NCBI RefSeq assembly: GCF_029626225.1
Contig: NZ_JARUBP010000001.1
Coordinates: 124,001-188,000 of the forward strand
Source: Asanoa sp. WMMD1127
GTDB lineage: Bacteria > Actinomycetota > Actinomycetes > Mycobacteriales > Micromonosporaceae
Direction: 5' to 3'
DNA length: 64,000 nt
Both the position numbers and the translations under genes were made by a program. The notes beneath the pieces are model-generated. The model was given only the letters and a program-made list of their open reading frames with translations. It was not told where the DNA came from and ran no database searches. Position 1 is the stretch's first letter. Each line of letters starts with the position of its first letter. Shown here one piece after another: positions 1-64,000 of this stretch.

Positions 1-777
1 CAGGGCCATCTCCAGCGCGTACCCGATGCCCTTGGTGTAGAGGAAGCTCAGCTGGTCGTAGGCGCGGCTCTCCTCCGCCGAGAGATCTGTCGGCTTGGGG
101 TCGCCGGAGCCGAGCACGTTCGAGGTCATCGCCTTGAAGACGTCGGGCGGGACCGTGCCGGGCATGTTGGAGTGGATGCCGATCAGCCCGTCGGGGGCCT
201 GCGCGCCCATGAGGTCCGTGATGATCGCGCCCCAGTCGCCGCCCTGCGCCGCGAAGCGCTGGTAGCCGACGCGGTTCATCAGCGTCACCCAGGCCCGGGC
301 GATGTGGTCGGGTCCCCAGCCGGTGGCGTCCGGGCGCCCCGAGAAGCCGTACCCCGGGATCGACGGCACGACGACGTGGAACGCGTCCTGCGCCCGGCCG
401 CCGTGCGCCTCCGGATCGGTCAGCAGGTCGATGGTCTGGAGGAACTCGACGACGGAGCCCGGCCAGCCGTGGGTGAGGATCAGCGGCAGCGCGTCGTCGT
501 GCCGCGACCGCACGTGGATGAAGTGGATGTCCAGGCCGTCGATCTCGGTCATGAACTGCGGCAGGTCGTTGAGCCGCGACTCGATCCGCCGCAGGTCGTA
601 GTCCGAGATCCAGTACCGGGCGAGTTCCTGCATGGTCTCGAGCTGCACGCCCTGGGTCAGGTCGGGCACGGTCTCGTGCTCGGGCCAGCGAGTGTTGTCG
701 ATCCGGTCGTGCAGGTCGTCCAGATCCCGCTGCGGGATGGTGACCGTGAACGGCCGGATCTCGGTGGCGGCGGACAT
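1..777 (-). CDS. Epoxide hydrolase (EHN family), 3' part outside window
   Basis: The first 259 codons of an alpha/beta-hydrolase gene that runs off the left edge. The N-terminal EHN (lid) domain begins right after the ATG, in the style MSAATEIRPFTVTIP. It is followed by the oxyanion-hole motif HGWPGS and the nucleophile elbow GGDWGAI, whose Asp would attack the epoxide ring. The catalytic His and the second acid lie beyond the window. The ATG at 777 has a GAGAGGAG ribosome site upstream. EHN proteins are usually about 370-400 residues, so roughly a third is missing. The family opens xenobiotic or lipid epoxides to diols; the substrate cannot be told from sequence. Confidence 0.9.
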   Translation of the reverse strand, partial: MSAATEIRPFTVTIPQRDLDDLHDRIDNTRWPEHETVPDLTQGVQLETMQELARYWISDYDLRRIESRLNDLPQFMTEIDGLDIHFIHVRSRHDDALPLILTHGWPGSVVEFLQTIDLLTDPEAHGGRAQDAFHVVVPSIPGYGFSGRPDATGWGPDHIARAWVTLMNRVGYQRFAAQGGDWGAIITDLMGAQAPDGLIGIHSNMPGTVPPDVFKAMTSNVLGSGDPKPTDLSAEESRAYDQLSFLYTKGIGYALEMAL

Positions 778-938
778 GCGTGCGCTCCTCTCCGTTCCAG
801 GCTCACTGGAGGGGAGCGAGGGCCTTCTGCCCTCTCGTGTGACAAACAGTCCAAGCCCCGACTCGGGCGGGCCACAGGTGTACGGGCCGGCTACCGGCCC
901 ACGCACCTCACGCTAGAACGCCCCGCCGGGCGCCGGGC

Positions 939-1154
939 TCAGTTCCCCGATCTGTCGCGCTCCTCGAGGCCGGACCAGCCGTGCGGGCTCTCCGACTCGC
1001 CGCGGTCCCGGCCCTCGGTGATCGACTCGTCGACCGCGGTGTCCTCGTGCTCGTTGGCGAAGTCGGCGCCGTCGGTGTCGTCGGTGGTGCCGCCCGGGTC
1101 GGCGGCGTCGGGGCCGGGCTCGCCCAGCGCCGGCGGGTCGTCGCGGTCAGCCAT
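939..1154 (-). CDS. Small acidic protein, unknown function
   Basis: A 71-residue, very acidic, low-complexity protein rich in Asp, Glu, Gly and Ser, with no membrane segment or recognisable domain. It is probably disordered and cytosolic. Its ATG lies 2 bp after the stop of the DUF6158 gene on the same strand, so the two are almost certainly co-transcribed. Actinobacterial DUF6158 genes often sit beside short acidic proteins of this kind, but no role is known to me. Base composition fits a genuine actinobacterial gene. Confidence 0.6.
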   Translation of the reverse strand: MADRDDPPALGEPGPDAADPGGTTDDTDGADFANEHEDTAVDESITEGRDRGESESPHGWSGLEERDRSGN

Positions 1155-1156
1155 GG

Positions 1157-1447
1157 TCACTCCACCCCCGCGCCGTCGCGCAGGCGGTGCGGGTCGACCT
1201 CGCGACCCGGATGCCGGGCGAGGTATTCGGTCTCCAGCTCGGCGGTGCGCCGCAGGTGGTTGGCCAGGGACGGATCGGAGCCGTGCCGGAGCGTGTCCAG
1301 CCGGGTCCGGTGCAGGCTGTGCAGCTCGCGCATCAGGTCGTCGTCGGACAGCTCGCTCGGGTCGACGCCCACGTCCTCGCCGACGACCGACACCGTCACG
1401 TCGACGGACTCGGTCGGGGAACGGTCGCGCCCAACAGATTCGGTCAT
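1157..1447 (-). CDS. DUF6158 family protein
   Basis: A 96-residue protein. The core LSDDDLMRELHSLHRTRLDT, then RHGSDPSLANHLRRTAELE, EYLARHPGREVDPHR is the actinobacterial DUF6158 signature as I recall it: a short helical, soluble domain of unknown function. The first 30 residues are variable. The ATG at 1447 faces the divergently transcribed membrane-protein gene at 1547, and about 100 bp between them must hold both promoters. It is followed at once by the acidic 71-residue gene. Confidence 0.8.
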   Translation of the reverse strand: MTESVGRDRSPTESVDVTVSVVGEDVGVDPSELSDDDLMRELHSLHRTRLDTLRHGSDPSLANHLRRTAELETEYLARHPGREVDPHRLRDGAGVE

Positions 1448-1546
1448 GGTTCGATACTGCCCATTTCCGACGCGGGGTAACCAAGATTCGTCCCGGCTAC
1501 GACGCGCTGTCGGAGTCCTCAGCGAGCGCCGGTACCCTCATTCGAC

Positions 1547-2011
1547 ATGAGGCGTCTGGTCACCCCACCGATGCTCGCGAAGCATGTGCTGGCGATCGCG
1601 CTGATCGGCGGTTTCCTGGCGCTGGGCTGGTGGCAGATCTCCCGGGCGTCCGCCGGCAACACCTTGAGCTGGGCGTACGCGTTCGAGTGGCCGGTGTTCG
1701 CCGCGTTCGTCGGCTTCCTCTGGTACCGGGAGATCCGCGAGGCGCTCAGCACGCCGGCCGTCACCGCTCCGGAGGCGGCCGAACCGGTCAAGGAGGTGCC
1801 GGTCCTGCCGCCCGTGCTCGGCACCCGTACGCCCAAGATCGGTTCTGGTTTCCGGCGGCCGGTGCTGGTCCCCCGCCGCGCCACCGCGGGCGCCGCCCCC
1901 GCCGCTCCCGACCCGGAGCTGGACGAATACAACGACTATCTCGCCTGGCTCAACGCCAACCCGGGCGCGAAGGCGTCCGCATACCCGGGCCGCCGCCGCG
2001 GTCCTGGTTGA
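1547..2011 (+). CDS. Small membrane protein, conserved in actinomycetes
   Basis: A 154-residue protein with two N-terminal membrane segments (about residues 11-30 and 43-60, around GGFLALGWWQISRA and WPVFAAFVGFLWYREIRE). A hydrophilic Pro/Ala-rich tail follows, ending in a short Tyr/Asn motif (DEYNDYLAWLNANPG). Homologues in Micromonosporaceae are often labelled 'transcriptional regulator' or 'glucitol operon activator', but nothing here looks DNA-binding, so I do not carry that label over. The DUF3817 gene begins 22 bp downstream on the same strand, which suggests a two-gene operon of membrane proteins. Confidence 0.7.
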   Translation: MRRLVTPPMLAKHVLAIALIGGFLALGWWQISRASAGNTLSWAYAFEWPVFAAFVGFLWYREIREALSTPAVTAPEAAEPVKEVPVLPPVLGTRTPKIGSGFRRPVLVPRRATAGAAPAAPDPELDEYNDYLAWLNANPGAKASAYPGRRRGPG

Positions 2012-2033
2012 TCAGGAAGGATCCCCCCGCACC

Positions 2034-2363
2034 ATGCGCGCAGCCCTGACCCGCTACCGCATCATCGCCTACATCGTCGGCGTCGTGCTGATCGTGCTCG
2101 TGGTGATCGGCATGCCACTGAAGTACATCGGCGACAACGCGACCGTGGTCGAGACCGTCGGCCCGGCCCACGGCTTCCTCTACATGATCTACCTGATCGC
2201 CGTCTTCGACCTGGGCCGGCGGGCCCGCTGGCCCATCGGCCGGATGCTGCTGGTCATGCTGGCGGGCACGATCCCGTTCGTGTCGTTCTACGCGGAGCGC
2301 AAGGTGGCCCGCTGGACCCGCGCCCAGGCCGACGCCACGGACCCGGTCGCCGTCACCTCCTGA
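2034..2363 (+). CDS. DUF3817 integral membrane protein
   Basis: A 109-residue protein with three hydrophobic segments: residues about 9-27, 41-60 and 68-86. It matches the DUF3817 pattern, including the GPAHGFLYMIYLIAVFDLG stretch and the cytoplasmic SFYAERKVARW end. DUF3817 proteins are small actinobacterial inner-membrane proteins of unknown function, often found beside other small membrane proteins as here. The ATG at 2034 is preceded by AGGAAGGAT, an adequate ribosome site. Confidence 0.88.
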   Translation: MRAALTRYRIIAYIVGVVLIVLVVIGMPLKYIGDNATVVETVGPAHGFLYMIYLIAVFDLGRRARWPIGRMLLVMLAGTIPFVSFYAERKVARWTRAQADATDPVAVTS

Positions 2364-2710
2364 GCGGATTCCCTCGAAAGAGGCCGTAACCCACCACCCC
2401 GGGGCGGGGTTTTCAGCGCAGTGGCGACTCCGGCGCAAGCCGGACTTATGCCCATCAATAGCCTGGTCCACAAAGCAAGGTCACGCTGCGAAGAGTGACC
2501 ACACCATTGGTGTGCCTACTTACCGTAATCGCAATTTCCCGTACCGGTGATCTTCGCACTCGATTGGGCCAACAAATCGCATCATCCGGGCCCCGACGCT
2601 TCCATTGTGGACGTTCGACCGCTAAATTCCTATCCTGGCCGGCCCCTGCGGCAATGTCGCATGCCGTGCTTTTTCTTTCCCAGAAAAGCCCCGAGCCTGC
2701 GGAGAACCAG
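2364..2710. other. 347-bp non-coding stretch before the DUF397 gene
   Basis: No convincing gene on either strand. The GC content drops locally (about 2480-2650) compared with the genes around it, as expected of a promoter region. It should hold the terminator of the DUF3817 operon and the promoter of the DUF397 gene. A C-rich/G-rich partial inverted repeat near 2390-2412 could be a weak terminator. The open frames crossing this stretch lack actinobacterial codon bias. Confidence 0.5.
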
Positions 2711-2920
2711 ATGTCCGACAGCAAGACGACCTCGCTCGCATTCCGCCGTAGCTCACGCTGCGAAGCGGCGAACTGCGTCGAGGTAGCTACCCTCGGTGAC
2801 GGCACCGGAGCGGTCCTGCGAAACTCGACCGCCCCTGAGACGCACCTGTCCTTCGACGCTCCTTCTTGGCGTGGCTTCATCGCCGGCGTGGCGGCCGGCG
2901 AGTTCGACCTTTCGCGCTGA
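2711..2920 (+). CDS. DUF397 domain protein
   Basis: A 69-residue protein that is a complete DUF397 domain: FRRSSRCEAANCVEVA near the start, then a GTGAVLRNST turn and a WRGFIAGVAAGEFD end. In actinomycetes these small proteins are usually encoded next to XRE/DUF5753 regulators, and such pairs resemble the BldB/WhiJ-like developmental circuits. Here the regulator gene follows at 3120 on the same strand. The ATG has a GGAG site six bases upstream. The longer open frame starting at 2495 is not supported, because family members start at this ATG. A strong hairpin follows the stop. Confidence 0.9.
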   Translation: MSDSKTTSLAFRRSSRCEAANCVEVATLGDGTGAVLRNSTAPETHLSFDAPSWRGFIAGVAAGEFDLSR

Positions 2921-2930
2921 CGCCAGTTCC

Positions 2931-2971
2931 TAAGCCGGCACGCCGCCGACCCCGGTTGGCGTGCCGGCTTA
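2931..2971 (+). terminator. Hairpin terminator after the DUF397 gene
   Basis: A perfect inverted repeat with arms TAAGCCGGCACGCC (2931-2944) and GGCGTGCCGGCTTA (2958-2971), giving a 14-bp stem and 13-base loop 10 bp after the stop. It separates the DUF397 gene from the XRE gene, so the pair is probably not a simple read-through operon. Confidence 0.85.
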
Positions 2972-3056
2972 TATATGGCCCTATGCCGATGCCCCGGTGT
3001 AGTCTCGATTAGCAAGATGCAAGGTGGCTAAACGCAAGGTTCCGGATGGCCAACCC

Positions 3057-3086
3057 TGATCATGGTTAATCCCCTTGATCATGGCT
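3057..3086. promoter_or_regulatory. Paired TGATCATGG repeats, candidate operator
   Basis: The 9-mer TGATCATGG occurs at 3057-3065 and again at 3076-3084, a spacing of 19 bp (about two helical turns). Each copy has a palindromic TGATCA core. The pair lies 35 bp upstream of the GTG start of the XRE regulator, the place for autoregulation by a dimeric helix-turn-helix protein. This is inference from position and symmetry only. Confidence 0.4.
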
Positions 3087-3119
3087 TAGCCCAAAAATAT
3101 CCCCCGACCGGAGGCGGCC

Positions 3120-3974
3120 GTGACGACGGTCCAGGGGCCGACCGCCAGCCGGCGCAAATTGCGCTCGGCATTGCGGGCAGCCCGGGAAGACGCGAAGCTG
3201 ACCCAAGATCATGTCGCCGAGGCGATGGACTGGTCCCTGAGCAAGCTCATCCGCATCGAGACCGGCCGGGTGAGCGTTTCCACCAACGACGTCCGCGCGC
3301 TGCTCGGCCTTTACGGCATCGACGGCAGCCCTGAGGCGCAGGAGCTCATCGCCCTGGCCCGGGTGGCGCGGCAGAAGCCGTGGTGGCAGGAGGCCCGAGC
3401 CTCGATCCAGCCGCAATACGCGCAGTTCATCGGCCTCGAAGCCGAAGCGTCGGCGATGCTGTGCTTCCAGTCGAGCCTGATGCCGGGCCTGGCCCAGACC
3501 CGCGACTACGCGCGAGCGGTGATCACCAATCGGGCGCCGGGACAGGTGCGGCTCGACGAGGTCGACACCAAGGTCGAGGTGCGCATGCGCCGCAAGGCGG
3601 AGATCCTCGAGCGCGACGACCCACCGCGGTTCGACATCATCCTCGACGAGGCGGTCCTGCACCGCGCGATCGGCGGCGTCGAGGTCCACCGCGAGCAGCT
3701 CGACCACCTCACCTCGCTGGCCGCCGCACCCAACATCACCATCCAGGTGGTCCGCTTCGACACGGGCCGGGTGACCGCGGCCGGATCATTCATGATCCTC
3801 CAGTTCACCGACGACGCCGACGTGGTCTATCTCGAGAGCGCCAACCTGGAAAACTTCCTCGAGCGCCCGACGGAGACCCAGCCCTACCACATCGAGTTCA
3901 ACTGGCTGCGCGACAGCGCGCTGAACGAAACCGAGTCGCTGGCGCTGATCAAGCGCATCGCCGACGACCTCTGA
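3120..3974 (+). CDS. XRE family regulator with DUF5753 domain
   Basis: A 284-residue protein. An N-terminal helix-turn-helix (residues about 13-70, with KLTQDHVAEAMDWSLSKLIR as recognition core) is followed by DUF5753 (about 95-275). The DUF5753 landmarks are visible: FIGLEAEASAMLCFQSSLMP, the LAQTRDYARAVI helix and the FDIILDEAVLHRAIGG segment. This class is abundant in spore-forming actinomycetes, and many members act together with a DUF397 partner, as at 2711. GTG start with GGAGG just upstream. Probably autoregulated through the repeats at 3057-3086. Confidence 0.95.
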   Translation: MTTVQGPTASRRKLRSALRAAREDAKLTQDHVAEAMDWSLSKLIRIETGRVSVSTNDVRALLGLYGIDGSPEAQELIALARVARQKPWWQEARASIQPQYAQFIGLEAEASAMLCFQSSLMPGLAQTRDYARAVITNRAPGQVRLDEVDTKVEVRMRRKAEILERDDPPRFDIILDEAVLHRAIGGVEVHREQLDHLTSLAAAPNITIQVVRFDTGRVTAAGSFMILQFTDDADVVYLESANLENFLERPTETQPYHIEFNWLRDSALNETESLALIKRIADDL

Positions 3975-3975
3975 G

Positions 3976-4191
3976 GTGCGGTCAACCCGACGAGCGGTAG
4001 CCGCTGTCGGGATCGGCGTCGGCTTCGTTCTCGTTCTGGTCGCGCTATCTCCGCTGGCACTCGTCTGGGCTTCCCACTGGCTGGAGCGATCTCCGGTCCA
4101 AACGGCGACCGTCCTGGATGAGGAGCACGAGGCGGCCGTTCACCGCGGCACCGGCGAGAACCCAGGAAAGAAGGTCGCCGGCGAACTCTAG
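3976..4191 (+). CDS. Small single-pass membrane protein, unknown
   Basis: A 71-residue reading frame beginning at a GTG one base after the XRE stop codon. It has one long hydrophobic segment (residues about 8-33, VGFVLVLVALSPLALVWASH) and a charged C-terminal tail. A strong hairpin overlaps its stop codon, which fits a real last gene of the XRE transcript. No family is recognised. The start is uncertain and the gene could be a chance frame, but the spacing and the terminator favour it. Confidence 0.5.
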   Translation: MRSTRRAVAAVGIGVGFVLVLVALSPLALVWASHWLERSPVQTATVLDEEHEAAVHRGTGENPGKKVAGEL

Positions 4192-4208
4192 GGAATTCGC
4201 CGGCGACC
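4173..4208 (+). terminator. Terminator overlapping the end of the small membrane gene
   Basis: Perfect 13-bp arms GGTCGCCGGCGAA (4173-4185) and TTCGCCGGCGACC (4196-4208) with a 10-base loop. The stop codon at 4189-4191 lies in the loop. It could serve both the plus-strand XRE unit and the convergent DUF6232 gene. Confidence 0.8.
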
Positions 4209-4249
4209 CGCGCCCGCCCGCCGTGCGGGCGCTCTCTATCCGGAAAGTC

Positions 4250-4747
4250 TTACCAGGGGTAGAGGTTGACCAGCGGCGGTGCGGCGAATCCGCCCATGCG
4301 GTCGACCTCCTGGGCGCGGAGCAGAGCCCGGGTCACCTGGCCGTATTCGCGTTCCTCGTCGGAGCTGAACAGCAGCACCGTCATGCCGCGGTAGTCGCCC
4401 CACAGCTCGTATGCCCGCGGGCGCATGCGCTGGCCGAAGGAGACCAGGGTGATCGGCACGAACGCCGCCGCGCCCAGCAGGAGGAAGGCCGTCGGGCTCA
4501 GCTGTGCGCCGCTGAAGCTCAGCGCGATGCCGACACTGCCCAGGACCGCGCCGGTGACCAGCACCGACCGCATCGTGAGGCGATCGTGCGGGCCGCGCGC
4601 CGTGCGGAGGTTGGACAGGTCGCGGACCGGGAACCGCCGGCCGGCCACCACGAACGCCTCGCTGGTGACGAGGATGCCGGGCTGCCGGTAGAGCGGGGTC
4701 GGTGCGGGGCTGGCCGAGGTGACGGGTTGCGGGCGGGTTGCGTTCAC
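4250..4747 (-). CDS. DUF6232 family membrane protein
   Basis: A 165-residue protein. The N-terminal third is a Thr/Pro-rich leader, then comes a beta-strand motif (ILVTSEAFVVAGRRFPVRDL) typical of DUF6232, followed by two hydrophobic segments near the middle (about 84-100 and 105-122) and a C-terminal soluble part. Family function is unknown. I chose the GTG at 4747 because GGAGG lies directly upstream; the longer frame to 4933 lacks a comparable site. Transcribed alone, convergent with the XRE unit. Confidence 0.75.
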   Translation of the reverse strand: MNATRPQPVTSASPAPTPLYRQPGILVTSEAFVVAGRRFPVRDLSNLRTARGPHDRLTMRSVLVTGAVLGSVGIALSFSGAQLSPTAFLLLGAAAFVPITLVSFGQRMRPRAYELWGDYRGMTVLLFSSDEEREYGQVTRALLRAQEVDRMGGFAAPPLVNLYPW

Positions 4748-5078
4748 GGGGTGCCTCCAGCAGCTCCGTGTTGCGGGCTGAGCCAGTGACGTGCCGTTTC
4801 CCGATCGGCCCTCTGGTGAAGGCAGGTCGCGTTGATCCGCGGAGAGCCCGCTGCGGGTGCGGCGGAAAGCTCTACTGCCATTGTGCGAAACGCAAGCTAG
4901 AAGAGGGAAGTGCCGCAATCGGCCACCTGGCACATCGGGATGCGGCGGGCGGCGGTGTGGCCAGGTGTTTACCCAGGTTGGCGGCGGTATGCCCCCTCAC
5001 TCCCGTGAGCGGGACCCGGAAATTGCGACAAAGCGGCCGCCGCGTCCGAGGGACGCGACGGCCGCCGAGGGTGGGTCG
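4748..5078. other. Non-coding stretch between DUF6232 and the Liv operon end
   Basis: About 330 bp that should contain the DUF6232 promoter (near 4750-4900, where GC dips) and, next to 5079, the terminator of the transporter operon. No gene or further repeat is visible. Confidence 0.5.
5033..5065 (-). terminator. Terminator of the Liv/acyl-CoA synthetase operon
   Basis: Arms GCGGCCG-C-CGCGTCC (5033-5047) and GGACGCG-A-CGGCCGC (5051-5065) pair over 14 bp with one mismatch and a three-base loop. It starts 14 bases after the stop of the binding-protein gene. Confidence 0.8.
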
Positions 5079-6362
5079 TCAGAGCTGTTCGAAGCAGGGC
5101 TTGTCGAGCGTGAACGCCTTGGCCGTCGGGCCTTCGAAGAGCGGCCGCACCGGCGTGACACCGGTCGGCGCCGTCGCGTCCACCTTGGAGATCTGCGTCT
5201 GCTTGAAGATGCCGCTGGGCCCACCGGCGTAGTTGCCGGCGCCCGTCGGCAGCATGCCCTCGTAGTCGACCGAGGAGAGCTGCTTGACCGCCGCCACCAC
5301 GCCGGCCCGGGTCAGGTCGCCGTTCGAGTTCGCCTTCTCCAGGGCGGCCTTGATCGGGTACGACCAGATCCAGCCGGACGTGTAGCCGTCGGACGGCGTC
5401 TTGCCCGGGAGCGCCTCGCGCATCGCCTTGTGACCCGGCGTGTCGCTGCCCCACGAACCCCACGGCCCGCTCTGCTCGTAGAGCGCGGTCAGCGCCGGAC
5501 CGGCCGGGCTCTGCAGCAGCGCCGGGTTCCAGGTCGGGCTCGTGCCGATGAACCGGCCCGTGAAGTTGCGGGCCGCCGCACCGCCGACCACCGCGGCCGC
5601 GTCGGCCGGGCCCATGGTCAGGATGACCACGTCCGGCTTCTGCTGCAGGATGGCGCCGATCGCGCCCGCCTGCTTGTCGGTGCCGGTGTCGGTCTGCACG
5701 GCGCTGAACTGGAAGCCGAGCTTCTCGGAGGCCAGCTTGGCGCCGGCCGCCGCGTCGTCGCCGTAGTCACCGGCCAGGTGCACCGCCATGACCTTCTTCG
5801 GCTTGTAGGTCTCGTTGGCGTAGTCCAGCGCGTTCATCGACTCGATGCAGTAGTTGGCGCCCGACTCGATGATCACGTCCTCGAACGCGTACGCCGAGGT
5901 CCACGCCGCCGGCGAGCCGACCACGTTGCTGGTCTTCATGTCCGGCAGGATCGCCGCGGTGGTCGGCGAGCCCAGCGTCTGCGCCAGGGCCAGGATGTTG
6001 GGCTTGATCTCCTGGTAGACCTGGTTGGTCACCTGCGGGTTGTATTTGTTGTCACGGACGTACTTGGTGACGTCGACCTCGTAGTCGCCGATGCCGCCGT
6101 TCTGGTTGACGCGCTTCCAGAACGCCTTCTGCGCATCGGTGATCGGCACCGCCAGCGCCCGGAACGGGCCCTCGGTCAGGTCGGAGATGATCCCGAGATA
6201 GATGCAGCCCTTGTCTTTGTTGACGGCTTCGGGGCACGGCTCCGCCGTGACACCGACGTCGGTCTTGACGCCGGACTCCCCGGTCTCCGCCTCGCCGCCT
6301 CGGCAACCGCCGAGCGCGACGGCGAGAAGGACGACCGCGGCACCGGATGCCAGTCGCTTCAT
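5079..6362 (-). CDS. Branched-chain-type ABC transporter substrate-binding lipoprotein
   Basis: A 427-residue Peripla_BP_6-type binding protein. A lipoprotein signal (LAVALGGC, lipidated Cys about residue 20) anchors it outside the membrane. The two-lobed fold follows, with motifs such as YLGIISDLTEGPF, NGGIGDYEVDV and VMAVHLAGDYGDDAAAGA. Last gene of a six-gene operon, 9 bp after the permease. I chose the ATG at 6362, which has AGAGG at proper distance, rather than the GTG six bases upstream. The family binds branched-chain amino acids, amides, urea or aromatic and aliphatic acids. The embedded acyl-CoA synthetase makes a carboxylic acid the better guess. Confidence 0.88.
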   Translation of the reverse strand: MKRLASGAAVVLLAVALGGCRGGEAETGESGVKTDVGVTAEPCPEAVNKDKGCIYLGIISDLTEGPFRALAVPITDAQKAFWKRVNQNGGIGDYEVDVTKYVRDNKYNPQVTNQVYQEIKPNILALAQTLGSPTTAAILPDMKTSNVVGSPAAWTSAYAFEDVIIESGANYCIESMNALDYANETYKPKKVMAVHLAGDYGDDAAAGAKLASEKLGFQFSAVQTDTGTDKQAGAIGAILQQKPDVVILTMGPADAAAVVGGAAARNFTGRFIGTSPTWNPALLQSPAGPALTALYEQSGPWGSWGSDTPGHKAMREALPGKTPSDGYTSGWIWSYPIKAALEKANSNGDLTRAGVVAAVKQLSSVDYEGMLPTGAGNYAGGPSGIFKQTQISKVDATAPTGVTPVRPLFEGPTAKAFTLDKPCFEQL

Positions 6363-6371
6363 GCGCACCTC

Positions 6372-7493
6372 TTAGTAGGAGAAGGGCCAGGACTTCCAGT
6401 AGTTGCGCGCGCGGACCCACAGGCCGAAGAGCCCGCGCGGTTCGAAAATCAGGAACACGATGATCAGGACGCCGTAGAGGATCGACTCGACCTGCAGCAC
6501 GTTGGGTACCTCGTTGGCGTCCGTGCTGATGAACGGGAGGAACGCCTGCAGCTCACGGATGATCCGGGGCAGCAGGGTGATGAAGAACGCCCCCGCGATC
6601 GCACCCGAGATGGTGCCGGCGCCGCCGATCAACACCATCGCGATGTATTGCACCGACAGCAGCAGGCTGAACGAGCTCGGGTCGATGAACCCGGTCACCG
6701 TGAACAGCAGCGCGCCCGCACAGCCGGCGTAGAAGGACGAGACCGCGAACGCGATCGTCTTGTAACGGGCCAGGTTGACGCCGATCACCCCGGCCGCGAT
6801 GTCGCGGTCGCGGATCGCCGTGAACGCCCGGCCCACCCGCGACCGGGCCAGGTTGCGGGCCGCGAGCGCGAACACCACCAGCAGGCCCGTCATCACCCAG
6901 AACAGCTTCTGGTCGCGGGTCGCGGAGGCCGTCGTGGTGGACAGCGAGTAACCGAAGACCTCCAGCGTCGGCGCGGGTCGCCCCACCCCGACGCCACCGG
7001 TCACTGTGGACCATTCGTTGAAGATGTGCTGGCCGATGAAGACCAGGCCGAGCGTGACGATCGCGAGGTAGAGACCGCGCAACCGGGTGGCCAGCGGCGC
7101 CACGACGACGCCGAAGAGACCCGCGACCAGCCCGGCGGCCGGCAGCCAGACGAGCATGTCGGTGACGCCCAGGCCGAGCGTCCGCCCGTCGGGGTCGCCG
7201 CTGATCACCGAAGCCGTGTAGGCGCCGATGCCCAGGAAGAACGCGTGCCCGAGCGACACCTGACCCGCGTACCCGGTGACGAGGCCCAGCCCGATCGCGC
7301 CGATCGCGGCGATGGCGCAGGTGGCCAGCAACTGCAGCTCGGCGTCGGCCAGCATGAAGGGCAGGACCGCGGTGACCGCGAGGAGCACGCCGAACGCGAC
7401 CTTGCGGGTGGTCGTCGGAAAGAGCCCCATCTCGCTGCCGTACGACGTGAACAGCAGCGGCCTTCCGCGCGGGGCCTTGGTGGCAACCGTCAT
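6372..7493 (-). CDS. LivM-type ABC permease
   Basis: A 373-residue permease with about ten hydrophobic segments. The family signature GYAGQVSLGHAFFLGIGAYT is at about residues 80-100, and the cytoplasmic coupling loop has AIRDRDIAAGVIGVNLARYK. It pairs with the LivH-type permease to form the channel of the importer. The start codon overlaps the stop of that gene (ATGA), so translation is coupled. A 50-residue N-terminal extension before the core is common in actinobacterial members. Confidence 0.92.
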   Translation of the reverse strand: MTVATKAPRGRPLLFTSYGSEMGLFPTTTRKVAFGVLLAVTAVLPFMLADAELQLLATCAIAAIGAIGLGLVTGYAGQVSLGHAFFLGIGAYTASVISGDPDGRTLGLGVTDMLVWLPAAGLVAGLFGVVVAPLATRLRGLYLAIVTLGLVFIGQHIFNEWSTVTGGVGVGRPAPTLEVFGYSLSTTTASATRDQKLFWVMTGLLVVFALAARNLARSRVGRAFTAIRDRDIAAGVIGVNLARYKTIAFAVSSFYAGCAGALLFTVTGFIDPSSFSLLLSVQYIAMVLIGGAGTISGAIAGAFFITLLPRIIRELQAFLPFISTDANEVPNVLQVESILYGVLIIVFLIFEPRGLFGLWVRARNYWKSWPFSY

Positions 7494-8374
7494 ACCCGTT
7501 CGACCTCCCGGGTGCCGAACAGCCCGTAGGGGCGGACGAGCAGGACCAGCAGCATCAGCACGTACGGCGTGATCACCGAGACGTTGCCGCCGAGCCAGGG
7601 CATGTTGTTCTGGTAGGTGGCGACGAGCTCCTGCGCGACGCCGACGCCCAGCCCGCCGAGCACGGCGCCGGGCAGCGAGTCGAGCCCGCCGAGGATGATC
7701 ACCGGCAGGGCGACCAGCGCCGTCAGCCAGAGCGTGCCGTCGAAGCTGCCACCCGCGGCCGCGAACGTGCCGCCGACCGCGGCCAGCGCGCCGGCCAGCG
7801 CCCAGCTCAGCGCGAACACCGCGCCGACCGAGACGCCCTGGGCCAGCGCCGCCTCCTGGTCGTCGGCGGCCGCCCGCATCGCCAGGCCCATCCGGCTGAA
7901 CCGGAAGAACGCGAACAGCGCGGTGACCAGCACGGCCGTGGCCAGGAAGGCCGCGATGTGCCGCTGCTGCACCTGCAACGAGCCGAGGTGCCAGCTGGCC
8001 AGGCCCCACGGGTCGTGCACCGTGCGCACGTCGAGGCCGATGAAGATGTTGACGACGACCCGGATGGCGACGTCGACGCCGAGCGTGATGATGGCGACGA
8101 CGAACGCCGGACGGCCCACCATCGGGCGCACCGCTCCGCGTTCGATGCCGAGCGCCAGCGTCGCCGTCAGCAGCGCGGCCAGCGGCAGCGCGACCCAGAA
8201 GCCGAGCGGGCCGGCCAGGTGGCTGACCAGCACGACGCCGGCGAGCATCAGGGCCGGCTGGGCGAAGCTGATCACCCGGGTCGCCTTGTAGATGATGACG
8301 AAGCCGAGCGCGAGCAGCGCGTAGACGCTCCCGGTCCCCAGCCCTCGCAGGACTCCTTCGAGAAACGCGGTCAT
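7490..8374 (-). CDS. LivH-type ABC permease
   Basis: A 294-residue permease with about eight membrane segments. The N-terminal family motif LRGLGTGSVYALLALGFVII is followed by a coupling loop with MRAAADDQEAALAQGVSV and by GGLDSLPGAVLGG. It forms the transmembrane heterodimer with the LivM-type partner. The ATG overlaps the stop of the acyl-CoA synthetase gene (ATGA), placing all six genes in one translationally coupled unit. Confidence 0.92.
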   Translation of the reverse strand: MTAFLEGVLRGLGTGSVYALLALGFVIIYKATRVISFAQPALMLAGVVLVSHLAGPLGFWVALPLAALLTATLALGIERGAVRPMVGRPAFVVAIITLGVDVAIRVVVNIFIGLDVRTVHDPWGLASWHLGSLQVQQRHIAAFLATAVLVTALFAFFRFSRMGLAMRAAADDQEAALAQGVSVGAVFALSWALAGALAAVGGTFAAAGGSFDGTLWLTALVALPVIILGGLDSLPGAVLGGLGVGVAQELVATYQNNMPWLGGNVSVITPYVLMLLVLLVRPYGLFGTREVERV

Positions 8375-10242
8375 GCCTTGACCCGCGCGGTGTAGATGTC
8401 GTCGACCAGGTCGCTGAACAGCTCGGCGACCGCGGAGCGGCGGACCTTCTGGGTCGCGGTCAGCTCGCCGTCCTCGTGGTCGAGCTCCTTGGGCAGCATG
8501 CGGAACTCGCGCACCTGCTCGACCGGCGCGTGCCGGCGGTTGACGTCGTCGACGACGGACTGCACCAGCGCGCGCACCTCGGCCTTGTCGGACAGGTCGC
8601 GATAGGTGGTGTAGCCGATGCCCTTCCGCTGCGCCCACTCGCCGACGGTGTCCCACTCGATGCCGATCAGGGCACCGAGGAACGGCTTGCGGTCGCCGAT
8701 CAGGATCGCCTCCTTGACGTACGGCGATGCCTTGAGCGCGTTCTCGATCTCGCTCGGCGCGATGTTCTTGCCGCCCGAGGTGATCATGATGTCCTTGGCC
8801 CGGTCGGTGATCCGCAGGTGCGTGCGGCCGTCACCCTCCCACTCCCCCACGTCGCCGGTGCGCAGCCAGCCGTCGTCGGTCTTGGCCCGCGCCGTGGCCG
8901 CCGGGTCGTTGTAGTAGCCGACGAACACGCCGGGGTGCCGCAGCTGGATCTCGCCGGTGGCCGGGTCGAGCCGGAGCTCGGTGTCGTCCTCGGGCTCGCC
9001 GACGGTGCCGAGCCGCACGCGGCGGGGCCGGTTGCCGGTCGCGATCGCCGAGCTCTCGGTCATGCCGTAGACCTCGTACATCGGCACGCCGATGCCCATG
9101 AAGAAGCGCAGCACGTCGGGTGCGATCGGGGCGGCGCCGGAGGCCGCGAACCGGACCCGGCCGATGCCGACCCGCTCACGCAGCGCGCGATAGAAGAAGA
9201 GCCAACCTATGGCGTACGCCAGCCGGGTGCCCGTGGTGTGCACGCCGCCGGTGCGCACGAGCGTGCCGCCGATCCGGTCGGCCACCTTGAGCCAGAGGCG
9301 GGCGTTGGCGCGCTTGATCGGCGACGCGTTGGCCAGCTTGATCTGGACCGTGGCGAGCATCTTCTCCCAGATGCGGGGCACCCCGAACAGGATCGTCGGC
9401 TGCACCTCGCGCAGGTTGGCCTGCACGGTGGCGATCGACTCGGCGAAGTTGACCTGGATGCCCGCGCCCGCGTTGAACCAGATCGTGAAGATCCGCTCGG
9501 CCACGTGACACAGCGGCAGGTAGGAAACCAGCAGGTCGCGGGGGCCGGGTGGGGCGCCGGCGAAACCGCGGCCGGCGCTGATCGTGCGTACCGCGAAGTC
9601 CACATTGGCCACCGACAGCATCGCGCCCTTGGGCGGACCCGTGGTGCCCGAGGTGTAGATCAGCGTCGCGATGTCGTCGGGGGTCGCGGTGGCCATCAGG
9701 TCGGCGACCGCGTCCGGGTGCGCGGCGCGGTGCTCGCGGCCGAGGGCCAGCAGGTCGTCCCAGCCGAGCAGCGCCGGGTGGTCGTAGCGGTGCCGGATGC
9801 CCCGCGGCTCCAGGTAGATCACCCGTTGCAGGTCGGGGCAGCCGCCGATCACCTCGAGCGCCTTGTCGACCTGCTCCTGGTCTTCGGCGACCAGCACCTT
9901 GGCGCCCGAGTGGGCGAGCAGGTAGCCGACCTCGGGCGCGGGGTTGGTCGGGTAGAGGCCGACCGTCATCGCCCGCACCGCCACGGTGGCGATGTCGGTG
10001 AACAGCCACTCGGGGCGGTTGTCGGCGTGCACCGCGACCCGGTCGCCGGGCTCGATGCCGAGGGCCAGCAGGCCGTGCGCCACGGTCAGCGCCTGGTCCC
10101 AGTAGTCGGACCAGGTGTATTGCCGCCAGATGCCGTGGTGCTTCTCGCGCATCGCGACGCCCTGCGGCGTCTCGGCCGCCCGGTCGCGGATGCGCGACGC
10201 GATCGTGGTCACCGTGTCGGTGCGGGCCGGTGCGATCGTCAT
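8371..10242 (-). CDS. AMP-dependent acyl-CoA synthetase inside the ABC operon
   Basis: A 623-residue ANL-superfamily enzyme. It carries the P-loop-like LIYTSGTTGPPKGAML (about residues 195-210), the YEVYGMTESS adenylate motif, the hinge GDVGEW...LRITDRAKDIMITSGG and the downstream GGKNIAPSEIENAL lysine region. It resembles long-chain fatty-acid CoA ligases (FAA1/FadD15 style). It would activate a carboxylic acid with ATP and CoA in the cytosol. It overlaps its neighbours by 4 bp at both ends. The placement suggests that imported substrate is trapped as its CoA ester. The exact acid (fatty, aromatic or cyclic) is not determinable. Confidence 0.93.
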   Translation of the reverse strand: MTIAPARTDTVTTIASRIRDRAAETPQGVAMREKHHGIWRQYTWSDYWDQALTVAHGLLALGIEPGDRVAVHADNRPEWLFTDIATVAVRAMTVGLYPTNPAPEVGYLLAHSGAKVLVAEDQEQVDKALEVIGGCPDLQRVIYLEPRGIRHRYDHPALLGWDDLLALGREHRAAHPDAVADLMATATPDDIATLIYTSGTTGPPKGAMLSVANVDFAVRTISAGRGFAGAPPGPRDLLVSYLPLCHVAERIFTIWFNAGAGIQVNFAESIATVQANLREVQPTILFGVPRIWEKMLATVQIKLANASPIKRANARLWLKVADRIGGTLVRTGGVHTTGTRLAYAIGWLFFYRALRERVGIGRVRFAASGAAPIAPDVLRFFMGIGVPMYEVYGMTESSAIATGNRPRRVRLGTVGEPEDDTELRLDPATGEIQLRHPGVFVGYYNDPAATARAKTDDGWLRTGDVGEWEGDGRTHLRITDRAKDIMITSGGKNIAPSEIENALKASPYVKEAILIGDRKPFLGALIGIEWDTVGEWAQRKGIGYTTYRDLSDKAEVRALVQSVVDDVNRRHAPVEQVREFRMLPKELDHEDGELTATQKVRRSAVAELFSDLVDDIYTARVKA

Positions 10243-11015
10243 GCCCGCTCCACCTCCCCCAGGTAGGCGCGGATCACGTCGGGGTCGTGCTGGATCTCGG
10301 CGGGGACGCCGGTGGCGACGGGCCGGCCGAAGTCGACGACCATCACCCGGTCGGCCAGGTCCATGACCAGGCCCATGTCGTGCTCGACCAGCAGGATCGG
10401 GATGTCGAGCTCGTCGCGGATGTCGAGGATGTAGCGGGCCATGTCCTCGGTCTCCTCGACGTTCATGCCGCCCACCGGCTCGTCGAGGAGGAGCAGCTTG
10501 GGCTCCATGGCCAGGGCCCGGCCCAGCTCGACCCGCTTCTGCACGCCGTAGGGCAGCAGGCCGACCGGCAGCCGGCGCCACTGCTCGAGCTCGAGGAAGT
10601 CGATGATGTCCTCGACCCGCTCGCGCGCCGCGACCTCGGCCCGGCGCGCCTTGCCCACCCAGGCCAGGGCGGCCAGCGTCCCGTAGCCGATGTGGTGGTG
10701 GCGCCCGAGCATCAGGTTGTCGAGCACGGTGAGGTTGGCGAACAGCTCGACGTTCTGGAAGGTGCGGGCCATGCCGCGGGCGGCGATCTGGTGCGGCCGG
10801 CGGCCCACGAGGTCCGTGCCGTCGAAGAGCACGCGGCCGCGCTGCGGGCGGTAGACCCCGGAGAGCACGTTGAAGATCGAGGTCTTGCCGGCGCCGTTGG
10901 GCCCGATGATCGCGAACAGCTCACGGGCGCCGACGGTGAAGCTGATGCCGTCGATCGCCTTGACGCCCGCGAAGCTGAGGTGCACGTCGTCAAAGACGAG
11001 AATGTCTTCGCTCAT
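10239..11015 (-). CDS. LivG-type ABC transporter ATPase
   Basis: A 258-residue ATPase. Walker A is GPNGAGKTS, the Q-loop region is ARTFQNVELF, Walker B is KLLLLDEPVGG and the switch His is in LLVEHDMGLV. The ABC signature is PYGVQKRVELGRAL, a variant in which the usual LSxGQ is YGVQK, as is frequent in LivG-type subunits. Start at 11015 (MSEDIL), which overlaps the stop of the LivF-type gene; a longer start at 11024 is possible. Confidence 0.92.
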   Translation of the reverse strand: MSEDILVFDDVHLSFAGVKAIDGISFTVGARELFAIIGPNGAGKTSIFNVLSGVYRPQRGRVLFDGTDLVGRRPHQIAARGMARTFQNVELFANLTVLDNLMLGRHHHIGYGTLAALAWVGKARRAEVAARERVEDIIDFLELEQWRRLPVGLLPYGVQKRVELGRALAMEPKLLLLDEPVGGMNVEETEDMARYILDIRDELDIPILLVEHDMGLVMDLADRVMVVDFGRPVATGVPAEIQHDPDVIRAYLGEVERA

Positions 11016-11806
11016 GACAACCACCGCTTGCGCCGCTTGTAGTGCTTGACCTCGCGGAACGAGCGGCGCGCCGTGCCGGTGTCGGCGGCGCCGAGGCCGA
11101 GGTAGAACTCGCGCACGTCGTCGTCGGCCAGCAGCCGGTCGGCGGGCTTGTCGAGGACGACCTTGCCGGTCTCCAGCACGTAGCCGTGGCTCGCGATCGA
11201 CAGCGCCATCGCCGCGTTCTGCTCGACGAGCAGCACCGCCGTGCCCGACTTGTTGATCTCGACGATGATCTCGCGGACCTGGTCGACCAGGCGCGGCGCG
11301 AGACCGAGGCTCGGCTCGTCGAGCAACAGGTAGCGAGGTTTCGCCATCAGCGCCCGCCCCATCGCGAGCATCTGCTGTTCACCTCCGGACAGGTAGCCGG
11401 CCACCTTGCGGCGACGCTCCTTGAGCACGGGGAACAGGCCGTAGACGTGGTCGAGCCGCGCACCCACCGCGCCCGGGTTGGTGTGGCCGCCGACCCGGAG
11501 GTTGTCCTCCACGCTCAGCTCGCCGAAGATCCGGCGGGCCTCCATCACCTGGCTGATGCCGCGCCGCACGATCGCGGCGGGGCGCAGGCCGTGGATGGGT
11601 TGGCCGTCGAGGGTCACCGAGCCTTTGGTCACCGCGCCGTCGTGGACGTCGAGCAGTCCGGTCAGGGCGCGCAGCAGTGTCGTCTTGCCCGCTCCGTTGG
11701 CGCCGAGCAGGGCGACGACGGCGCCGCTCGGGACGTCGAGCGAGACACCGCGTAACACAAGCATCACGTCGTCGTAGACGACCTCGAGATTTCGGACTTG
11801 CAGCAC
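11012..11806 (-). CDS. LivF-type ABC transporter ATPase
   Basis: A 264-residue ATPase and first gene of the operon. Walker A is GANGAGKTT, signature LSGGEQQMLAMGRAL, Walker B YLLLDEPSLGLAP, switch VLLVEQNAAMAL. GTG start (VLQVRNLEVV). It has a basic C-terminal tail of about 25 residues (KHYKRRKRW) beyond the usual LivF end. It should form the ATPase heterodimer with the LivG-type subunit. The operon promoter lies in the 290 bp upstream. Confidence 0.92.
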   Translation of the reverse strand: MLQVRNLEVVYDDVMLVLRGVSLDVPSGAVVALLGANGAGKTTLLRALTGLLDVHDGAVTKGSVTLDGQPIHGLRPAAIVRRGISQVMEARRIFGELSVEDNLRVGGHTNPGAVGARLDHVYGLFPVLKERRRKVAGYLSGGEQQMLAMGRALMAKPRYLLLDEPSLGLAPRLVDQVREIIVEINKSGTAVLLVEQNAAMALSIASHGYVLETGKVVLDKPADRLLADDDVREFYLGLGAADTGTARRSFREVKHYKRRKRWLS

Positions 11807-12099
11807 CGGGGGCGCCCCACTTATGCGGTCAGGCTGGCATGCGGAGATGGTCAGGTGTGGCCTGGGTCACAAGGTGAAACACATTTAACTACGTGGTAAC
11901 CCGGCGTCGCTAGAGCTGCGACCAAGATTTTTGCACTGCCAATGAAATTTCTTTTGCCCACGGCGTGAGGTGTCCCGCTTTCGGCGCGGATCATTGCCTC
12001 GAAAGCCGCAGTTCGCCCCCGCTCGGCTTTGTGCTGGTGGGGCGCGGGGTTACGGTGAGGCGCCGGTGTGGTCCTCAGCCATCCCCCCGGGTGGCTCCG
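11807..12099. other. Divergent promoter region between Liv operon and riboswitch gene
   Basis: No gene is visible. The stretch 11870-11960 is AT-richer than its surroundings and probably carries the minus-strand promoter of the transporter operon and the plus-strand promoter of the riboswitch transcript. No clear operator was found. Confidence 0.5.
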
Positions 12100-12275
12100 C
12101 GCCGGTGCCGCCGAATCGCCGGCCCGTGCCGCGCCCGTCCCCCGGGCGCCCAGACGACCCGGGCCCACGCTGGCGAATCGGGGACCCGACGGAGCACTGG
12201 GGTGAATCCGCACCGCGGTAGGGCGTCCTTCTCGTCCGAACCCGACAGCTAACCCGGTAGGCGGCTGCGGAAGAA
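12100..12275 (+). promoter_or_regulatory. c-di-AMP riboswitch (ydaO/yuaA type)
   Basis: The conserved blocks of the ydaO/yuaA aptamer occur in order: GCCGAATCG near 12109, GGGGACCCGACGGAGC near 12180, GGGGTGAATCCGCA near 12200, GGTAGGGCG, then CGTCCGAACCCGACAG and CTAACCCGGTAGGCG (about 12233-12262). The aptamer ends a few bases before the ribosome site of the NlpC/P60 gene. This class binds cyclic di-AMP and in actinobacteria typically precedes cell-wall hydrolase genes (Rpf, NlpC/P60). Ligand binding usually lowers expression. Outer boundaries are approximate, identified by eye without a covariance search. Confidence 0.9.
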
Positions 12276-12286
12276 GGGTCTGCCCT

Positions 12287-13243
12287 TTGTCGTCAGCACG
12301 GATGTCGCTGCGTGCGCTCGTGCTGGTCGCCATGGCGGTAGTCGTCGCGGTGCCCGCGGGCGCCGCGTCGGCCGAACCGTCGGCCAGCGAGCTCACCGCG
12401 AAGATCAACAAGTCCTCCGCCGAGCTGGAGAAGGTCGTCGAGGCCTACAACAAGCTCAACGAGGAGACGAAGGCAACCAAGAAGCAGGCGGGCCAGGTGG
12501 CCGACCGGCTGGGCCCGCTGCAGCAGCAGCTCGACGCGGCCCAGGCGGACGTCGGTGACATCGCCGTCGCGGCCTACCAGACCGGCCGGCTCGGCCCGGC
12601 CAGCGCTCTGCTGGCGGGTGGCGACGACATGCTGGACCGGATGGCGGCGCTGGACTCGCTGGCGCGGGAGCGCCAGACCCAGATCGACGCGTTCCGGAGC
12701 ACCCGCGAGCAGCTCACGAGCGACCAGCAACGGCTGGCCACGGCCCGGGCGCAGCAGGACGCGCAGGCCAAGGAGCTGCAGGCCCGCAAGAAGAAGATCG
12801 AGAACGACCTCGACAAGTTGTACGACCTGCGCAGGCAGGCCTACGGCTCCTCGACGTCGAGCGGCTCATCCTATTCGGGGAAGATCCCGTCGGTCTCCGG
12901 CAAGGCGGGTGTCGCGGTCCGGTACGCGTACAACGCGATCGGGACGCCCTATGTCTGGGCCGCCGAAGGACCCAACGGTTACGACTGTTCGGGCCTGACG
13001 CTGGCCGCCTGGCGCGCGGCGGGCAAGACGCTGCCGCACAACGCCGCGATGCAATGGGACAAGGTCGCCCACATCTCGCGGAGCCAGCTGGCCGCCGGTG
13101 ACCTGGTCTTCTATTCGGGGCTGGGGCACGTCGCCCTGTATGTCGGCGGCGGCCAGGTGATCCACGCGCCCACGTTCGGCGAGTCGGTGAAGCTGGCCTC
13201 AGTGGACATGATGTCGCCCTACGGCTACGGCCGCGTGCGCTGA
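12287..13243 (+). CDS. Secreted NlpC/P60 peptidoglycan endopeptidase
   Basis: A 318-residue RipA-like protein. A signal peptide (cleavage after AASA, about residue 29) is followed by a long coiled-coil region (about 35-185, rich in Ala, Gln, Lys), a short Ser-rich linker and a C-terminal NlpC/P60 domain. The triad is visible: Cys234 in GYDCSGL, His281 in LGHVALYVGG and His293 in VIHAP. It should cut within peptidoglycan stem peptides during division or growth. The TTG at 12287 is favoured by AAGAAGGG eight bases upstream; the in-frame ATG at 12302 is 23 bases from it. Controlled by the upstream c-di-AMP riboswitch. Confidence 0.92.
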   Translation: MSSARMSLRALVLVAMAVVVAVPAGAASAEPSASELTAKINKSSAELEKVVEAYNKLNEETKATKKQAGQVADRLGPLQQQLDAAQADVGDIAVAAYQTGRLGPASALLAGGDDMLDRMAALDSLARERQTQIDAFRSTREQLTSDQQRLATARAQQDAQAKELQARKKKIENDLDKLYDLRRQAYGSSTSSGSSYSGKIPSVSGKAGVAVRYAYNAIGTPYVWAAEGPNGYDCSGLTLAAWRAAGKTLPHNAAMQWDKVAHISRSQLAAGDLVFYSGLGHVALYVGGGQVIHAPTFGESVKLASVDMMSPYGYGRVR

Positions 13244-13253
13244 TCGACCACCC

Positions 13254-13286
13254 GCATGGGGAGGACCGGTTCGGTCCTCCCCATGC
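13254..13286. terminator. Bidirectional hairpin terminator
   Basis: A perfect 15-bp stem (GCATGGGGAGGACCG, 13254-13268, with its complement at 13272-13286) and a three-base loop. It lies between the convergent NlpC/P60 and glycosylase genes and probably stops both. Confidence 0.92.
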
Positions 13287-13307
13287 GTCGGTCACCGCGT
13301 CAAACGG

Positions 13308-14249
13308 TCAGGCCCGGACCGGGGTCGGGGTCTCGCACCACGGCAGGGCCGTGCGGGTGACGTAGGCCCACCAGCCGATGTGGCGGCCGTAGCGGGCGCG
13401 TAGCTCGTCGGGTGTCGGCGGTGGCGCGCCGTAGACCTGCTCGGCGGCCAGCCGGAACGGGCGCATCTCGAGCGGAACCTCGTCGGGCCGGCCCAGGCCG
13501 CGCAGCAGCAGCGCGTCGGCGGTGAACGGGCCCACGCCCGGCAGGGCCAGCAGCGCCGCGCGGGCGTTGGCGTGGGGCGCCGCGCGCAGCCACGTCTCCC
13601 CCAGCCCCGCCACGCCGGCGGCCACCTCGCGGACGCGGGCCGCGCGTTGGGCGTTGCCCGTGTAGGCCAGCAATCGGTCGTCGCTCAGGCCGGCCACCAC
13701 GTCGAGGGCGGGGAACGCGCGGTAGACCACGTCGTCGACCACCATGGACGGGCCGAGGTCGGCCGCCATGCGTCGGCGGCGGGCGCCGGCGAACCACTCG
13801 GTGCTGCGGTGGGTGAGCGTGAAGTAGACCGTCGCCTCGGCCAGGGACGGGAAGCGCACCTGGTGGAGGCCCCGGGCGACGCGGAGCAGCGGCGCCATCG
13901 CCGGGTCGGCCTCGGCGACCGCGTGGAAACCGGTCAGGTCGTCACGCAGGCCGAGCCAGTCGGCGACGGCCCGCTCGACCGCGGTGGCCTCGTCGGGCGT
14001 CAGCGCCGAGGCGGCGTGCACCGCCAGCCGCACGCCGCCGGAGGCGTCGGCCCCGACCTCGGCCACCACGGCCGCCCCCGCGGCGGCCCTGGCGGCGTCG
14101 GGATGGGCGAACGCCCGCCGCACCCAGCCGTCGGCGATGCGGTGGTCGCCCGCCATGGGCGTGAAGCCCTCGAGCGCGCGGACGCTGAGGGCGAACTCGT
14201 AGACCGGAGCGGCCGGCAGGACCGCCCGATGAACCACGGAAGGTGTCAT
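13308..14249 (-). CDS. AlkA-like DNA-3-methyladenine glycosylase homologue
   Basis: A 313-residue HhH-GPD superfamily protein. The N-terminal AlkA-like beta domain spans about 1-115. The helix-hairpin-helix reads LLALPGVGPFTADALLLRGL (about 236-255). In AlkA-type enzymes the HhH is followed by a catalytic Asp in a P-x-x-D-L-G-L-R context. Here the aligned segment is VPLEMRPFR, so Met262 takes the Asp position, with Glu261 next to it. The protein may therefore be inactive, may use Glu261, or may have another role. It stands alone, divergent from nothing obvious, and shares a terminator with the NlpC gene. Confidence 0.8.
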   Translation of the reverse strand: MTPSVVHRAVLPAAPVYEFALSVRALEGFTPMAGDHRIADGWVRRAFAHPDAARAAAGAAVVAEVGADASGGVRLAVHAASALTPDEATAVERAVADWLGLRDDLTGFHAVAEADPAMAPLLRVARGLHQVRFPSLAEATVYFTLTHRSTEWFAGARRRRMAADLGPSMVVDDVVYRAFPALDVVAGLSDDRLLAYTGNAQRAARVREVAAGVAGLGETWLRAAPHANARAALLALPGVGPFTADALLLRGLGRPDEVPLEMRPFRLAAEQVYGAPPPTPDELRARYGRHIGWWAYVTRTALPWCETPTPVRA

Positions 14250-14278
14250 GGGTGAAGGCTCCCGCGGGGGTACGACAA

Positions 14279-14315
14279 GAACGGCTGGCGTCCCCCTATC
14301 GGACGCCAGCCGTTC
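14279..14315 (-). terminator. Terminator of the sigma factor gene
   Basis: A 15-bp stem (GAACGGCTGGCGTCC, 14279-14293, pairing with 14301-14315) and a seven-base loop, located 21 bases after the sigma factor stop. Confidence 0.9.
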
Positions 14316-14336
14316 GTCGCACTTGTATACCCGCCG

Positions 14337-15323
14337 TTACGCGGCCTGCAGACCCTCCGCACGGGCCAACTCGCGCAGCCGGCCGAGCGCCTGGATCTCG
14401 AGCTGGCGGATCCGCTCCCGGGAGAGCGAGAACCGCGACGCCACCTCGGTCAGCGAGTGCTCGCGACCGTCCTCGAGGCCGTAGCGCGCCCGCATGATGC
14501 CGGCCGACCGGTCGTCGAGGTGGTTGAGCAGGCTCTCGATGCGCTGCCGCTCGAGCGTCGACAGGACCACGTCCTCCGGCGACGGCGCGTCGTTGTCGGC
14601 GACCAGGTCGCCGAGGTTGGTGTCGCCGTCGTCGCCGACCGGGGTGTCCAGCGACACCGTGTCCTGCGACCAGCGGACCAGCTCGTGGACCCGCTCGACC
14701 GGCACGCCGAGCGCCGCCGCGATCTGCTCGGGCTCCGGGTCGGAACCGAGCTCGCGGGTGAGCTGGCGGGCGACGTTGCGCATCCGGTTGACGTCTTCCA
14801 CGAGGTGCACCGGCAGTCGCACGGTGCGCTCCTGCTGCGCGATGGCCCGGCTGATCGCCTGCCGGATCCACCACGTCGCGTACGTGGAGAACTTGAAGCC
14901 GCGCTCGTAGTCGAACTTCTCGACGGCGCGGACCAGGCCCGTGTTGCCCTCCTGGATCAGGTCGAGCATCGGCATGCCGGACCGCACGTAGCGCCGTGCG
15001 ATCGACACCACGAGCCGCAGGTTGGCGCGGATGAACAGGTCCTTGGCCCGGTCACCCTCGACGACCAGCTGCTTGAGCTCCTCGCGCTCCACTCCGGACG
15101 GGATCTTGTCCTCGTCGAGAAGGTATTCCGCGTAGAGGCCGGCCTCGATCGACTTGGAGAGCTCCACCTCCCGGGCCGCGTCGAGCAACGGCGTGCGGGA
15201 GATCTCGTGCAGGTAGACGCCGACCAGGTCGCGCTCTTCGGCGACCTCGTCCGTGCGCATCACGATGTTGTTCTCCACGTTGCCCACTGTCCCCTCGGTT
15301 ACCCCAACGTTCTCGTGCTTCAC
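14337..15323 (-). CDS. Group 2 sigma-70 factor (HrdB/SigB-like)
   Basis: A 328-residue RpoD-family sigma factor. Region 1.2 is [17 protein letters not shown]. Region 2 has [23 protein letters not shown] and [15 protein letters not shown] for core binding and -10 recognition. Region 3 follows, and region 4.2 ends with [20 protein letters not shown] for -35 recognition. It lacks the long acidic N-terminus of the essential HrdB-type factor, so it is a non-essential alternative (group 2) factor. GTG start. Its own 330-bp upstream region contains nested inverted repeats. Confidence 0.95.
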
Positions 15324-15656
15324 ACCGACCTGCCCCTCCCCGGTAACTCGCGAGGTGCCTCATCGGTGCTGACACCTACACAACAGTTGAGACGCTCCAG
15401 GGATTCCGTCTTGCGAGTCGAAACTGTCACGAATGCCTGAGTGGTTCCTGAGAGTGAGTGTCATATTCACTCTGCCAACTCTCAGGGATCTGAAGATCGG
15501 GTCGCGGGCCTGCCGCCGTTGGCCATCCGCGCGCCCTATTTATCACACCATTTCCCGCATTGCCGCCGCAGCGACGCAGGCCACTGAGCGCATGGGATTC
15601 GCGTCACTGCGTAGTGATACGCACCACAGAGCGCCCTGGTTCACGCCCGAAACAGC
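15324..15656. other. Sigma factor promoter region with nested inverted repeats
   Basis: No gene. The outer arms CCTGAGAG (15447-15454) and CTCTCAGG (15479-15486) enclose the inner pair AGAGTGA/TCACTCT. The segment can form a stem or act as an operator about 130 bp upstream of the sigma factor start. It might also end transcription from murQ, whose stop is at 15657. Confidence 0.5.
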
Positions 15657-16568
15657 TCAGCCGAGCAGTGCGAGCGCTTCCCTGACCCGCTCGTTGGAAC
15701 GCGCGAGGGCCGCCCGGGCTTCCGGAACGGCGGCGCCTGAGACCAGAGACACCAGTGCGGTCTTGAGATCGCCGGCCGCCGCGGTCAGCGCCCGCGTGCA
15801 GTCGGGTTCCGGACAGCCGGTCGCCTCCATCAGGATGGAGATCATCCGGCCGCGCAGCTTCGCGTTGGTGGCGGACAGGTCGATCATCAGGTTCGAGTAG
15901 ACCCGGCCGAGGCGCACCATCACGGTCGTCGAGAACGCGTGCAACACCAGTTTCTGCGCGCTGGCGGCCTTCATCCGGGTCGAGCCGGTGACCACCTCGG
16001 GCCCGGTGTCGAGGCCGATGAACAGGTCGACCTCGGCGGCCGCGGCGGCGTGCGGGTCGGCCGCCACGAGCGCGGTCCGCGCCCCGAGTGACCGGGCCTC
16101 CCGCAGGGCGCCCAACACATAGGGCGTGCGCCCGGAGGCCGCGAGGCCCATCACCAGGTCGCCGGGGCGCACGCAGTCGCGCGCCTCCGCGGCGCCACCG
16201 AGGACGTCGTCCTCGGCGTCCTCGATCGCGCCCCACATGGCGTCGCGCCCGCCGGCCAGGTGCGGGCAGAACCAGTCGACCGGCGACCCGAACGTCGGTG
16301 GCAGCTCGGCCGCGTCGACCACGCCGACCCGACCCGACGTGCCGGCGCCGAAGTAGTGCACACGGCCGCCGGCGCCCAGCGCCTCGACCGCGAAGTCCAC
16401 CGCGGCCACGACGGGGTCGAGCACGTCGGCCACCGCGCCCGGCACGGCCTGGTCGGCCTCGTTGATCAGCTTCAGCACGTCCCGGGTCGGCAGCAGATCG
16501 AGGTCGTACGAGGCCGGGTTGCGGCGTTCGGTCGGGGCCGCGACGCGGACCACCTCGGGTCCGCTCAC
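15657..16568 (-). CDS. murQ: N-acetylmuramic acid 6-phosphate etherase
   Basis: A 303-residue SIS-domain lyase. Diagnostic motifs are TERRNPASYDLDLLPT at the N-terminus, RVHYFGAGTSGRVGVVDAAE in the phosphosugar-binding region, VMGLAASGRTPYVLGAL and TGPEVVTGSTRMKAASAQK. It cleaves the lactyl ether of MurNAc-6-phosphate to give GlcNAc-6-phosphate and D-lactate in cell-wall recycling. The GTG start overlaps the stop of the murR-like gene. No MurNAc kinase or PTS gene is nearby, so the phosphorylated substrate must be made elsewhere. Confidence 0.95.
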   Translation of the reverse strand: MSGPEVVRVAAPTERRNPASYDLDLLPTRDVLKLINEADQAVPGAVADVLDPVVAAVDFAVEALGAGGRVHYFGAGTSGRVGVVDAAELPPTFGSPVDWFCPHLAGGRDAMWGAIEDAEDDVLGGAAEARDCVRPGDLVMGLAASGRTPYVLGALREARSLGARTALVAADPHAAAAAEVDLFIGLDTGPEVVTGSTRMKAASAQKLVLHAFSTTVMVRLGRVYSNLMIDLSATNAKLRGRMISILMEATGCPEPDCTRALTAAAGDLKTALVSLVSGAAVPEARAALARSNERVREALALLG

Positions 16569-17470
16569 CCGCGCCGCCGCGCGACCCGGCGGGACCGCAC
16601 CGCCTCCGCGGTGACCTCCAGTGCCTTTCTGGCCTTGACTCTGTTGCGGGCGGCGACGCCGACGAAGAGACAGTCGACGACGGTGAGCTGGGCCAGCCGG
16701 CTGGCGGTGGCGCCGGCGCGGTAGGTCGTCTCCCGGGCGGCCGTGGTCAGCACGTGGTCGGCGACGTCGGCGATCGGCGACCGCGGGAAGTTGGTCAGCG
16801 CGACCGTCGTGGCGCCCCGGGAACGGGCCTCCTCCAGCACGTCGAGCACGTCGCCGGTGGTGCCGGTGTGCGAGATGCCCATCGCCACGTCGCCCTTGCC
16901 GAGCAGGGCCGCCGAGGTGAGCGCGGAGTGCACGTCGGGCCAGTAGTAGGCGGTGCGGCCGATCCGGTGCAGCTTCTGCTGGAAGTCGGAGGCGACGAAG
17001 CCGCTCGCGCCGGCGCCGTAGATCTCGATGCGGCTCGCCGAGTTGAGCGCCTCGACGACGGCCTCGCAGACCTCGGGGTCGAGTTGCTGCGCGGTCTCCT
17101 CGACGGCTCGGGCGTCGTTGAACGCGATCGTGGCGATGATCTGCGTGAGGTCGGCGCCGGGCGGGATGTCGCCGCCGACCACCCGGGCGTCGACCGGCTC
17201 GACCCGCCGGGCGGCTTCAGCGGCGAGGCGGATCCGCAGCTGGGGGTAGCCTTCGAGGCCGACGGACCGGCAGAACCGGATGACGGTCGCCTCGGAGGTC
17301 TCGGCGGCGGTCGCCAGGTCGGTGATGGTGCGCCGGGCCGCGTCGGCCGGGTCGGCCACCACCAGCCGGGCGACCCGCTGCTCGGCGGGAGACAGCGCCG
17401 GGAGCAGGCCACTGATCTGCACGATCAGGCCCGGCTCGGGCATCGCAGAAACCTTCGCTGTCTTCGCCAC
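16565..17470 (-). CDS. MurR/RpiR family regulator
   Basis: A 301-residue regulator. An N-terminal RpiR-type helix-turn-helix (about 15-90, with TITDLATAAETSEATVIRFC) is followed by a SIS sugar-phosphate-binding domain (about 125-270, with RIEIYGAGASGFVASDFQQK and VAMGISHTGTTGDVLDVLEE). It most likely senses MurNAc-6-phosphate or a related ligand and controls itself and murQ, with which it overlaps by 4 bp. A palindrome sits immediately before its GTG start. Confidence 0.93.
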   Translation of the reverse strand: MAKTAKVSAMPEPGLIVQISGLLPALSPAEQRVARLVVADPADAARRTITDLATAAETSEATVIRFCRSVGLEGYPQLRIRLAAEAARRVEPVDARVVGGDIPPGADLTQIIATIAFNDARAVEETAQQLDPEVCEAVVEALNSASRIEIYGAGASGFVASDFQQKLHRIGRTAYYWPDVHSALTSAALLGKGDVAMGISHTGTTGDVLDVLEEARSRGATTVALTNFPRSPIADVADHVLTTAARETTYRAGATASRLAQLTVVDCLFVGVAARNRVKARKALEVTAEAVRSRRVARRRG

Positions 17471-17473
17471 GCA

Positions 17474-17488
17474 TGAAACTTACTTTCA
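17474..17488. promoter_or_regulatory. TGAAA-N5-TTTCA palindrome, candidate MurR operator
   Basis: The sequence TGAAACTTACTTTCA is a palindrome with five-base arms and lies 3 bp upstream of the murR start, in the 36-bp gap to the next gene. Its TGAAA/TTTCA halves match the general form of RpiR-family operators. Binding here would block transcription or translation initiation of murR-murQ. Assignment is from position and symmetry. Confidence 0.6.
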
Positions 17489-17506
17489 CGCGCCGAGCGC
17501 CGTCAA

Positions 17507-18538
17507 CTACCCGTCGTGTGCGCCTCCGCCCGACCTGGCGTGCCAGTCGCGCAGCACGGCCGCTTCGTCGTCGACGGTCAGTCCGCCCGCCTTCACCTGG
17601 TCGGGCGCGGACTCCATCCAGTGGGCGGTACGCAGGGCGGTCTCGGCAATCGGACGCGCCGCCAGACCGGCCTCCACCGAGCGGGTCGTGTCCCTGGTCA
17701 GGAAGCCGCCGTATTCGGGCAACGGCAGCCAGAGCGGCAGTGCCCGCTCGCCCGACCACGGCCGCACGTCGTGCTCCACCAGGAAATCCTGGTCGACCCA
17801 GGTGAGCGTCGTGCCGGCGGGCGCGAGCGCGTCCCGCAGCTCGGTCAGGAACCGCTCACGGGACATGGGCAGACCCATCCCGTCGTACGCGCCGGCGAGC
17901 CCCGTGACGCCGGCCAGCAGCAGCCACTCGGCCAGGTCGTCGACGTCGACGAACTGCACCGACTCGTCCGGCGCGCCCGGCGCCAGCACCTCGCCGCCCC
18001 GGCGCATCCGAGCCACCCAGTAGGGGAACCGGTCGCTGCGGTCCTCGGGCCCCACGATCAGCCCGGCCCGGCAGATGAACACCCGCTCGGCGCCGATCCC
18101 GTCGCGGATCGCGTTCTCGCAGGCCACCTTGCACGGCCCGTACATGTCCATCTGGCCGTCGCGCGGGTTGTCGACCTCCGGCGGGGCCGGGTCGTGCAGC
18201 TTGGCGGTGTCGGCGCGCTGGCCCGGCGTCGCGTCGTCCGGATAGACGTTGCACGTCGACACGAACGAGTAGTGGCCGACGCGGCCGGCCAGTGCGGCGG
18301 CCGCGTTGCGGGCGTGGCTGGGCCGCAGCGTGACGTCGACCACGGCGTCGAAGGTTTCACCGTCCACAGCGGACAGACCGTCGGGCTCGTCGCGGTCGCC
18401 GGTCACGAACCGCACCCCCTCGATCGTGCCGCCGGACTCGCCACGGGCCAGACAGGTCACGTCGTGGCCGGCGGCCTGGGCGCGCCGGGCCACGGCGCGG
18501 CCGAGGAAGACAGTTCCACCGAGTACGAGTAGTCGCAT
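17507..18538 (-). CDS. NAD-dependent epimerase/dehydratase
   Basis: A 343-residue extended-SDR protein. The nucleotide-binding motif LVLGGTVFLGRAVARRA opens the protein. A YGPCK sequence at about 134-138 is the YxxxK catalytic pair, preceded by SFVSTCNVYPDD with the expected Ser/Thr. A later VQFVDVDDLAEWLL segment is typical of family members that resemble plant chloroplast RNA-binding/reductase proteins. Substrate unknown. It lies upstream of murR on the same strand with only 36 bp between, but the operator suggests separate control. Confidence 0.85.
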   Translation of the reverse strand: MRLLVLGGTVFLGRAVARRAQAAGHDVTCLARGESGGTIEGVRFVTGDRDEPDGLSAVDGETFDAVVDVTLRPSHARNAAAALAGRVGHYSFVSTCNVYPDDATPGQRADTAKLHDPAPPEVDNPRDGQMDMYGPCKVACENAIRDGIGAERVFICRAGLIVGPEDRSDRFPYWVARMRRGGEVLAPGAPDESVQFVDVDDLAEWLLLAGVTGLAGAYDGMGLPMSRERFLTELRDALAPAGTTLTWVDQDFLVEHDVRPWSGERALPLWLPLPEYGGFLTRDTTRSVEAGLAARPIAETALRTAHWMESAPDQVKAGGLTVDDEAAVLRDWHARSGGGAHDG

Positions 18539-18612
18539 CGCCCGATCATCCGGGGGGCGTGGCGCGGCTGAACAGAGGCTTTCACTGACAGCGGAACCGT
18601 TAGGTTGAGACC

Positions 18613-19293
18613 ATGACTGGTCGGACCGTGGTGGTGACGGGTGCGCACGGCGGGCTCGGCGGCGCCGTCGTCGAGGAGTTCGTCGACGCCGGCTGGCGGG
18701 TGGTCGCCCCGGTCCGCACCCCGATGGCCACCGCGCGGCCCGAGGTGGTCGAGGTGGCCGCCGACCTCACCGATCCCGCCGCCGTCAAGGACGCGGTCGA
18801 CCGGGCCGCGGCCGACCCCGACGCGCCGCTGCGGGCGGTGGTCAACCTCGTCGGCGGCTACGGCGGCGGCACGCTCGTCCACGAGACGCCCGTCGAAGAG
18901 GTCGAGCGGCTGCTGGCGCTCAACGTCCGGCCCACTTTCCTGGTCACCCAGGCCGCCCTGCCGCACCTGCTGCGCGACGGCGGCGCGGTGGTCTGCCTCG
19001 CCGCCCGGGCCGCCCTGGCGCCGTTCGCCACCGGCAGCGCGTACGCCCTGTCCAAGGCGGCCGTCCTGGCGTTCTCCAACGGGGTCGCGGCCGACTACAA
19101 GAACCGCGGGGTGCGCAGCAACACGATTCTGCCCAGCGTGATCGACACCCCGTTCAACCGCCGCGAGCAGCCTGACGCCGACTTCAGCAAGTGGGTCGCG
19201 CCGGCCGAGATCGCCCCGGTGATCAGGTTCCTGGCGAGCGACGAGTCGGCGCCGACGAGCGGGGCGGCGATTCCGGTCTACGGGCGGGCGTGA
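18613..19293 (+). CDS. Short-chain dehydrogenase/reductase
   Basis: A 226-residue classical SDR. The cofactor motif is TGAHGGLGGAV (residues about 9-19), NLVGGYGG stands at the NAG position, and the active site has Tyr and Lys in SAYALSKAA with Ala/Arg-rich VCLAARAAL where the catalytic Ser usually sits, so the canonical Ser looks replaced. Asp at the end of beta-2 is not obvious, so cofactor choice is unclear. The 3' end overlaps the convergent kinase-like gene by 71 bp. Confidence 0.88.
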   Translation: MTGRTVVVTGAHGGLGGAVVEEFVDAGWRVVAPVRTPMATARPEVVEVAADLTDPAAVKDAVDRAAADPDAPLRAVVNLVGGYGGGTLVHETPVEEVERLLALNVRPTFLVTQAALPHLLRDGGAVVCLAARAALAPFATGSAYALSKAAVLAFSNGVAADYKNRGVRSNTILPSVIDTPFNRREQPDADFSKWVAPAEIAPVIRFLASDESAPTSGAAIPVYGRA

Positions 19294-19960
19294 CCGGCCC
19301 GTCGGGGTCCAGGTCCGGCGGCAGGTGCACCGGCGGCAGCCACGGCCGCAGCGCGGCCAACACGGCGGTGGTCACCTCGTCGGGCGCGCCACCCGCGTCG
19401 ACGACCAGGAACCGCGGCGACTCGGGCAGCGACCGGAAGGCGGCGTCGGCGGCGCTCAGATAGGCCAGGCTCTCGTGGTCGGTGCCGCGGGCCTCGATCC
19501 GGCGGTACGCGTCGCGCGGGTCGACGGCCAGCAGCACGGTCACGTCCGGCGCGGGAAACAGCGCGTAGGCCAGCCGGGCCAGCCACTCGCCCCGGCCACC
19601 CGCGTGCGCCCGGATGCTCACGTACTGGTCGACGGCGTGCCGGTCCATCACCGCGATGTCGCGGGCGAAGGCGGAGCGCAGGGTGGTGCGGGCGATCGCC
19701 AGCCAGCGCAGCACCGACTCGACCCAGAGCATCCCGACGCGGCCGAAGAGCGCCGGCCCGTCGGCCCGCCCGAGCCGCCGCGCGAGGTGGCCGAACCAGG
19801 CCCGGCCGCCGGCGTTCTGGCGGTAGACGGCCGGCACACCCGCGTCGCCGAGCACCATCGCGAGCCGGTTGGCCTGGGTGGTCTTGCCGGAACCGTCGAT
19901 GCCGACCAGCGCCACCGTGCGCAGCCGCGCGCCGGCCACCGGCCTGCCATCACCCGCCAT
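19223..19960 (-). CDS. Thymidylate kinase-like P-loop protein
   Basis: A 245-residue protein with P-loop VALVGIDGSGKTTQANRLA near the N-terminus, a DRHAVDQYVS segment in the position of the thymidylate kinase DRY motif, and a lid-like RRIEARGTDHESLAYL. It resembles dTMP kinase but diverges, and the essential tmk is often elsewhere in such genomes. It may phosphorylate another nucleotide or a different small molecule. The last 23 codons, a Pro/Arg/Ser-rich tail, lie inside the 3' end of the convergent SDR gene. Start at 19960 (ATG); a TTG at 19969 is the alternative. Confidence 0.75.
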   Translation of the reverse strand: MAGDGRPVAGARLRTVALVGIDGSGKTTQANRLAMVLGDAGVPAVYRQNAGGRAWFGHLARRLGRADGPALFGRVGMLWVESVLRWLAIARTTLRSAFARDIAVMDRHAVDQYVSIRAHAGGRGEWLARLAYALFPAPDVTVLLAVDPRDAYRRIEARGTDHESLAYLSAADAAFRSLPESPRFLVVDAGGAPDEVTTAVLAALRPWLPPVHLPPDLDPDGPVTPARRPESPPRSSAPTRRSPGT

Positions 19961-20095
19961 GCCGGACAACGGTAGCGGGCCGGGTCACCACCGGGGTAGT
20001 AAGGGGATGAACCGGTTGGAATCACCCTCGTTACAGGTGTGAGCCCCGGAACCCACGGGTACGGGGATGGTTCCTGACACGACGGGAGAGGCGAT

Positions 20096-20674
20096 ATGGC
20101 TTCGCACGGGGACGATTCGCTGCTGCTGACCCTGAAGCGGGTCGCCGCCGTCCTCAAACAGTCCGAGATCCCGTTCGCGTTGGCCGGCAGCTTCGCCGTC
20201 TACGCGCACGGCGGCCACTCCAGCGACCACGACGTCGACTTCCTCATCAAGGAGGAGGACGCCGAGCGGGCCCTGGCGGCCCTCGTCGAGGCCGGCTTCA
20301 CCGCCGAGCGGCCGCCGGAGGACTGGCTGGTCAAGGTCTACGACGAGGACGGTCACCTGGTCGACCTGATCCACCGGCCGATCGAGAGCCCGGTCACCGA
20401 CGAGACGTTCGGCGACACCGTGACCCGCACGGTCGACGCCATCCAGATGCCGGTGGTCTCCGCGACCAGGTTGATGGAGCACAAGCTGCTCAGCTTCTCC
20501 CAGCACTACTGCGACTTCGCCCGGGGCCTGCCGCTGGCGCGGTCCCTGCGCGAGCAGATCGACTGGGACCGGGTGCGCAAGGAGACCGCGCAGTCGCCCT
20601 ACGCGGAGGCGTTCCTGGTGCTGCTCGACCGGCTCGACGTCGTGCCGTACCCCGGCTACCGGAGGGACTCATGA
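20096..20674 (+). CDS. Nucleotidyltransferase-fold protein
   Basis: A 192-residue protein of the DNA polymerase beta-like nucleotidyltransferase superfamily. The active-site signature is FALAGSFAVYAHGGHSSDHD followed by VDF (G-S, then D-x-D), and a third strand has HLVDLIHRP with an Asp. Related proteins include AbiEii-like toxins and aminoglycoside-type transferases, but no antitoxin partner of known type is present. The next gene overlaps by 4 bp, so it heads a three-gene operon with a BON-like protein and a phosphoesterase. Confidence 0.8.
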   Translation: MASHGDDSLLLTLKRVAAVLKQSEIPFALAGSFAVYAHGGHSSDHDVDFLIKEEDAERALAALVEAGFTAERPPEDWLVKVYDEDGHLVDLIHRPIESPVTDETFGDTVTRTVDAIQMPVVSATRLMEHKLLSFSQHYCDFARGLPLARSLREQIDWDRVRKETAQSPYAEAFLVLLDRLDVVPYPGYRRDS

Positions 20675-20913
20675 ACGACTACACGGAGGCCGAGGTGCAG
20701 CGCGCCCTGGCCGAGGATCTCGGCGTGGCCGAGCAGGGCATCACGGTCGTCCGCTCGGACGCCGGCCTGGTGCTCTGCGGCGAGGTGGAGAGCCCGCGGC
20801 GGCGGGAGGAGATCGTGCGCCTCGTGCGGGAACGGTTCCCGGGCATCGACATCGCGGCCGACATCGGGGTGACCCGGGCGGCCGCGCCGACCGAGGCGGA
20901 GGAGCTCGCGTGA
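20671..20913 (+). CDS. Small BON-like domain protein
   Basis: An 80-residue protein whose central strand-turn-helix (VVRSDAGLVLCGEVESPRRR, then EEIVRLVRERFPGIDI) resembles a BON domain: a short sequence after a beta-hairpin with GxV and a following helix ending in PG. No signal peptide. BON domains often bind lipid or cyclic di-nucleotides, but the likeness is weak. ATGA overlap with the gene before and GTGA overlap with the gene after show translational coupling. Confidence 0.7.
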   Translation: MNDYTEAEVQRALAEDLGVAEQGITVVRSDAGLVLCGEVESPRRREEIVRLVRERFPGIDIAADIGVTRAAAPTEAEELA

Positions 20914-21656
20914 TCAGGATCGCTGCCGTCGGCGACGTGCACATCGACCGGGACGTGCTGGGCCGGTTCCGGCCGGCGCTGGAGGAGCTGCCCGACCGGG
21001 CCGACGTGCTGCTGCTCGCCGGCGACCTGACCCGGCACGGCACCGAGGCGGAGGCCAAGTGCGTGGCCACCGAGTTCGGCGGGCTGGGCGTACCCGTGAT
21101 CGCCGTGCTCGGCAACCACGACCACCACTGCGACGAGGTGCCGGGCGTGCTGTCCGCCCTGACGGACGCCGGCATCACGGTGTTGGAGGGCGACAGCACG
21201 GTGGTCGACGTCGACGGGGTGCGGCTGGGCGTGGCCGGCGTCAAGGGGTTCGGCGGCGGCTTCGCCGGCCGCTGCGCCAGCGAGTTCGGCGAGCCCGAGA
21301 TGAAGGCCTTCGTGCGCACGACGGGCGCGGTCGCCGAGCGGCTCGGCGCGGCGCTGCGCGACCTGGAGTGCGACGTGCGGGTGGCGCTGACCCACTACGC
21401 CCCGGTGCCGGACACGCTCGCCGGCGAACCGCTGGAGATCTATCCGTTCCTCGGGTCCTACCTGCTCGGCCAGGCGATCGACTCGGCGCCGACCGCGCTG
21501 GCGATCCACGGGCACGCGCACCACGGCACCGAGCGCGGGCGCACGCCGGGCGGTGTCCGGGTGCGCAACGTCGCCCATCCCGTCATCAAACAGGCGTACA
21601 GCGTGTTCAACCTCGCGGCGGAAAGCGTTTCCCCGTCGGCGGCATCGGGTATTTGA
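20910..21656 (+). CDS. Calcineurin-like metallophosphoesterase
   Basis: A 248-residue metallophosphoesterase. The metal-binding motifs occur in order: GDVHIDRD, LAGDLTRHG, VLGNHDHH, LTHYAPVP and HGHAHHG. The last holds the paired His residues of the dinuclear site. Substrate unknown; candidates are cyclic nucleotides, dinucleotides or phosphomonoesters. GTG start overlapping the BON-like gene. The operon context with a nucleotidyltransferase suggests that the two enzymes attach and remove a phosphate or nucleotide group. Confidence 0.92.
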   Translation: MIRIAAVGDVHIDRDVLGRFRPALEELPDRADVLLLAGDLTRHGTEAEAKCVATEFGGLGVPVIAVLGNHDHHCDEVPGVLSALTDAGITVLEGDSTVVDVDGVRLGVAGVKGFGGGFAGRCASEFGEPEMKAFVRTTGAVAERLGAALRDLECDVRVALTHYAPVPDTLAGEPLEIYPFLGSYLLGQAIDSAPTALAIHGHAHHGTERGRTPGGVRVRNVAHPVIKQAYSVFNLAAESVSPSAASGI

Positions 21657-21661
21657 TCAGC

Positions 21662-21805
21662 ATGGACCTACTGCTTTGGATCCTCGCCGTGATCCTCGTC
21701 GTCGCCGGCATCTTCGCGCTGTTCCGGCGTCAGCTCCTCTGGGGCATCGTGCTCATCATCGTCGGCCTGCTGGTCGGCCCCGGCGGCGTCAGCATCTTCA
21801 ATTGA
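21662..21805 (+). CDS. GPGG-motif small membrane protein
   Basis: A 47-residue protein with two hydrophobic helices (about 3-20 and 24-39) joined by FRRQ and ending in GPGGVSIFN. The conserved GPGG after the second helix marks the GPGG-motif small membrane family of actinobacteria. Function unknown. It starts 5 bp after the phosphoesterase stop and may belong to the same transcript, with a long stem terminator following. Confidence 0.85.
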   Translation: MDLLLWILAVILVVAGIFALFRRQLLWGIVLIIVGLLVGPGGVSIFN

Positions 21806-21862
21806 CGCCACGGCCTCCGGGCCGGTGACGCCGGCCCACGTCTCCATCCCTCCGATCCCGCC

Positions 21863-21909
21863 GGGGTCGTCACCGCGGTCCACACCGAGTGGACCCCGGT
21901 GACGGCCCC
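21863..21909 (+). terminator. Long stem-loop terminator
   Basis: Arms 21863-21883 and 21889-21909 pair over 21 bp with two mismatches around a five-base loop (ACCGA). It ends the four-gene nucleotidyltransferase-phosphoesterase-GPGG unit. Confidence 0.8.
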
Positions 21910-21987
21910 GGCGGCCGTTTGTGCCGCGCGTGATTAGCCGGACACTCTGTGCGTTAGTTTTTCGGGCGGCCGTGGGGGGATGGCCGG

Positions 21988-22812
21988 GTGGCCGAGATTC
22001 ATCACTTCGCACATGGCGCCTTCAACCCGGTGGCGGCGTTCCTGCTGTCGTTCATCGGCTGTCTGCTCGGGCTGGTCTGCACCGCCCGGGCGCGGGCGAC
22101 CCGGCAGCGCGGCCGCCGGGCGCGCTGGCTCGTGCTCGCCGCGATCGCGATCGGCGGCGCCGGCATCTGGCTGATGCACTTCATGGCGATCCTCGGGTTC
22201 GCCGTGCCGGCCAGTCCGTTGCGCTTCGACCCCTACCTCACCATGTCCAGCCTGGCGCTGTCGGTGCTCACCGTCGGCGGCGGGCTGTTCATCGTCGGCT
22301 TCGGCCGGCGCCGGACCCTCCGGGTGCTCGGCGGTGGCGTGGTGACCGGCCTCGGCGTGGTCGCCATGCACTACACCGGCATGCTCGCCATGCGGGTCTA
22401 CGGCACGATCAACTACAACCCGCGGCTGGTGCTCGCGTCGGTCGGCGTGGCCGTGGTGGCCGCGACCGTCGCCCTCTGGTTCACCGTCACCGTCGGCAGC
22501 TGGAGCCGCATCGCGATCGCCTCGGTCGTGATGGCGCTGGCCGTCTGCGGCATGCACTACACCGGCATGGCCGCGATCCAGGTCCGGCTGCACGAGTCGG
22601 GCATCCACCACGTCCAGGGCGTCAACCCGATGCAACTGCTCGTGCCCATCGTGCTCATCACCTCGGCGGCGCTGATCGGCATGGCGTTCAGCGGCCTCAA
22701 GGCGATGACCGAGGAGGAGTTCGCCGCTCCGCCCATCCCGTCGCCGGGCGGCGGCCGCCACGGCGAAACCCCGTTCACCGTCGCCCTGCGGCCTGGCGGC
22801 GACACGTTCTAG
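21988..22812 (+). CDS. MHYT-domain integral membrane sensor
   Basis: A 274-residue protein with about seven membrane helices and three MHYT-type units: LMHFMAIL, AMHYTGMLAM and GMHYTGMAA. Conserved Met, His and Tyr residues near the outer face are proposed in this family to bind a metal (copper) and sense diatomic gases. In many bacteria MHYT is fused to GGDEF or kinase domains, but here it stands alone with a short Pro/Gly-rich cytoplasmic tail, so any output partner is separate. GTG start after GTGGGGGGATGG. Confidence 0.92.
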   Translation: MAEIHHFAHGAFNPVAAFLLSFIGCLLGLVCTARARATRQRGRRARWLVLAAIAIGGAGIWLMHFMAILGFAVPASPLRFDPYLTMSSLALSVLTVGGGLFIVGFGRRRTLRVLGGGVVTGLGVVAMHYTGMLAMRVYGTINYNPRLVLASVGVAVVAATVALWFTVTVGSWSRIAIASVVMALAVCGMHYTGMAAIQVRLHESGIHHVQGVNPMQLLVPIVLITSAALIGMAFSGLKAMTEEEFAAPPIPSPGGGRHGETPFTVALRPGGDTF

Positions 22813-22841
22813 TCGCCCCGTTGTCGTTATCGACCGGCTAA

Positions 22842-22872
22842 ATGCCCGCCTGGAGCGTTTCCAGGCGGGCAT
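22842..22872 (+). terminator. Terminator after the MHYT gene
   Basis: Perfect 13-bp arms ATGCCCGCCTGGA (22842-22854) and TCCAGGCGGGCAT (22860-22872) with a five-base loop. Confidence 0.92.
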
Positions 22873-22965
22873 GCCGTATTTGTCGAGGTCACAACCGTAC
22901 ATTTCTCTCTGTAGGTTTCTCGATTGTTACATCGTCGTGCCTTCCACGATCTGGACGGACTTCCG

Positions 22966-22979
22966 TGCAAGCGCTTGCA
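22966..22979. promoter_or_regulatory. Perfect palindrome TGCAAGCGCTTGCA, LacI-type operator of the agl operon
   Basis: A 14-bp perfect palindrome with the central CG typical of LacI/GalR operators. It is 74 bp upstream of the binding-protein start. The operon's own LacI regulator (26623) is the obvious ligand, with release by an alpha-glucoside or product. No second copy was seen elsewhere in the window. Confidence 0.8.
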
Positions 22980-23052
22980 TGTGAACACGCCCACATTCGA
23001 CACCGGCACCGGGCCAGCGCGCCCGCGACCGCCGGCAAGGAAGGAGGACGGC

Positions 23053-24399
23053 ATGGCGGTCTCTTCCAGACCTCGCCAAGCCCTCGTGCTCGCCACCACC
23101 CTGGCGCTCGCACTCAGCGCGGCCGCGTGCAGCGGCGACGAAGGTGGCGACAGCGGCAGCGGCAGCTCGGCTGACTGCGCCGCCTACGACGCCTACACCG
23201 GCAACGACGGCACCACCGTTTCCATTTACGCATCCATCCGTGACGCCGAGGCCGACCTCCTCGAGGAGTCCTGGAAGCAGTTCGAGGACTGCACCGGCAT
23301 CACCATCGAATACGAGGGCAGCGGCGAGTTCGAGGCGCAGCTGCCGGTGCGGGTCGACGGCGGCAACGCCCCCGACATCGCCTTCATCCCGCAGCCGGGC
23401 CTGCTCAAGCGCTTCGCCGACGCCGGCAAGCTCAAGGAGGCCTCGGCCGACACCAAGACGATGGCGGAGGCCAACTACTCCAAGGAGTGGCTGGACTACG
23501 CGACCGTCGGCGGCAAGTTCTACGGCGCTCCGATGGGCTCCAACGTCAAGTCCTTCGTGTGGTACTCGCCGAAGCTCTTCGCCGAGAAGGGCTGGAAGGT
23601 CCCGACCACCTGGGACGAGATGATGCAGCTGACCGACACCATCGCGGCGGCCGGCATCAAGCCCTGGTGCGCGGGCATCGAGTCCGGTGACGCGACCGGC
23701 TGGCCGGCCACCGACTGGATCGAGGACGTCATGCTCCGCGACGCCGGTCCCGAGGCCTACGACCAGTGGGTCGAGCACACGATCCCGTTCAACGACCCCA
23801 AGGTCGTGTCGGCGGTCGACCGGGTCGGCAAGATCCTGAAGGACCCGAAGTACGTCAACGGCGGCTTCGGTGACGTCAAGAGCATCACGTCGACCTCGTT
23901 CCAGGAGGGCGGCACGCCGATCCTCGAGAACAAGTGCGGCATGTACCGGATGGCGTCCTTCTACGCCAACCAGTGGCCCGAGGGCACCAAGGTGGCCGAG
24001 GACGGCGACACGTTCGCCTTCTACCTGCCGCCGGTCGACCCCGCCAAGGGCAAGCCGGTGCTCGGCGGTGGCGAGTTCACCGTCGCGTTCGCCGACCGCC
24101 CCGAGGTCCAGAAGGTGCAGACCTACCTGGCTTCCGCCGAGGCCGCCAACAACCGGGCCAAGCTCGGCAACTGGGTCTCGGCCAACAAGAAGCTCGAGGT
24201 CTCCAACGTCGAGAACCCGATCGACAAGCTGGCCGTGGAGATCCTCCAGGACCAGAGCGCCGTCTTCCGGTTCGACGGTTCCGACCTGATGCCCGCCGCC
24301 GTCGGCGCCGGGACGTTCTGGAAGGGCATGGTCGACTGGATCAACGGCAAGAGCACCAGCGAGGTGCTCAACCAGATCGAGGGCTCCTGGCCCAAGTAA
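23053..24399 (+). CDS. Sugar ABC transporter binding lipoprotein (alpha-glucoside type)
   Basis: A 448-residue family 1 extracellular solute-binding protein. A lipoprotein signal ends in LSAAAC (Cys about residue 26), followed by an acidic Gly/Ser linker. The mature domain carries typical motifs such as FEAQLPVRVDGGNAPDIAFI, LFAEKGWKVPTTWDEMMQL and NKCGMYRMASFYANQWP. Sequence style and gene order match actinobacterial AglE (alpha-glucosides such as maltose or trehalulose). The ATG at 23053 has a near-perfect AAGGAGG. First gene of the operon behind a LacI-type palindrome. Confidence 0.9.
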   Translation: MAVSSRPRQALVLATTLALALSAAACSGDEGGDSGSGSSADCAAYDAYTGNDGTTVSIYASIRDAEADLLEESWKQFEDCTGITIEYEGSGEFEAQLPVRVDGGNAPDIAFIPQPGLLKRFADAGKLKEASADTKTMAEANYSKEWLDYATVGGKFYGAPMGSNVKSFVWYSPKLFAEKGWKVPTTWDEMMQLTDTIAAAGIKPWCAGIESGDATGWPATDWIEDVMLRDAGPEAYDQWVEHTIPFNDPKVVSAVDRVGKILKDPKYVNGGFGDVKSITSTSFQEGGTPILENKCGMYRMASFYANQWPEGTKVAEDGDTFAFYLPPVDPAKGKPVLGGGEFTVAFADRPEVQKVQTYLASAEAANNRAKLGNWVSANKKLEVSNVENPIDKLAVEILQDQSAVFRFDGSDLMPAAVGAGTFWKGMVDWINGKSTSEVLNQIEGSWPK

Positions 24400-24408
24400 G
24401 GCGATGAC

Positions 24409-24438
24409 GGTGGCCGGCCCCCTCAGGGGCCGGCCACC
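24409..24438 (+). terminator. Intercistronic hairpin after the binding-protein gene
   Basis: GGTGGCCGGCCCC (24409-24421) pairs with its complement at 24426-24438 over 13 bp. Placed between the binding-protein and first permease genes, it probably stabilises or partly terminates the message so that more binding protein than permease is made, as is common in sugar transporter operons. Confidence 0.75.
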
Positions 24439-24488
24439 GCTTCGGTTCAACCCCCAATTCGTTCCACGCTCGCATCCCTGGAGGGCGG

Positions 24489-25538
24489 ATGGAGTTCGAA
24501 GACTTCGCGCCGAAGCTGACGATGTTGTTGTACGGCGTGATCGGGTTCGTGGTGGTGGTCGGTGGACTGCTGCTGCTGCTCGACGTCGTGCCCAACTACT
24601 TCGCGCGGCGCCGCGAGGCCGCCCTCGTCGCGGCCTCCGTCAGCGGGACGTCCGCGCCCACCGGCCGGGGCGTCCGCAAGCACCGTGAGGGGATGCTGGG
24701 CCTCGCCTTCCTGCTCCCGGCCCTCCTGCTGCTGCTGATCGGCCTGGTCATCCCGGCGATCCGCACGATCATCCTGTCGCTGTTCAACGGCGACAGCACC
24801 GCGTTCGTCGGGCTGCGCAACTACACCTGGATCTTCCAGGAGAACGACATCGTCCGCGTGCTGCTCAACACCGCCGCCTGGGTGGTGCTGGTGCCGCTGC
24901 TGGCCACCTCGGTCGGCCTGCTCTACGCGGTGATGGTCGACCGGGCCCGGTTCGAGGCGGTCGCCAAGTCGCTGATCTTCCTGCCGATGGCCATCTCGTT
25001 CGTGGGCGCCGGCATCATCTGGCGCTTCGTCTACGCGTACCGCGGCGAGGGCGACCAGATCGGCCTGCTGAACTGGCTCTGGGTCACGGTCGGCGGCACA
25101 CCGCAGCAGTGGCTCAACAACCCGCCGTTCAACACGTTCCTGCTGATCGTCGTCATGGTCTGGATCCAGGCCGGGTTCGCGATGGTCATCCTGTCCGCGG
25201 CCATCAAGGCGATCCCCTCCGACATCGTCGAGGCCGCCCGCCTCGACGGCGTGACGCCGTGGCAGATGTTCTGGCGGGTCACGCTGCCGAGCATCCGGCC
25301 CGCCCTGATCGTCGTGGTCGTCACGATCACGATCGCCACGATGAAGATCTTCGACATCGTCCGGACGATGACCAACGGCAACTTCGACACCAACGTCGTC
25401 GCGCTCGAGATGTACAACCAGGCCTTCCGCTACCAGCAGAACGGGCAGGGCTCGGCGCTCGCCGTCTTCCTGTTCATCCTGGTCATCCCGATCGTCATCT
25501 TCCAGATCCGCAACCTGCGCCGTCAGCGGGAGGGCTGA
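24489..25538 (+). CDS. Sugar ABC permease (AglF/MalF-like)
   Basis: A 349-residue permease with about seven hydrophobic segments. An unusual N-terminal membrane segment (about 13-35) is followed by a 30-residue basic cytoplasmic link before the standard six-helix core. The EAA coupling loop reads EAARLDGVTPWQMFWRVTLP. The extra helix makes it resemble MalF/AglF. It pairs with the second permease at 25615. A shared ATPase such as MsiK must be encoded elsewhere, since none lies in the operon. Confidence 0.9.
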   Translation: MEFEDFAPKLTMLLYGVIGFVVVVGGLLLLLDVVPNYFARRREAALVAASVSGTSAPTGRGVRKHREGMLGLAFLLPALLLLLIGLVIPAIRTIILSLFNGDSTAFVGLRNYTWIFQENDIVRVLLNTAAWVVLVPLLATSVGLLYAVMVDRARFEAVAKSLIFLPMAISFVGAGIIWRFVYAYRGEGDQIGLLNWLWVTVGGTPQQWLNNPPFNTFLLIVVMVWIQAGFAMVILSAAIKAIPSDIVEAARLDGVTPWQMFWRVTLPSIRPALIVVVVTITIATMKIFDIVRTMTNGNFDTNVVALEMYNQAFRYQQNGQGSALAVFLFILVIPIVIFQIRNLRRQREG

Positions 25539-25540
25539 AA

Positions 25541-25618
25541 ATGCGTGAGCGAAGCGAGCCCAGCCAACTCAGCCACCGGTGGTCATGCTCCGCCGACCGA
25601 AGGGAGGCGGCGGCATGA
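25541..25618 (+). repeat. Intercistronic repeat forming a 25-codon bridging mini-ORF
   Basis: Two bases after the permease stop, an ATG opens a 25-codon frame beginning MRERSE and containing SQLS, whose TGA overlaps the ATG of the next permease gene (ATGA). A closely similar element occupies the lutA-lutB junction at 51215-51295. Shared DNA features are GAGCGAAGCGAGC-like and CAACTCAGC-like stretches followed by CGGTGGTCAT-type sequence. It looks like a dispersed repeat tolerated between operon genes because it keeps ribosomes moving through. Whether the peptide matters is unknown. Confidence 0.6.
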
Positions 25619-26580
25619 CAACCACCACCCCCGTGCTCGCCGGCGAGGCCACCGCCGAGACCCAGCCCCGCACCGCGGCCGGGCGGGTGCGCAAGCGCCT
25701 CAACAGCCGCACCGCCACGATCGTCTCGATCGTCATCGCGCTGCTCTGGACGGTGCCGACGTTCGGGCTGCTGCTCTCCTCGTTCCGGCCGGAAGACGAG
25801 ATCAAGCAGACCGGCTGGTGGACGTTCTTCAGCGACCCGCAGCTGACGTTCCAGAACTACAGCGACGTCCTCTTCGGACGGTCGTCGTCCTCCGGGCAGC
25901 TCGCCAACTACTTCGTGAACTCGCTGGTCATCACGATCCCGTCGGTGCTGTTCCCGATCGCGTTCGCCGCGCTGGCCGCGTACGCCCTGTCGTGGATCAA
26001 CTTCCGCGGCCGGGACTGGCTCTACATCGCGGTCTTCGCGTTGCAGATCGTGCCGCTGCAGATGGCCCTCGTGCCGCTGCTGAGCTTCTTCTCCCGCGGC
26101 GTCTCGCTGGGCGGCATCACCATCCTGCCGGCCTGGGACCTCGACAACGAGGCGAAGTTCATCCAGGTCTGGTTCGCGCACACCTGCTTCGCGCTGCCGT
26201 TCGCGGTGTTCCTGCTGCACAACTTCATCTCGCAGCTGCCCGGCGAGCTGATGGAGGCGGCCCGGGTCGACGGCGCCGGCCACTCGAAGATCTTCCGGAG
26301 TGTGGTGCTGCCGCTGATCACGCCGGCGCTGGCCTCGCTGGCGATCTTCCAGTTCCTCTGGGTCTGGAACGACCTGCTGGTCGCGCTGATCTTCGCGGGT
26401 GGCGGGCGACAAACGGCGCCACTGACCGTACGGCTGGCGGAGCTGGCCGGCACGAGAGGCGGCGAGTGGCAACGGCTGACGGCGGGCGCGTTCGTGTCCA
26501 TCGTCATCCCGATCATCGTGTTCCTGTCGCTGCAGCGCTACTTCGTCCGGGGGCTGTTGACCGGCAGCGTCAAGGGCTGA
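25615..26580 (+). CDS. Sugar ABC permease (AglG/MalG-like)
   Basis: A 321-residue permease with six membrane segments and an EAA loop reading EAARVDGAGHSKIFRSVVLP. The domain order matches the inner permease of CUT1 sugar importers. I chose the ATG at 25615, which has GGGAGG about eight bases upstream, over a longer in-frame start. The upstream mini-ORF ends on this ATG. Confidence 0.9.
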   Translation: MTTTTPVLAGEATAETQPRTAAGRVRKRLNSRTATIVSIVIALLWTVPTFGLLLSSFRPEDEIKQTGWWTFFSDPQLTFQNYSDVLFGRSSSSGQLANYFVNSLVITIPSVLFPIAFAALAAYALSWINFRGRDWLYIAVFALQIVPLQMALVPLLSFFSRGVSLGGITILPAWDLDNEAKFIQVWFAHTCFALPFAVFLLHNFISQLPGELMEAARVDGAGHSKIFRSVVLPLITPALASLAIFQFLWVWNDLLVALIFAGGGRQTAPLTVRLAELAGTRGGEWQRLTAGAFVSIVIPIIVFLSLQRYFVRGLLTGSVKG

Positions 26581-26622
26581 ACCCCGCCGCGACGGTCCTT
26601 CCACAGGCGAGGTGACGGACCC

Positions 26623-27645
26623 GTGACGAGGATCGACGACGTGGCCCGGCTGGCGGGCGTCTCCACCGCCACCGTGTCCCGGGCGCTGCGCGGCCTGCCG
26701 ACGGTCTCGCAGACGACCCGGGAGCGGGTGCTGGAGGCGGCCGCCCAGCTGGGTTACATCGCCTCGCCCAGCGCCTCCCGGCTGGCCGGTGGCAAGACCC
26801 GGGCGGTGGCGGTGGTCGTACCCCGGATCACGCCGTGGTTCTTCAGCACCGTGGTGGAGGCCGCCGAGGAACGGCTGCACCGGTCCGGCTACGACCTGCT
26901 GCTGTTCAACCTCGGCGGCAGCGAGCACGCCCGGCAGCGCCTGCTCTACACGAGCACGCTGCACAAGCGGGTCGACGCGCTGATGCTGGTCGCGACGCCG
27001 CTGGCCGGGGCCGACTTCGCCGCGGTGGCCAAGCTGGCCCTGCCGGGCGTGACGGTCAGCGCGGGCACCCCGGTGCCCGGCTGGCCCAGCGTGCGGATCG
27101 ACGACCTGGAGACCGCCTGCACGGCCACCGACCATCTGATCTCGCTGGGGCACCGGCGCATCGCCCACATCTCCGGTGACTCCACCGACGAGCTGGCCAT
27201 CTCGACCCACCTGGACCGCCGGCTGGGCTACCAGCGGCGGATGCGGGCGCACGGCATCGAACCCGACCCGGCCCTCGACGTCGAGGCGACGTTCACCATC
27301 GCCGGGGGCGGTCGGGCCACCGCCGAGCTCCTCCGCCGGGGCGAGCCGCCCACGGCGATCTTCGCCGCGTCAGACGAGATGGCGATGGGCGCGATCGCGG
27401 CGCTGCGCTCGGCCGGCCTGCGGGTGCCCGACGACGTCAGCGTGATCGGGGTCGACGACCACGACGTCTCAGGTGTGGTCGGGCTCACCACGGTGGCCCA
27501 GCCGGCGGCCGCACAGGGCCGGATCGCCGCGGAAACCCTGCTCGGGCCGCTGCGCGGCACGGACAGCGGCTATGGTGACCGGTCCGTGGTGCTGCCCACC
27601 CGGCTGGTCGTCCGTGATTCGACGGCGCCACCGCGGGCACACTAG
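26623..27645 (+). CDS. LacI family transcriptional repressor of the agl operon
   Basis: A 340-residue regulator. The N-terminal helix-turn-helix (about 3-50) has VARLAGVSTATVSRALRGLP, a hinge with PSASRLAGGKTRAVAVVV follows, and a periplasmic-binding-like effector domain ends with DDVSVIGVDDHDVSG. GTG start with GAGG upstream. It sits between permeases and the glucosidase, so it most likely controls the operon through the TGCAAGCGCTTGCA palindrome at 22966. Confidence 0.93.
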   Translation: MTRIDDVARLAGVSTATVSRALRGLPTVSQTTRERVLEAAAQLGYIASPSASRLAGGKTRAVAVVVPRITPWFFSTVVEAAEERLHRSGYDLLLFNLGGSEHARQRLLYTSTLHKRVDALMLVATPLAGADFAAVAKLALPGVTVSAGTPVPGWPSVRIDDLETACTATDHLISLGHRRIAHISGDSTDELAISTHLDRRLGYQRRMRAHGIEPDPALDVEATFTIAGGGRATAELLRRGEPPTAIFAASDEMAMGAIAALRSAGLRVPDDVSVIGVDDHDVSGVVGLTTVAQPAAAQGRIAAETLLGPLRGTDSGYGDRSVVLPTRLVVRDSTAPPRAH

Positions 27646-27677
27646 GACTTTTGCCGGCACGAGCTTTGGAGCACCCC

Positions 27678-29288
<1,611 letters not shown>

Positions 29289-29291
29289 CCT

Positions 29292-29330
29292 GTGGCGGCG
29301 CCGGCGGCCTCCACCGCCGGCGCCGGCCAC
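29292..29330. terminator. Terminator between glucosidase and MFS genes
   Basis: GGCGCCGGCGG (29297-29307) pairs with CCGCCGGCGCC (29314-29324), extended by GTGGC/GCCAC across one bulge (29292-29296 with 29326-29330). It lies 4 bp past the glucosidase stop and is convergent with the MFS gene. Confidence 0.8.
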
Positions 29331-29474
29331 GGCCTCAACCCAACCGCGGCGCCGGCGCAGTGGTTCTGCTCTGAGCGTGACCCGGCGCGAAGGCGGCAGC
29401 GGAGCGAAGCGGAGCGGTCCCTGGCGGGAGCTTCGGTCGCGCCCCGGACGAACCCGAGTCAACAGGCTCTTGAT

Positions 29475-30914
29475 CTAGTGATGCGTGTGGTCGGGAGCGT
29501 CGTTGGTCGGCGTCCTGGCCGTCTCCTGCGCGCGTTTCTCCAGCAGTTGGTGCAGGCCGCGGATGTCGCGGGGTGAGGTGCGGGAGGCCAGCCAGTACAT
29601 GATCCCGGTGGGGATGAAGAAGAGCTGGAACGCGGCCAGGCCGATCGAGTAGTTCAGCGGGGACGGGTATTTCGAGGCGAGTACCGCGAACGCGACCGGG
29701 ATCAGGCCGTTGCCGGCCGCGCGGCCGACGCCGTTGGTGAGGTTGCCGAGGCTGTAGACGGTGCCGCGGTACTCCGGCGGGTTGATGTCGGCGATCAGGG
29801 CGAACCAGTTCGGCGAGTTGGCCGACGTGAACGCCAGCGCGACGATCGCGACCAGCAGCGTGAGCCCGACCGTCGGCTCGGTCACGACGCTGGCCAGGGC
29901 GGCGGCGAACACGGCGCCGGTGCCGGCGTCGGCGGGCACGTCGATGCGGAACGGCAGGAAGAACAGCACGAGATAGAGCGGCACGGCGGCCAGGATGCCG
30001 ACGGAGGCGACCAGGGCGCGGCCGCGCAGAGTGCGGCGTTGGAGCTTGTCGCCGAGCAGGCCGCCGAGGATCGACAGGGCGCCGCCGAGCTGGAACAGGG
30101 TCGCGAACACGCTGCCGACGACGACCGCGGTGCTGGCCGAGTAGCCCTGGTCGATCGCCCGCTCGCGGAACAGCACCGGCAGCCAGACGAGCGAGCCGAA
30201 CGCGATCTGGGCCGGCAGTCCCTGGAGCACCAGCCAGACGTTCGTGCGCCGCTGCGTGATGGCGGGCAGGCTCTTGAGGCTGATCCGGTAGTCGTACTCG
30301 TGGCCCTCGGCGATGGCCCCCGCGAGCTCCGGGTCGCTCTGGCCGCGCCGGATGTCGTAGGTGAAGAAGTAGGCGACCGTGGCGACCACGCCGACGACGC
30401 TGAGCACGAGGAACGGGCGGCGCCAGTCGGCCGCGCCGAGTACGCCGCCGAGCAGCGTGCCGAGGAACGTGCCGACGCCCTGCGACAGGCCCCACAGGCT
30501 CATCACCAGTCCCCGGCGTTTCGGCTTGATCAGGTCGCTGACCACGGAGAAGCCGACCGAGCTGACCGCGCCGAGGCCGACCGCGGCGGCGATCTGGGAC
30601 ACGAAGAACAGGAGGTACGTGCCGGCCACCGCGCTGCCGGTCATGCCGGCCGCCCAGAGCAGCGTGCCGATCATCAGCAGCGGCTTGCGGTTGCCCCGGT
30701 CGCCGTAATAGGCCCAGGCCACCGAGGCGACGGCGCTGACGAGGAACGACGTCGCGGTCACGGTGCCGATCAGCCCCTGGGCGACGTCGTACGAGTCGGC
30801 GATCGAGCCGTAGAGCGGCGGCACCAGGCCGACCGCGACGTTGTCGAGCGACGCCAGGACGATGAACACCACGACGCTGTAGATCCGGTGGAACCGGCCG
30901 CCGGTGGTGGTCAT
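29475..30914 (-). CDS. MFS transporter
   Basis: A 479-residue major facilitator with twelve predicted membrane segments. The loop 2-3 motif reads AYYGDRGNRKPLLMIG, matching the G-x-x-x-D-R-x-G-R-R signature in modified form. A middle cytoplasmic loop has EGHEYDYRISLKSLP. The C-terminal tail ends in His-rich DHTHH. Substrate cannot be assigned; it could be a drug, sugar or organic ion carrier. Divergent from nothing; the LysR-like regulator gene ends 35 bp upstream on the same strand. Confidence 0.88.
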   Translation of the reverse strand: MTTTGGRFHRIYSVVVFIVLASLDNVAVGLVPPLYGSIADSYDVAQGLIGTVTATSFLVSAVASVAWAYYGDRGNRKPLLMIGTLLWAAGMTGSAVAGTYLLFFVSQIAAAVGLGAVSSVGFSVVSDLIKPKRRGLVMSLWGLSQGVGTFLGTLLGGVLGAADWRRPFLVLSVVGVVATVAYFFTYDIRRGQSDPELAGAIAEGHEYDYRISLKSLPAITQRRTNVWLVLQGLPAQIAFGSLVWLPVLFRERAIDQGYSASTAVVVGSVFATLFQLGGALSILGGLLGDKLQRRTLRGRALVASVGILAAVPLYLVLFFLPFRIDVPADAGTGAVFAAALASVVTEPTVGLTLLVAIVALAFTSANSPNWFALIADINPPEYRGTVYSLGNLTNGVGRAAGNGLIPVAFAVLASKYPSPLNYSIGLAAFQLFFIPTGIMYWLASRTSPRDIRGLHQLLEKRAQETARTPTNDAPDHTHH

Positions 30915-30949
30915 GCCGGGAGGCTACATCGGCCGCGGGCCCCGGCGAT

Positions 30950-32023
30950 CTAGGTGCGCTGGGTCGGGATGGGTGTGGCGGATGGGAGCCGCGCGCCCGA
31001 GATGCGGTGCGCGCCGCGCTCGAGCGCGCGCACGCCGGCCCGCAGCGCCTCGATCACCGGACGCAGGGCCGCCTGGTGGGCGTCGCGGACGGTCACGCAG
31101 GTCTCCAGGCGCAGCGGCACCGTCCCCGCGTCGATCGGCACCCAGCGGAACCGGTCGGCGTCGCCACCGCCGAACACCATGCCCTCCTTGTAGGGCAGGG
31201 CGACGTCGGACGGCACGACCAGGACGCGCGCGCGTTCCCGCCCGCCTTGGCGGTGGCGGTGCCGCTCGCTGCGGAGCCTGATCACGCTGGTCGCGGTCTC
31301 GTAGGTCTCCATCGCGACGCGGGCGGCCGGGTCCGGGTCGGGGATGCCGGCCGCGGTGATCGCGTCTTCGAGCACGCGGCGGGCGCGCACGTCGCGCGGC
31401 TGGAGAAAGGCCGCATAGTCCCGGACGAGATCGGCGAGCGGCAGCCGGTCGTACGGGTAGTCGCGGTCGATCATCGCCTCGAGCCGGGCCTCGTAGAGCA
31501 GCGTGCTGCGCAGGCCGGGCCGGCGCACCGGGGGGCCGATGATCAGGTGGAACTCGTTGCGCAGGAGGCGGTCGACGGGGTCGCCGAAGAACTGGTGCTC
31601 GGCCCGGTTGTGCTGCGAGAGGTATTCGACGCGGATCTTGTCGCTTTCTTCGGCCGCGCGGAGCTGCTGCTCGGCGAGCGCGATGAACTGGGTGTGGTGG
31701 GGTCCGCAGGCCAGCGTCCAGACGGTCGGCTCGGCCGCGGCGGCGCCGATCCGCTCGTGCAGAGCGACGACCTGGCGGGCGATCTGCAGCACCCGCTCCC
31801 CCGCCGGCGTCAGCAGGTAGCGGCGGTCGACGTTGCGGCGCACCAGCGGCTCGCCGACGTAGCTCTCGACCTTGGAGATCCGGTGCTGCACGGATTGGCG
31901 GCTGTAACCGCCGTGGAGATCGGCCATCCGGCGGGCCGCGTCCTCATAGGAACGCTCTTCGGCGAGCGCGATGAACGCCCGGAAGTCCCACTCATCCAGT
32001 GGTTTCGGGCGCTGTTTTGACAC
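30950..32023 (-). CDS. LysR-like regulator A of a duplicated module
   Basis: A 357-residue regulator. The N-terminal LysR-type helix-turn-helix covers about 10-75 (FIALAEERSYEDAARRM, then YSRQSVQHRISKVES). The effector half (about 95-330) is divergent from standard LysR effector domains, with PTVWTLACGPHHTQF, FGDPVDRLLRNEFHLIIGPP, LADLV and DVALPYKEGM as landmarks. It is clearly paralogous to the regulator at 33012. It diverges from a small helical protein gene. GTG start. Probably acts on the shared intergenic block at 32024-32380. Function of target unknown. Confidence 0.85.
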   Translation of the reverse strand: MSKQRPKPLDEWDFRAFIALAEERSYEDAARRMADLHGGYSRQSVQHRISKVESYVGEPLVRRNVDRRYLLTPAGERVLQIARQVVALHERIGAAAAEPTVWTLACGPHHTQFIALAEQQLRAAEESDKIRVEYLSQHNRAEHQFFGDPVDRLLRNEFHLIIGPPVRRPGLRSTLLYEARLEAMIDRDYPYDRLPLADLVRDYAAFLQPRDVRARRVLEDAITAAGIPDPDPAARVAMETYETATSVIRLRSERHRHRQGGRERARVLVVPSDVALPYKEGMVFGGGDADRFRWVPIDAGTVPLRLETCVTVRDAHQAALRPVIEALRAGVRALERGAHRISGARLPSATPIPTQRT

Positions 32024-32380
32024 TCGCTCAACGTAACGTGACCGGGCTGGCTCCAGAAGTGTCGCATTGACGATATCGAGTGCGCCCGGCCGTCTCCGGG
32101 TGGGCCGTCACGCAGAGAAACCGCTCTCCACCAAACTGTGAGCTGGATCACTTTTGGTTTGTCTTCTGTTATGGACTTGTCTGGATTTATCGCCTGGAGA
32201 GCCACGTTACGTTCCGTCGCGCATTACCCAGCGCGAATCTACTGCAAGCGCACGTTGCAGTTGCTCAAGGACCGGCCGCTCGCGGACGTCATCACGATGG
32301 CGCGAGAGGAGTAGAAAGACAGAACGGCTGCGCCGCCGGGGTTGGCAGCGGCCGTCTGCCCAACCGCCAAGGGAGCCGCC
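32024..32380. promoter_or_regulatory. Divergent control region of module A
   Basis: Non-coding, 357 bp. ACGTAACGT (32032-32040, 9 bp from the regulator start) and ACGTTACGTTCCGT (32204-32217) form an inverted pair. AAGTGTCGCATTGAC (32058-32072), GATTTATC just upstream of ACGTTACG, and GCGCGAATCT after it recur in the module B region. A hairpin with arms about 32324-32331 and 32345-32355 precedes the small gene. Likely promoter/operator plus leader of both genes. Confidence 0.6.
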
Positions 32381-32704
32381 ATGCCCAGCCGGAACCCTCC
32401 CCTCCTCCTCCGCCGCTGGCGCCGCGCCCTGCGCACCCCAGCCTCACACACCGACGGCCCGGGCAACGCACAGCCGGTGCGGCCGGCGCCGCACCTGGAC
32501 AGCGCGGTCACGGAGGTACACGCGGCCCGGGTGGCGATGCGCAACGCCCTGCTCGCCCTCGACCAAGCCTTGGACGACGGCGAACGGATGGACGCGAGCT
32601 TCCGCCGCGTCATCCACGCGGAGATCAGCGGCACGCGCGAAGAAGCCGCCCTCCTCACCGCCCGCCTGGCCACAACACGCGAAAGGTCTCCAGCGGTGCG
32701 CTGA
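32381..32704 (+). CDS. Small helical protein A of the duplicated module
   Basis: A 107-residue basic protein. Residues about 39-100 form the conserved part: LDSAVTEVHAARVAMRNALL, then ALDQALDDGERMD, FRRVIHAEISGTREEAALLT. Predicted mostly helical, with no membrane segment or known domain. The first 38 residues are an Arg/Pro-rich extension absent from the paralogue at 34904. ATG with GGGAG five bases upstream. Its divergent LysR-like neighbour suggests direct regulation. I do not recognise the family; a role as protein partner or small regulator is inference. Confidence 0.65.
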   Translation: MPSRNPPLLLRRWRRALRTPASHTDGPGNAQPVRPAPHLDSAVTEVHAARVAMRNALLALDQALDDGERMDASFRRVIHAEISGTREEAALLTARLATTRERSPAVR

Positions 32705-32769
32705 GGCCCGCGGCGTCCGCCTAGGGGTCTCCGGCCGCCCGCACTGTCGGGCCACTGACTCCTGCGGCG

Positions 32770-32933
32770 CAGTGACGCCCGCAGCATCCGTCCGCGGTTT
32801 TCGGCCGGCGCGCTCACGCCTGCAGCCTCCGACCCCGGCCTCCGGCCGGCGCGCTCACGCCTGCACCATCGGGCCGCGGCCTGCCGCGGGCACAGTGACG
32901 CCTGCAGCATGCGGCCGCGGTCTTCGGCGGCGT
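32770..32933. repeat. Four tandem copies of a 41-bp repeat
   Basis: Units 32770-32810, 32811-32851, 32852-32892 and 32893-32933 are exactly 41 bp each. They share the frame C-x-C/G-T-C/G-ACGCCTGCA near the start and a GGCCGCGG-like centre. A more degenerate unit precedes the first. They occupy most of the 307 bp between small gene A and regulator B (32705-33011), with no other gene seen there. Copies are contiguous without spacers, so not a CRISPR array. Confidence 0.85.
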
Positions 32934-33011
32934 TGCCGCGCAGCGTTGGCTGCGCTCGTGCGTCTGGTCGGTCCGGGTCAGCGCGGCCAGGTCAGGCCGG
33001 CTGGTCCGGAG

Positions 33012-34088
33012 TCAGTCGCTTCGGGACGGACGCTGGACAGGGAGCGCCTTGGTCGGCGAGGCCACCGGTCCGCCCGAGATCGGATGGCGGGCGGCCTCCA
33101 GCCGCGCCACCCCGAAACGCAACGCCTCGATCACCGGACGCAAGACGTTGGCATCGTCCTTCCGGATGGTCACGTACGTCGGCAACCGAAGGGCTCCGGT
33201 GGCGTCATGGACCGGAACCCAGCGGAACCGGTCCGCGCCGCTGCCGCCAAATTCCATGCCGTCCTTGAATGGCTGAGCCACATCCGACGGGAGGACCATG
33301 ACGCGGTCGCGGCCGCCGCGGCGGGGACGCTCCGTGCGCAGGCGCATGACGCTGGCGCCGGCCTCGGTGGTCTCCATCGCGATGCGGACGCTGCCGGGAT
33401 CGACCACCTCCGACCGCCGGATCGCCTCCTCGAGCATCCGGCGGGCGCGGATGTCCTGCGGCTGCAGAAGCGCCTCGTAGCGGGTGACCAGATCCGCGAG
33501 TTGAAGTTCGGCGGCGCGATAACGGCGGTCGATCATGACCTCCAGCTGAGCCTGGTAGAGCTCGATCGAGCGAAGCGCCGGGTTCGCCACGCTGGGGCCG
33601 ATGATCAGCCGGAGTTCCTTGCGCAGGAGCCGATCGACAGGCTCCCCCTGGAACTGGTGTTCCCCGCGATCTGTCCGCTCGAGGTATTCGACCTGGATCT
33701 TGTCGTCGCCGCCGTTCCGTTCGCGGAGCCAGTCGGCCGCGAGCGTGACGAACTGGGTGTGGTGCGGCGCGCAGGCCAGCGTCCACACCGTGGGCTGGAC
33801 CGTGGAAGAGCCGATGCGCTCGTAGAGCGCGACGACCTGCCGCGCGGCGACCAGAAACTCCTCGCCCGCCGCGGTCAGCGAATAGCTGCCGTTGGCCTTG
33901 CGCTGCAACAGCGTCTGATTGACCCAGCTTTGCACCTTGCGGATGGCCCGCCCGACGGATTGGCGACTGTAGGTGTCGCGCGCTTCGGTCAATTGCCGCG
34001 CGGCCGCGTCGTAGGTGCGGTTTTCGGCGACCGCAATGAACACCCGGAACTCCCAATAGGTGGGTTTCTCCCGGTGCATTTCAGCCAC
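33012..34088 (-). CDS. LysR-like regulator B of a duplicated module
   Basis: A 358-residue paralogue of the regulator at 30950. Shared landmarks include the N-terminal helix-turn-helix (FIAVAENRTYDAAARQL, then YSRQSVGRAIRKVQS), PTVWTLACAPHHTQF, EHQF-G-PVDRLLRKELRLIIG, LQPQDIRARRMLEEAI and VLPSDVAQPFKDGMEFGG. The two proteins align over their whole length without large gaps. It diverges from a membrane-protein gene and a small helical protein gene. Start taken at the ATG near 34088 (MAEMHREK); the second Met is an alternative. Confidence 0.85.
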   Translation of the reverse strand: MAEMHREKPTYWEFRVFIAVAENRTYDAAARQLTEARDTYSRQSVGRAIRKVQSWVNQTLLQRKANGSYSLTAAGEEFLVAARQVVALYERIGSSTVQPTVWTLACAPHHTQFVTLAADWLRERNGGDDKIQVEYLERTDRGEHQFQGEPVDRLLRKELRLIIGPSVANPALRSIELYQAQLEVMIDRRYRAAELQLADLVTRYEALLQPQDIRARRMLEEAIRRSEVVDPGSVRIAMETTEAGASVMRLRTERPRRGGRDRVMVLPSDVAQPFKDGMEFGGSGADRFRWVPVHDATGALRLPTYVTIRKDDANVLRPVIEALRFGVARLEAARHPISGGPVASPTKALPVQRPSRSD

Positions 34089-34469
34089 GCGACCAACCTA
34101 TCGTAATTGATTGGTTACGTAAAGTGTCGCCATGACAGTACGGGTCGGTCACATCCCGGAGCGTGATTACTGCCTGTCATTGTCACGCTCAGAGAACGTG
34201 CCGCAGCCAATAAAGTCGAGTCGCGTGCAAACGTCCCCGCAGATGGCCTGATTTATCAGGTTTTAAGGGTAGCAAAAGGTGCAGACTTCTACGTTACGTT
34301 CCGTAAGAGCTACCGAGCGCGAATCTTGTGAAAGCGGGCGTTGCGCGCGCTCAGATAACGGAACGTCATAACGACCGTGAAGGTCACCGATTGGCGGTAC
34401 AAATGCAAGGCGGCTGCTCCGCTTCCACCGGAGCAGCCGCCACACGTCCCGACTGGTTGGAGTCAAAAC
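34089..34469. promoter_or_regulatory. Divergent control region of module B
   Basis: Non-coding, 381 bp, less GC-rich than its flanks. ACGTTACGTTCCGT recurs at 34291-34304, followed by GAGCGCGAATCT as in module A. AAGTGTCGCCATGAC is at 34122-34136. ACGGAACGT (34358-34366) mirrors ACGTTCCGT. A 12-bp hairpin (GGCGGCTGCTCC, 34409-34420, with 34430-34441) precedes the membrane gene's ribosome site, in the same relative position as the module A hairpin. CCTGATTTATCAGG (34247-34260) is an additional palindrome. Confidence 0.6.
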
Positions 34470-34907
34470 GTGCTTGTCCCACACCGTACGCCAGAGCACT
34501 GGCATTTACCCACCCCCTTCTCCACCGCCGACGGTGGGCCGATCAGCCTGCGTCTTCCTCGGCCGAACCTCTATTGGCTCGTCTTCGTCGTCGGCTGGAT
34601 CAACGTGGCGGAAGCCGCGCTCACCGCGCTCGAAATGCAGCATCACACACTGGTGAGGATCGCAGCGCACAGCGTGTCCGTCGTGCTGGCGACCATCTCG
34701 ACCTGGGGCGTCAACCGTGTCGCGGATCCCGGGCGTTTCGCCCGCAGCGGCACCATCATCGCCGCCTTGCCGGCCCTGTACCTGCCGGCGCACCCCGGGC
34801 CGCTGCTGGAACCGACGCTCTTCGTCGGAGGCGCCATCCTGCTCACCGCAGCCGGCGAGATCGGCTACCGGCTGAGCAAGGAGTGCGGCTGCGGAGCGCG
34901 GTCGTGA
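34470..34907 (+). CDS. Small four-helix membrane protein of module B
   Basis: A 145-residue protein with four hydrophobic segments (about 34-54, 61-82, 94-110, 115-133) and a Cys-containing basic end (KECGCGARS). No known family. I chose the GTG at 34470 because GGAG lies seven bases before it and because a strong leader hairpin (34409-34441) falls just upstream; a longer frame to 34377 would run through that hairpin. Its stop overlaps the start of small gene B (GTGA), so the two are translationally coupled. No counterpart exists in module A. Confidence 0.65.
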   Translation: MLVPHRTPEHWHLPTPFSTADGGPISLRLPRPNLYWLVFVVGWINVAEAALTALEMQHHTLVRIAAHSVSVVLATISTWGVNRVADPGRFARSGTIIAALPALYLPAHPGPLLEPTLFVGGAILLTAAGEIGYRLSKECGCGARS

Positions 34908-35194
34908 GCGGCGGTTACCTGGACATCGCCGTCTCCGAGGTGCACGCAGCCCGCAACGCGCTGCGCGATGCGCTGATCGCCCTCTACGACGCTGTCGGAT
35001 CCGGCGAATCGCTGGACCCGACGAGCCGGCGGGTCATCTACAGCGAGCTCGCGGGTGCGCGGGAGGAGGCCGCCGTTCTGGTCGCCCTGCTCGCCGACGC
35101 CGGCCGCGGGGCACCGCGGCCGCAACCGCTCCGGCCGTCGGCGGATGACCCCGGCACGCGCCGCGCCGCAACCGCCTGGGCCGTCGGCGGATGA
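34904..35194 (+). CDS. Small helical protein B of the duplicated module
   Basis: A 96-residue protein paralogous to the one at 32381. The shared block runs LDIAVSEVHAARNALRDALI, ALYDAVGSGESLD, RRVIYSELAGAREEAAVLVA. Predicted helical, soluble, unknown family. Here it lacks the N-terminal extension of paralogue A and starts at a GTG overlapping the membrane gene stop. The last 30 residues are a Pro/Arg/Ala tail encoded by imperfect repeats that continue past the stop to about 35250. Confidence 0.65.
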   Translation: MSGGYLDIAVSEVHAARNALRDALIALYDAVGSGESLDPTSRRVIYSELAGAREEAAVLVALLADAGRGAPRPQPLRPSADDPGTRRAATAWAVGG

Positions 35195-35269
35195 GCCCGG
35201 CGCCGCGACCGCTCCAATCACCGGCAGACGATCCCGGCACGGTTGGAGCGCCGGCGAACGTCCAGGTCG

Positions 35270-38200
35270 TCAGGCGGCCCGGACGGGCGCCAGGCCCAGT
35301 TCCTCCGCCCGCGCCCAGACCGTTTCCATCGCCCGGTCCGGGTCGCGGTGGAAGAGGCTGGCCCGCAGGCGCACGAAGACGCAGTTGCCGACGCGTTCCA
35401 GGACCGCCTGCCGGCGCAGTTCCGCCGCGAAGGCGGCCGCGCCCCGATAACGGTCGTCGCAGGCGATCGCCAGCCGGCGTCCGTCGGGAGCGTTGACCAC
35501 GAAGTCGATCTGGTAAGCCCCGAGCCGGAACCGCGGAATCGGCCGCAACCCCGCCGCGGTCAGCCGCCGCCACACCTCGCGGGTGAACTCCGTGTCCAAC
35601 TCGCGCCCGTCGGCCGGTTCCGGCGCCGCCGTCGGCCGGGTGGCGTACGACAGCAGCAACCCCCGCGCGTCGTCCGGGTTCAGCTCGCCCGCGCTCACCG
35701 AGTGGAAGAGGAACAGCTGGTCCCGGGCCCGGGAGGCGGCCACATTGACCCGCCGGTGGTAGTCGCGCTTCGTGAACGCGCCGATTCCGCCGTCGGCGGT
35801 GGCCACCACCGTCGACACCAGCACCACGTCGCGTTCGTCGCCCTGGAACGTGTAGGGGTCGCCGACCCGCAACGACCGCCGCTCGAGTTCGTCGGTGCCC
35901 AGCTCGGCCCGGAGCCGGTGCTGCAGGTAGTCGGCCTGCCCGCTGGTCGAGAGCAGGCTGACCACGCCGATCGTCCTGCCGCGGTAGGCCGGGTCCGCGA
36001 CGATCTCGGTCACCTTGGCCACCAGCGCCTCGGCCTCGGCGACGTTGACCTCGCCGTGCTCCGGCACCGCCACCCGCCGACCGTCCGGGACGTGGATCGG
36101 CACGACGGCGGCGCCCAGCCCGGCCGGCCGGTCGGCGCGCAGCGGCTGGATCTTGCCGTCGTAGTAGGTCTCGCTGGAGAACGCGATGATCGCCGGCACG
36201 CTGCGGAAGTGCTCGGTCAGCAGGATCCGCTGCGGCGAGCGGCGCACCGCGTGGTCGTAGAGGCTGCTCTCGGTGTCGAAGTGCACGGCCGAGGGCACGC
36301 CGGCCGGGGTCAGGTGGGCGCCGATCAGCGCGTTGACCCGGTCGGCGGGCAGGCCGACGAGCTGCGGGCCGATCTGCTGGTCGTCGCCGACCACGACCGC
36401 GCGGTGCGCGAGCCCGAGCACCGGCAGCGCGAAGATGTCGGCCTGCGACGCCTCGTCGACCACGACGACGTCGAACAGCGGCCCGGCGCCGGGGAACTGC
36501 TCGAGGGCACGATCAACCGACATGATCCACACGGGTACGGCGGTCGCCGCCTCGGCCATCGCCCGTTGCGCGGCGGCCTGCCAGTGTGCCGCGGTCTTGC
36601 CCGTCCCCTTGCCGATCTTGCGGAGCGCGGCGGCCCAGTCGGCGAGGGCGGCCTTGCGCCGGTCGTCGAGGGTACGGGCGACCTCCAGCCACGCCGACCC
36701 GACGACCAGCTCGCCGGTCAGCCGGCGCTCCTGGTCACGGGCCCGCTCGAGGCGCCGGCCGAGCTCGTCGTCGCCGACCCCGTCCGCGCCGGTGACCGCG
36801 TCGAACCAGGTCTGCGCCTGCCGCCAGGTCCAACCCCGCAGGGCCGCCTCGCCACTCTCGGGCGCCTCGCCCCGGTCGTAGCGGGCCGCCCAGCGCGGCG
36901 CCACCCCGGCCAGGCGGGCGTGCAGGGCGGCGTACCGCGTGGCATCCGGTTTGATGCTCCACAGTCGACGGATCTCGGCCAGCGCGCCGTTCCAGGCCAG
37001 GGCGTCCTCGGCCGACCAGGCGGCGGCCAGCGCCCGCAGCACGGGCGGCGCGCCGGGCGCCGCCGTGGCGTGGGCCAGCCACCGGGTCATGGCGTCGTGC
37101 TCGGCCTCGATCCGGTCGACGGTGAACACGGCCGCCGCGGCCTCGGTCAGGTCGGCCAGGTCGGCCAGCGTGGGCGGGTCGACGGCGCGGGGGCAGGCGG
37201 GCACGAGCACGGTGAGGTTGGCGCGGAGGGCGGGCCAGCGGCGGCTGTCCCAGTCGAGCGCGTCGAGGGCCTCGGCGAGCAGCCGCCCGGCCCACAGCTC
37301 CGGCTCGACCGCGGCCGGACCGCCGGCGACGGCACCGCCGCCGACCGCACCACCGCCAACCGCACCACCGCCGACCACACCGGGGTATCCCGCGGTCCCG
37401 CCGGGCATCGGCGCGTCCAGCCGGACGCACCACTCCGCCCAGCGGGCGGCGAGCTGGGCGCGCAGCTGTTCGCGCTCGACGGTGGCCACCAGCAGGTCGA
37501 CGTCGTCGGTCGTGCGGGGCTGCTCGCCGTCGACGCGGCAGTCGGCGACGACCTTGGCCAGGTCGCCGTGGGTCAGGCGACGCACCGGCTTGCCGGCCGC
37601 GAAGCGCTCGCGGACCTGAGTGAGGTGCGCCAGCAGGCGGCGCGGCTGGGCGGCGTGCTCGGCGCCGATCTCCACACGGTGCCCCGACAGCGCGGCCGTG
37701 CGCCGGCCGAGCTCGGTCAGCAGCCGCTGGCTGGCCGCCACCTGCTCGTCCCAGACCGCCTGCCAGCTCGGCTCGCGGATGAGCTGGCCGAGCCGGTCGG
37801 TCCAGCTGCCGGCCCGCCGGGCCAGCGTCTCGGCTGCCGCCCGCAGCGCCGCGCCCAGCTCGTCGACCCCGGTCGGGCCCAGGCGGCGGGCCCCGTCGGC
37901 GTCGACGCCGCGGTCGCGGGCCTGGTCGAGCACCTTGCCGGCGTCGGCCAGCGCGGTCCGCTGCGCGGCCACCGCCTCACCCGTCGGCAGCTGCCCGTCG
38001 GCCGGCAGGTCGGCCAGGGCGTGCGCCCGGTCGGCCGGCGACAGCGTCCGCGCCAGGTCGCCGAGCAGCCCGAACTCGGCCGCGGTGAGCGGCGCCGGGG
38101 TGCCCGGCGGCACCGGGTCGGGCACGATCCCGTCGGCCTCGGTGCGGCGTAGCCACTCGCCGACCTCGGCCGGGGACGAGGGCACACCGCGGATCGGGTA

Positions 38201-39616
38201 CGTCGTCGCCTCGCGCTCGGCCACCGCCAGCAGCTCGTCGCGGGCCGCGGTGAACCGGCCCTGCGCGCCGTCGATCTCGGCGGTGATCCGGGCCAGCTCC
38301 TCCGCCGCCGCGGAACGGTCGAGCGTGGCGGCCCGGTCGGACAGCTCGCGGGCGGCGATCTGGAGCTGCACGAGCTGGTCCGCCGAGCGGCCGAGCACCG
38401 CCAGGCAGAGTGGCTGGATTTCGGCCGGCAGCCCGTCGCGGAGCACCCGCAGCGGGTCCTCCTTCTGCGCGAGCACCAGCACGCGCTTGCCGTGGGCGAC
38501 CAGATGGCAGATCAGGTTGCGGATGGTGTGCGTCTTGCCGGTGCCGGGCGGGCCTTGCACGGCCACGGTGCGGTGGGCGGCCAGCCGGGCGGCGATCGAC
38601 TCCTGGGCCTCGTTGGTCGCCATCGGCATGAGCAGGCGCTCGCCCGTACGAGTCCAGGCGTCGGGGTCGTCGTCGGGCATCACCAGCGCGCTCGGCTCGT
38701 GCGCGAGGATGCCGGCCAGCGCGCCGACGCCCGCGGCGCCCGAGCCGGCCAGCCGGTCGCGCTCGGCCTCGAGGAACCGGCGGACCATCCGCTGCCGGGG
38801 ACGCAGGAACAGCACACCGGTGTCGTGCACGTGCGGCTCGTCGAGCGGGTCGGTGCCGTACCGCAGCCGGGGTTCGAAGCCCAGCCGGCGCAGCGCGCGG
38901 GAGGCGAACTCCTGCCGCTCGGCGGCGTCCCACGGGTCGACGTCGACCAGACCGCCCGGGCCGGCCAGGTCGAGCAGGTCGCCGACCCGGCGGTTGTCGA
39001 GCCCGCCCAGCGCGTCGACCTGCAGCCGGGCCGGACCCTGCGGATGCACGGTGACCGTGGTGGTCTCGGGGTCGTAGTCGATCGCGACCGGCGTCGCCAG
39101 CAGCGGGTAGCGGACGGACTCCCCACCGAGCGGCGCGTCGAGGACGGCGTGGCCCCAGACGAGCTCGACCCGGGCCGAGTCGACGTCGACGCGGTAGCGC
39201 AGGTCGTAGAGGCGGTCGTGCAGGGCGCGGGCATCCGCGGCGCGGCGGTGGGCGACCGACCACGGCCGCCACTGTTCGTCCAGCCAGCGGGTGAACGCCG
39301 CCGCGCGCTGCTCGTCGTCGCCCTGCAACGTCGGTGGCCGGTCGGGCGTCAGGTCCCAGACCAGGTGGCGGAGCAACGGGGTCGGTATCGACGGCGGGGG
39401 CGGCGGCGCGGGGCGGCCGACCCGCAGCCAGCCGGCGCCGGGTTGCCGCGGGCCGAGCTCGACCGCCGGATGGGCCGGCAGGTCGTCGTGCCAGAACGCG
39501 TCGCCGGTGGGCACCGCGCGGACCGGCTTGTCGAGCAGGGCCCGCACGGCGAGCAGGTACTCCGCGAGCGCTACGGCGCGCGCGCGGATCTCATGTGGCG
39601 TGTCGGCCTGCTCCAT
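35270..39616 (-). CDS. SF1 helicase with C-terminal Vsr-like nuclease domain
   Basis: A 1448-residue protein. Regions in order: an N-terminal domain (about 1-330); split SF1 (AAA_11/AAA_12, Upf1-like) helicase with Walker A GPPGTGKT at 355-362, a long helical insertion (about 430-1030), Walker B FDVVVVDEASQADIF, DDQQIGPQ, the LTEHFRSVPAIIAF motif and the GDERDVVLVSTVV region; then a C-terminal domain (about 1340-1448) of the MTES_1575/Vsr-like endonuclease fold. There Asp1371 (YQIDFVV) is kept, but the usual IECDG motif reads IACDD (1384-1388), so the catalytic Glu is Ala. Similar architectures occur in defence-associated helicases. A stretch of GGGAV repeats lies within the insertion. Single gene. 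Confidence 0.85.
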   Translation of the reverse strand: MEQADTPHEIRARAVALAEYLLAVRALLDKPVRAVPTGDAFWHDDLPAHPAVELGPRQPGAGWLRVGRPAPPPPPSIPTPLLRHLVWDLTPDRPPTLQGDDEQRAAAFTRWLDEQWRPWSVAHRRAADARALHDRLYDLRYRVDVDSARVELVWGHAVLDAPLGGESVRYPLLATPVAIDYDPETTTVTVHPQGPARLQVDALGGLDNRRVGDLLDLAGPGGLVDVDPWDAAERQEFASRALRRLGFEPRLRYGTDPLDEPHVHDTGVLFLRPRQRMVRRFLEAERDRLAGSGAAGVGALAGILAHEPSALVMPDDDPDAWTRTGERLLMPMATNEAQESIAARLAAHRTVAVQGPPGTGKTHTIRNLICHLVAHGKRVLVLAQKEDPLRVLRDGLPAEIQPLCLAVLGRSADQLVQLQIAARELSDRAATLDRSAAAEELARITAEIDGAQGRFTAARDELLAVAEREATTYPIRGVPSSPAEVGEWLRRTEADGIVPDPVPPGTPAPLTAAEFGLLGDLARTLSPADRAHALADLPADGQLPTGEAVAAQRTALADAGKVLDQARDRGVDADGARRLGPTGVDELGAALRAAAETLARRAGSWTDRLGQLIREPSWQAVWDEQVAASQRLLTELGRRTAALSGHRVEIGAEHAAQPRRLLAHLTQVRERFAAGKPVRRLTHGDLAKVVADCRVDGEQPRTTDDVDLLVATVEREQLRAQLAARWAEWCVRLDAPMPGGTAGYPGVVGGGAVGGGAVGGGAVAGGPAAVEPELWAGRLLAEALDALDWDSRRWPALRANLTVLVPACPRAVDPPTLADLADLTEAAAAVFTVDRIEAEHDAMTRWLAHATAAPGAPPVLRALAAAWSAEDALAWNGALAEIRRLWSIKPDATRYAALHARLAGVAPRWAARYDRGEAPESGEAALRGWTWRQAQTWFDAVTGADGVGDDELGRRLERARDQERRLTGELVVGSAWLEVARTLDDRRKAALADWAAALRKIGKGTGKTAAHWQAAAQRAMAEAATAVPVWIMSVDRALEQFPGAGPLFDVVVVDEASQADIFALPVLGLAHRAVVVGDDQQIGPQLVGLPADRVNALIGAHLTPAGVPSAVHFDTESSLYDHAVRRSPQRILLTEHFRSVPAIIAFSSETYYDGKIQPLRADRPAGLGAAVVPIHVPDGRRVAVPEHGEVNVAEAEALVAKVTEIVADPAYRGRTIGVVSLLSTSGQADYLQHRLRAELGTDELERRSLRVGDPYTFQGDERDVVLVSTVVATADGGIGAFTKRDYHRRVNVAASRARDQLFLFHSVSAGELNPDDARGLLLSYATRPTAAPEPADGRELDTEFTREVWRRLTAAGLRPIPRFRLGAYQIDFVVNAPDGRRLAIACDDRYRGAAAFAAELRRQAVLERVGNCVFVRLRASLFHRDPDRAMETVWARAEELGLAPVRAA
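37333..37377. repeat. Three 15-bp tandem repeats inside the helicase gene
   Basis: Units GCACCGCCGCCGACC, GCACCACCGCCAACC and GCACCACCGCCGACC follow one another without gap and encode VGGGA-type pentapeptides on the minus strand. They form a flexible linker in the helicase insertion and are likely length-variable between strains. Confidence 0.85.
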
Positions 39617-39655
39617 CGCTGTCCGACGGTAACGCGCGGAGGCGAGTCGGGCGAC

Positions 39656-41059
39656 TTATCCCGCCGGCCGGTCGTGCACCAGCTCGCGGACGGCCGCGTA
39701 CTGCTCGCAGATCGCCGCCACCGGGCGGGCGTCGTAGCGCTCGGCCCGGCCGGTCGCCCAGGCCGGCGGCGCGGACTGGTCGGAGACCACCCAGGCGGCC
39801 TGGCGGGCGGCGCCGTCGGCGACGTATTCGCCCGGCGCCGGCACGACCACGCCGCAGCCGAAGACCTCCGGCGCGATGCGACGGACCGCCTCGCTGCGGG
39901 CGCCGCCGCCGATCAGGATCACCCGGTTGACCGCGGCGCCCTCGGCGATCAGCGCGTCGAGGCCGTCGGCGAGCGCGCAGAGCATGCCCTCGACCGCGGC
40001 CCGGGCGAAGTGCGCCGGTGTCGAGGTCTTCAGCGTCAGCCCGTGCACCGCGCCCGTCGACAGTGGCCGGTTGGGGGTCCGCTCGCCCTCGAGGTAGGGC
40101 ACCATGACCAGCCCGTCGGCCCCGGACGGGGCCTGGGCGGCCAGCTCGGCCAGCCGGCTGTGGCTGACGCCGAGCAGCGCCGCCGCGGCGTCGAGCACCC
40201 GGGCCGCGTTGAGCGTGCAGACCAGCGGCAGGAACCGGCCGGTGGCGTCGGCGAAGCCGGCCACGATGCCGGTCGGGTCGGCCGCCGGCAGGTCGGCGAC
40301 GCTGAACACGGTGCCGGAGGTGCCGATCGAGACGACCACGTCGCCGGGCTGGGCGCCGACGCCGAGCGCCGCCGCCGCGTTGTCGCCGGTGCCGGGGCCG
40401 AGCACGGCCCCGCCGGGCAGCTGGCCGGCCCGGCCGGTCGGCGCGAGCACGGTCGGCAGCTGGGGCTCCCGGCCGAACGCCAGCGAGAGCAGGTCGGTGC
40501 GGTAGACGCCGGTGGCCGGCGACCAGTAGCCGGTGCCGCTCGCGTCGCCGCGGTCGGTGCGCAGGTCGGCCAGCGCCCCGGCCCCGCCCAGCTTCCAGGT
40601 CAGCCAGTCGTGCGGCAGGCACACGGCGGCCGTGCGGTCGGCGTTGGCCGGCTCGTGCTCGGCCAGCCAGCGCAGCTTGGTGACGGTGAAGCTGGCCACC
40701 GGGACCGAGCCGACGGCGTCGGCCCAGGCCCGGGGGCCACCGAGCTCGGCGGTCAGGTCCGAGGCGGCCTGGGCCGAGCGGGTGTCGTTCCACAGCAGGG
40801 CCGGGCGGACCACCTCGCCCGACTCGTCGAGACAGACCATCCCGTGCTGCTGGCCGCCGACAGCGACCGCGGCCACGTCGTCGAGACCGCCGGCCTGGCG
40901 GCTGGCCTCGGTCAGGGCGCGCCACCAGGCGTCCGGATGCACCTCGGTGCCCTCCGGATGCGTGGCGCGCCCCTCGCGGACCAGCGCGCCGGTCTCGGCG
41001 TCGCGGACCACCACCTTGCACGACTGCGTGGACGAGTCGATGCCGGCGACCAGCGGCAT
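39656..41059 (-). CDS. xylB: Xylulokinase
   Basis: A 467-residue FGGY-family kinase. The N-terminal phosphate loop is [16 protein letters not shown], substrate residues are in [11 protein letters not shown] and [17 protein letters not shown] carries an FGGY-family Asp, and [13 protein letters not shown] with GTSGTV marks the ATPase core. It phosphorylates D-xylulose to xylulose 5-phosphate. It lies 11 bp after xylA on the same strand; together they feed xylose into the pentose phosphate pathway. Confidence 0.95.
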
Positions 41060-41070
41060 GTTGTCTCTCC

Positions 41071-42258
41071 TTAGCGGGCGCCGAGCACGTGCTCGACGGC
41101 GAGCTGGTTGAGGCGGACGAAGCCGAAGCCCTTGGCGCCGGCGGCGTCGGCGTCGAAGTCCTCGTAGGACGCGCGGTCGGCGAGCAGGTCAGCGTGGCTC
41201 TCGCCGGCGCCGACGGTGCTCTCCCGCAGCTCGCCGACCTTGCTGGCGGCCAGCGCCTCCTGCACCTCGGGGTCGGCCCGGAACGCCTGCGCCCGCTCCT
41301 TGAGCAGCAGGTACATCCGCATGTTGGCGGCCGCCGAGGCCCACACCCCGTCGAAGTCCTCGGTGCGGGAGGGCTTGTAGTCGAAGTGCCGCGGACCGTC
41401 GTAGGCCGGGCCGCCGCCGGGCGCGCCGTGCTCGATCAGGTCGACCAGGGCGAACGCGTTGACCAGGTCACCGTGGCCGAACACCAGGTCCTGGTCGTAC
41501 TTGATGCCGCGCTGGCCGTTGAGGTCGAGGTGGAAGAGCTTGCCGTGCCAGAGCGCCTGGGCGATGCCGTGCGCGTAGTTGAGGCCGGCCATCTGCTCGT
41601 GCCCGACCTCGGGGTTGAGGCCCACCAGCTCGTGGTGCTGGAGGCTCGAGATGAAGGCCAGCGCGTGGCCGACCGTCGGGAGCAGGATGTCGCCGCGCGG
41701 CTCGTTGGGCTTGGGCTCCAGGGCGAAGCGGAGGCCGAAACCGCGGTCGATCGAGTATTGCGCGAGGAAGTCGACGGCCTCGCGGTAGCGGTCGAGAGCG
41801 GCCTGCACGTCCTTGGCCAGGTCGTATTCCGAGCCCTCGCGGCCGCCCCACATCACGTAGGTCTGCGCGCCGAGCTCGGCGGCCAGCTCCATGTTGCGCA
41901 TGACCTTGCGCAGCGCGAACCGGCGGACCTCGCGGTCGTTGCTGGTGAAGCCGCCGTCCTTGAAGACGGGGTGGGTGAACAGGTTGGTGGTCACCATCGG
42001 CACGACGATGCCGGTCTCGTCGAGCGCCTTGCGGAACCGGGAGATGTGCTCGGCCCGGCTGCTGTCGTCGGCGTCGAACGGGATCACGTCGTCGTCGTGG
42101 AACGTCACACCGTAGGCGCCCAGGTCGGAGAGCCGGTGCACGGACTCCACCGGGTCGAGCGGCGGCCGGGTCGCGTCACCGAACGGGTCGCGGGCCTGCC
42201 AGCCCACGGTCCAGAGACCGAACGAGAACTTGTCGGCGCGGGTGGGGTCGGCAGCCAT
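41071..42258 (-). CDS. xylA: Xylose isomerase
   Basis: A 395-residue TIM-barrel isomerase of the actinobacterial class I. Motifs are [16 protein letters not shown] at the N-terminus, [12 protein letters not shown] (catalytic His), [25 protein letters not shown] (metal Glu), [18 protein letters not shown] and [18 protein letters not shown] (metal Asp residues). It converts xylose to xylulose with Mg/Mn. ATG with a GGAGGAGG site. A divergent ROK regulator and an AT-rich intergenic operator explain xylose control. Confidence 0.97.
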
Positions 42259-42293
42259 GGGAGGGCCTCCTCCAGGAGTGACGTTACGGGCGC

Positions 42294-42323
42294 GTTAATT
42301 TGTTTAGCGGTTGAATTATTTGA
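42294..42323. promoter_or_regulatory. AT-rich island, candidate XylR (ROK) operator
   Basis: GTTAATTTGTTTA and TTGAATTATTTGA lie side by side between the divergent xylA and ROK genes, the only AT-rich stretch in a very GC-rich region. TTAxTTTGTTT-like halves resemble known ROK XylR operators. Controls both genes, by inference. Confidence 0.55.
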
Positions 42324-42347
42324 CTCCGCCGTGGCAGTGTCAAGGGC

Positions 42348-43520
42348 GTGAACGGCCAGTCCGCGGTGCGCCAGGCCAGTGTCCGGGCGCACAACCTGGC
42401 CCTCGTGCTGCGCCAGGTCGCGGCCGCGAGCCGGCCGCCGTCCCGGGCCGACCTGGCCACCCGCACCGGCCTCACCCGGGCCACCGTCTCCGCGCTCGTC
42501 GACGACCTGGTCGGCGGCGGGCTGCTGGCCGAGGTGGGTCCGGCGCCGCGGGCGGGCGCCGGGCGGCCGGCGACGGGCCTCGTGCTGCACGGGTACGGCC
42601 CGGCCGGGCTGGGCCTGGAGATCAACGTCGACTACCTCGCGGCCTGCGTGGTCGACCTGACCGGAACGGTCCGGCACCGCGCCGTCGTGCACGGCGACCA
42701 GCGCCCGCACTCCCCCGAAGCCGTGCTCGCGGCGGTGGCCGACCTCGGCGCCCGCCTGCGCGCGGAGGCCGCCGCGGCCGGCCGCACCGTCGCCGGCGCC
42801 GCCCTGGCCGTGCCGGGCCTCGTCTCGCCCACCGGCCTCGTGCACCGGGCACCCAACCTGGCCTGGCACGACGTCGACGCCGCCGGCACGCTGGCCGGCG
42901 GTCCGCTGGGCGACCTGCCGCTGACCGTCGACAACGAGGCCAACCTGGCCGCCCTGGCCGAGCTGCACGCCGGCGGCCCCGAGCTGGACAGCTTCGTCTA
43001 CGTCTCGGGCGAGATCGGCATCGGCGCCGGGATCGTGCTGCACCGCGACCTGTTCCGCGGCGCCCGCGGCTGGAGCGGCGAGCTCGGGCACGTCTGCGTC
43101 GAGCCCGCCGGCCCACGCTGCCGGTGCGGGGCGCTGGGCTGCCTGGAGCAGTACGCGGGCCAGGAGGCGCTCCTGCGCGACCTGCCGGCCGGCGAGGCGG
43201 GCCTGGCCCGGCTGCGCGACGACACCGCCCTGGCGGGGCTCCGGCTGCCCGCCGCGGGCACCTCGCTCGGGGTCGCCCTGGCCGGCGTGGTCAACATGCT
43301 CGACGTGGGGGCCGTGGTGCTCGGCGGGATCTTCGGGCCGCTGGCGCCGTGGCTTGCGCCGGCCGTGGAGGCGGAGCTGTCCCGGCGGGTGCTGACCTCG
43401 GCCTGGTCGCCGGTGACGGTGCGGGCGTCGGCGCTCGGCACGGCGGCGGCCGCGGTCGGCGCCGGCGGCGCGGTGATCCGGGCCGTCCTCGCGGACCCGG
43501 CCGGTGCCCTCAGGCGCTGA
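42348..43520 (+). CDS. ROK family xylose repressor
   Basis: A 390-residue protein. An N-terminal winged helix (about 20-70, with RADLATRTGLTRATVSALVD) precedes a ROK sugar-kinase-like domain with GAALAVPGLVSPTG, LTVDNEANLAALAEL and the zinc-type GELGHVCVEPAGPRCRCGAL motif (Cys residues). It lacks a separate kinase role and most likely represses xylA-xylB in the absence of xylose. GTG start. The last 11 bp overlap the convergent MarR gene. Confidence 0.9.
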   Translation: MNGQSAVRQASVRAHNLALVLRQVAAASRPPSRADLATRTGLTRATVSALVDDLVGGGLLAEVGPAPRAGAGRPATGLVLHGYGPAGLGLEINVDYLAACVVDLTGTVRHRAVVHGDQRPHSPEAVLAAVADLGARLRAEAAAAGRTVAGAALAVPGLVSPTGLVHRAPNLAWHDVDAAGTLAGGPLGDLPLTVDNEANLAALAELHAGGPELDSFVYVSGEIGIGAGIVLHRDLFRGARGWSGELGHVCVEPAGPRCRCGALGCLEQYAGQEALLRDLPAGEAGLARLRDDTALAGLRLPAAGTSLGVALAGVVNMLDVGAVVLGGIFGPLAPWLAPAVEAELSRRVLTSAWSPVTVRASALGTAAAAVGAGGAVIRAVLADPAGALRR

Positions 43521-43977
43521 GCACGTCGGAGTCGGGCTTGGCCATCGCGTCACCGAAGCCGCTGAGGCCACTGATCAGCGCCTGCCGGGCGGCGGGGGTC
43601 ATCTGGCCCAGCACCTCGCTGAGCCGGCGGCGGCGCTCGGACCGCAGCTCGTCGAGGAGCCGCTGACCCGTGCGGGTCAGGTGCAGGGAGATCTCGCGGC
43701 GGTCGGTGCGGCCGGGGAAACGCTCGATCATGCCGGCGGCCACCAGGCGGTCGCAGAGTCGGCTGGCCGAGGACAGGATCATGCCGAGGCTGCTGGCCAG
43801 ACCGCGCAGGTTTATCCCCTCGAACTCCTCCATCACCAGCATCGCGCGCAACTGTGAACCCGAGACACGGTCGGTCGCGCCCTCGCGGGCCGTGTCCCAG
43901 ACGGACAGCAGCGCCTCGGCCGCGCTGTCGACAGCGGCGGCCTCCGCGGCCACATCGGGTGCATGGTGATCGGGCAT
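43510..43977 (-). CDS. MarR family transcriptional regulator
   Basis: A 155-residue winged-helix protein. The DNA-binding part (about 40-100) includes LRGLASSLGMILSSASRLCD as the helix-turn-helix and RFPGRTDRREISLHLT as the wing. The C-terminal helices dimerise. It is convergent with the ROK gene and divergent from the phosphatase at 44034, which may be its target. Ligand unknown. Confidence 0.92.
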   Translation of the reverse strand: MPDHHAPDVAAEAAAVDSAAEALLSVWDTAREGATDRVSGSQLRAMLVMEEFEGINLRGLASSLGMILSSASRLCDRLVAAGMIERFPGRTDRREISLHLTRTGQRLLDELRSERRRRLSEVLGQMTPAARQALISGLSGFGDAMAKPDSDVLSA

Positions 43978-44033
43978 GGTGGGAAAACCCTACAACGGCG
44001 GCGCCGGTCGCCACCTCGCCGAGGGGACCAACG

Positions 44034-45173
44034 ATGAACGAACGGTTAGTCGATGTCGAACGCGCGCTTTCGCAGGCGGAGGCCGACGCGCTCACGGAGC
44101 GTCTCGGTGACGAGCTCGCGAAGCAGTACGGGGTCTCGGACGTGGAGCTCCTGCTGGTCGACTACCGGCTCTCCGCCCTGCTGCCGCTGGGGGGCGGGGA
44201 ACCCGTGACGCGTCCCGGGCATCCCGCCTGGCGCAGCTTCGATCACCAGTCGGAGGTTCTGGAGGGCGACGTCCTGTTCCTCCCGGTCACGATGCGCGGC
44301 GACCGGCTCGGGGTGCTGCGGCTCGCCCCGGTCCGCGGCGACGACGACGAGATGCGCGGAGAGCTGGCACACATCGCCGACTCCCTCGGGCACGAGATCG
44401 CCGCCGTGCGCGGGAGCACCGACCGCTACCTGGTGGCCGCCCGCAGCCGCCGGCTGACCCTGGCCGCCGAGATGCAGTGGGAGCTGCTGCCCGGCCGCAG
44501 CCGGCACCGTTCGTCGTTCGCGCTCGGTGGCCAGTTGGAGCCGGCGTACGCCGTGCGGGGTGACAGCTTCGACTGGGCCGACGACGGCCACCGCCTGTGG
44601 ATGTCGGCCGTCAACGGGTCCGGCGAGGGCATCGCCGCCGCAACCCTGACCAGCCTGGCCACCTTCGCCCTGCGCAACGCCCGGCGCGCCGGCCTGGCCC
44701 TGGCCGACCAGGTCGCGCTGGCTGACCAGGCCGTCTACGCCCGCTACCGGGGCGAGGAGCACCTCGCCGCGCTGCTGCTGGAGGTCGACCTGGACTCGGG
44801 CGTCGTGACCGCGGTCGACGCCGGCTCGCCCCGGCTGCTGCTGCTCCGCGGCGATGAGGTGAGCGACGTCGAGCTGGAGGCCCAGCTGCCGATGGGCATG
44901 TTCGACGGCACGATCTATCGCCCGCAGACGTTCGAGCTCGAGGTCGGCGACCGCCTGTTCGTGGTCAGCGACGGCGTCTACGACTCGGAGAGCGAGACCG
45001 GCGGCCGCTACGGCGAGACGGCGCTGACCAGGTTCGTCCGGCGCAGCCGGCACCAGGCGCCGCTGGACGCCGTGCGCGGGCTCCTCGGTGACGTGCGCGC
45101 GCACGTTTCGACCGACCTCGTCGACGACGCGGTCGCGGTCTGTCTCGACTGGACGGGCCCCAAGACTCAGTAG
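44034..45173 (+). CDS. SpoIIE/PP2C-type phosphatase, partly degenerate
   Basis: A 379-residue protein. An N-terminal GAF-like region (about 30-125) precedes a SpoIIE/PP2C domain (about 140-375). Metal-site motifs are RGDSFDW, FVVSDGVYD and DLVDDAVAV. In the motif normally reading V-D-x-x-GHG, the sequence is VNGSGEG, so the metal-binding Asp is Asn194 and the GHG is GEG. The protein may be weakly active or serve as a binding partner of anti-anti-sigma proteins. ATG with GAGGGG upstream. Its 3' end overlaps the convergent sugar transferase gene by 7 bp. Confidence 0.82.
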   Translation: MNERLVDVERALSQAEADALTERLGDELAKQYGVSDVELLLVDYRLSALLPLGGGEPVTRPGHPAWRSFDHQSEVLEGDVLFLPVTMRGDRLGVLRLAPVRGDDDEMRGELAHIADSLGHEIAAVRGSTDRYLVAARSRRLTLAAEMQWELLPGRSRHRSSFALGGQLEPAYAVRGDSFDWADDGHRLWMSAVNGSGEGIAAATLTSLATFALRNARRAGLALADQVALADQAVYARYRGEEHLAALLLEVDLDSGVVTAVDAGSPRLLLLRGDEVSDVELEAQLPMGMFDGTIYRPQTFELEVGDRLFVVSDGVYDSESETGGRYGETALTRFVRRSRHQAPLDAVRGLLGDVRAHVSTDLVDDAVAVCLDWTGPKTQ

Positions 45174-46672
45174 GCGCCGCGGCTGGCGATCACCGCACCC
45201 AGGGTCTTCCAGAGGATGGCCAGGTCGGCGGTGAGGCTCCAGTTCTCCACGTAGTAGAGGTCGAGCCGGATGCCGTCCTCCCAGCTCAGGTCGGACCGGC
45301 CGCTGACCTGCCAGAGGCCGGTGATGCCGGGCTTGACCAGCAGCCGGCGGGCGACGTCGCCGTCGTAGCGGGCCACCTCGCGGGGCAGCGGCGGGCGCGG
45401 ACCGACCAGGCTCATCTGGCCGAGCAGCACGTTGACCAGCTGCGGCAGCTCGTCGAGCGAGTAGCGGCGCAGGAAGCGGCCGACCCGGGTCACCCGCGGG
45501 TCGTCGCGCATCTTGAACATCAGGCCGTCGGTCTCGTTGCGCGCCTTGAGCTGTGCCAGCACCTCTTCGGCGTTGACCACCATGGTGCGGAACTTGAAGA
45601 CGCCGAACTCCTTGCCCGACATGCCGACCCGGATCTGGCGGAAGAACACCGGGCCGCGGCCGTCGAGCTTGATGGCGATCGCGATGGCGACCAGCAGCGG
45701 CAGCGCGAGGGTCAGGGCGACCAGCGCGAAGGCCCGGTCGAAGAAGCCCTTCACCAGCTTGCGGCCGCCTCGGAACTCGGGCGCCTCGACGTGGATCAGC
45801 GGCAGGCCGGCGACCGGGCGCGTGTGGATCCGCGGGCCGGCGACGTCGGTCAACGCCGGCGCGAGCACCATGTCGACGCCGGTGCCCTCCAGCTGCCAGC
45901 CGAGCCGGCGGAGCCGGATCGCGGTCAGCTCGCCGGACGTGGTGACCGCGACGGTGTCGACGCCGGTCGACTCGACCGCCTCGAGGACGGTGCGGAACGA
46001 GCCGACCACCGGCACGTCGCCGAGCCGCTGCGGCACCGGGGCGATCAGGGCGTCCGGGATGCACGCGCCGACCACGTGGTAGCCGGCGTAGGGCTCCCGC
46101 CGCAGCGTGGCGACGAGCTCGTTGATGTGCACGGCGTCGCCGACCACGAGCACCTGGCGCGACCAGGCGCCGTCGCGCTTGCGGGCGTGGTGCAGCCACT
46201 TGCGGGCGCCGTAGCGACCCACCACGAGGCCGACCAGGCCGAGCGCGAACGAGAGCACCAGGAACCAGCGGGCGACGCCGAGGTCGACCACGTAGCCGAC
46301 GATCGCGATGGCGCCGGCGAGCCGGATCGTCGCAGCCGCCACCCGGCGGTATTCGTCGACGCCGTAGCCCAGCAGCCGCGGGTCGTAGCTGCGCATCAGC
46401 TTGAGCGAGACCAGCCAGACCAGGCCCAGACCAACCATGATCAGGGCGTACGGCCGCGAGTCGCGTGGCGCGCCGCCCCCGAACTGCTCGGAGAGGCCGC
46501 CGAAGCGGACGAAGTAGCCGCCGAGCACCGCGAGCGTGATCATCGCGATGTCGACCAGGAAAACGGCGCGCACATAAGCGCGTTGTCGGGCCCGCACCAG
46601 CGCCGCGTTGACGGCGTGTCGCCCGGAATCCGGGCGCGTGGAAGCAGGGTTGACCAGCGTCGCCGACGTCAC
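45167..46672 (-). CDS. Polyprenyl glycosylphosphotransferase (exopolysaccharide initiation)
   Basis: A 501-residue protein of the WbaP/WcaJ type. Four N-terminal membrane helices precede a CoA-binding-like domain (about 155-290), a fifth hydrophobic segment (around FDRAFALVALTLALPLLVAI) and the C-terminal bacterial sugar transferase domain with GVFKFRTMVVNAEEV, RRYSLDELPQLVNVLLG, SLVGPRPPLPREV and GLWQVSGRSDL. It moves a sugar phosphate to undecaprenyl phosphate to start exopolysaccharide assembly. I favour the GTG at 46672, with GGGGAGG upstream, over the ATG at 46726. No further polysaccharide genes lie in the window. Confidence 0.9.
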   Translation of the reverse strand: MTSATLVNPASTRPDSGRHAVNAALVRARQRAYVRAVFLVDIAMITLAVLGGYFVRFGGLSEQFGGGAPRDSRPYALIMVGLGLVWLVSLKLMRSYDPRLLGYGVDEYRRVAAATIRLAGAIAIVGYVVDLGVARWFLVLSFALGLVGLVVGRYGARKWLHHARKRDGAWSRQVLVVGDAVHINELVATLRREPYAGYHVVGACIPDALIAPVPQRLGDVPVVGSFRTVLEAVESTGVDTVAVTTSGELTAIRLRRLGWQLEGTGVDMVLAPALTDVAGPRIHTRPVAGLPLIHVEAPEFRGGRKLVKGFFDRAFALVALTLALPLLVAIAIAIKLDGRGPVFFRQIRVGMSGKEFGVFKFRTMVVNAEEVLAQLKARNETDGLMFKMRDDPRVTRVGRFLRRYSLDELPQLVNVLLGQMSLVGPRPPLPREVARYDGDVARRLLVKPGITGLWQVSGRSDLSWEDGIRLDLYYVENWSLTADLAILWKTLGAVIASRGAY

Positions 46673-46781
46673 CAAGCCCTCCCCAGCTCGTGGGTGTCGA
46701 CGCACCGGAGAGCGGTGCCTGGACATCTTCGCCCATCACCCGTCCCCCGATGGAGCTGGGACGGAAAACCGTCACTTGCTT

Positions 46782-46816
46782 GACGGCGGTCGTTCGCCTG
46801 GCGAACGACCGCCGTC
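46782..46816 (-). terminator. Terminator of the VWA-protein gene
   Basis: A perfect 16-bp stem (46782-46797 with 46801-46816) and three-base loop (CTG), 11 bp after the stop. Confidence 0.95.
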
Positions 46817-46827
46817 GCGCGCGGACG

Positions 46828-48627
46828 TCAGCGGGGCGTGTTCGGCCGCCTGGAGATGGCCTGCAGGAAAATGTCGCCGATCTTCGCCGGGTCCTCGGCG
46901 ACGAAGACACCGCCGCCGGTGACCTTGGTGATCTGGTCGAGCGGACCGCGGTTCACCTCGTCGCCCAACCCGATGATGATCACCTGCACCGGCTTCTTGT
47001 CGTCCTTGATGTCCTTGAGCTGGTTGAGCAGCCCGGCGTGGTCGATGCCGCCGTCCGGGTCGTCGTTGCCGATGCCGTCGGTGAGGAGGACGATCGAGTT
47101 GACCCGGCCGTTCTGCCAACCGTTCTGCACGTTCTTGTAGGACGCCAGGATCGTGTCGTAGAGACCGGTGTCGCCGCCCTTCTTGGGCTTGATCGCCGCC
47201 AGTTGGCCGAGCAGGTCGGTCCGGCCGCTGGACACTGGCTGGATCGGGACCAGCTCCTTGTAGTCCTTGCCGCCACCCAGGTTGCTGGAGAACACCCAGA
47301 GCCCGACCGCCCAGTCGTCGCTGAACAGGCCGAGGCCGCGGGTCGCCGCCGCCTGGGTGAGCTGCATGCGGGTCTTGCCACCGGCGCTGGCCACCTTGCC
47401 GCCCATGGTGCCGGAGATGTCGATGACGGCGAGCAGCCGGCCGGGCAGCGTGACGGCGGTCCACGTCGCCAGCGTGCGGTCGACCACGGCCGGGTCGGAG
47501 GTGCCGGCGGCGGTGCCACCGGAGTCGCCCGACGGCTTCACCTGCGGGGTGCCGGCCGGGCTCGGCGCGCCGGCCGGGGCCTCGAAGCCGTCGCCCCAGG
47601 TGCCGTCGGGGCCGCGCAGGTGCTGTGCGCCGAGCCGGTTCTTGAAGTCGCCGTCCTCCAGCACGCGGAACAGGCCCTCGGCCGCCTTGGCCTTGATGGG
47701 GTCGGTGCCGGGCATCACGGCGTACGGGTAGTCGAGCGACGTCGGCGCCGGCTCGAGGTAGAGCGCGGCCAGCGGGATCGGCGGCTTGTTGGTGTTGAAG
47801 CCGATCACGTCCTCCTCGGACAGCGGCGCAGCCGAGAGGGCCTGCGCCACGCTCGCGGGGTCGATCGCGCTCGGGAACCGGGCCAGCAGGTCCTGGCGGA
47901 GGGCCGACTTGCCGACCGCGAGGGCCCGCAGCACCGCGGTCTGCGCCGACTGGGCCTTGTCGCCCAGCGTCGCGGCCTGCGCGCCGAGCGCCAGCAGGCC
48001 GGACAGGCCCGCGGCGTCGCGGGTCGGCTCGACGATGCCGGGCCGCAGCGAGGTGCCCTTGGTCAGCTCACCCAGCAGATCGGTCCACTCGACCTTCCGC
48101 TGCGGCCAGCCGATCTGCTGCGCGATCGGCTCGGGCATCGCGATGACGACCGGGCTGCGGGCGATCGACTTGCCGTTGCTCGGCGCGAAGCCGGAGGCGG
48201 CGCTCTGCAGGCGCATCAGCCAGGTGGACGAGTCGGGCACCCAGACGTCGGGCATCGTGGCGGTGCCGTTGGCGAGGCCGACGCCCGCGAGGGCGACACC
48301 GTGCTTGCCGGCGACCACCGCCGCCACGTCGACGGGCTCCTGCGCCACCACGTTGACCGCGACGCAGACGCCGTCGGCCGAGGCGCCGCCGTCGACCCAC
48401 GACTGCGCCGCTTTCTGGATGGCGGGCGCTATCTCGCTCGCGGCGGCGACGTTCAACTTCGCCTCGCCTGAACAACCGGGCTGGGATACCTGTCGGTAAC
48501 CGAAGTAGACGCCAACGGAGACGAGGACAAGCGCCATCGCGGCGGCGATGACGCCAGCCCCGCGAAGCTTCATTCGCATGCGATGCCGGCCAGACACCCG
48601 ACCATCTTGCGTAGCCGACCGGCGCAT
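46828..48627 (-). CDS. Extracellular-binding-protein and VWA fusion, membrane-anchored
   Basis: A 599-residue protein. One N-terminal membrane anchor (about 24-42) leads to an extracytoplasmic type-2 binding-protein-like domain (about 55-350), a Ser/Gly/Pro linker (about 355-385) and a von Willebrand A domain (about 395-590). The MIDAS motif reads VIDISGTMGG, with later GGDTGLYDT and VLLTDG. The combination is recurrent in actinobacteria ('substrate-binding and VWA domain-containing protein'), but the function is unknown; adhesion or surface-complex assembly has been supposed. Start at 48627 (ATG) or a nearby downstream GTG. Sits next to the exopolysaccharide initiation gene. Confidence 0.88.
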   Translation of the reverse strand: MRRSATQDGRVSGRHRMRMKLRGAGVIAAAMALVLVSVGVYFGYRQVSQPGCSGEAKLNVAAASEIAPAIQKAAQSWVDGGASADGVCVAVNVVAQEPVDVAAVVAGKHGVALAGVGLANGTATMPDVWVPDSSTWLMRLQSAASGFAPSNGKSIARSPVVIAMPEPIAQQIGWPQRKVEWTDLLGELTKGTSLRPGIVEPTRDAAGLSGLLALGAQAATLGDKAQSAQTAVLRALAVGKSALRQDLLARFPSAIDPASVAQALSAAPLSEEDVIGFNTNKPPIPLAALYLEPAPTSLDYPYAVMPGTDPIKAKAAEGLFRVLEDGDFKNRLGAQHLRGPDGTWGDGFEAPAGAPSPAGTPQVKPSGDSGGTAAGTSDPAVVDRTLATWTAVTLPGRLLAVIDISGTMGGKVASAGGKTRMQLTQAAATRGLGLFSDDWAVGLWVFSSNLGGGKDYKELVPIQPVSSGRTDLLGQLAAIKPKKGGDTGLYDTILASYKNVQNGWQNGRVNSIVLLTDGIGNDDPDGGIDHAGLLNQLKDIKDDKKPVQVIIIGLGDEVNRGPLDQITKVTGGGVFVAEDPAKIGDIFLQAISRRPNTPR

Positions 48628-48726
48628 CGCCAGGTACGTTCGGCCTAAAGTTACGGAGGAGAAACGAATCGATCGGTTTTCGTCACTTCCCGTGATTGCG
48701 TTACTGCGGCGGGTCCACGAAATCGC

Positions 48727-49800
48727 TTAGCTGACAACCTTTTCCGCGGATCCCGAAATGACGGTCTCGCGGGGCGTTAACACACAAGTCGGACTCCCCA
48801 TCGCCATCGGTTCGCCTGCCTTCGTGGGGACTCCGGTCCGCGGGTCGAGCGCGAACACCGCGACCGAGTCGCCGAGCTGGTTCGCGACATAGAGGTGGTC
48901 GCCGATCAGCGCCAGGTGCCGGGGCCACCGCCCGCCGCAGTCGATCTCGCTGACCAGCCGCGGGGCGGCACCGTCCAACGCGAACACCGTCACGGTGTCG
49001 ACGCCCCGGGTGGCGACGTAGAGATAACGGCCGTCAGCCCGACAGGCGATCTCGGACGGGAACTTCTCACCGGGCCGGGTGCTCGCCTCGAGCCGGTTGC
49101 GCTCACGCCAGTCCGTACCGTCGAGGTCGAAGCTCGTGACCATCGCGTCGAGCTCGCTCGCGAGATAGGCGCGGCGGCCGTCCGGATGCCGGGCGATGTG
49201 CCGCGGTCCGGTGCCCGGCGTGAGCCGGACCGGGTCGCCCGCCGGCACCAGCCGCTCGCCGTCGACGCGATAGGGATAGAGGCCGTCGGTGCCCAGGTCG
49301 ACCGCGATCAGCGGGCCGCCGGCCGGGTCGATCGAGATCATGTGCAGGTGCGGGCCGGCCTGCCGGTCGCGGTCCGGGCCGTGCCCATCGTGGACGACGA
49401 GGTCGGTGCGCTCACCCACGATGCCGGTCACGGGGTCGAGCGGGTGCAGCGAGATCGACCCGCTGGCGTAGTTGGCGGCCAGCAGGTGCCATCCGTCGGC
49501 CGTGACCGCCACGTGGCACGGCTCCGCGCCGCCGGTGGCGGCGCGCCCGTGCGGCCGCAGCGGCGCGCCGGCGCCGTCCACCGCCCAGCCGCTCACCTCA
49601 CCCTCGGCCAGCTCGTTGGCCGCGTAGATCACGGGCAGCGTGGGGTGCCAGGCCAGGAAGGACGGCGAGGGGGTGGCCGCGACGACGCCGATGGGGTCGA
49701 GCCGCCCCGACCCCGGGTCGCGGGTGGCGGCGACGATCCCGTGCCCCGCACCGCCAGATTCCTTCGTGTAGCAGCCGAGGTAGACGATCTCGTCGGTCAC
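48727..49800 (-). CDS. Lactonase-family beta-propeller protein
   Basis: A 357-residue seven-bladed beta-propeller of the bacterial lactonase family (6-phosphogluconolactonase/Pgl type). Motifs are YLGCYTKESGGAGHGI at the start, SFLAWHPTLPVIYAANE, AEPCHVAVTADGWHLLAANY and GTGPRHIARHPDGRRAYLAS. Members often hydrolyse sugar lactones; others have unrelated roles. GTG start at 49800 preferred to TTG at 49812. Divergent from the lactate regulator gene, so shared control is possible. Confidence 0.85.
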   Translation of the reverse strand: MTDEIVYLGCYTKESGGAGHGIVAATRDPGSGRLDPIGVVAATPSPSFLAWHPTLPVIYAANELAEGEVSGWAVDGAGAPLRPHGRAATGGAEPCHVAVTADGWHLLAANYASGSISLHPLDPVTGIVGERTDLVVHDGHGPDRDRQAGPHLHMISIDPAGGPLIAVDLGTDGLYPYRVDGERLVPAGDPVRLTPGTGPRHIARHPDGRRAYLASELDAMVTSFDLDGTDWRERNRLEASTRPGEKFPSEIACRADGRYLYVATRGVDTVTVFALDGAAPRLVSEIDCGGRWPRHLALIGDHLYVANQLGDSVAVFALDPRTGVPTKAGEPMAMGSPTCVLTPRETVISGSAEKVVS

Positions 49801-49846
49801 GCGTCGATCCAATCACCAGGACCGGCGGGCTGCGGGCCCCCGGGAA

Positions 49847-49858
49847 ATCCTATAGGAT
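49847..49858. promoter_or_regulatory. ATCCTATAGGAT palindrome, candidate LldR-type operator
   Basis: A 12-bp perfect palindrome 8 bp upstream of the GntR/FCD start and within 50 bp of the divergent lactonase gene. FCD-type GntR repressors recognise such A/T-rich palindromes (ATxxTATAxxAT-like). Probably autoregulatory and possibly controlling both directions. Confidence 0.7.
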
Positions 49859-49866
49859 CTTTGATC

Positions 49867-50511
49867 GTGCAGCCGGCGCGACGGATCACCCTCACCGACG
49901 ACGTATACGCCGCCGTCCAGACCCTGATCATGGATCACGAGGTGGAGCCCGGTGCCCGCATCAACATCGACGCGCTGGCCCGCCGGCTCGCGGTCTCCCC
50001 GACGCCCGTACGCGAGGCCCTGGCCCGGCTCGAGTCCGACGGTCTGGTCAGCAAGCGACCGTTGGTCGGTTACACCGCCACACCGCTGCTGACCCGCGCC
50101 GAGTTCGAGGACCTGGTCGAGATGCGGCTGATCCTGGAGCCGACCGCCGCCGCGAAGGCCGCCGGCGCCGGGCTCGACGAGGCCGAGGTGGCCGCGCTGC
50201 GGGCCAAGGCCGACCTGCCCGCGGGTCCCGGCGAGATCGCCGCCTTCACCGCCCAGGACGCCCGCTTCCACCACAGCCTGGCCGCGCTGTCCGGCAACCG
50301 GATGCTGCACGACGCGGTGGTCCGGCTCCGGGCCCACCTGCACCTGTTCCGGCTGCACTTCCCAACCGCGCACTACGGCGTCAGCGCGAGCGAGCACCAC
50401 CGGGTCGTCGACGCGGTCTGCGCCGGCGACCCCGACGCGGCCGCCGCCGCGATGCGCGCCCACCTCACGGCGGCCCGCGACCGCCACCTGCCCTTCTTCG
50501 AGAGCCGATGA
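49867..50511 (+). CDS. GntR/FCD family regulator (LldR-like)
   Basis: A 214-residue regulator. The N-terminal winged helix has ALARRLAVSPTPVREALARL. The C-terminal FCD domain (about 80-205) carries the metal-binding signature residues Asp (QDARFHHSL), His and the later EHHRVV. It heads the lutABC cluster (the next start overlaps its stop, ATGA), so it likely represses lactate use in the absence of lactate. GTG start. Confidence 0.92.
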   Translation: MQPARRITLTDDVYAAVQTLIMDHEVEPGARINIDALARRLAVSPTPVREALARLESDGLVSKRPLVGYTATPLLTRAEFEDLVEMRLILEPTAAAKAAGAGLDEAEVAALRAKADLPAGPGEIAAFTAQDARFHHSLAALSGNRMLHDAVVRLRAHLHLFRLHFPTAHYGVSASEHHRVVDAVCAGDPDAAAAAMRAHLTAARDRHLPFFESR

Positions 50512-51218
50512 GCATGCGGATCGCCCTCTTCGTCACGTGCGTCAACGACCTGATGTTCCCGGACACCGGCAAGGCGGTGGTGACCGTGCTCGAGCGGCTC
50601 GGTCACCGGGTCGAGTTCCCGCTCGACCAGACCTGCTGCGGGCAGATGCACGCCAACAGCGGCTACCGCGCCGAGGCGCTCCCGCTCGTGGCCAACTTCG
50701 TCAAGACCTTCGCGCCGTACGACGCGATCGTGGCGCCGTCGGCCTCCTGCGTGGCGATGGTCCGGGAGAGCTATCCGCGGCTGGCGCCGTCGCCGGAGCT
50801 GACCGCCGTGGCCGAACGCACCTACGAGCTGTCGGAGTTTCTCGTCGACCGGCTGGAGGTGACCGACGTGGGCGCCCGCTTCCCGCACACGGTGACCTAT
50901 CACCCGACCTGCCACGGCCTGCGCATGCTGCGGCTCGGAGACCGGCCGCGGCGGCTGCTCGCGGCGGTGGACGGGTTGACGCTGACGCCGCTGGAGGGCG
51001 CCGAGGAGTGCTGCGGGTTCGGCGGCACGTTCGCGCTCAAGAACGCGGGCGTCTCGGGGGCGATGCTGGCCGACAAGTGCGCGGCGGTCGCCTCCACCGG
51101 CGCCGAATATCTCGCGGCCGCCGACAACTCCTGCCTGACCCACATCGGCGGCGGCCTGTCCCGCTCGGGCGCGGCGGCGACGCCCATCCACTACGCACAG
51201 ATCCTGGCGGCGCAATGA
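50508..51218 (+). CDS. lutA: Lactate utilisation protein LutA
   Basis: A 236-residue protein with two CCG-type cysteine motifs: TCCGQMHANSGY near residue 45 and EECCGFGGTF near 168, each with a preceding single Cys (FVTCVND and TCHGLRML). This is the arrangement of LutA/GlpC-type electron-transfer subunits. With LutB and LutC it oxidises L-lactate to pyruvate. ATG overlaps the regulator stop. Confidence 0.95.
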   Translation: MSMRIALFVTCVNDLMFPDTGKAVVTVLERLGHRVEFPLDQTCCGQMHANSGYRAEALPLVANFVKTFAPYDAIVAPSASCVAMVRESYPRLAPSPELTAVAERTYELSEFLVDRLEVTDVGARFPHTVTYHPTCHGLRMLRLGDRPRRLLAAVDGLTLTPLEGAEECCGFGGTFALKNAGVSGAMLADKCAAVASTGAEYLAAADNSCLTHIGGGLSRSGAAATPIHYAQILAAQ

Positions 51219-51295
51219 GGGAGCGGAGCGAGCGAATCAGTCAGCTCAGTGAGCAGCGGTCATACCGCGCCTCGCGAAGCGAGGCTCGCGTATGA
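51215..51295 (+). repeat. Intercistronic repeat forming a 26-codon bridging mini-ORF
   Basis: An ATG overlapping the lutA stop (ATGA) opens a 26-codon frame, MRERSE and then SQLSEQ, ending in a TGA that overlaps the lutB ATG. It contains a small hairpin (GCCTCGC-GAA-GCGAGGC, 51269-51285). The 5' half resembles the element in the agl operon (25541-25618) in DNA and peptide. It looks like a dispersed repeat that preserves ribosome coupling. Confidence 0.65.
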
Positions 51296-52728
51296 CTGGC
51301 ACGGGAAACATCGTCACGCCGTTGCCGTTCCCGACGGCGGCGAAGCGGGAGCTGGGTGACGACCAGCTGCGGCGGAACCTGCGCAAGGCCACCCACACGA
51401 TCCGCGACAAGCGGCTGCGGGTCGTCGGCGAGGTGGCCGACTGGGAAGAGCTGCGGCTGGCCGGCGCGGGCATCAAGGACGACGTGCTGTCCCGGCTGCC
51501 GGAGCTGCTCGAGCAGTTCGAGGCGGCGGCCACGGCGGCCGGCGCGACCGTGCACTGGGCCCGCGACGCGCAGGAGGCCTGCGCGGTGGTGGCTGACCTC
51601 GTCAAGGCCACCGGCGCCGCCGAGGTGGTCAAGGTCAAGTCGATGGCCACGCAGGAGATCGGGCTCAACGAGGCGCTGGCCGCGGTCGGCGTCGACGCGG
51701 TGGAGACCGACCTGGCCGAGCTGATCGTCCAGCTGGCCGACGACACCCCGTCGCACATCCTGGTGCCGGCGATCCACTACAACCGCACGCAGATCCGCGA
51801 CATCTTCGCCTCGCGCATGCCCGGGGTCGACGTCGACGCGCTGACCGACGACCCACCGGCCCTCGCCGAGGCGGCCCGGCGGCACCTGCGGTCCCGGTTC
51901 CTCTCGACCAAGGTCGGCATCTCCGGCGCCAACTTCGCGATCGCCGCGACCGGCACACTGGCCGTCGTCGAGTCGGAGGGCAACGGGCGGATGTGCCTGA
52001 CGCTGCCCGAGACACTGATCTCGGTGGTCGGCATCGAGAAGCTGCTGCCGACGTTCGCCGACCTCGAGGTGTTCCTCCAGCTGCTGCCGCGGTCGTCGAC
52101 CGGCGAGCGGATGAACCCGTACACCTCGCTCTGGACGGGTGTGACGCCCGGCGACGGCCCGCAGACGGTGCACATCGTGCTGGTCGACAACGGCCGCACC
52201 GACACGCTGGCGGACCCGGTCGGCCGTCAGGCGCTGCGGTGCATCCGGTGCTCGGCGTGCCTCAACGTGTGCCCGGTCTACGAGCGCGTCGGTGGGCACG
52301 CCTACGGGTCGGTCTATCCGGGCCCGATCGGCGCCATCCTGTCGCCGCAGATGAGTGGCGAGGGCGCCAACCGCACCCTGCCGTACGCGTCGACGCTCTG
52401 CGGCGCCTGTTTCGACGCGTGCCCGGTGCGGATCGACATCCCCCAGGTGCTGGTCCACCTGCGACAGTCCGGGGTGGACGCCGCGCGCGGCCGGCCGTCG
52501 CCGGAACGCACGGCGATGCGCACGATGGCGTTCGTCATGCGCGACCGCCGCCGCTACGCCGCCGCGCTGCGGGCCGCCCGCCGCGGCGCCGCCCCGCTGC
52601 GGGTCGGCGGCCGGCGCGCGCTCCGCCGGCTCCCGTGGCCGCTGTCGGCCTGGACCTCGGTGCGCGACGCGCCCCTGCCCCCCAAGCAGACCTTCCGCGA
52701 ATGGTGGACCCGTGAGCACTCCTCTTGA
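51292..52728 (+). CDS. lutB: Lactate utilisation iron-sulfur protein LutB
   Basis: A 478-residue protein. The N-terminal LUD domain (about 65-300) is followed by two 4Fe-4S motifs: CIRCSACLNVCPV and CGACFDACPV. The C-terminal end carries the family tail with FREWW. It shuttles electrons in L-lactate oxidation. The end overlaps lutC by 17 bp. The first codons after the repeat (MTGTGNIVTPL) are normal for the family. Confidence 0.96.
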   Translation: MTGTGNIVTPLPFPTAAKRELGDDQLRRNLRKATHTIRDKRLRVVGEVADWEELRLAGAGIKDDVLSRLPELLEQFEAAATAAGATVHWARDAQEACAVVADLVKATGAAEVVKVKSMATQEIGLNEALAAVGVDAVETDLAELIVQLADDTPSHILVPAIHYNRTQIRDIFASRMPGVDVDALTDDPPALAEAARRHLRSRFLSTKVGISGANFAIAATGTLAVVESEGNGRMCLTLPETLISVVGIEKLLPTFADLEVFLQLLPRSSTGERMNPYTSLWTGVTPGDGPQTVHIVLVDNGRTDTLADPVGRQALRCIRCSACLNVCPVYERVGGHAYGSVYPGPIGAILSPQMSGEGANRTLPYASTLCGACFDACPVRIDIPQVLVHLRQSGVDAARGRPSPERTAMRTMAFVMRDRRRYAAALRAARRGAAPLRVGGRRALRRLPWPLSAWTSVRDAPLPPKQTFREWWTREHSS

Positions 52729-53347
52729 CGCCCGCGCCGAGGTCTTCCACCGCATCCGGGAGGCGCGGGCGAGCCTGCCTCCGGTCCAGGTTCCGCGCGA
52801 CTACGCGTCCGGGGACGGCCCGGCCGGCGCCGAGGTCGTCGACCTGCTGGTCGACCGCCTGGAGGACTACCGCGCGACGGTCCGCCGCTCCCGGGCCGCC
52901 GCCCTCTCGGCCACGGTGGCGGAGTTCCTGACCGGCGTGCCGTCGCTGGTGCTGGCGCCGGGCTGCCCGTCGGTCTGGGTGTCCGCCTTCGGCGGCACGG
53001 TGGCCCGCGACGGCGACCCGGCCGTCCTGACGGTGGAGGACCTGGACGCACCGGGCGTGGCGGTGCTGACCGGCTGCGCGGTGGCGGTGGCCCAGACCGG
53101 CACGCTGATCCTGGACGCGGGCCCGGACCAGGGCCGCCGGGTGCTGTCGCTGGTGCCCGACCACCACATCTGCGTGGTCCGCGTGGACCAGATCGTCGAA
53201 CGCCTACCGGCCGCGTTGCGCCGCCTCGACGACCCGACCCGCCCACTCACCATGATCTCGGGCCCGTCGGCCACGAGCGACATCGAGCTCAACCGCGTGG
53301 AGGGCGTACACGGCCCCCGCCGCCTGGACGTCGTCATCGTCGACTGA
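52712..53347 (+). CDS. lutC: Lactate utilisation protein LutC
   Basis: A 211-residue LUD-domain protein: VAEFLTGVPSLVLAPG, GVAVLTGCAVAVAQTGTLIL, then DHHICVVRVDQIVERLPAAL and SATSDIELNRVEGVHGP at the end. The last is the LutC/YkgG signature. Third subunit of the lactate oxidation system. GTG start inside the lutB end. Confidence 0.95.
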   Translation: MSTPLDARAEVFHRIREARASLPPVQVPRDYASGDGPAGAEVVDLLVDRLEDYRATVRRSRAAALSATVAEFLTGVPSLVLAPGCPSVWVSAFGGTVARDGDPAVLTVEDLDAPGVAVLTGCAVAVAQTGTLILDAGPDQGRRVLSLVPDHHICVVRVDQIVERLPAALRRLDDPTRPLTMISGPSATSDIELNRVEGVHGPRRLDVVIVD

Positions 53348-53350
53348 CCG

Positions 53351-54130
53351 CTATCCCGGCGCGAAACGCCAGGTCCTCGACTCAAGGTCGTAGGTGACGA
53401 GGAGGTCGAATCGTTCTGGCCGGGGATCCCAGGACCGTGGCGGCGCGCTGACGGCGCTCAGGCCGATCGACACCGTGGTCGGCGACTGCGTCACCCAGAA
53501 CCCGGCCCAGTACTCGCTCCTTGCGAGCAGGTCCCGCACGGCGGCGTCGTCCGGCTCCGCCACCGCGACCGGATCGACGGTCTCGTGAGCCAAGCCGGCA
53601 TTGTTGGCCAGCAGCCGGGCCAACAGCGCCGCGCCGAACGCCTCGTCGGTCGACTCGAGCCAGAGGTAGTGGTCGTCGTGGCCGGCATACCAGAACGTCA
53701 CGTCGGGGAGGGTTGGCAGCAGGCGGCCGTCGCGGTCATCCGTGCCGACGGCCAACGCGATCTCGTCCAACCGCTCTCGGGTCGGTGCGTTCAGCAGCCC
53801 GACGAGGGTGAGGTGGTCCGGCGTCCACCCGGTGACAAAGGCGGCCAAGTCCTCGGCGGCCAGCACGAGGCCTTCGCGGCTGATGTTCAGGCCGTCCGCC
53901 AACCCGCCGAAGTCGTGCACCGTCGCGCGGACGTCCTGCGCAGCCGCGATCTCGCTGGGCGACCACCGCGTGACGTTGTCGTCGTGGAAGAAGCTGCTGC
54001 TCGCCACCCTGACGACCGCGACGGTGCCCCCAGCGGCCGCCAGCAGGTCAGCGATGTCCTGGATCGCGGCCGGGGTGGCATCGACGATCACATGGCCACG
54101 GGCCCGCCACAGGCTGAAGGTGAAGTCCAC
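53351..54130 (-). CDS. Conserved-style hypothetical protein
   Basis: A 259-residue soluble protein with no signal peptide, membrane segment or recognised domain. It is rich in acidic and aromatic residues (DVTFWYAGHDDHYLWLES, SPTTVSIGLSAVSAPPRSW) and has mixed alpha/beta character. It starts at a GTG. Stop lies 3 bp from the lutC stop (convergent). Codon usage fits the genome. Function unknown. Confidence 0.6.
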   Translation of the reverse strand: MDFTFSLWRARGHVIVDATPAAIQDIADLLAAAGGTVAVVRVASSSFFHDDNVTRWSPSEIAAAQDVRATVHDFGGLADGLNISREGLVLAAEDLAAFVTGWTPDHLTLVGLLNAPTRERLDEIALAVGTDDRDGRLLPTLPDVTFWYAGHDDHYLWLESTDEAFGAALLARLLANNAGLAHETVDPVAVAEPDDAAVRDLLARSEYWAGFWVTQSPTTVSIGLSAVSAPPRSWDPRPERFDLLVTYDLESRTWRFAPG

Positions 54131-54161
54131 GCCGAAGGATCTTGCCGCAGTCCAATGGAAA

Positions 54162-54202
54162 CGGGTCCCCGCCCCGGCTGTCGTGACCGGAACGGGGACC
54201 CG
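54162..54202 (-). terminator. Terminator of the cellulase gene
   Basis: CGGGTCCCCG (54162-54171) pairs with CGGGGACCCG (54193-54202); the loop can pair further internally. It lies 12 bases after the GH6 stop. Confidence 0.8.
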
Positions 54203-54213
54203 CAGCTATTCAG

Positions 54214-56487
54214 TTAGGAGAGGGGTGGGTAGGCATTCGCCATCAGCTGGCGGAACTGCGCCGAGAACCAGGCGCCGGAGATCGGGGCGTCGGGTAGGGC
54301 GCCGGTCGGGTTGTTGCCGTTGAGACCGTTGCCGCCGTACGTCGGGTCGCACATGCGGTCGAAGCCCTTGCCGTCGTTGTTCGGGATCTCCTTGCTCGAG
54401 CCGTCGGACTCACCCGGCGGCTTGACCCACACGTACGCGTCGATGCCGCTGGCCGGCGCCGCGGTCGGACGCTCGCCGAGGCCCGCGCCGCTCTGGTTGC
54501 ACCAGTTGCCGGCGTGGATACGGCGGTCGATGCGGGACTGGTCGACGAACGTGTTGACGTCGGTCGAGGTGCTCGGGGCGGTGGGCCGCGCCGAGCCGCC
54601 CCAGCCGTTGCGGGACGTGTCGATCAGCATGCCGATGTTGGCCGCGAAGCCCTGGCTGACCAGCTCGGTCCGGAACGCCTGGGCGAAGGTCAGCTCGTCG
54701 ACGTACTGGTTCCAGTCGACCCACTTGGACTGCCGGATCTGCTGGCCGTTGACCGTCGTGCTGATGGTGAAGTGCTCCTCGCGCAGCGCCGAGTAGTTGG
54801 CGGTGTTGACGATGAAGCCGTGCACCTTGTCCACCGTCGAGCCCGCCGCGGTCGCGGCCTGCTTGAGCTTCTGGGCCGTCGGGCGGAAGTTGCTGTCCCA
54901 GCCGATCCAGCCGTGGTGGGCGGCGTCGATGTAGTTGTAGACGTTGGGGATCGCGCCGAGCTTGTTGAGCGCGTAGCCGACGCCGTTGACGTAGCCACCG
55001 TTGCTCTCCATCGTCGCGCACTTGGCGATGTTGAGGTTGGTGACCAGGTTCGGCAGCGAGTCGATCTCGATGATCGTGACGATCCGCAGGCTGCGGTACT
55101 TGGCGTCGCCCAGGATCGCCGCGATCGGGTCGATGTACTCGGCCTGGTAGCGCGGTAGGCCGTCGACGGGCAGCTCGCCGTTGGAGGCGAGGGCGGCGCA
55201 GTCGCGACCCGGCAGGTTGTAGATGACGAACTGGATGTAGCCGGCGCCCTGCGCGAGCGCCGCGTCCAGGTGGTCACGGACGCCCATCGGGCCGTTGGAC
55301 TGGCTGTCCGGGGTGCCTTCGATGGCCGCGATCCGGTCGAGCCAGACGGCGGTCGGCTGGTTCGACACACGGGAGCCACCCGGCTCGGCGGCCGCCTTGG
55401 CGGACCACTCCGGGTTGACGTAGCCACGAGCACCGACGTACGGGTTGTCGACGCGCGGGCCGTTGGTGGGCGCGTCGTTGTCGGACTCCGTCGCCGTCAC
55501 GCTCACGTTGCCGGCCGAGCTGGTCGCGGCGATCGTCGCGGTGCCGTTGGCCTGGTCGCTGTCCTCGGCCGCGCGTACGGTCACCGGCACGCCCGTGCTC
55601 CAGTTGCTGCTGGTCAGCGACAGGCTGGTCGGCGTGATGGTGATGTCGGCGTCACCGGTCTTGGCCAGCGACACGGCGACCGCGCTGGTCGGCGCGGCGC
55701 TCAGCCGGTAGGTGACCGTGGCGGTGCCACCTTCCGGCACGCTGACGGCGCCGGAGCTGGCCTGCAGGGTCGGCGTGGTGGTGCCGCCGCCGACGGTGAA
55801 CGGCACGGCGGTGGTCGTGGTGGACAGGCCGCCGCCGTCGACCGCGCGGGCGGCCGCGGTGTGGCTGCCGGACGCGACGCCGGTGGCGCTGTACTCGTAC
55901 GGCGCGGTGGTGTCGCTGTTGACCACGGTGCCGTCGATCAGGAACTCGACCCGGCTGACCGGCCCCTCGACGTCGCTGGCGGTGGCGGCGAGCGGGATGG
56001 CCGCGCCGGCGGCGAACGTGGCGCCGCTGGTCGGGCTCGACAGCGACACGGTCGGCGGCGTGTTGGTCGGCGAGGTGCCGCCGCAGGTCGTGCCGTTGAC
56101 GGTGAACGAGGTCGGCTTGGGGTTGCTGCCGCTCCACGCGCCGTTGAACCCGATCGACGTGGACGCGCCGGTGGCGAGCGTGCCGTTGTATTCCATGCTC
56201 CGCGCGGTGACGTTCTGGCCGCTCTGGGTCCAGGTCGCCGACCAACCCTGCTGTACGCGCTGGCTGGCGTTCGGGAACGCGAAGCCGAGGGTCCAGCCGT
56301 TGAGCGGGTCGCCGGTGTTGCGCAAGGTCACGTTGGCGGTGAACCCGCCCGGCCAGTCGTTGGTGGTGTAGGTGACGTCGCAGGCGACAGCCGCCTGAGC
56401 CGGCGACGTGGGCGCGACGATGCCCGCGGCGGCGAGCAGGCCGGCCCCGGCGACGGCGAGCAGCCGCCGTCTAGTCGACAGAGTCAT
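54214..56487 (-). CDS. Secreted GH6 cellulase with CBM2
   Basis: A 757-residue exported enzyme. Signal peptide (about 1-32), CBM2 cellulose-binding module (about 34-139, with paired Cys), an Ig-like domain (about 145-235), a Calx-beta-like domain (about 240-345) and a GH6 catalytic domain (about 350-757). Catalytic motifs are VIYNLPGRDCAALASNG (acid in RDC) and IIEIDSLPN. The end motif DPTYGGNG resembles GH6 exoglucanases (CbhB/Cel6B type), so it probably releases cellobiose from cellulose chain ends. A CebR-like box lies upstream. Confidence 0.93.
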   Translation of the reverse strand: MTLSTRRRLLAVAGAGLLAAAGIVAPTSPAQAAVACDVTYTTNDWPGGFTANVTLRNTGDPLNGWTLGFAFPNASQRVQQGWSATWTQSGQNVTARSMEYNGTLATGASTSIGFNGAWSGSNPKPTSFTVNGTTCGGTSPTNTPPTVSLSSPTSGATFAAGAAIPLAATASDVEGPVSRVEFLIDGTVVNSDTTAPYEYSATGVASGSHTAAARAVDGGGLSTTTTAVPFTVGGGTTTPTLQASSGAVSVPEGGTATVTYRLSAAPTSAVAVSLAKTGDADITITPTSLSLTSSNWSTGVPVTVRAAEDSDQANGTATIAATSSAGNVSVTATESDNDAPTNGPRVDNPYVGARGYVNPEWSAKAAAEPGGSRVSNQPTAVWLDRIAAIEGTPDSQSNGPMGVRDHLDAALAQGAGYIQFVIYNLPGRDCAALASNGELPVDGLPRYQAEYIDPIAAILGDAKYRSLRIVTIIEIDSLPNLVTNLNIAKCATMESNGGYVNGVGYALNKLGAIPNVYNYIDAAHHGWIGWDSNFRPTAQKLKQAATAAGSTVDKVHGFIVNTANYSALREEHFTISTTVNGQQIRQSKWVDWNQYVDELTFAQAFRTELVSQGFAANIGMLIDTSRNGWGGSARPTAPSTSTDVNTFVDQSRIDRRIHAGNWCNQSGAGLGERPTAAPASGIDAYVWVKPPGESDGSSKEIPNNDGKGFDRMCDPTYGGNGLNGNNPTGALPDAPISGAWFSAQFRQLMANAYPPLS

Positions 56488-56685
56488 TGCCGTGTCTTCT
56501 CCTTGGCCAGACCGGGTCCGTACCCGGGGAATGGGGGTGGGTTGAAGCTGTTGTGCTTGGCTTGGCCCGGCCCGGTCAGGCGGCAGCGCGCGGCGTCACA
56601 CCCGCCGTCCGGAGTGGACAAACTCCGGTGCCCTCGGCGATCATCGGTGCGCCCGCGTAGATGCGGCTCGATGGAGAGTCTGTCA

Positions 56686-56699
56686 TGGGAGCGCTTCCA
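56686..56699. promoter_or_regulatory. CebR-type operator TGGGAGCGCTTCCA
   Basis: One mismatch from the established CebR box TGGGAGCGCTCCCA of actinomycetes. It is about 200 bp upstream of the GH6 start. CebR releases on cellobiose, so the cellulase should be induced by cellulose breakdown products. No CebR gene or cellobiose transporter is in the window. Confidence 0.85.
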
Positions 56700-56720
56700 T
56701 AGCAAGCGCCGGCTACGGAT

Positions 56721-57920
56721 TCAGAGCAAGCCGGGATCGGCGGCCCGCGCCTCCAGGTAGGCCCGTTCGGCAGCGTTGCCGGCGAGGGCGGCGGCCCGCG
56801 AATACTCCACGGCCGCCTCGCCCGGGCGGCCCAGCCGGCGCAGCAGGTCGGCGCGGGCCGCGGGCAGCACGTGGTAGCCCGCGAGGCGCGCGTCCGCGGC
56901 CAGCACGTCCAGCTCCGCCAACCCCGCCGACGGCCCGGCCACCTCCGCGTAGGCCATGGTCCGGGCCAATGCCGCGACCGGCGACGGATGCACCGTGAGC
57001 AGGTCGTCGTAGAGCCGCACGATCGCCGCCCAGTCAGTGTCGGCGGCCGACGATGCCAGCGCGTGCACCGCCGCGATCGCCGCCTGGATGGCGTAGGGAC
57101 CCCGCGGCGCCGGCCGCACCAGGGCCAACCCCTCGGCCACGAGCGACCGATCCCAGCGTGACCGGTCCTGGTCGGCCAGCAGGACCGGCGCCCCGGCCTC
57201 GTCCACCCGGGCCGGCCGCCGCGCCTCGGTCAGCAACAGCAACGCCAGCAGCCCGACCGCCTCCGGCTCCCCCGGCAGCAACGACGCCAGCACCCGGGCC
57301 AGGTCGACGGCTCGCGCGGTCACGTCCGCGGCGGTCAGTTCGAGCCCGCGCGGCGGCGTGTGGCCCTGCACGAAGAACAGGTAGATCGTGGCGAGCACGG
57401 CCGGCAGCCGCTCGGCCAGGTCGTCCGGCGACGGCACCCGATAAGGGATGCCGGCCGCCCGGATCTTCCGCTTGGCCCGGGTCACCCGCGCCGCCATCGT
57501 CGCCTCGGGCACGAGGAAGATCCGTCCGATGTCGGCAGTGGGCAGTCCACACACGACGTTGAGCGTCAGCGACACCCGGGCCGGCAGGTCGAGCGCCGGG
57601 TGACAGCAGGTGAACAGCAGCCGCAGCCGGTCGTCCGGGAACGGGTCGTCGGCCGGCGGCTCGTCGACGACCAGCAGCGGCAGGCGCCGCTCGACCGCCT
57701 CGAGATGGCGTCGCGCCGACACCGCCTTGCGCCGCGCCGTCGCCGTCAGCCAGGCGCCGGGGTTGTCCGGGACGCCGCGCACCCGCCACGCCGGCACGGC
57801 TGCCGCGAACGCCTCCTGCACCGCGTCCTGGGCGGCGTCGAGGTCGCGGGTCAGGCGCACCACCGTGGCGAGCACCTGGGCCCACTCACGGCGGTACGCC
57901 GTCGCCAGCGCGCGGTCGAC
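56721..57920 (-). CDS. ECF-type sigma factor (SigJ-like, DUF6596); start uncertain
   Basis: A 400-residue protein: sigma region 2 near the N-terminus (REWAQVLATVVRLTRDLD, QEAFAAAVPAW), region 4 with GLPTADIGRIFLVPEATMAA, and a long C-terminal DUF6596/helical domain with TPR-like ending. It is the common YCII-linked sigma class. The expected N-terminus VDRALATAYRREW begins at a GTC codon (57920). No ATG, GTG or TTG is in phase nearby. In-phase candidates are ATT at 57932 and CTG at 57908. It follows the YCII gene with the frames overlapping, so translation may depend on coupling. Confidence 0.85.
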   Translation of the reverse strand, partial: VDRALATAYRREWAQVLATVVRLTRDLDAAQDAVQEAFAAAVPAWRVRGVPDNPGAWLTATARRKAVSARRHLEAVERRLPLLVVDEPPADDPFPDDRLRLLFTCCHPALDLPARVSLTLNVVCGLPTADIGRIFLVPEATMAARVTRAKRKIRAAGIPYRVPSPDDLAERLPAVLATIYLFFVQGHTPPRGLELTAADVTARAVDLARVLASLLPGEPEAVGLLALLLLTEARRPARVDEAGAPVLLADQDRSRWDRSLVAEGLALVRPAPRGPYAIQAAIAAVHALASSAADTDWAAIVRLYDDLLTVHPSPVAALARTMAYAEVAGPSAGLAELDVLAADARLAGYHVLPAARADLLRRLGRPGEAAVEYSRAAALAGNAAERAYLEARAADPGLL

Positions 57921-57921
57921 C

Positions 57922-58275
57922 TCAGGCGAAATCGGAGATGTCCCAGATCGGGCGGATCTCCGTCGCCGTGCCGGTCGGGCACCGCCTGGCCGCTTCGATC
58001 GCCTCGTCGAGATCCTTGGCGTCGATGATGTAGTAGCCGCCGAGGCTCTCCTTGAGCTCCGCGTACGGCCCGTCGGTGACCACCATCTCGTCGCCGACCT
58101 TGCGCAGCGTGGTGGCCGTGCTGGGCCCCCGCAGCGCCTCACCGCCGACCTCGGCGATCCCCCGTTCCTTGAGCCAGGCCGAGAACGTGTCGTGCTCGGC
58201 CAGGCTCTCCCGCAGCTCGTCGGGGCGGGACTCCCAGTCGGTCTCGGGTTCGAAGAGCATGAGCATGTATTTCAT
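57922..58275 (-). CDS. YCII-related domain protein
   Basis: A 117-residue protein with the YCII pattern: MLMLFEPETDW, then EHDTFSAWLKERGIAEVG with the conserved His, MVVTDGPYAELKESLGGYYI and a DLDEAIEAARRCP helix ending in RPIW. In actinobacteria such proteins are encoded immediately before SigJ-like factors as partners or targets of unknown chemistry. ATG with GGAGGAAGCC upstream. Confidence 0.92.
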   Translation of the reverse strand: MKYMLMLFEPETDWESRPDELRESLAEHDTFSAWLKERGIAEVGGEALRGPSTATTLRKVGDEMVVTDGPYAELKESLGGYYIIDAKDLDEAIEAARRCPTGTATEIRPIWDISDFA

Positions 58276-58286
58276 GGCTTCCTCCT

Positions 58287-58616
58287 TCACCTGACCGACG
58301 CGTCGTCCTCCCCATTTTCGACATCGTCGCCGCCGGAGTCGGCGGAGTCGGCGGAAGCCGGCGCTTCCGCCGGAGAGAGCCACTGCCACACGAGGAACAG
58401 CAACCCCATGGCCAGCATCGCCAACCCGGCCCAGAGGTTGATCCGCACGCCCTGGGCCTTGTCGATCGCCCCCGAGCCGTCGAAGACGCCGACCAGGCTG
58501 ACGATCACGCCGTACACCACGAACAACCCGCCGATCACCCGGCGGACGTCGAACATCCGCGCGGCGGCCGACCTGCGCTGTTCCTCGCTGTCGCTGAGCA
58601 GTTCTTCGTCACTCAT
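58287..58616 (-). CDS. Small two-helix membrane protein
   Basis: A 109-residue protein with two hydrophobic segments (about 27-45 and 61-79, WAGLAMLAMGLLFLVWQWL) and an acidic C-terminal tail (Asp/Ser/Glu-rich). Its ATG lies just after the symporter stop, which overlaps by coupling distance; a GTG nine bases upstream is possible. Probably a partner or passenger of the sodium:solute symporter. Confidence 0.7.
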   Translation of the reverse strand: MSDEELLSDSEEQRRSAAARMFDVRRVIGGLFVVYGVIVSLVGVFDGSGAIDKAQGVRINLWAGLAMLAMGLLFLVWQWLSPAEAPASADSADSGGDDVENGEDDASVR

Positions 58617-58621
58617 CGCCC

Positions 58622-60277
58622 TCACCAGACCGGGATGTAGAACAACAGGGACAGGGCGAGCGCGATGCCGCCCAGCAGAAGCGGCGAGCGGTACCAGGCC
58701 GTGTCGCCCGCGATCACGTCACCCTTGAGGTCGACGCCGCCGAGCCCGCGGACCAGGCCACGGAGCTCGCTGTCCGGCTTGGGCTGGCCGAACCGGCTGA
58801 GCACGAACGCGACCACCAGCACCGTCACGAACGCGAGGCCGGCGCCCCAGAAGCTCTCCTCCAGGTCGGTGTCGAACGGCAGCGCACCCCCGAGATAGAG
58901 GAGGTACGTCGCCAGGGCCACCACGGTGCCCGACAGCAACGACCAGAAGCCGGCCGCCGCGGTCATCCGCTTCCAGAACATGCCGACGATGAACGTGGCG
59001 AACAGCGGGGCGTTGAAGACCGAGAACAGCGCCTGGATGTAGTTCATGATGTTGCTGAACCCGGCGGCGATGAACGCGGTGCCGATGCCGACCAGGATGC
59101 CGCCGACCGTCGCGATCCGGCCGATCCGGATGTAGTAGTCGTCCGAGCGCTCCTTCTTCACGTACGTCTGCCAGATGTCGTAGGTGAAGACGGTGTTGAA
59201 GCCGCTGACGTTGGCCGCCATGCCGGCCATGAAGGAGGCCATCAGACCGGTGACCGCGATGCCGAGCACGCCGTTGGGCAACAGGTCGCGCATCAGCAGC
59301 GGGATCGCGTTGTTGTAGACCAGGTCACCCTCGTCGGCACCGAGACCCTGGACCGTGACGACCGCGATCATGCCGGGAATCACGGTCACGAGGGGGATCA
59401 ACAACTTCGGGTACGCGGCGATCAGCGGCGTACGCCGGGCGGCGCTCATGTTTCGGGCCGAGAGCGCCCGCTGCACCTCGGCGAAGTTCGTGGTCCAGTA
59501 GCCGAACGAGAGCACGAAGCCGAGGCCGAAGACGATGCCGAGCCAATGCGCGCCCAGCGGGTTGTCGGACGAGCCGGTGTTGGACCACGCGTGCAGGCCG
59601 GCCTCGCCGAGGTCGCTCTCCCGTACCTTGTCGAACAGGCCGTTGATGCCGCCGACCTTGACGAGGCCGAGCACCGTGATCGGGATGAGCCCGGCCAGGA
59701 TGACGAAGAACTGCAGCACCTCGTTGTAGATCGCCGAGGTCAGGCCGCCGATGCTGATGTAGGTCAGCACGATCGCGGCGCCCACGATGATCGAGATCCA
59801 CAGCGGCCAGCCGAGCAGCGCGTCGAGCACGAGGGCGAGCGCGTACAGGTTGACGCCGGCGATCAGCATCTGGGCGACGGCGAAGGTGATCGCGTTGAGC
59901 AGGTGGGCCTTCGTGTTGAACCGCCGGCGCAGGTACTCGGGTACCGAGCGGACCTTGGAGCCGTAGTAGAACGGCATCATCACGATGCCGAGGAAGACCA
60001 TCGCCGGCACGGCGCCGATCCAGTAGTAGTGCGTGGTCATGATGCCGTACTGGGCGCCGTTGGCGGCCATGCCGATGATCTCGAGGGCGCCGAGGTTGGC
60101 GGAGACGAAGGCCAGCCCGGTCACCCAGGCGGGCAGCGAGCGCCCGGAGAGGAAGAAGTCGACGCTGGTCTTGATCGCCCGGCGGGCGGCGAACCCGACA
60201 CCGAGCACGGTCACGAAGTAGAGCGCCAGTAACGCGTAGTCCAGCCAGTTCAGGTCCAGCCGCAGTCCACCGTCCAC
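58622..60277 (-). CDS. Sodium:solute symporter
   Basis: A 551-residue SSS-family transporter with about 13-14 membrane segments. The N-terminal part has DYALLALYFVTVLGVGF and SGRSLPAWVTGLAFVSANLG, the core has GMAANGAQYGIMTTHYY, and GLTSAIYNEVLQFFVILAG is the sodium-symporter signature region. The style is close to SglT/sodium-galactose type transporters, so a sugar is plausible, though acids and amino acids are possible. GTG start. Confidence 0.92.
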   Translation of the reverse strand: MDGGLRLDLNWLDYALLALYFVTVLGVGFAARRAIKTSVDFFLSGRSLPAWVTGLAFVSANLGALEIIGMAANGAQYGIMTTHYYWIGAVPAMVFLGIVMMPFYYGSKVRSVPEYLRRRFNTKAHLLNAITFAVAQMLIAGVNLYALALVLDALLGWPLWISIIVGAAIVLTYISIGGLTSAIYNEVLQFFVILAGLIPITVLGLVKVGGINGLFDKVRESDLGEAGLHAWSNTGSSDNPLGAHWLGIVFGLGFVLSFGYWTTNFAEVQRALSARNMSAARRTPLIAAYPKLLIPLVTVIPGMIAVVTVQGLGADEGDLVYNNAIPLLMRDLLPNGVLGIAVTGLMASFMAGMAANVSGFNTVFTYDIWQTYVKKERSDDYYIRIGRIATVGGILVGIGTAFIAAGFSNIMNYIQALFSVFNAPLFATFIVGMFWKRMTAAAGFWSLLSGTVVALATYLLYLGGALPFDTDLEESFWGAGLAFVTVLVVAFVLSRFGQPKPDSELRGLVRGLGGVDLKGDVIAGDTAWYRSPLLLGGIALALSLLFYIPVW

Positions 60278-60457
60278 ACCGTCCCCTTTCGCCCGCCGGT
60301 CCGAACGGCTCGGATCGATCCGCGGGCGACGTACCCCGGCTGGTGTTCCCGAAAACTCCTCATGTCGGAACCGGTTCGGCGCGCGGTGCGTGCTTGTCGG
60401 TGGACAGCCGGGACGGAAGGCTGTCTCCTGTAGGGAACGCCGTTACGGGGAGTGATC

Positions 60458-61117
60458 ATGAAGCGCTTGGGAACCGCCATCACGCTCGTGGTCGGCCTCG
60501 CCGCCGGCGCCGGGCTGTTCGCCGCCAACAACGCCCTCACCGTGGCGCCGAAGCCGGCCGCGGCCGAGGAGGCCAAAGCGCCGCCGCCTGCTCCGTCGCC
60601 CACCGCGGCGCCGCCCGCCGACCGGGCCGTCACGCCACCGCCCGCCAAGGCGCAGGCGCAGCAGAAGGTCACGGTGACCTGGGCCGGTTCGGTGCGCGGC
60701 GGCGACGCCAGCATCGCGATCGCGGTCAAGGAGGGCGTGGCCATCGCGTACGTGTGTGACGGGAACCGGATCGAGGCCTGGTACCAGGGCACCGCCGTCG
60801 ACGAGCGACTCGCCCTGGTCGGCAAGGACGGCAAGGTCAGCGGCTCGTTCAGCGAGAAGCGGGCCAAGGGCACGGTGACCGCGGGCCGCACGACCTACTC
60901 GTTCGACGTCGGCGCGGTGCGCAAGCCGTCCGGGCTCTACCGGGCGACCGCGTCGGTCCGCAACGCCCAGGTGCGCGGCGGCTGGATCGTGGTCGAGGGC
61001 CGGCAGGTCGGCATTCTCCAGGTCGACGGTGTCGCGCGGCCGGCCCCGCCGCTCGACCTGGGCACCGGCACGGTGACGGTCGACGGCGAGCGGGTCGTGC
61101 CGGAGCCGTTGGGTTGA
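60458..61117 (+). CDS. Secreted or anchored protein, unknown
   Basis: A 219-residue protein. An N-terminal hydrophobic segment (LGTAITLVVGLAAGAGLFAA) serves as signal or anchor, followed by a Pro/Ala-rich linker (about 35-75) and a beta-rich extracellular domain (about 76-215, with VTWAGSVRGGDASIAIAVKE and AYVCDGNRIEAWYQG). Similar domains occur in actinobacterial proteins of unknown function. I chose the ATG at 60458, with GGGGAG six bases before it. A strong terminator follows. Confidence 0.75.
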   Translation: MKRLGTAITLVVGLAAGAGLFAANNALTVAPKPAAAEEAKAPPPAPSPTAAPPADRAVTPPPAKAQAQQKVTVTWAGSVRGGDASIAIAVKEGVAIAYVCDGNRIEAWYQGTAVDERLALVGKDGKVSGSFSEKRAKGTVTAGRTTYSFDVGAVRKPSGLYRATASVRNAQVRGGWIVVEGRQVGILQVDGVARPAPPLDLGTGTVTVDGERVVPEPLG

Positions 61118-61119
61118 CG

Positions 61120-61155
61120 ACAGAGGGCCCCCTGCCTCGGCAAGGGGCCCTCTGT
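61120..61155. terminator. Bidirectional terminator
   Basis: ACAGAGGGCCCC (61120-61131) pairs with GGGGCCCTCTGT (61144-61155), and the inner TGCC/GGCA adds a second stem. It lies between the convergent genes at 60458 and 61165. Confidence 0.92.
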
Positions 61156-61164
61156 CCGACGACG

Positions 61165-62421
61165 TCAGCTCTGCAGCATGCGGTCCAGGAAGTCGCGGTA
61201 GCGGCGGACGACCACCCGCAGGTGCTCGGTGTCGGTGCCCTCGGTGGCCTGCCAGCCGCCGAGGTCGTTGCGCATCGAGTCGAGCGCCGCGACCAGCGCG
61301 TCGGCCGCCTCCTCGGCGAGACTCTGCGCCTCGCCGGCGGCACCGCGCGGGTCGTCGACGAACCGGAGCTGGACCTCACGCCAGCGGTCCCGGAAGCCCT
61401 GCGCGGCCTCGACGGCGACCAGCGCGGTCACCGGCTCGACGTCGACCTGGCCCGGCATGAGCTCGGTCGGCTCGTCGTCGGCCCGCTCGTCGAGGGCCTC
61501 GGCGTCGTCGGGCTCGTCGGCGACCCGGTCCGCCACGTCGCCGAACCGCTCCTCGCGGTCGCCGAACCGGTCGTCCTCGACCCGGTCGTCGACCCCGTCC
61601 CGATCCGCGTCGACGCGGTCGGAGTCGGCCCGGTCCGCGTCGACGCGGTCCGAGTCGGCCCGGTCGGCCTGGCTGTCGACGGCCTCGGCGTCGGTGCGGG
61701 TGTCGGTGCGGTTGGCGGCCATCGCGGCCGCGGCGGCCGCGCCGCCGGCGGTGGCCGCGCCGAACGCGACCGGCGTCATCGCGCTGTCGGGGAACGTGGG
61801 GCCGCCGAACGCGCGGTCGTCGTCGGCGCGGTCCCGGTCGAGCTCGGCGTGGTCGACGCCGCTGCGCTCGGCGTCGGTGTCGACCGGCGAGGCGAGCACC
61901 GGGTCGTCGTAGCCGGACCGCTCGTCCTCGGCCTCGTGGTAGACGTCGGTGTCGTCGCGTCCCTCGGTGCTGTCGACGATGCCGTTGTCGTTGCGGTCGA
62001 CGTCGTCGCGGGCCTCGGCCTCGTCGACCACGCCGTCACCGTCGCGGTCCGCGGCGGGCGCCTCGGCGCTGTCGGCCACACCGTCACCGTCGCGGTCGGC
62101 GTCGTCGCGCGCCTCGGCGCTGTCGACCACGCCGTCACCGTCGCGGTCCGCGTCGGCGCCCGTCACCACGTTGTCGTGGTAGCCGGCCTCCGGCGTGGTG
62201 CTGTCGTGGTAGCCGGGCTCCGGCGTGGTGCTGTCGTGGTAGCCGTCGTCGACCACGTTGCCCTCGAAGTGGCCCCGCTCGGTCTCGTCGTAGCCGCCGT
62301 CCACGGCGTCCGCGGTGCGGTCGGCGTCGTGCTCGTCGTCGGGCGCGGTCCGCTGCACCGGCACCGGGTCGGAACGCACTGCCTCGGGGTGTTCGTCGCT
62401 GCGCTGGTCCTGGTAGCTCAT
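61165..62421 (-). CDS. Repeat protein with EF-hand-like calcium loops
   Basis: A 418-residue acidic protein without signal peptide. An 11-residue repeat (YHDSTTPE-x-G, about 61-84) precedes four EF-hand/dockerin-like DxDxDG loops at about 90-103, 107-120, 125-136 and 140-153. Next is a long Asp/Arg repeat region (DSDRVDADRA style, about 245-270). A C-terminal helical domain (about 340-418) contains RFVDDPRGAAGEAQSLAEEA. The C-terminal domain is shared with the next gene's product. Calcium binding is inferred from the loops. Location seems cytosolic, odd for such repeats. Confidence 0.8.
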   Translation of the reverse strand: MSYQDQRSDEHPEAVRSDPVPVQRTAPDDEHDADRTADAVDGGYDETERGHFEGNVVDDGYHDSTTPEPGYHDSTTPEAGYHDNVVTGADADRDGDGVVDSAEARDDADRDGDGVADSAEAPAADRDGDGVVDEAEARDDVDRNDNGIVDSTEGRDDTDVYHEAEDERSGYDDPVLASPVDTDAERSGVDHAELDRDRADDDRAFGGPTFPDSAMTPVAFGAATAGGAAAAAAMAANRTDTRTDAEAVDSQADRADSDRVDADRADSDRVDADRDGVDDRVEDDRFGDREERFGDVADRVADEPDDAEALDERADDEPTELMPGQVDVEPVTALVAVEAAQGFRDRWREVQLRFVDDPRGAAGEAQSLAEEAADALVAALDSMRNDLGGWQATEGTDTEHLRVVVRRYRDFLDRMLQS

Positions 62422-62438
62422 GGGGGATCTCCTCGAAG

Positions 62439-63014
62439 TTAGCGGGCGTCGGTGACCGGGCCGTCGTGGCGCGGGGTGTGCACGGGCTCGTCACCGAGCA
62501 GCTCCGCGACCAGGGAGCGGTAGTGGACGACGGCCTGGCGCAGCTGCTCGGTGCTGGCCTCGCCGCGCTCGTTGGCGAGATGGATGTCGTGCGCCTCGCG
62601 GTAGTTGCCGAGCGTGCGGGCGTGTTCGACGGAGAGGTGGGCGAGCTGGTCGTCGTAGTTGTCGGTGGGGTAGCCGCGCTCGGCGATCAGCCGGGTGACC
62701 AGCTCGTCGGCGGCGCCGACCGCGCGGGCGGGGTCGTCGACGAAGAGGACCTGCAGCTCCTCCCAGGCCTGGGCGTAGCGGGCCCGCGACTCCTCGGTCA
62801 ACGGCGTGAGCGTCAGCTCGGCGTGCCGGCGCTCCCGCTCGCGCAGTTCGCGCTCCGCGGCGGTCCGGCTCTCCTGTTCTTCGACGACCCGGTCGTACTC
62901 CGGGCCGAACTTGCTCTGCAGTGCCCGACGACGCATCGCCTGCCACGCGAATATGCCGACCGCGACGAGCACCACGATGACGATGACGAGAACGACGATC
63001 CCTGTGGACGACAT
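62439..63014 (-). CDS. Membrane protein with FVDDP helical domain
   Basis: A 191-residue protein: an N-terminal membrane segment (about 5-25), a charged coiled coil (about 45-70) and a C-terminal helical domain beginning WEELQVLFVDDPARAVGAAD (about 84-103) and ending EQLRQAVVHYRSLVAELL. The latter matches the C-terminus of the calcium-loop protein 17 bp downstream, so the two are probably related and co-transcribed. Function unknown. ATG with GGAGGAACG. Confidence 0.85.
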   Translation of the reverse strand: MSSTGIVVLVIVIVVLVAVGIFAWQAMRRRALQSKFGPEYDRVVEEQESRTAAERELRERERRHAELTLTPLTEESRARYAQAWEELQVLFVDDPARAVGAADELVTRLIAERGYPTDNYDDQLAHLSVEHARTLGNYREAHDIHLANERGEASTEQLRQAVVHYRSLVAELLGDEPVHTPRHDGPVTDAR

Positions 63015-63249
63015 GGCGTTCCTCCTTCGGCCACTTATTTCCCAGATGGCAAAGGTCGCCAACCCTGCTGGACGAAACTTGTTTCGCACGCGTACGCCCA
63101 GCGACCGGGACATCGACGTCCGGCTGTAGTGTCGCCGGGCCCGGTTGCGTATCCTGCCCAAGGCGCATGCGTCACCGGCGGTGTCGGCTTTCTGGCGGGA
63201 GCGGGCAGGACGTGTGTCGTCGATCCTGCCAACCCTCGGGCGAGGACTG

Positions 63250-64000
63250 ATGAATACGCGCAGCTGGTCGATCCGTTCGAAGATCATCTCCCTGGTCGCC
63301 GTGCCGATCGCGGCACTCACGGCATTGTGGATCTTCGCGACCACGTTGACGCTGGGTCCCGCGCTCAGCCTGCTGTCGGCGCAGGGGCTGCTCGACGACG
63401 TCGGCCGCCCCGGCGAGAACGTCGTCGCCGAGCTGCAGCAGGAACGCCGACTGTCCCTTGTCTACCTCGCCGGCCGGACGAGCCCGGAACGCCTGGCCGC
63501 CGCCCGGGTCGAGACCGACAACGCGATCGCCGAGTTCCGCCGCCGGTCCGCCGACGCCGACACCAGCGACGCGCTCGCCGAGCGGCTGGGCCAGCTCGAC
63601 CAGGCGTTCGCCGTGCTGCCCTCGGGTCGGGACTTCATCGACCGCCGCGACATGGACAAGGCCGGCGCGCTCGGGCTCTACAACGGCGTGATCGACTCCG
63701 CCTTCCGGGCGTTCGCGGTGCTGGTCGCGTTGCCCGACGAGCAGCTGGCCCGCGACGCCCGCGCGATCACGTCCCTCGGCCGGGCCCGCGAGGTGCTCGC
63801 CCGCGCCGACGCCCTGCTGGCCGGGGTGTTCGCGGGCGGCCGGTTCGCCGCCGACGAGCACAGCCAGCTGGTGCAGATCGTCGGCACCGAGCGCTACCTC
63901 TACGAGTCCGCGGTCGCCGACCTGCCGGACGCCGACCGGGCCGCGTACACCCAGCTCACCGAGGGCGCCGCGGCCACCCAGCTCAACGACATGCTCAACA
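63250..64000 (+). CDS. NIT-domain membrane sensor (probable histidine kinase), 5' part only
   Basis: The first 250 codons of a longer gene. A membrane segment at about 14-35 (LVAVPIAALTALWIFATT) is followed by an extracellular nitrate/nitrite-sensing (NIT) domain with ELQQERRLSLVYLAG, FRRRSADADTSDAL and a helical body. In actinobacteria this arrangement normally continues with a second membrane helix, HAMP and a histidine kinase (Nar-type), followed by roadblock and GTPase genes. That is expected to lie beyond the window. ATG preceded by GAGGACTG. Confidence 0.85.
   Translation, partial: MNTRSWSIRSKIISLVAVPIAALTALWIFATTLTLGPALSLLSAQGLLDDVGRPGENVVAELQQERRLSLVYLAGRTSPERLAAARVETDNAIAEFRRRSADADTSDALAERLGQLDQAFAVLPSGRDFIDRRDMDKAGALGLYNGVIDSAFRAFAVLVALPDEQLARDARAITSLGRAREVLARADALLAGVFAGGRFAADEHSQLVQIVGTERYLYESAVADLPDADRAAYTQLTEGAAATQLNDMLN

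Follow-up and report, generated by a model that had tools for sequence, protein, structure and literature searches.

Small multidrug-resistance exporters are small few-helix units that occur singly or as fused tandem pairs. Regulators of the LysR type (LTTRs), among them CbnR, BenM, OxyR and PltR, are mostly described as acting on a single divergent operon (PMC3382589), and the ompA and papA leaders, titles on which stand among the references of PMC3997798, are 5'-terminal stabilising stem-loops. The locus described here bears a likeness to each of these. It lies in a window of 64,000 nucleotides (positions 124001-188000 of contig 1 in the 8 Mb genome of the soil bacterium Asanoa sp. WMMD1127) and holds a real, conserved small LysR-linked module, in which a circuit of a kind already known is joined to two undescribed protein families. 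A limited literature search and family libraries gave no published description of this module, whose parts are termed R (the regulator), M (a small membrane protein) and S (a small helical protein). Its features, in window coordinates, are as follows.

30950-32023, minus strand: R1, LysR-type regulator copy 1, 357 aa (HTH_1 3.2e-9; predicted full-length LysR fold)
32030-32039, minus strand: ACGTTACGTT word directly upstream of R1, over the presumed R1 promoter (putative role)
32204-32217, plus strand: first exact copy of the ACGTTACGTTCCGT word, within the promoter region of S1, a candidate for an operator or an upstream promoter element
32243-32259, plus strand: dyad TGCAA-N7-TTGCA, candidate LysR box of copy 1 (conserved in genus leaders)
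32312-32317, plus strand: TAGAAA, presumed S1 -10 element (conserved in the genus)
32325-32355, plus strand: copy-1 leader stem-loop, eroded here and present in five other genus genomes
32381-32704, plus strand: S1, small helical protein of 107 aa whose N-terminal extension is Arg-rich (homology, selection)
33012-34088, minus strand: R2, LysR-type regulator copy 2, 358 aa (HTH_1 1.6e-8)
34291-34304, plus strand: second exact ACGTTACGTTCCGT word, in the M2 promoter region (putative role)
34398-34403, plus strand: TACAAA, presumed M2-S2 -10 element
34409-34441, plus strand: copy-2 leader stem-loop, 13 bp stem and 7 nt loop (folding)
34470-34907, plus strand: M2, small membrane protein, 145 aa (relatives, hydropathy, start by alignment)
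34904-35194, plus strand: S2, small helical protein, 96 aa, overlapping M2 at GTGA (homology, selection)

The first-pass annotation had placed four genes here, two LysR-like regulators and two small proteins with the regulators facing away, and all of this was borne out. R1 and R2 share 56% identity over 354 columns (E 1.7e-125), and each is divergent from its own small gene. For S1 and S2 the identity is 49% (E 1.9e-15 in a whole-genome search that gave two further, weak rows at E 0.05 and 0.88). The DNA upstream of the two copies is 80% identical over 56 bp (E 4e-8). Copy 2 holds a third gene, M2, between R2 and S2, which had been overlooked. Approximately 3.9 copies of a 41-bp GC-rich repeat (32775-32932, 76% matches) lie between S1 and R2.

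R is, by its predicted structure, an ordinary LysR-type regulator with an effector-binding domain. Both copies exceed the HTH_1 (PF00126) cut-off of 26.6 bits (R1 37.0, R2 34.8), and the model resembles CbnR, BenM, OxyR and PltR in its N-terminal HTH_1, linker helix and effector-binding fold. The C-terminal half, which had been reported as unrecognised, has the predicted fold of a LysR effector-binding domain, so that R itself is no pointer to a novel type of switch; it is unlike the named LTTRs in that this half is too diverged for Pfam naming and in that its targets belong to undescribed families. The ligand-binding domain of AdmX (7qek), a regulator of antibiotic biosynthesis, shares 12% identity with R, and because it is tied in Z with many other LTTR domains no common ligand is implied. 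R is under purifying selection, with dN/dS (NG86) of 0.18-0.30 for R1 (15 pairs from 6 genomes) and 0.26 for R2 (a single pair). In PHROGs, against which R1, S1, S2 and M2 were scanned, one phage family of unknown function matches residues 14-108 of R1 (6.7e-7), and tblastn of R2 against plasmids gave no match at E 1e-10.

The small frames have both homologues and the mark of purifying selection; lack of both would, by the first-pass annotation, have refuted its proposal. GC-rich DNA is rich in spurious frames, and 48 frames of at least 80 aa overlap positions 27000-39000, which is the ground for regarding the small genes as chance open frames beside paralogous regulators; this reading is scarcely credible and already contradicted, since S occurs in at least 8 of 354 family genomes with dN/dS below 0.6 (NG86: S1 0.21-0.54 for 15 pairs from 6 genomes, S2 0.32 for a single pair), has gene-finder support, is preceded in S1 by a conserved Shine-Dalgarno-like GGAG and begins in S2 at a GTGA junction with the M2 stop. 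The gene finder prefers an earlier S2 start, 34883, to 34904. The eight Foldseek matches of the S model are so poor (best E 2.9, top probability 0.07) that no known fold is claimed, and S2 matches one PHROGs family at 0.035. At their N-terminus S1 proteins have a stretch rich in Arg and containing Trp (LLRRWRR; 32381-32500), which is absent from S2 and from the S proteins of loci L048 and L049. Candidate S genes in three further genomes (G096, G003 and G045; E 1.6e-4 to 9.9e-4) were rejected, as S profiles gave a best E of 0.094 or no match; likewise, a fusion of S onto the M tail in locus L050 had been suspected by eye, and the S profile finds nothing there at E 1.

M2 is probably a membrane protein with 3-4 transmembrane helices, as judged from hydropathy, where the number of windows above threshold is three in each of five single M proteins and two in the M part of L050. 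Its start at 34470 is given by the gene finder and by alignment to the ATG of A. hainanensis, which has a stop codon within the longer M2 frame; that frame, from 34377, has no NCBIfam match. M2 has a dN/dS (NG86) of 0.37 (a single pair) and no tblastn match in phages at E 0.01. M recalls the small multidrug-resistance exporters in being a small few-helix unit, single or fused as a tandem pair, and is unlike them in that their family profile is unmatched, no Pfam family reaching its cut-off in the six M proteins scanned.

Among relatives, the counts for all three families are lower bounds, as part of the first-look candidates was scored. R occurs in at least 15 of the 354 family genomes (19 rows, 6 of 44 genera), S in at least 8, own genome included (10 rows), and M in at least 12 (13 rows). 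In an even sample of the phylum R was found, among the matches scored, in 1 of 396 genomes, our own, and across 226 genomes of the class M was found in our own and in one weak row (E 5.2e-4). R1 has relatives at 83-85% in four Asanoa species; R1 with S1 is present in all six genus genomes (own included) and R2 with M2 and S2 in two. Eighteen R loci were tallied, a nineteenth row (L058, E 4.9e-45) being left out. R faces S alone at six (copy 1 of the genus), M then S at three, S behind an M remnant at one (L048; the remnant is recognised by E 0.0025, position and a GTGA junction), a single M at two (one long-tailed) and a fused tandem M-M at five, and has neither partner at one (L057). A divergent M- or S-family neighbour thus stands at 17 of the 18 loci, the first partner (in L048 the remnant) beginning 139-400 bp from R, and we infer that this gene is the target of R. 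The five loci with fused M-M (L051-L054, L056) have neighbours in common, named by eye: to one side lie small GTPase/roadblock-like genes, and to the other lactate-utilisation-like genes and a GntR-like regulator.

These arrangements bear on two proposals of the first-pass annotation. That regulator and small protein work together is supported, as all 10 S genes found among the 354 genomes are divergent at R; S is present in 8 of the 15 R-bearing genomes, a bare majority, so that R does not occur mostly without it. That regulator and small gene were duplicated as a unit holds for the duplication and fails for the pair as the basic unit, because an M-type membrane gene stands opposite R at 10 of 18 loci and S is absent at 8. 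S lacks an intact M at seven loci and M lacks S at seven, and for this reason no obligate M-S complex is claimed. The same split speaks against taking M and S for a LysR-controlled pair of the toxin-antitoxin-like or immunity kind. Such a pair would suit the overlap of two tiny genes, one for a membrane protein, and the patchy distribution (R in at least 15 of 354 genomes); yet it finds no support among the families of Pfam, NCBIfam or PADLOC (R1, S1, S2 and M2 have no match to PADLOC models at E 0.01), the L050 relative of M matches Imm52 below the cut-off (E 0.0086, 16.1 bits against 25), and we consider it very improbable.

Our preferred reading, to which we give a probability of approximately 60%, is that R activates a facing M/S operon with a 5' stem-loop leader, and that R-M-S was duplicated and copy 1 then lost M. 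R would bind the DNA between itself and the facing genes and, with a ligand in its effector-binding domain, activate their promoter, which would drive a very small operon of M and then S. S would be a cytosolic two-helix hairpin, made in copy 2 through translational coupling at GTGA, and M and S may serve one membrane-linked task. The transcript would begin at or just before the strong stem-loop, placing the hairpin at its 5' end, where it would most likely stabilise the mRNA or tune translation of the first gene.

S may instead be a protein modulator of R, that is, a helical partner made under R that binds R in feedback, with M as anchor or sensor where present. R accompanies S at 10 of 10 loci, and S1 is under purifying selection in four genus genomes in which M was not found at E 1e-4; S retained there also means that S has work without M. 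R evidently does not need S, however, at the 8 of 18 loci that lack it, and we regard this role as rather unlikely.

The control region offers candidate sites for R. The ACGTTACGTTCCGT word has two exact copies in the genome, one in each divergent region (32204 and 34291), and since the R copies are homologous this repeat shows conservation, not binding; the word could also include a promoter -10 (TACGTT). Further sites of this kind were sought and the idea given up: allowing one mismatch adds a single site genome-wide (control 0), and in the 3 kb around that site the only gene called is away from it, so that there is no sign of a larger group of sites. Outside the genus L048 retains TTACGTTCTGT. 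The dyad TGCAA-N7-TTGCA is perfect in five of the six copy-1 genus leaders, and in two of these five the outer T/A has become C/G on both arms; its centre lies ~73 bp before the presumed start, as counted from the sequence. The start is presumed directly after the -10-like word, which is TAGAAA or TACAAA across eight genus leaders, an obvious -35 being absent from the presumed S1 and M2-S2 promoters. In its divergent layout and its dyad upstream of the presumed start the system is like those of the LTTRs above, and unlike them in that the strict T-N11-A box was not found, which the TGCAA-N7-TTGCA dyad is not. Counting against our preferred reading, the best matches to ACGTTACGTTCCGT at 10 R loci outside the genus have 4-6 mismatches, and neither in copy 2 nor beyond the genus was a counterpart of the dyad recognised; the partnerless R of L057 and the M that adjoins an XRE-type regulator in G058 weigh the same way.

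The leader hairpin keeps its pairing through sequence change. Perfect stems in eight leaders are 12-14 bp with a 6-7 nt loop and end 28-38 nt before the start. With Watson-Crick pairs only, a stem is present in 8 of the 12 leaders that precede S or a single M at R loci, a set from only about four lineages, and at 2 of 335 comparison starts (other genes at the same loci, by our own gene-finder calls); with G-U allowed, at least 12 pairs ending 20-45 nt before the start are found in 10 of the 12 against 6 of the 335. The copy-1 stem is present in five other genus genomes, twice with a G-U pair. When 11 leaders are aligned from the loop, pairing holds in 135 of 140 cells and at least two kinds of pair occur at 12 of 13 positions, or 125 of 130 and 10 of 13 without genome G058, whose register is arbitrary; as these leaders were chosen because they fold, the weight rests on the sequence change and not on the percentage. 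Shuffling gives z of -2.7 to -5.4 for the ten that retain the stem and -3.7 for G058. Copy 1 of the window has only an eroded stem-loop (z 0.2), L048 has lost it (z 0.6) and the five fused M-M leaders lack it (z -0.8 to 1.3), all of which, with the small number of lineages behind the 12 leaders, counts against our preferred reading. An Rfam scan of 30900-35300 gave no match at E 1. The ompA and papA leaders are alike in having a strong stem-loop at the transcript 5' end, with the difference that the transcription start here is only presumed.

The dyad of the leader stem-loop could alternatively be a DNA operator over the transcription start, bound by R or another repressor, rather than an RNA element. 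Dyads at +1 are in a classical operator position, and a DNA site that changes would likewise be expected to do so symmetrically in its two arms. Against this, 12-14 bp is long for an operator, and in two relatives one position can pair on the mRNA strand solely as U-G, which breaks DNA symmetry there; in G058, moreover, where M adjoins an XRE-type regulator, the leader of M also folds into a strong hairpin near the start. We take the operator to be somewhat unlikely.

M rows away from R number three (G058, G279 and G161; no R adjoins that of G279), and from G058 it follows that M is not bound to R alone. In locus L100 the regulator opposite M (7833-8339) is of the XRE type (HTH_31; 470 residues, 5761-7173) instead of the LysR type, and the M leader has a strong hairpin; a distant M-like protein (L101:6584-7090, E 2.5e-7) has a 15-bp stem 73 nt upstream and faces a 601-residue protein. 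A bolder and doubtful suggestion is that M-S is a novel membrane module under double control, by a LysR sensor and by its own leader RNA, with S, found only with R, reporting the state of M or the membrane to R. If so, the leader RNA would belong to the module itself, since M is preceded by it next to an unrelated XRE-type regulator too, and the S of copy 1 would have gained its Arg-rich N-terminal helix upon the loss of M, which could place it at the membrane by itself. More generally, the locus ties two undescribed small-protein families and a leader hairpin, paired despite changes in its arms, to a regulator for which a ligand can be looked for, and its natural deletions (M lost and S kept; M doubled and S absent) are ready contrasts for the role of each part.

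On the preferred reading of a duplicated R-M-S operon, the duplication would date back to the ancestor of the genus. The R tree unites the eight genus proteins in one clade (100/100) with R1 (100/100) and R2 (100/99) as sister clades, the long branches outside it being unsure. The duplication therefore seems to predate the divergence of the genus genomes, copy 2 apparently having been lost in four, with gain by transfer as a possible alternative. The related leader DNA is followed by M2 in copy 2 and immediately by S1 in copy 1, the arrangement to be expected had M been deleted; copy 1 would thus have lost M, so that its leader now abuts S, and copy 2 would have retained M-S, as in two of the six genomes.

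A helicase-nuclease lies near R1 in all six genus genomes. A tie between it and R was considered and dropped, because among 16 stretches its nearness to R was confined to those of the five other genus genomes. In the window this large helicase-like protein (35270-39616, minus strand) has AAA domains and a C-terminal MTES_1575 nuclease domain, and is a candidate defence protein by its PADLOC matches, the best of which is PDC-S37 (1e-42), followed by the Mokosh and Hhe models.
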